From an uncultured Methanosarcinales archaeon (GTDB lineage Archaea; Halobacteriota; Methanosarcinia; Methanotrichales; Methanotrichaceae), in the NCBI GenBank assembly GCA_937864385.1, contig CALMJN010000045.1, forward strand, positions 1-10,057: DNA of 10,057 nt, in the 5' to 3' direction. The translations under genes were made by a program, and so were the position numbers. This document shows, piece by piece, positions 1-10,057 of the stretch (position 1 is the stretch's first letter; every line of letters begins with the position of its first letter). Under the pieces are notes generated by a model. That model was not told the DNA's origin. It saw only the letters and a list, made by a program, of their open reading frames with translations, and searched no databases.

Positions 1-66
1 TAATTGATATGTCGCCTGATATCCTTGAAGTATGGTTTGTGCAATGCGAATCTCGCAATTAAGGCC

Positions 67-576
67 TTATCTCAAAGGCTGTTCAGATCCCCTGACCGCC
101 TCATCCAGCGCCCCTTTCAGCTTCCTGTAAGTTGCCTCCAGACCCTCCGATATCACCCTGGTGTCGGAGAGCACGGGCATGAAGTTGGTATCCCCATTCC
201 AGCGAGGCACGATGTGCAGATGGAGGTGATCGGCAATGCCCGCTCCCCCCACCTGGCCCATGTTGATGCCCAGGTTGAAGCCGTCCGGGCGCATCACCCT
301 TTTCAGCAGATCAACGCACATGGCGGCAAGCTGCATCATCTCCTGCTGCTCTTCCGCCTGCCAGCCGGCGAGGCTGGCGGTATGCCGGTAGGGGACCACC
401 ATCATATGGCCGTTGTTGTAAGGATATGCATTCAGCATCACAAAATTGTGCCTGCCCTTGTAGAGGATGAAGTTCTCCGCATCCTTATCCTGCCCGGGCT
501 TGTCGCAGAATATGCATCCTTCCGGCTTCTTGCCAAGGATGTAGTCTATCCTCCAGGGCGCCCACAGTCTCTCCAT
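67..576 (-). CDS. HIT-family (histidine triad) nucleotide hydrolase/transferase
   Basis: This 169-residue protein is a complete HIT-domain protein of the Ap4A phosphorylase/adenylyltransferase-like branch; such enzymes cleave or transfer nucleoside phosphates through a nucleotidyl-histidine. The signature HLHLHIVPRW is at residues 117-126, with the triad at H117, H119 and H121. The N-terminus MERLWAPWRIDYI and the CIFC pair (C21, C24) are typical of this branch; C21/C24 with H65 and H117 may bind zinc as in relatives (inference). The start is ATG at 574-576, with a strong Shine-Dalgarno GGAGG (plus-strand 584-588) 7 nt upstream. It is the last gene of the leftward operon, 64 nt after purN. 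The exact substrate cannot be read from sequence. The 66 bases beyond its stop hold no gene. Confidence 0.93.
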   Translation of the reverse strand: MERLWAPWRIDYILGKKPEGCIFCDKPGQDKDAENFILYKGRHNFVMLNAYPYNNGHMMVVPYRHTASLAGWQAEEQQEMMQLAAMCVDLLKRVMRPDGFNLGINMGQVGGAGIADHLHLHIVPRWNGDTNFMPVLSDTRVISEGLEATYRKLKGALDEAVRGSEQPLR

Positions 577-613
577 AGTCTATCCTCCCTCTCTAATCTA
601 TTATTCCTCTCTT

Positions 614-655
614 CTGCTACTCTCTCTGCCACTATTACTGCTACTCTCTCTGCCA
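614..655. repeat. Imperfect 24-bp tandem duplication over the purN stop codon
   Basis: The 18-mer CTGCTACTCTCTCTGCCA occurs at 614-631 and again at 638-655, a 24-nt period with CTATTA between. Read on the minus strand, the second copy contains the last codons and TAG stop of purN, and the first copy lies just downstream in the purN-HIT gap. The downstream copy would again read WQRE and stop in the same frame, so the duplication carries a spare stop codon. It probably arose by slippage in this purine-rich stretch (inference). Confidence 0.75.
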
Positions 656-1258
656 GATGATCCTTCTGCCCTCAATTCTGGGATTTCCCTCTATAAACAT
701 CCTTATTGCCCGCGGGTAGGCTTTATACTCCGCCCTCTGGATTCTGGCTTTCAGGCTCTCGCGATCGTCATCCTGCCGCACCGGCACAGGATGCTGGTAG
801 ACTATGGGGCCGTGGTCCACATCCTCGTCCACCACATGTACCGTGGTCCCGGTCCACTTAACCCCCCACTCTAAAGCCTGGGAGAAGGCGTCCAGGCCCG
901 GGAAGGAGGGAAGAAGGGCGGGATGGATGTTGAGGATCCTATTTTTATAATGACGGACGAAATCGGGAGAGAGGATCCTCATGTAGCCGGTAAGCACAAC
1001 CAGATCCACTCCCGCCTGATCCAGCCTGTCCATGAGACGCAGGTCATACTCCTGGCGGGACAGCCCGGAAGGATCGATGAACTCATGGCAGACGGAGAAC
1101 TCTTCCGCGATTCTTAGCGCTCCCGCTTCGGGCTGGTCCGCCAGCACCACTGCCACCCTTCCCGGCAGCCAGCCCTCCCGCTCCGCCCGGAGGATGTAAC
1201 GCAGGTTCTCTCCCCTTCCCGAGGATATGACCCCCAGATTAGCCCTCTTATTCGTCAA
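641..1258 (-). CDS. purN: Phosphoribosylglycinamide formyltransferase (PurN family)
   Basis: This 205-residue protein is a formyl-THF-type hydrolase/transferase-fold enzyme; PurN transfers a formyl group to GAR in step 3 of purine synthesis. Visible motifs are the N-terminal loop SSGRGENLR (12-20), GYMRILSPDFV (91-101), NIHPALLPSFPG (110-121) and DEDVDHGPI (144-152). The catalytic residues equivalent to E. coli N106, H108 and D144 are present as N110, H112 and D148. The length matches the family. One oddity is Glu in GRGENL where PurN usually has Ser (GxGSN) at the phosphate-binding loop, so the substrate may differ or the loop is a lineage variant. The start is TTG (1256-1258), supported by GAGGGT at 1264-1269, 5 nt upstream; no ATG fits. 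It lies 31 nt after bud32 in the same operon. Confidence 0.88.
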   Translation of the reverse strand: MTNKRANLGVISSGRGENLRYILRAEREGWLPGRVAVVLADQPEAGALRIAEEFSVCHEFIDPSGLSRQEYDLRLMDRLDQAGVDLVVLTGYMRILSPDFVRHYKNRILNIHPALLPSFPGLDAFSQALEWGVKWTGTTVHVVDEDVDHGPIVYQHPVPVRQDDDRESLKARIQRAEYKAYPRAIRMFIEGNPRIEGRRIIWQRE

Positions 1259-1263
1259 ATCTT

Positions 1264-1269
1264 ACCCTC
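1264..1269 (-). promoter_or_regulatory. Shine-Dalgarno site deciding the TTG start of purN
   Basis: On the minus strand GAGGGT lies 5 nt upstream of the TTG codon at 1256-1258. The downstream sequence reads straight into the conserved first beta strand and SSGRG loop of PurN, so this TTG is the best start. Confidence 0.55.
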
Positions 1270-1289
1270 TGTCATAGCCCGCCGTTTCA

Positions 1290-1862
1290 TCAAAGGTATC
1301 TCCCCCGCGCCTTTATCTCCTTAACCCTCTGCAAAACCGCCTCGGCCTGGGGATTGGTTTTCATGTACCCGGCCACAAAAGCCTCCATCAGCTCACGAGG
1401 CCGGTCGTGGGTGCTCTCCAGGGTCTGAAAGTAGACATGGACATCCACTCCCTGCGCCTCCACGGTTTTCTCATAAAAAGAGAGCCCGAAGTCGATAAGA
1501 CAGATCCTGCCCCGGGACAGGATCATATTGGAGGTGGTCAGGTCACCATGGATGATCCCCCCACGATGCAGCCTTCCCACCGTCTCCCCCACCATCCGGG
1601 ATAGATCAGGGCTGATGATATCCTTTAATTTCTCTCCCTCGATCCTCTCCATCTTAAGCTCAAAACGGGTTACGTCGCTGATGATGGGTGTCAAGACCCC
1701 CAGCCTTCTCGCCTCTGAGGTAATCCTGGCCTCACGCAGTGTTCTTTCCGTCCTGATCCTGCTGTCCAGCTCCGGCTGACGGTAGCTCTTGGCCGGCCGG
1801 CTCTTTTTAACCGTATCCCCAACCAGGGTGATGACAGCTTCAGCTCCTCTGCCTATCTCCAT
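1290..1862 (-). CDS. bud32: Bud32-type KEOPS-associated serine/threonine kinase/ATPase
   Basis: This 190-residue small kinase without a C-terminal lobe extension matches archaeal Bud32, the KEOPS subunit that supports Kae1 in making tRNA t6A. It has the nucleotide loop GRGAEAVI (4-11), the family stretch KSYRQPELD (25-33) with RTEREARI-like residues after it, the catalytic HGDLTTSN (105-112; D107, N112), the DFG motif in LIDFGLSF (122-129; D124) and the C-terminal RGRY tail. All kinase residues look intact. I chose the ATG at 1860-1862 because MEIGRGAEAV is the usual family start; an upstream ATG at 1904 would add 14 unrelated residues. The start overlaps the DUF1786 stop by 10 nt, implying translational coupling. 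In many euryarchaea Bud32 is fused to Kae1; here it stands alone and no kae1 is visible in the window. Confidence 0.9.
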   Translation of the reverse strand: MEIGRGAEAVITLVGDTVKKSRPAKSYRQPELDSRIRTERTLREARITSEARRLGVLTPIISDVTRFELKMERIEGEKLKDIISPDLSRMVGETVGRLHRGGIIHGDLTTSNMILSRGRICLIDFGLSFYEKTVEAQGVDVHVYFQTLESTHDRPRELMEAFVAGYMKTNPQAEAVLQRVKEIKARGRYL

Positions 1863-2890
1863 AACTCTTCTCTCTTTTTCCAGGCCTCCAGCAGGCCAAT
1901 GCATCCGGTGATCATCATATCTCCTCCGGGGGAGGCAGCCACTGCTCCTGGGACCGCTCCGCAGGAGAGAAAGCTCTGCCGGCGGGGTCCGGTGACCAGG
2001 ATCTTCTCCACCTTGCCGGGGACGCTCTCCACATATGCTCCGTGGCCGCCATCCTGAAAGACCTCGCTGCTTTTAATTGTTCCCTGGCATAGCTCCCGGA
2101 CCAGATGGCGCAGTTTTTCCGGGGACAGCTCCGAGGTATGATGCTCGAAGATGCCTGTGATCCGTCCCGCCGCCAGCACCGCAGCCACGGTATGGCCGTT
2201 TCCGAAATTTATAACCAGAGCCGGCCTTTCATCGTCCAGTTCCAGGGCCGCGCCAAAGAGCGCAGCGGGGCCGGTGTCCATGAGCAACGGCCGAAATCCC
2301 GCCTCTTTGAGCATGCCATGCACAGCCAGCATACGGGTCATATTCCGGGGAGGATCTCTATAAGCGAAATCCTTTAAACTGCCCCCGGATCGGATGGCCT
2401 GGGCCAGGCACTCAAAGCGGTATAGGCGGTTGGATTTATGGGGGGAAAAGCCGTGATCCTGCACCGCCACAGCAATGTCTTGAGGCAGATCGAGATCAAA
2501 CAGGGCAAAAGCTTTCTTGAGGGCGGCTATATCGATGTCTCCCGTCTCCACCTTCAGGGCTTGAGAGGGGGGCTCATCGCAGATGACGATCCCTAAAGCA
2601 GCCGCCTTCTCCAGATCATCGTTGATTGTCGCCGCGGCGGTGGGAGTGGCAGACACCCCCAGCCCTGCTGCCAGATGCCATCTCACTGCTGCTGTGGAAG
2701 AGCCGCCGCCCATGGTCGGGCCGCATAGAAAGACATCTCTGCCCATCATCCTGGCCCGATTGATTTTGTTTCCCACCAGAGATGTCTGGCTGGGGAGGAT
2801 CATCTTGGTCGAGCCCTCCAGGGGCACCTCCTGATCATAGAGCAGAATGTCCTGGGTCCCTGCCCCTACATCGATAGCCAAAAGCGACAT
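1853..2890 (-). CDS. DUF1786 family protein, ASKHA-like fold
   Basis: This 345-residue protein is recognised as DUF1786, a mostly archaeal family labelled in databases as putative pyruvate formate-lyase activating enzyme, a label I would not trust because no CxxxCxxC radical-SAM motif is seen. The sequence has ASKHA-like (actin/hexokinase/acetate kinase) glycine loops: AIDVGAGTQD (5-14), DTGPAALFGA (205-214), INFGNGHTVAAVL (227-239) and LVTGPRR (298-304), which suggests ATP binding. The chosen start is the ATG at 2888-2890, directly before the first beta strand. An upstream ATG at 2947 would add 19 residues without homology-like character, leave 5 nt to moaB and cover the promoter. It is the first gene of the leftward operon and overlaps bud32 by 10 nt. 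The biochemical role is unknown. Confidence 0.82.
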   Translation of the reverse strand: MSLLAIDVGAGTQDILLYDQEVPLEGSTKMILPSQTSLVGNKINRARMMGRDVFLCGPTMGGGSSTAAVRWHLAAGLGVSATPTAAATINDDLEKAAALGIVICDEPPSQALKVETGDIDIAALKKAFALFDLDLPQDIAVAVQDHGFSPHKSNRLYRFECLAQAIRSGGSLKDFAYRDPPRNMTRMLAVHGMLKEAGFRPLLMDTGPAALFGAALELDDERPALVINFGNGHTVAAVLAAGRITGIFEHHTSELSPEKLRHLVRELCQGTIKSSEVFQDGGHGAYVESVPGKVEKILVTGPRRQSFLSCGAVPGAVAASPGGDMMITGCIGLLEAWKKREELWR

Positions 2891-2917
2891 GGTTTGTATG
2901 TATCCCGCATTCATGGG

Positions 2918-2928
2918 AAAAATTTTAT
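2918..2928. promoter_or_regulatory. Shared TATA-like box of the divergent moaB and DUF1786 genes
   Basis: AAAAATTTTAT is the only AT-rich element in the 62-nt gap and reads as a TATA-like box on both strands. An archaeal start about 25 nt downstream of its centre would fall near 2950 for moaB (ATG 2953) and near 2898 for DUF1786 (ATG 2890). Both transcripts would then be leaderless or nearly so, consistent with the lack of a good Shine-Dalgarno at either start. Positions of the start sites are inferred. Confidence 0.5.
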
Positions 2929-2952
2929 CCTCAGCCTTCCCATCCATCTGGC

Positions 2953-3426
2953 ATGATCATAGATGTGGTGGTCGCGAGCACATCCCGCTATGCCCGCTTC
3001 GGATCAGCCAGAAGCCCGGAGGAGGCGGATGATCTTTCCGGCCAACTGATCCTGGAGAGGATAAAGGCAGCCGGACATACCGCTCGCTATGCACTTCTCC
3101 CCGACGGTCTTGGCCTGAGGCAGGCAGCGGAGAAGAGCAACGCCGATGCCCTTATCTTCTGCGGCGGAACCGGCCTCACCAAATCCGACCTTACCCTGGA
3201 GGCACTGGAACCCCTATTTGAGAAGAGCCTTCCCGGATTTGGAGAGATCTTTCGATATAGAAGCCTGGAGGAGGTGGGATACCGGGCCATGCTCACAAGA
3301 GCGGCAGCAGGGGTTTACCATGGCCGGCCCATATTCTGCCTCCCCGGCTCTCCGGGTGCGGCTCGACTGGGCATGGATCTTATCCTGCCGGAATTAGGAC
3401 ATATCATTGGGCATATAAGGGAATAA
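2953..3426 (+). CDS. moaB: Molybdenum cofactor biosynthesis protein, MoaB/Mog family
   Basis: This 157-residue protein has the MoaB/Mog/MPT-binding fold, which in Mog-type members adenylylates molybdopterin before metal insertion. Motifs seen are the N-terminal strand VVVASTSRY (5-13), DDLSGQLI helix (26-33), the GGTGLTKSDLTLEAL block (71-85) with the conserved Asp at 79 and Thr at 81, PGFGEIFR (94-101) and LPGSPGAARLGMDLILPE (130-147). The length is normal. It is transcribed away from the DUF1786 operon, with its ATG 62 nt from that gene's start, and probably from the shared AT-rich box. Molybdenum or tungsten enzymes such as formylmethanofuran dehydrogenase need this cofactor in methanogens, so the gene fits the host. 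Assignment as MoaB rather than MogA is by size and archaeal custom. Confidence 0.9.
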   Translation: MIIDVVVASTSRYARFGSARSPEEADDLSGQLILERIKAAGHTARYALLPDGLGLRQAAEKSNADALIFCGGTGLTKSDLTLEALEPLFEKSLPGFGEIFRYRSLEEVGYRAMLTRAAAGVYHGRPIFCLPGSPGAARLGMDLILPELGHIIGHIRE

Positions 3427-3476
3427 TATGAAAAAATAATATTGATTGCATTAAATATTCTTCGTGCGCAGTAGCC

Positions 3477-3484
3477 TTTTATAT
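3477..3484 (+). promoter_or_regulatory. TATA box candidate for the CBS/RNA ligase operon
   Basis: TTTTATAT lies in the 107-nt gap between moaB and the first CBS gene and resembles the archaeal TTTATATA box. A start about 25 nt downstream (near 3506) gives a leader of roughly 28 nt that includes GGGGGA at 3518-3523, 10 nt before the ATG at 3534. A second AT-rich run, ATATAAA at 3504-3510, would instead place the start at the ATG itself. The rest of the gap shows no gene or hairpin I can support. Confidence 0.5.
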
Positions 3485-3533
3485 GATTAGCACTCTGGTA
3501 AGGATATAAAGCTATCCGGGGGAAGATTGGCCA

Positions 3534-4088
3534 ATGGAGACGGAGATTCCAGTGCGAGATATAATGACCCGACCGGTTATCACGGCCGGTGCCGACTTGG
3601 ACATATTAAGCGCTGCCAAGAAGATGGGCTCGGCCAATGTGGGCAGCCTGATCATAACTGCCGAAGGCAATACCATAGGCATTTTAACCGAAAGAGACCT
3701 GGTCAAGAAGATCCTGGCCGAGGGAAAAGATCCCCGTGCTGTCAAGATAGCTGAGATCATGAGCTCTCCAGTTGTCTCCATTGAACCTGATGCCAGCCTA
3801 CGCGAAGCTGCAGCCCTGATGCTTCGCTCCGGAGTAAAACGGCTGCCGGTTATAGCCAACGGAAGGCTGGTGGGGATAATCACAGATACCGATCTGGCCT
3901 CGGGCTCCTCTGTAGGCATGAACGATATTTTAAGCGACCTATTGGAGATGCACCGGGAGAGCGTTCACTTTGAAACGCCCCAGGGACTGACAAGGGGCAT
4001 ATGCGAGGTTTGCGGCATGCTATCCGATTCCCTGGAGAACGTTGATGGGCAACTGCTCTGCTGGAGCTGCAGGGACGGGAAAAGATAG
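3534..4088 (+). CDS. CBS-domain pair with C-terminal zinc ribbon
   Basis: This 184-residue protein has two CBS motifs forming one Bateman module (about 6-62 and 72-126) and a C-terminal zinc ribbon with CEVC at 157-160 and CWSC at 176-179. Both CBS motifs keep the ribose-contact signature (GILTERD 49-55, GIITDTD 114-120), so an adenine nucleotide or related ligand is likely bound. There is no catalytic domain. It heads the five-gene CBS cluster and is separated by 32 nt from the next gene. The zinc ribbon could contact RNA, DNA or a partner protein, making this a candidate regulatory output of the cluster (inference). The ATG start has a G-rich GGGGGA 10 nt upstream. Confidence 0.9.
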   Translation: METEIPVRDIMTRPVITAGADLDILSAAKKMGSANVGSLIITAEGNTIGILTERDLVKKILAEGKDPRAVKIAEIMSSPVVSIEPDASLREAAALMLRSGVKRLPVIANGRLVGIITDTDLASGSSVGMNDILSDLLEMHRESVHFETPQGLTRGICEVCGMLSDSLENVDGQLLCWSCRDGKR

Positions 4089-4107
4089 AATATAATCGCT
4101 GGACCGC

Positions 4108-4112
4108 GGAGG
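4108..4112 (+). promoter_or_regulatory. Shine-Dalgarno site deciding a TTG start
   Basis: GGAGG lies 8 nt upstream of the TTG at 4121-4123. The peptide from that TTG, MLVEDIMSRDPLYV, aligns with the usual first residues of a CBS motif (VKDIM...), so the TTG is preferred over internal ATG codons. Confidence 0.6.
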
Positions 4113-4120
4113 AATCGCAT

Positions 4121-4897
4121 TTGTTAGTCGAAGACATTATGTCCAGAGATCCTCTCTACGTCGAGGATTCCACATATCTCACCAAAGCGCGTCAGATTAT
4201 CAGAGACAATCATGTACGCGGATTGCCGGTACTGAGCAACAAGGGCACCGTCCTGGGGATTGTCACCAACCAGGATATGCTGAGAGTGACCTCGACCAAG
4301 TCAAATGTGACTGTGTCCGGTTATGTGGTCTCGGTTCCCACTGTGACTGGAAAGATGCCAGTTCTAGATGCCGCCAAACTTATGCTCAGAGAAAAGAAGG
4401 GTCTCCTTCCGGTCATCGAGTCCGAGGAAAAACCGGTGCTCAAGGGTGTTGTGAGCCTTTTGGACGTGTTTATGAACATCGATTTGGAGAGAATTCCTGA
4501 GAAACAGGTATTGGAGATCATGACCACCAAGGTTGTAACCACTCGCCCCGATGATCACATAACCAGGATCTGGGATCTCATGATCGAGGAGGACTTCACC
4601 GGCCTTCCCGTGGTCAAGGACGACAGGACAATAGGGATGATCACCAGATTTGATATGCTGAAAGGCACGGCCAGGATAGGTAAAGAGAGTGAGAGAAGGC
4701 CTTCGGACTCGATGCAGATGCCTGTAGAGAAATTTATGAGCACGCCGCTATACAGCGTAAAGCCTGAAGATAGCGTGTGCTCGGTCATAGAGCTTATGCT
4801 CAAGCATGACGTTGGCAGGATGTCTGTGGTAGACGATGGAATGCTGGTGGGAATTGTGGACAGAAATGATCTGATAAAATGCTACCTTGGTGAGTGA
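4121..4897 (+). CDS. Four-CBS-motif protein (second of cluster)
   Basis: This 258-residue protein is made only of CBS motifs, about 3-56, 66-120, 130-184 and 200-256, i.e. two Bateman modules. The ribose-contact segments are GIVTNQD, GVVSLLD, GMITRFD and GIVDRND; in the last the usual Thr/Ser is Asp. CBS modules bind AMP, ADP, ATP or related ligands and usually regulate a partner protein or domain; none is fused here. The start is TTG with GGAGG 8 nt upstream. The stop TGA at 4895-4897 is two bases before the preferred ATG of the next gene, so the two are almost certainly co-translated. Older annotations call such proteins IMP dehydrogenase-related, but the catalytic barrel is absent. Confidence 0.9.
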   Translation: MLVEDIMSRDPLYVEDSTYLTKARQIIRDNHVRGLPVLSNKGTVLGIVTNQDMLRVTSTKSNVTVSGYVVSVPTVTGKMPVLDAAKLMLREKKGLLPVIESEEKPVLKGVVSLLDVFMNIDLERIPEKQVLEIMTTKVVTTRPDDHITRIWDLMIEEDFTGLPVVKDDRTIGMITRFDMLKGTARIGKESERRPSDSMQMPVEKFMSTPLYSVKPEDSVCSVIELMLKHDVGRMSVVDDGMLVGIVDRNDLIKCYLGE

Positions 4898-4899
4898 AG

Positions 4900-5877
4900 A
4901 TGAGCAAAGGACCAATGACGGGAAAGGATGTAACCAGGATTCCCCAAAAGAGCGATCGAATGCCTGTTGCCCCTGGATCGGGGGAGAGAGCGCCCCTTCA
5001 ATTCGACTCCAGAAATGCCAAGAGGGCGAGCAATGTGGTGGGAGTGGCATCGCCGGATGTGGTCACCGTGCCGCCTACCACCACCATCATGGGCGCCATA
5101 AAGACCATGATATTCTACGGCTTCTCCCGGCTGCCCATAGCCGATCCCGGCACCAAGAGGCTGATAGGATTTGTCACCTCGGTCGATGTAGTTGATTTCC
5201 TGGGAGGAGGGCTGCGGCATAATCTCCTGGCCGAGAAGTATGGAGGAAACATCTACACCGCCATAAACGCCGACATCAGAGACATCATGAGCACCAATCT
5301 CACCTATGCCGACGACAAGGCCTCATTAAATGACGTACTGAAGCTGATGTACGAGAGAAATGTGGGAGGCCTGCCCATATTGGACGATGATCTCCGGATC
5401 AAGGCCATAATCACCGAAGAGGATTTCGTGCGCTTCTGCCGCGGCCTGGATACTGGGCTGGATGTGGAGTCATTCATGAGCCCCAATGTGGTGACCGCTC
5501 CCGCTCAGACCACCATCGAGAAGATGACCAGGATGATCATCCAGAAGGGATTTCGGCGCATGCCGGTGGTCCAGGACGGAGTGCTGATGGGCATGGTCAC
5601 CGCATCGGATATAATGAAGTATCTGGGTGGAGGAGAGGCCTTCCAGAAGGTCATCACCGGCGATGTCACCGAGGTCATGAAGCAGCCCATAAAAAGCCTT
5701 ATAAAGAGGAGCCTTCTGGCCACAGAGAGGAAGGCTGACCTGGGCCAAGCAGCCAGGAAGATGATGGATAACGACATCGGATCTCTGCCGGTCATGGACC
5801 GGGGGTCTTTGGCCGGCATTCTGACTGAGAGAGACTACGTAAGAGCTTTGGCCGAGAACAGAGGAATTCTACCATGA
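4900..5877 (+). CDS. Four-CBS-motif protein with N-terminal extension (third of cluster)
   Basis: This is a 325-residue protein with four CBS motifs at about 47-100, 125-180, 188-243 and 255-319, after a 45-residue polar, basic, probably disordered extension rich in Lys, Arg, Pro and Gly. All four motifs retain the ribose Asp (GFVTSVD, AIITEED, GMVTASD, GILTERD), so this member appears best equipped for nucleotide binding. I chose ATG 4900 because GGTGAG (4889-4894) is 5 nt upstream; a GTG at 4894 overlapping the previous stop is the alternative and adds two residues. Its stop overlaps the next start as ATGA. There is no catalytic domain or membrane segment. The target it regulates is unknown. 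Confidence 0.89.
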   Translation: MSKGPMTGKDVTRIPQKSDRMPVAPGSGERAPLQFDSRNAKRASNVVGVASPDVVTVPPTTTIMGAIKTMIFYGFSRLPIADPGTKRLIGFVTSVDVVDFLGGGLRHNLLAEKYGGNIYTAINADIRDIMSTNLTYADDKASLNDVLKLMYERNVGGLPILDDDLRIKAIITEEDFVRFCRGLDTGLDVESFMSPNVVTAPAQTTIEKMTRMIIQKGFRRMPVVQDGVLMGMVTASDIMKYLGGGEAFQKVITGDVTEVMKQPIKSLIKRSLLATERKADLGQAARKMMDNDIGSLPVMDRGSLAGILTERDYVRALAENRGILP

Positions 5878-6734
5878 TCATAAAAAAAGTCAAAGACTAC
5901 ATGAACGCTCCCATATATGTCATCGAGCGAAATGAGCCCATACAGAGAGCCCGGAATCTGATGTTCAAGTACGGCATCGGCAGGCTGCCGGTGATGGATG
6001 AGGGACGTCTGGTGGGCATTGTCACCAAATACGATATCACTAACCGGCTCAACCAGGCCGCGCCGGAGTGGCGCCGCAGGCCCATAGACAAGGTTCCCAT
6101 CCAGGTGGTTATGACCGAGAAGCCCATCACCATATTCCCCGATGCCACCATGCCCCAGGCGGCAGAGCTTCTCATTGAAAACAATATATCCGGGCTTCCC
6201 GTGGAGCGCGATAGCCAGATCGCGGGAATGATCACCTCCAGGGATATGATGAGATACTTCTCCGAGCAGGACATCAAGGCCACCGTGGGAGACCTCATGA
6301 CCAGGAATATCCTGGCGGTTCACCGCCACCATACCATAGGCCATGTCCTGGAGGAGATGAATGTGCAGGGGCAGAGCCGGGCTCTGGTCTACGAGGACAA
6401 TAACACACCTGTGGGCATTGTGACTCGCTCCGGCCTCACCTTTTCAGAGATCATGGGGCCGAAGGACGAGATGGAAACCAAGAACATCAAGATGACTCGA
6501 AAGGAGAGCCTTGCCGGCAGAAAGCAGTACCGCTATATCAAGCAGATGCCTTTTGTGGCCGAGGACATCATGACTGCGCCCATTTTCACCATTGGTGCGG
6601 AGGAGAAGGCGGTGGTCGCCAGCCATATGCTTGTCGAGAAAAGCATCATAGGAATGCCGGTGGTGGACAAGGATGAGGTAGTGGGCTACTTCTCTGCCGA
6701 TGAGATCATTGCTGAGATAGGGAGGTGGAAGTAA
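5874..6734 (+). CDS. Four-CBS-motif protein (fourth of cluster)
   Basis: This is a 286-residue protein with CBS motifs at about 5-58, 74-130, 136-192 and 227-283. The first two keep the ribose Asp (GIVTKYD, GMITSRD); the third and fourth have lost it (GIVTRSG, GYFSADE), so only the N-terminal module seems a canonical nucleotide site. A basic linker of about 34 residues, roughly 193-226 and rich in Lys and Arg, separates motifs three and four. The ATG overlaps the previous stop (ATGA) and is preceded by GAGGAA 7 nt upstream. The stop is immediately followed by the next start. No enzymatic domain is present. Confidence 0.89.
   Translation: MIIKKVKDYMNAPIYVIERNEPIQRARNLMFKYGIGRLPVMDEGRLVGIVTKYDITNRLNQAAPEWRRRPIDKVPIQVVMTEKPITIFPDATMPQAAELLIENNISGLPVERDSQIAGMITSRDMMRYFSEQDIKATVGDLMTRNILAVHRHHTIGHVLEEMNVQGQSRALVYEDNNTPVGIVTRSGLTFSEIMGPKDEMETKNIKMTRKESLAGRKQYRYIKQMPFVAEDIMTAPIFTIGAEEKAVVASHMLVEKSIIGMPVVDKDEVVGYFSADEIIAEIGRWK
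6721..6727 (+). promoter_or_regulatory. Strong Shine-Dalgarno inside the preceding CBS gene
   Basis: GGAGGTG, a near-perfect match to the 16S anti-Shine-Dalgarno, lies 7 nt before the ATG at 6735 and within the last codons of the preceding CBS gene. The two genes abut with no spacer, so the site allows efficient restart on one mRNA. Confidence 0.65.
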
Positions 6735-7514
6735 ATGCAGGTTAAAGACATCATGAGCGAGCCGGTGAAAATAGACAAATCGGAGCGGCTGGGCCATGCC
6801 CTGGATCAGATGGAGAAGAACGATCTCCGAAGGCTTCTGGTCACCAATAAGGATAAGCTGGGCGGGGTGATCACCACCAGGCAGATCGCCAGGGTGCTGG
6901 GAGCCCGAAAGTCCCTGGGAATGCCCGCCTCATCTCTGCATGTGGCCTCCGCCACCATGGACTCTCTGATCAAGGTGCTTCCCGATATGCAGGTTGATGA
7001 TGCCATGGCTTTGATGCAGAAGACAGGCGTCCTGGTGGTCATGGATGGAGAGAAGGTCATGGGATGGGTTCGGCCCAGGGAGGTGCTCTCTGCGGTCAAG
7101 GTGAGCGGCACCGCAGGCGACGCTATGAGGGTCCCCCTCACCGTCAACCCCAACGACCGGCTGGTCCATGCCCGGCGCATGATGCTGGACCGGGATGTAG
7201 GACGCCTTCCGGTGGTGGAGAGCGGCCGTCTGGTGGGAATCATATCCGAGAGGGATATCGCCAGGTCCATGCGAGCCTTCCGGGATCTCAATGACACCGC
7301 CAGCAAGCAGTATGCCAGAATCTTCAATATACTGGTCTCCGATGTCATGACCCACGATGTTCAGTATGTTTATGTGGACACTCCCCTGGAAGAGGTCAAG
7401 AAGATCATCCTGGAGGAGGACCGGGGAGGACTGCCGGTCTTGAACCGCAGGGAAGAGGTGGTGGGCATGATCACCCGCCGGTCCATACTGGATTATCTGG
7501 CGAGGACCAGATGA
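6735..7514 (+). CDS. Four-CBS-motif protein, degenerate ligand sites (fifth of cluster)
   Basis: This is a 259-residue protein with four CBS motifs at about 2-55, 66-121, 125-180 and 200-257. Only the third keeps the canonical segment (GIISERD); the others read GVITTRQ, GWVRPRE and GMITRRS and lack the ribose-contact Asp. The protein may therefore act mainly as a scaffold or hetero-oligomer partner for the other CBS proteins (inference). It abuts the previous gene and its TGA overlaps the ATG of the RNA ligase gene (ATGA, 7511-7514), tying its translation to that enzyme. No other domain is seen. Confidence 0.89.
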   Translation: MQVKDIMSEPVKIDKSERLGHALDQMEKNDLRRLLVTNKDKLGGVITTRQIARVLGARKSLGMPASSLHVASATMDSLIKVLPDMQVDDAMALMQKTGVLVVMDGEKVMGWVRPREVLSAVKVSGTAGDAMRVPLTVNPNDRLVHARRMMLDRDVGRLPVVESGRLVGIISERDIARSMRAFRDLNDTASKQYARIFNILVSDVMTHDVQYVYVDTPLEEVKKIILEEDRGGLPVLNRREEVVGMITRRSILDYLARTR

Positions 7515-8632
7515 ATCTGGCCCGAGTGGCACAGATACTGGGAATAACAGAAAGCAGGCTGCAAGGCCTGCAAGAGACCATAATTCGAGAGTCTGCCTGG
7601 CCCGAGCCCCGACTGATCCGCTTTGAGAAGGAGGCATCGGGGGTCGAGGCAGGCACGGTTGTTTTTGAAAACGGCGATATTGTCTTCGGCTATCCCAAGA
7701 TCCGCCGGCCCCTGTTCCTGGCTCCGGCCATAGAGCGCCACTTCTCCGGGGCGGTGGCTGTCGAGGAGAAGATGAACGGCCACAATGTGCGGGTCCTGTC
7801 CGTGAGCGGCGAGACCGTGGCCTTGAGCAGAGGCGGATTCATCTGCCCCTTCTCCACCGAGGTGGCCCGGAGGCTGGTTCCTGAGGAGATTTTCGAGAAG
7901 AATCCCAACCTGGTTTTATGCGGGGAGATGGTGGGGCCGGAGAATCCCTATGTGGCCAAGGAGATCTATCCCACCGACAGCATAGACTTCTATCTCTTCG
8001 ATGTGGCGGAGAAGAACCGCAAGGGGACAGCGGGTGTGCATAAGACCCACGAGCTGGCGGCGCTTTTCGGACTCAAGGCCACCGCTTTTCTGGGCCAGTT
8101 TCAGAAGGATATAGCGGCGGAGAAGATCCGGCAGATTGTGCTCCGCCTGGACCGGCAGGGCCGGGAGGGAGTGGTGCTCAAGGACCCGGAAAACCTGGTC
8201 TCCCCCATCAAGTACACCAGCTCGGCCACCAACTGCAGCGACATTGCCATAGGCTTTCGATACTACAACGATTATGCCACGGACTTCTTTCTCTCCCGGG
8301 TGGTGCGGGAGGGCTTTCAGTCCGTGGAGTGGAATGAGTCGGAGGAGGAGAGACGGGAGAGGGCGCAGCGGATAGGAGAGAGCATTCTCTTTCCCATGAT
8401 TGAGACCATAGAAAAGAAGCGCGCCGGGGACAATATTGTGCAGAGGGTCACAATTCACGTTCGGAGCCTGCAGACGGCCAGGGACTTCGAGTATCACCTG
8501 CGCCGCAGCGGGATTCGGGCCATATTCGATCCACCCATGCCGGACGATGAGGGCTATCAGATCGGAATCACTAAGCTGGTCATGAGCACAAATGATAAGA
8601 CCCAGGCGCTCTTAGACGGTGAGATGTGGTAG
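7511..8632 (+). CDS. ATP-dependent RNA ligase, Pab1020/Rnl3 family
   Basis: This 373-residue protein is full length for the archaeal Pab1020-type (TIGR01209) RNA ligase, a homodimeric enzyme known to seal or circularise single-stranded RNA through a lysyl-AMP intermediate. The covalent-nucleotidyl motif I is KMNGHNVR (87-94; K87), motif III lies around LCGEMVGPENP (136-145) with DFYLFDV (159-165) as IIIa, motif IV is REGVVLKD (218-225) and motif V is SPIKY (231-235). The C-terminal third is the family-specific dimerisation/accessory region. The ATG overlaps the stop of the last CBS gene and has GAGG 5 nt upstream. It sits at the end of the CBS array, so ligase activity or its partners may be tied to nucleotide sensing (inference). 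Natural substrates in methanogens are not settled. Confidence 0.93.
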   Translation: MNLARVAQILGITESRLQGLQETIIRESAWPEPRLIRFEKEASGVEAGTVVFENGDIVFGYPKIRRPLFLAPAIERHFSGAVAVEEKMNGHNVRVLSVSGETVALSRGGFICPFSTEVARRLVPEEIFEKNPNLVLCGEMVGPENPYVAKEIYPTDSIDFYLFDVAEKNRKGTAGVHKTHELAALFGLKATAFLGQFQKDIAAEKIRQIVLRLDRQGREGVVLKDPENLVSPIKYTSSATNCSDIAIGFRYYNDYATDFFLSRVVREGFQSVEWNESEEERRERAQRIGESILFPMIETIEKKRAGDNIVQRVTIHVRSLQTARDFEYHLRRSGIRAIFDPPMPDDEGYQIGITKLVMSTNDKTQALLDGEMW

Positions 8633-8645
8633 AGGGCCGAGGATT

Positions 8646-9362
8646 ATGAGTGAGATTGCAGACATAGAGATGCAGGGGCATCTCATCGACTCCCAGATGA
8701 TGACCCGGGTCCTGGACAAGATCATGGACATGGGCGGGGAGTTCGAGATCAAGAACTTTCAGATAGGCCAGAAGAAGAATGACACCAGCTATGTCCAGAT
8801 CACAGTAACCGGCGAGGATGCCGGCCATCTTGACCGGATACTCCTGGAGCTGCATGCGCTGGGAGCCCGGCTGGTGGAGATGGAGGATGCCAGGACCGGC
8901 GTCTCGCCGGGGGATATGGTCGTGCCCCGGGGATTCTACTCCACCACCAACCATCCCACCTACGTCCGCTACAAGGGAACCTGGGTGGAGGTGGAGCACA
9001 ACCACATGGACTGCCTGATTGTGCTGGAAGACGGCAGGGCCCGCTGCACCCCCATCGGCCACATCAAGAAGGGAGACCGGGTGGTCATCGGCACCGCTGG
9101 AGTTAAAGTCGTTCCCCCGGAGCGGCCCAGGGAGAAGACCTTCTTCGGATTCATGTCCAATGAGGTCAGCTCGGAGCGGCCCAGCGGGGAGCTGGTGCGC
9201 CAGCTTGCTTCTGAGATCGTGCGGACCAAGACCGCAGGGGGCAAGATCGCCCTGGTCTGCGGCCCGGCGCTGGTGCACACCGGTGCGGCTCCGGCGCTAG
9301 CAAGGCTGATCCGGGAGGGTTATGTGGACGTCCTTCTGGCCGGCAATGCCGTGGCGGTGCAG
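8646..9362 (+). CDS. TIGR00300 family protein (ornithine cyclodeaminase-like), 3' end missing
   Basis: About 239 residues match the N-terminal and central part of the TIGR00300 (LOR/SDH-like) family, usually around 400 residues. Methanogen members of this family have been reported as ornithine cyclodeaminases converting ornithine to proline. Visible conserved stretches are GHLIDSQMMTRVLDKI near the start, GDMVVPRGFYSTTNHPTY (about 88-105), HNHMDCLIVL (116-125) and CGPALVHTGAAPALARLI followed by DVLLAGNAVAV. Family members continue with a His-Asp-Ile-Glu-type motif and the NAD-binding half; here the sequence switches to an unrelated epimerase at about 9360. The ATG has GAGGG 9 nt upstream and lies 13 nt after the RNA ligase stop, so it belongs to that operon. 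The 3' truncation is best read as an assembly break, not a real mutation. Confidence 0.85.
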
Positions 9363-9368
9363 GGCGAC
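9350..9368. other. Join 1: TIGR00300 to epimerase
   Basis: Upstream residues LLAGNAVAV are TIGR00300-like, where a His-Asp-Ile-Glu-type motif is expected next; downstream VQGDLCNASQLEA is a classic SDR-epimerase segment. The change falls around GTGCAGGGC (9357-9365), in frame. No inverted repeats, target duplication or integrase trace flank it. Confidence 0.7.
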
Positions 9369-9740
9369 TTGTGCAATGCATCGCAGCTTGAAGCCTGCTT
9401 TAAGAAGTATGCGCCCTTTGATGTGGTCTACCACGTTGCCGCCCAGCTGGCCCATAATGTGAAAGATAAAAACTTTCTCTGGCAGTCAAATGTGGAGGGG
9501 ACCCGGCGGCTGGTGGAAATGTCGGTCAAGTACAAGGTGCCGCACCTGGTCTTTACCTCGAGCAACTGCCTCTGGGGCGTACCCATGGGGAAAAAAATCG
9601 GAGAGGCGGAGCCGCCGCACCCGGTGGAAATTTACGGCCAGTCCAAGTGGGAAGGGGAAAAGATACTGCTCGGCTATAAGGATTCACTTGTCCTGACCAT
9701 CATTCGCTGTCCCACCATTACCGATGCAGGGAGGCTCGGC
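9363..9740 (+). CDS. Internal fragment of an NAD-dependent epimerase/dehydratase (extended SDR)
   Basis: About 125 residues match the middle of an NAD-dependent epimerase/dehydratase acting on nucleotide sugars or similar substrates. Seen are GDLCNASQLEACF, the VVYHVAA segment (near 9429), NVEGTRRLVE, the TSSN catalytic Ser region (near 9553) and the YGQSK motif (YxxxK, near 9633), then IIRCPTITDAGRLGLLAIL. The first 55 or so residues with the GxxGxxG Rossmann loop and the C-terminal substrate half are absent. There is no start codon or ribosome site of its own: it continues the TIGR00300 frame. It uses AAA, ATT and GAA codons more than the flank that follows. Probably a bacterial sequence joined by misassembly. 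Confidence 0.75.
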
Positions 9741-9755
9741 CTGCTGGCCATACTC
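9735..9755. other. Join 2: epimerase to DUF481 protein
   Basis: GRLGLLAIL suits an epimerase on the left, while LLAILAIAPAAGWGQ suits the end of a signal peptide on the right, so the segment CTGCTGGCCATACTC (9741-9755) fits both genes. A shared stretch of this kind is what a k-mer assembler can mistake for overlap. Confidence 0.65.
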
Positions 9756-10057
9756 GCGATCGCCCCGGCCGCCGGATGGGGCCAAAATGCGGAAAAGCCC
9801 GGGCTCCTCGGTCCGTGGAAGGCCACGGCCGAGCTCAGCTACGTCGTCACGGGCGGCAATACGGCCACCTCGGCCCTCAGCTTCGGGACCTCGTTCACCC
9901 GGAAGTGGGCCAACGACACGCTCTTGATCAAGAGCTACGTCATGAAGAGCAATGCCACGACGACCACGCGGACCGCGCGGGGCACGGAGGCCGATTTCGA
10001 GGTCCTCGAGCAATCGATCACCCGGAAAGTGGCCGAGAACTACCTCCTGGCCGGCCA
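9741..10057 (+). CDS. N-terminal fragment of a DUF481 (YdiY-like) outer-membrane protein
   Basis: The frame continues as the tail of a signal peptide (LLAILAIAPAAGWGQ) and then about 90 residues of DUF481, a bacterial outer-membrane beta-barrel family of unknown role: WKATAELSYVVTGGNT, ALSFGTSFTRKW, a TTTRTARGTEADFEV stretch and SITRKVAENYLLAG at the window edge. The gene runs off the window. Base use changes sharply: high GC, Arg almost only CGG/CGC, Ile almost only ATC, with the archaeal AGG/AGA and ATA codons gone. An outer-membrane protein has no place in a methanogen, so this is foreign DNA, perhaps from an Acidobacteria-like bacterium (weak inference). Its own start codon is lost at the join. 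Confidence 0.72.
   Translation, partial: MLAILAIAPAAGWGQNAEKPGLLGPWKATAELSYVVTGGNTATSALSFGTSFTRKWANDTLLIKSYVMKSNATTTTRTARGTEADFEVLEQSITRKVAENYLLAG

What the first reader, a model, noticed from the sequence alone, without database searches (positions are those of the whole stretch)
3534..8632. Five tandem CBS-only genes translationally coupled to an RNA ligase
Five consecutive genes encode 18 CBS motifs with no catalytic domain other than one zinc ribbon, and the last overlaps an Rnl3-type RNA ligase by 4 nt. Spacings are 32, 2, -4, 0 and -4 nt, so one transcript is near certain. CBS modules sense adenine nucleotides, and the ligase consumes ATP and forms AMP. A plausible undescribed system is a CBS hetero-complex that gates RNA sealing or circularisation by energy state. 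From memory, similar CBS strings (IMP dehydrogenase-related) lie next to the RNA ligase gene in Methanothermobacter; this must be verified.
Basis: partly seen in the sequence, partly recalled or inferred. Interest (0 to 1): 0.78.

Follow-up and report, generated by a model that had tools for sequence, protein, structure and literature searches.

The report
Ribosome-hibernation operon carrying an RNA ligase
In a methane-producing archaeon, a run of five genes, four of them close relatives of proteins seen bound to ribosomes in a related microbe, ends in an overlapping gene for an RNA-sealing enzyme, which suggests that these microbes may store ribosomes and maintain translation RNAs with one set of genes.

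Summary
Five consecutive genes (3534-7514) carry 18 CBS repeats, and the last overlaps an Rnl3 RNA ligase (7511-8632) by 4 nt. The host is Methanothrix-like. The order A-B-C-D-E-ligase recurs across Methanosarcinia and other families of the phylum; a further family (f8, probably Archaeoglobi) has A-C-ligase. Of 119 ligase genomes that also hold C and/or E, 116 have them close together. On the ligase tree this is one ancestral linkage.

The proposed function, CBS proteins gating RNA sealing, is not supported. B, C, D and E match, at 205-267 bits, the CBS chains of the Methanosarcina acetivorans 70S ribosome entries titled SriA-D (9ZNF, 9ZNG, 9ZNI). A 2026 paper proposes such CBS clusters as ribosome hibernation factors. 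C occurs without the ligase in 90 of 295 genomes, the ligase without C or E in 15.

What seems undescribed is the ligase and zinc-ribbon gene A in a hibernation operon. The ligase tracks the nuclease HARP (132 of 134 genomes): near HARP where C and E are missing (13 of 15), not where they are present (0 of 119). Best reading: RNA upkeep co-expressed with ribosome dormancy. Direct CBS-ligase contact is undemonstrated.

The parts
3534..4088 (+). Gene A: two CBS repeats plus C-terminal zinc ribbon (CxxC...CxxC), 184 aa
   Evidence: best PDB match MJ1225 at 95.5 bits, best ribosome-bound chain 9zni_6 at 77.8, Ta0289 (1pvm) at 56.7, so no orthologue-level match
4121..4897 (+). Gene B: four CBS repeats, 258 aa; counterpart of 9ZNF chain 4 (SriA/SriB complex)
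   Evidence: 205 bits, E 1e-59; one search gives the entry title
4894..5877 (+). Gene C: four CBS repeats with an N-terminal tail of about 45 aa predicted disordered, 327 aa; counterpart of 9ZNF chain 5 (SriA/SriB complex)
5874..6734 (+). Gene D: four CBS repeats, 286 aa; counterpart of 9ZNI chain 6 (SriC/SriD complex)
   Evidence: 267 bits, E 1e-78
6735..7514 (+). Gene E: four CBS repeats, 259 aa; counterpart of chain 7 of 9ZNG/9ZNI (SriD)
7511..8632 (+). ATP-dependent RNA ligase, Rnl3 family (TIGR01209; PF09414 + PF18330), 373 aa, overlapping E by ATGA
3470..3533 (+). AT-rich leader with TATA-like stretches and a GGGGGA run before gene A; possible operon promoter
   Evidence: read by eye only; not tested

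Best explanation
This is an archaeal ribosome-hibernation operon with an RNA ligase attached. Under starvation, B/C and D/E (counterparts of the SriA/SriB and SriC/SriD chains) bind 70S ribosomes, probably in vacant tRNA/mRNA/PTC sites as Dri and HibA do, and stop translation. Their surviving adenylate sites, and possibly the zinc ribbon of A (redox-active in a related protein, recalled), would tie binding or release to cell state. The ligase is made from the same message so that 5'-phosphate/3'-OH breaks or ends in translation-related RNAs (rRNA, C/D box sRNA, tRNA pieces) are sealed or circularised while ribosomes are idle or as they return to work. It probably works with the nuclease HARP, whose presence it follows. 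Shown here: gene content, order conservation, orthology to ribosome-bound chains, co-occurrence with HARP. Inferred: co-transcription, hibernation in this organism, the RNA substrate, nucleotide control.
For: Orthology of B-E to chains in 9ZNF/9ZNG/9ZNI. A uL2 search lists the same entries among ribosomes, and titles name the M. acetivorans 70S ribosome with SriA and SriB, SriC and SriD, or SriD. CBS-module clusters are proposed as hibernation factors in PMC13324472 (sections 11-13). Overlaps: E-ligase ATGA in 36 and GTGA in 3 of the 101 sequences, C-ligase ATGA in 8 of 12 f8 loci (the 36 include duplicate and misbinned loci). 116 of 119 ligase genomes with C and/or E have E starting within 3 kb or C within 7 kb upstream on the same strand. 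Synteny ends at A and at the ligase. An Rnl3 knock-out in Thermococcus kodakarensis loses circular C/D box sRNAs and gains aberrant rRNA fragments, those from 23S mapping near the sarcin-ricin loop (PMC9014305, sections 19-20). Ligase and HARP co-occur: 132 genomes with both, 6 HARP only, 2 ligase only, 155 neither, of 295.
Against: No expression, binding or activity data for this organism. 90 of 295 genomes have C without the ligase, so a CBS cluster does not need it. The ligase also lives beside HARP without CBS genes. The CBS-ligase linkage in the phylum is one event on the ligase tree, so it is not a repeated association. The T. kodakarensis authors doubt direct action on rRNA, had one replicate, and saw no growth defect in rich medium. 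Gene A has no ribosome-bound counterpart in the PDB copy searched. PMC13324472 leaves the role of CM-2 unresolved and saw no clear effect of AMP or ATP on HibA binding to ribosomes, which weakens the energy-sensing step.
Confidence: 0.6

Rival explanations
1. One reading: the CBS proteins form a hetero-complex with the ligase and gate RNA sealing by AMP/ATP.
For: 4-nt overlap and conserved adjacency; 12 of 18 repeats mostly keep the [ST]xxD nucleotide signature.
Against: C without ligase in 90 of 295 genomes, complete A-E clusters without ligase in 11 of 18 loci fetched; ligase without C or E in 15 genomes (one search corrected); B-E orthologues sit on ribosomes; E, the overlapping partner, has lost the signature in 3 of 4 repeats.
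Confidence: 0.1
2. The ligase works only with HARP (RNA end processing), and its place behind the CBS genes is an ancestral operon position that merely supplies a stress-responsive promoter.
For: Near one-to-one co-occurrence with HARP, and HARP within 5 kb in 13 of 15 ligase genomes without C or E; published HARP-Rnl3 link (PMC12153264); one origin of the CBS linkage.
Against: Linkage with CBS genes is kept in nine families of the phylum while nearly all other neighbours change, which asks for more than inertia.
Confidence: 0.25
3. The CBS genes act in something other than hibernation (for example transcription control as HhpR, or enzyme regulation as AMPK-gamma), and ribosome binding in M. 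acetivorans does not carry over.
For: MJ1225 and AMPK-gamma are close folds; a CM-3 member is a transcription regulator (PMC13324472).
Against: Each of B-E has its own ribosome-bound best match, about 75-185 bits above the next different protein (C 266 against 192 for MJ1225; B 205 against 72; D 267 against 85; E 262 against 78).
Confidence: 0.1

Closest known systems
SriA-SriD of Methanosarcina acetivorans (PDB 9ZNF, 9ZNG, 9ZNI)
   Same: Four-CBS proteins B-E are best matched, one each, by chains 4, 5, 6, 7; the pairs in the entries (chains 4+5, 6+7) are gene neighbours here (B+C, D+E)
   Different: No paper found in the library; entries seen only as titles and sequence or fold matches. Which of chains 4 and 5 is named SriA or SriB was not read. 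Ligase and gene A are not in the titles
CM-5/4/1/2 gene cluster (PMC13324472)
   Same: Cluster of four stand-alone CBS-module genes in methanogens, proposed hibernation factors
   Different: The paper's text never mentions an RNA ligase (0 occurrences); its Fig. 7c, which draws the cluster, could not be seen. The mapping of CM numbers to B-E was not determined
Dri (Pyrobaculum calidifontis) and HibA (Thermococcales)
   Same: CBS modules that occupy ribosomal sites (as told in PMC13324472); similar fold for Dri (9e6q/9e7f)
   Different: Dri fuses two modules, HibA fuses a module to HPF/RaiA; here modules are separate genes
MthRnl / Pab1020 / TkoRnl (Rnl3 RNA ligases)
   Same: Same family and motif I as MthRnl and Pab1020
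   Different: The three Rnl papers searched for the word hold no 'CBS'
Ta0289-type CBS-zinc ribbon proteins
   Same: CBS part of gene A matches 1pvm/2qh1, and 3ghd is named a CBS protein fused to a Zn ribbon; that Ta0289 has the same two-part build and redox-active iron is recalled
   Different: Here part of a five-gene CBS cluster; function unknown

Membership tests
Sri / CM archaeal CBS hibernation factors | Sequence orthology to a ribosome-bound CBS chain | tested here: met
   B, C, D, E: 205, 266, 267, 262 bits to 9znf_4, 9znf_5, 9zni_6, 9zng_7. Gene A: no such match
Sri / CM archaeal CBS hibernation factors | Four-CBS module fold | tested here: met
Sri / CM archaeal CBS hibernation factors | Binds ribosomes and stops translation in this organism | not testable with these tools
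   needs cells or purified proteins
Sri / CM archaeal CBS hibernation factors | Replaces HibA (HPF/RaiA domain absent) | tested here: inconclusive
   PF02482 finds nothing in the host genome, but archaeal HPF domains are divergent and the genome is 93% complete
Dri | Two CBS modules fused in one chain of about 650 aa | tested here: not met
   largest CBS ORF 327 aa
HibA | CBS module fused to an HPF/RaiA domain | tested here: not met
   only CBS found by Pfam in A-E, and B-E have no long extra C-terminal part
Rnl3 RNA ligase | TIGR01209 over cut-off, Lig_C domain, motif I lysine | tested here: met
HARP-Rnl3 pair | HARP in the same genome | tested here: met
   G000:C26:3191-3838, 296.9 bits to PF08745
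HARP-Rnl3 pair | HARP within 5 kb of the ligase | tested here: not met
   HARP on contig C26, ligase on C45 (10,057 bases, 489-contig draft); 0 of 119 ligase genomes with C and/or E

The most novel reading that the evidence does not exclude
Dormancy-coupled repair of the translation apparatus: Sri-type CBS proteins park ribosomes and hold or expose broken or unfinished RNA ends, and the co-translated Rnl3 ligase, with HARP trimming ends elsewhere in the cell, reseals rRNA or circularises guide RNAs before ribosomes are released; the adenylate state read by the CBS sites decides when. Gene A, with its zinc ribbon, would be the switch.
Probability: 0.25. Interest if true: 0.85.

Novelty: new variant of a known kind. 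Interest (0 to 1): 0.6.

Why it matters
The biological job of the Rnl3 ligase, known mostly as a laboratory reagent, is unsettled. Its long-kept place at the end of a ribosome-hibernation operon, together with its close co-occurrence with HARP, points to RNA upkeep during dormancy and names a testable substrate class. It also adds a fifth, zinc-ribbon CBS protein to the hibernation gene set, and shows that in this phylum the ligase has two genomic homes: beside HARP, or behind the hibernation genes.

Tried and rejected
Rfam scan of the window: nothing at gathering scores. Archaeal HPF domain (PF02482) in the host genome: nothing.

Caveats on counts. The co-occurrence p-value (1e-73) is not corrected for shared ancestry; one search had used 296 genomes by mistake. 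Strong HARP means over 200 bits; one place per genome was used; G238 has a second strong copy, on another contig than its ligase. Many genomes are drafts, so a HARP gene across a contig break would be missed. In one search the two 'C-LIG GTGA overlaps' of L170/L171 are a script artefact (the genes are 2.2 kb apart) and are not counted. L073/L159, labelled Candidatus Methanosuratincola, is probably a misbinned Methanothrix contig; it is inside the 36 overlaps, as are the duplicates L056/L174 and L060/L175. G108 is adjacent by L120; G154 is unlocated; G224 has the cluster on another contig; G232 has it on the same strand 4.3 kb away. G287 likewise holds C by the table only; its E is adjacent. 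The 90 genomes with C and no ligase are 198 minus 108. The tree holds 57 chosen ligases, not all those found. C and E presence means E 1e-40 or better; the 295 genomes were filtered at 90% completeness. CM numbers were not mapped to B-E. L193 and L196 are 100-base stubs fetched in error. The one paper holding all terms (PMC3710099) was checked by passages: its CBS and RNA ligase mentions are unrelated.
Full report
What is there. The window is contig C45 of a 2.26 Mb draft genome. Its nearest named relatives are Methanothrix (Methanosaeta), with ligase identity up to 96%. Five + strand genes, which I call A to E, span 3534-7514 and carry 18 CBS repeats, all above Pfam's cut-off. They are followed by a ligase gene at 7511-8632 that starts inside E with an ATGA overlap. 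A has two CBS repeats and a zinc ribbon; B, C, D, E have four repeats each. Pfam finds no other domain in A-E. The ligase is TIGR01209 / Rnl3 with its motif I lysine in place.

Is the unit conserved? In Methanotrichaceae, most Methanosarcinaceae loci and several other families of the phylum the order is A-B-C-D-E-ligase, save where a contig ends. Two genomes of 4.1-4.2 Mb, probably Methanosarcina, keep the order with wider gaps (L141, L142). Three loci named Methanolobus and one unnamed (L066, L069, L074, L140) show A, D, E and the ligase but no B or C between; L068 lacks B. In family f8 (12 loci fetched; one contig has the length of the Archaeoglobus fulgidus genome as I recall it, so probably Archaeoglobi) only A-C-ligase is present. 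Four loci of another lineage (L071, L072, L170, L171; it includes a record named Methanopyri archaeon) have A-C, about 2.2 kb, then the ligase; in the one I looked into, L171, an antisense gene lies between. Ten ligase loci of families f12, f17, f21, f22, f26 (probably haloarchaea) and 13 of Thermoproteota have no such cluster within the 8 kb or so fetched; one of these, L169, has a three-CBS gene 1.3 kb away that matches none of the five families well.

How general is the link? In 295 genomes of the phylum at 90% completeness or better, 134 have the ligase over its cut-off, 160 have a match to the E family and 198 to the C family at E 1e-40 or better. Of 119 ligase genomes with C and/or E, 116 have E starting within 3 kb, or C within 7 kb, upstream on the same strand; the three others are told under Tried and rejected. 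Fifteen ligase genomes have neither. Ninety genomes have C without the ligase (198 minus the 108 with both). I fetched 18 such or doubtful loci: 11 hold a complete A-B-C-D-E cluster without ligase, 6 hold parts (two of them pieces of one genome, one with a ligase remnant), and one (L194) is the G232 ligase genome. So the CBS genes form a unit that stands without the ligase. In 38 chosen CBS-linked loci from 10 families only the CBS genes and the ligase recur in all ten; the next neighbours recur in four. On a tree of 57 chosen ligases, the 32 CBS-linked ones of the phylum fall in one well supported set (98/98). I read this as one ancestral linkage kept under selection, not many independent gains.

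Nucleotide sites. Across 45-66 distinct orthologues per gene, the [ST]xxD signature of the adenylate site is kept in both repeats of A (66 of 66), three of B, four of C (the third in 47 of 65), two of D and one of E; the other six repeats have mostly lost it. The motif itself is recalled from general knowledge of CBS domains. This fits energy sensing by A-D more than by E, the gene that overlaps the ligase. Against it, PMC13324472 found AMP binding by the HibA module but no clear effect on ribosome binding.

What the ligase may do. Knock-out of the Thermococcus kodakarensis ligase abolishes circular C/D box sRNAs and yields aberrant rRNA fragments, those of 23S near the sarcin-ricin loop and those of 16S at its 5' end. 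Its authors think action on rRNA may be indirect, had one replicate and saw no growth defect in rich medium (PMC9014305, abstract, passages, sections 19 and 20). A genome-mining paper links Rnl3 to the protein-only RNase P HARP and says all ligase-positive genomes have HARP (PMC12153264, first part of section 3 and passages). I tested this on the same 295 genomes with PF08745, which I took from memory to be the HARP family (the paper prints PF09745): 138 have a match over 200 bits, 132 of them have the ligase, and 2 ligase genomes lack HARP. New here is where the ligase sits: within 5 kb of HARP and on the opposite strand in 13 of 15 ligase genomes without C or E, and in none of the 119 with them (drafts included). 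The host has HARP on another contig. So presence of the ligase follows HARP, while its usual address is the hibernation operon wherever both exist. This favours RNA upkeep timed to dormancy over a CBS switch made for the ligase.

Anatomy and conservation hold, and one transcript is likely but untested. The proposed CBS-ligase energy gate is not excluded but is the weaker reading. The CBS part became known in 2025-2026. I found no mention of the ligase or of gene A as members of the operon in the papers I could search: word counts in PMC13324472, PMC12605026, PMC3514331, PMC9014305, PMC12153264, PMC12918454 and PMC3710099 and library searches. Figures were not visible, and papers outside the library, among them the Dri paper and whatever describes 9ZNF, may already show it.

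Noticed in passing
window 9362-10057: The contig end looks chimeric: similarity to all six Methanothrix relatives compared stops at base 9361, and the ORF switches from an ornithine-cyclodeaminase-like gene (TIGR00300) to a sugar epimerase-like piece.
   Followed up: partly
L010, L012, L013 (ligase of genus g16, same class): The ligase has an in-frame TAG at the same place in all three loci examined; seven of the eight g16 genomes are flagged with one TAG (the other four not examined). Could be read as pyrrolysine.
   Followed up: partly
L192 (G068), 9458-10870: Gene E is in two pieces and only a remnant of the ligase follows, although A-D look whole and HARP is present: ligase and E may be decaying together, or the sequence has errors.
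   Followed up: no
G050:C5:30422-31339 and G248:C9:273333-274259: A second C-type module lies in a 633-aa open frame, suggesting a fused double CBS module like Dri.
   Followed up: no
L121, L124, L133, L134/L135 upstream of gene A: In four families the cluster lies beside genes on the other strand for OapC, OapB and a GTPase; the first two are named origin-associated proteins in Pfam (identified from 60-residue starts of the L121 copies).
   Followed up: partly
genus g17 (Methanolobus-like): G240, G251, G260, G310, G322: C has moved away from the ligase, and in 11 other g17 genomes no C match was found, while E stays beside the ligase.
   Followed up: no
L109 and L110, gene C: The N-terminal tail with the (D)RGPxxFxSR-like motif seen in most other C sequences is absent in the two f8 sequences aligned; the tail may mark a ribosome contact.
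   Followed up: no
L073 / L159: A contig labelled Candidatus Methanosuratincola carries a Methanothrix-like C-D-E-ligase region (72% ligase identity); probably misbinned.
   Followed up: no
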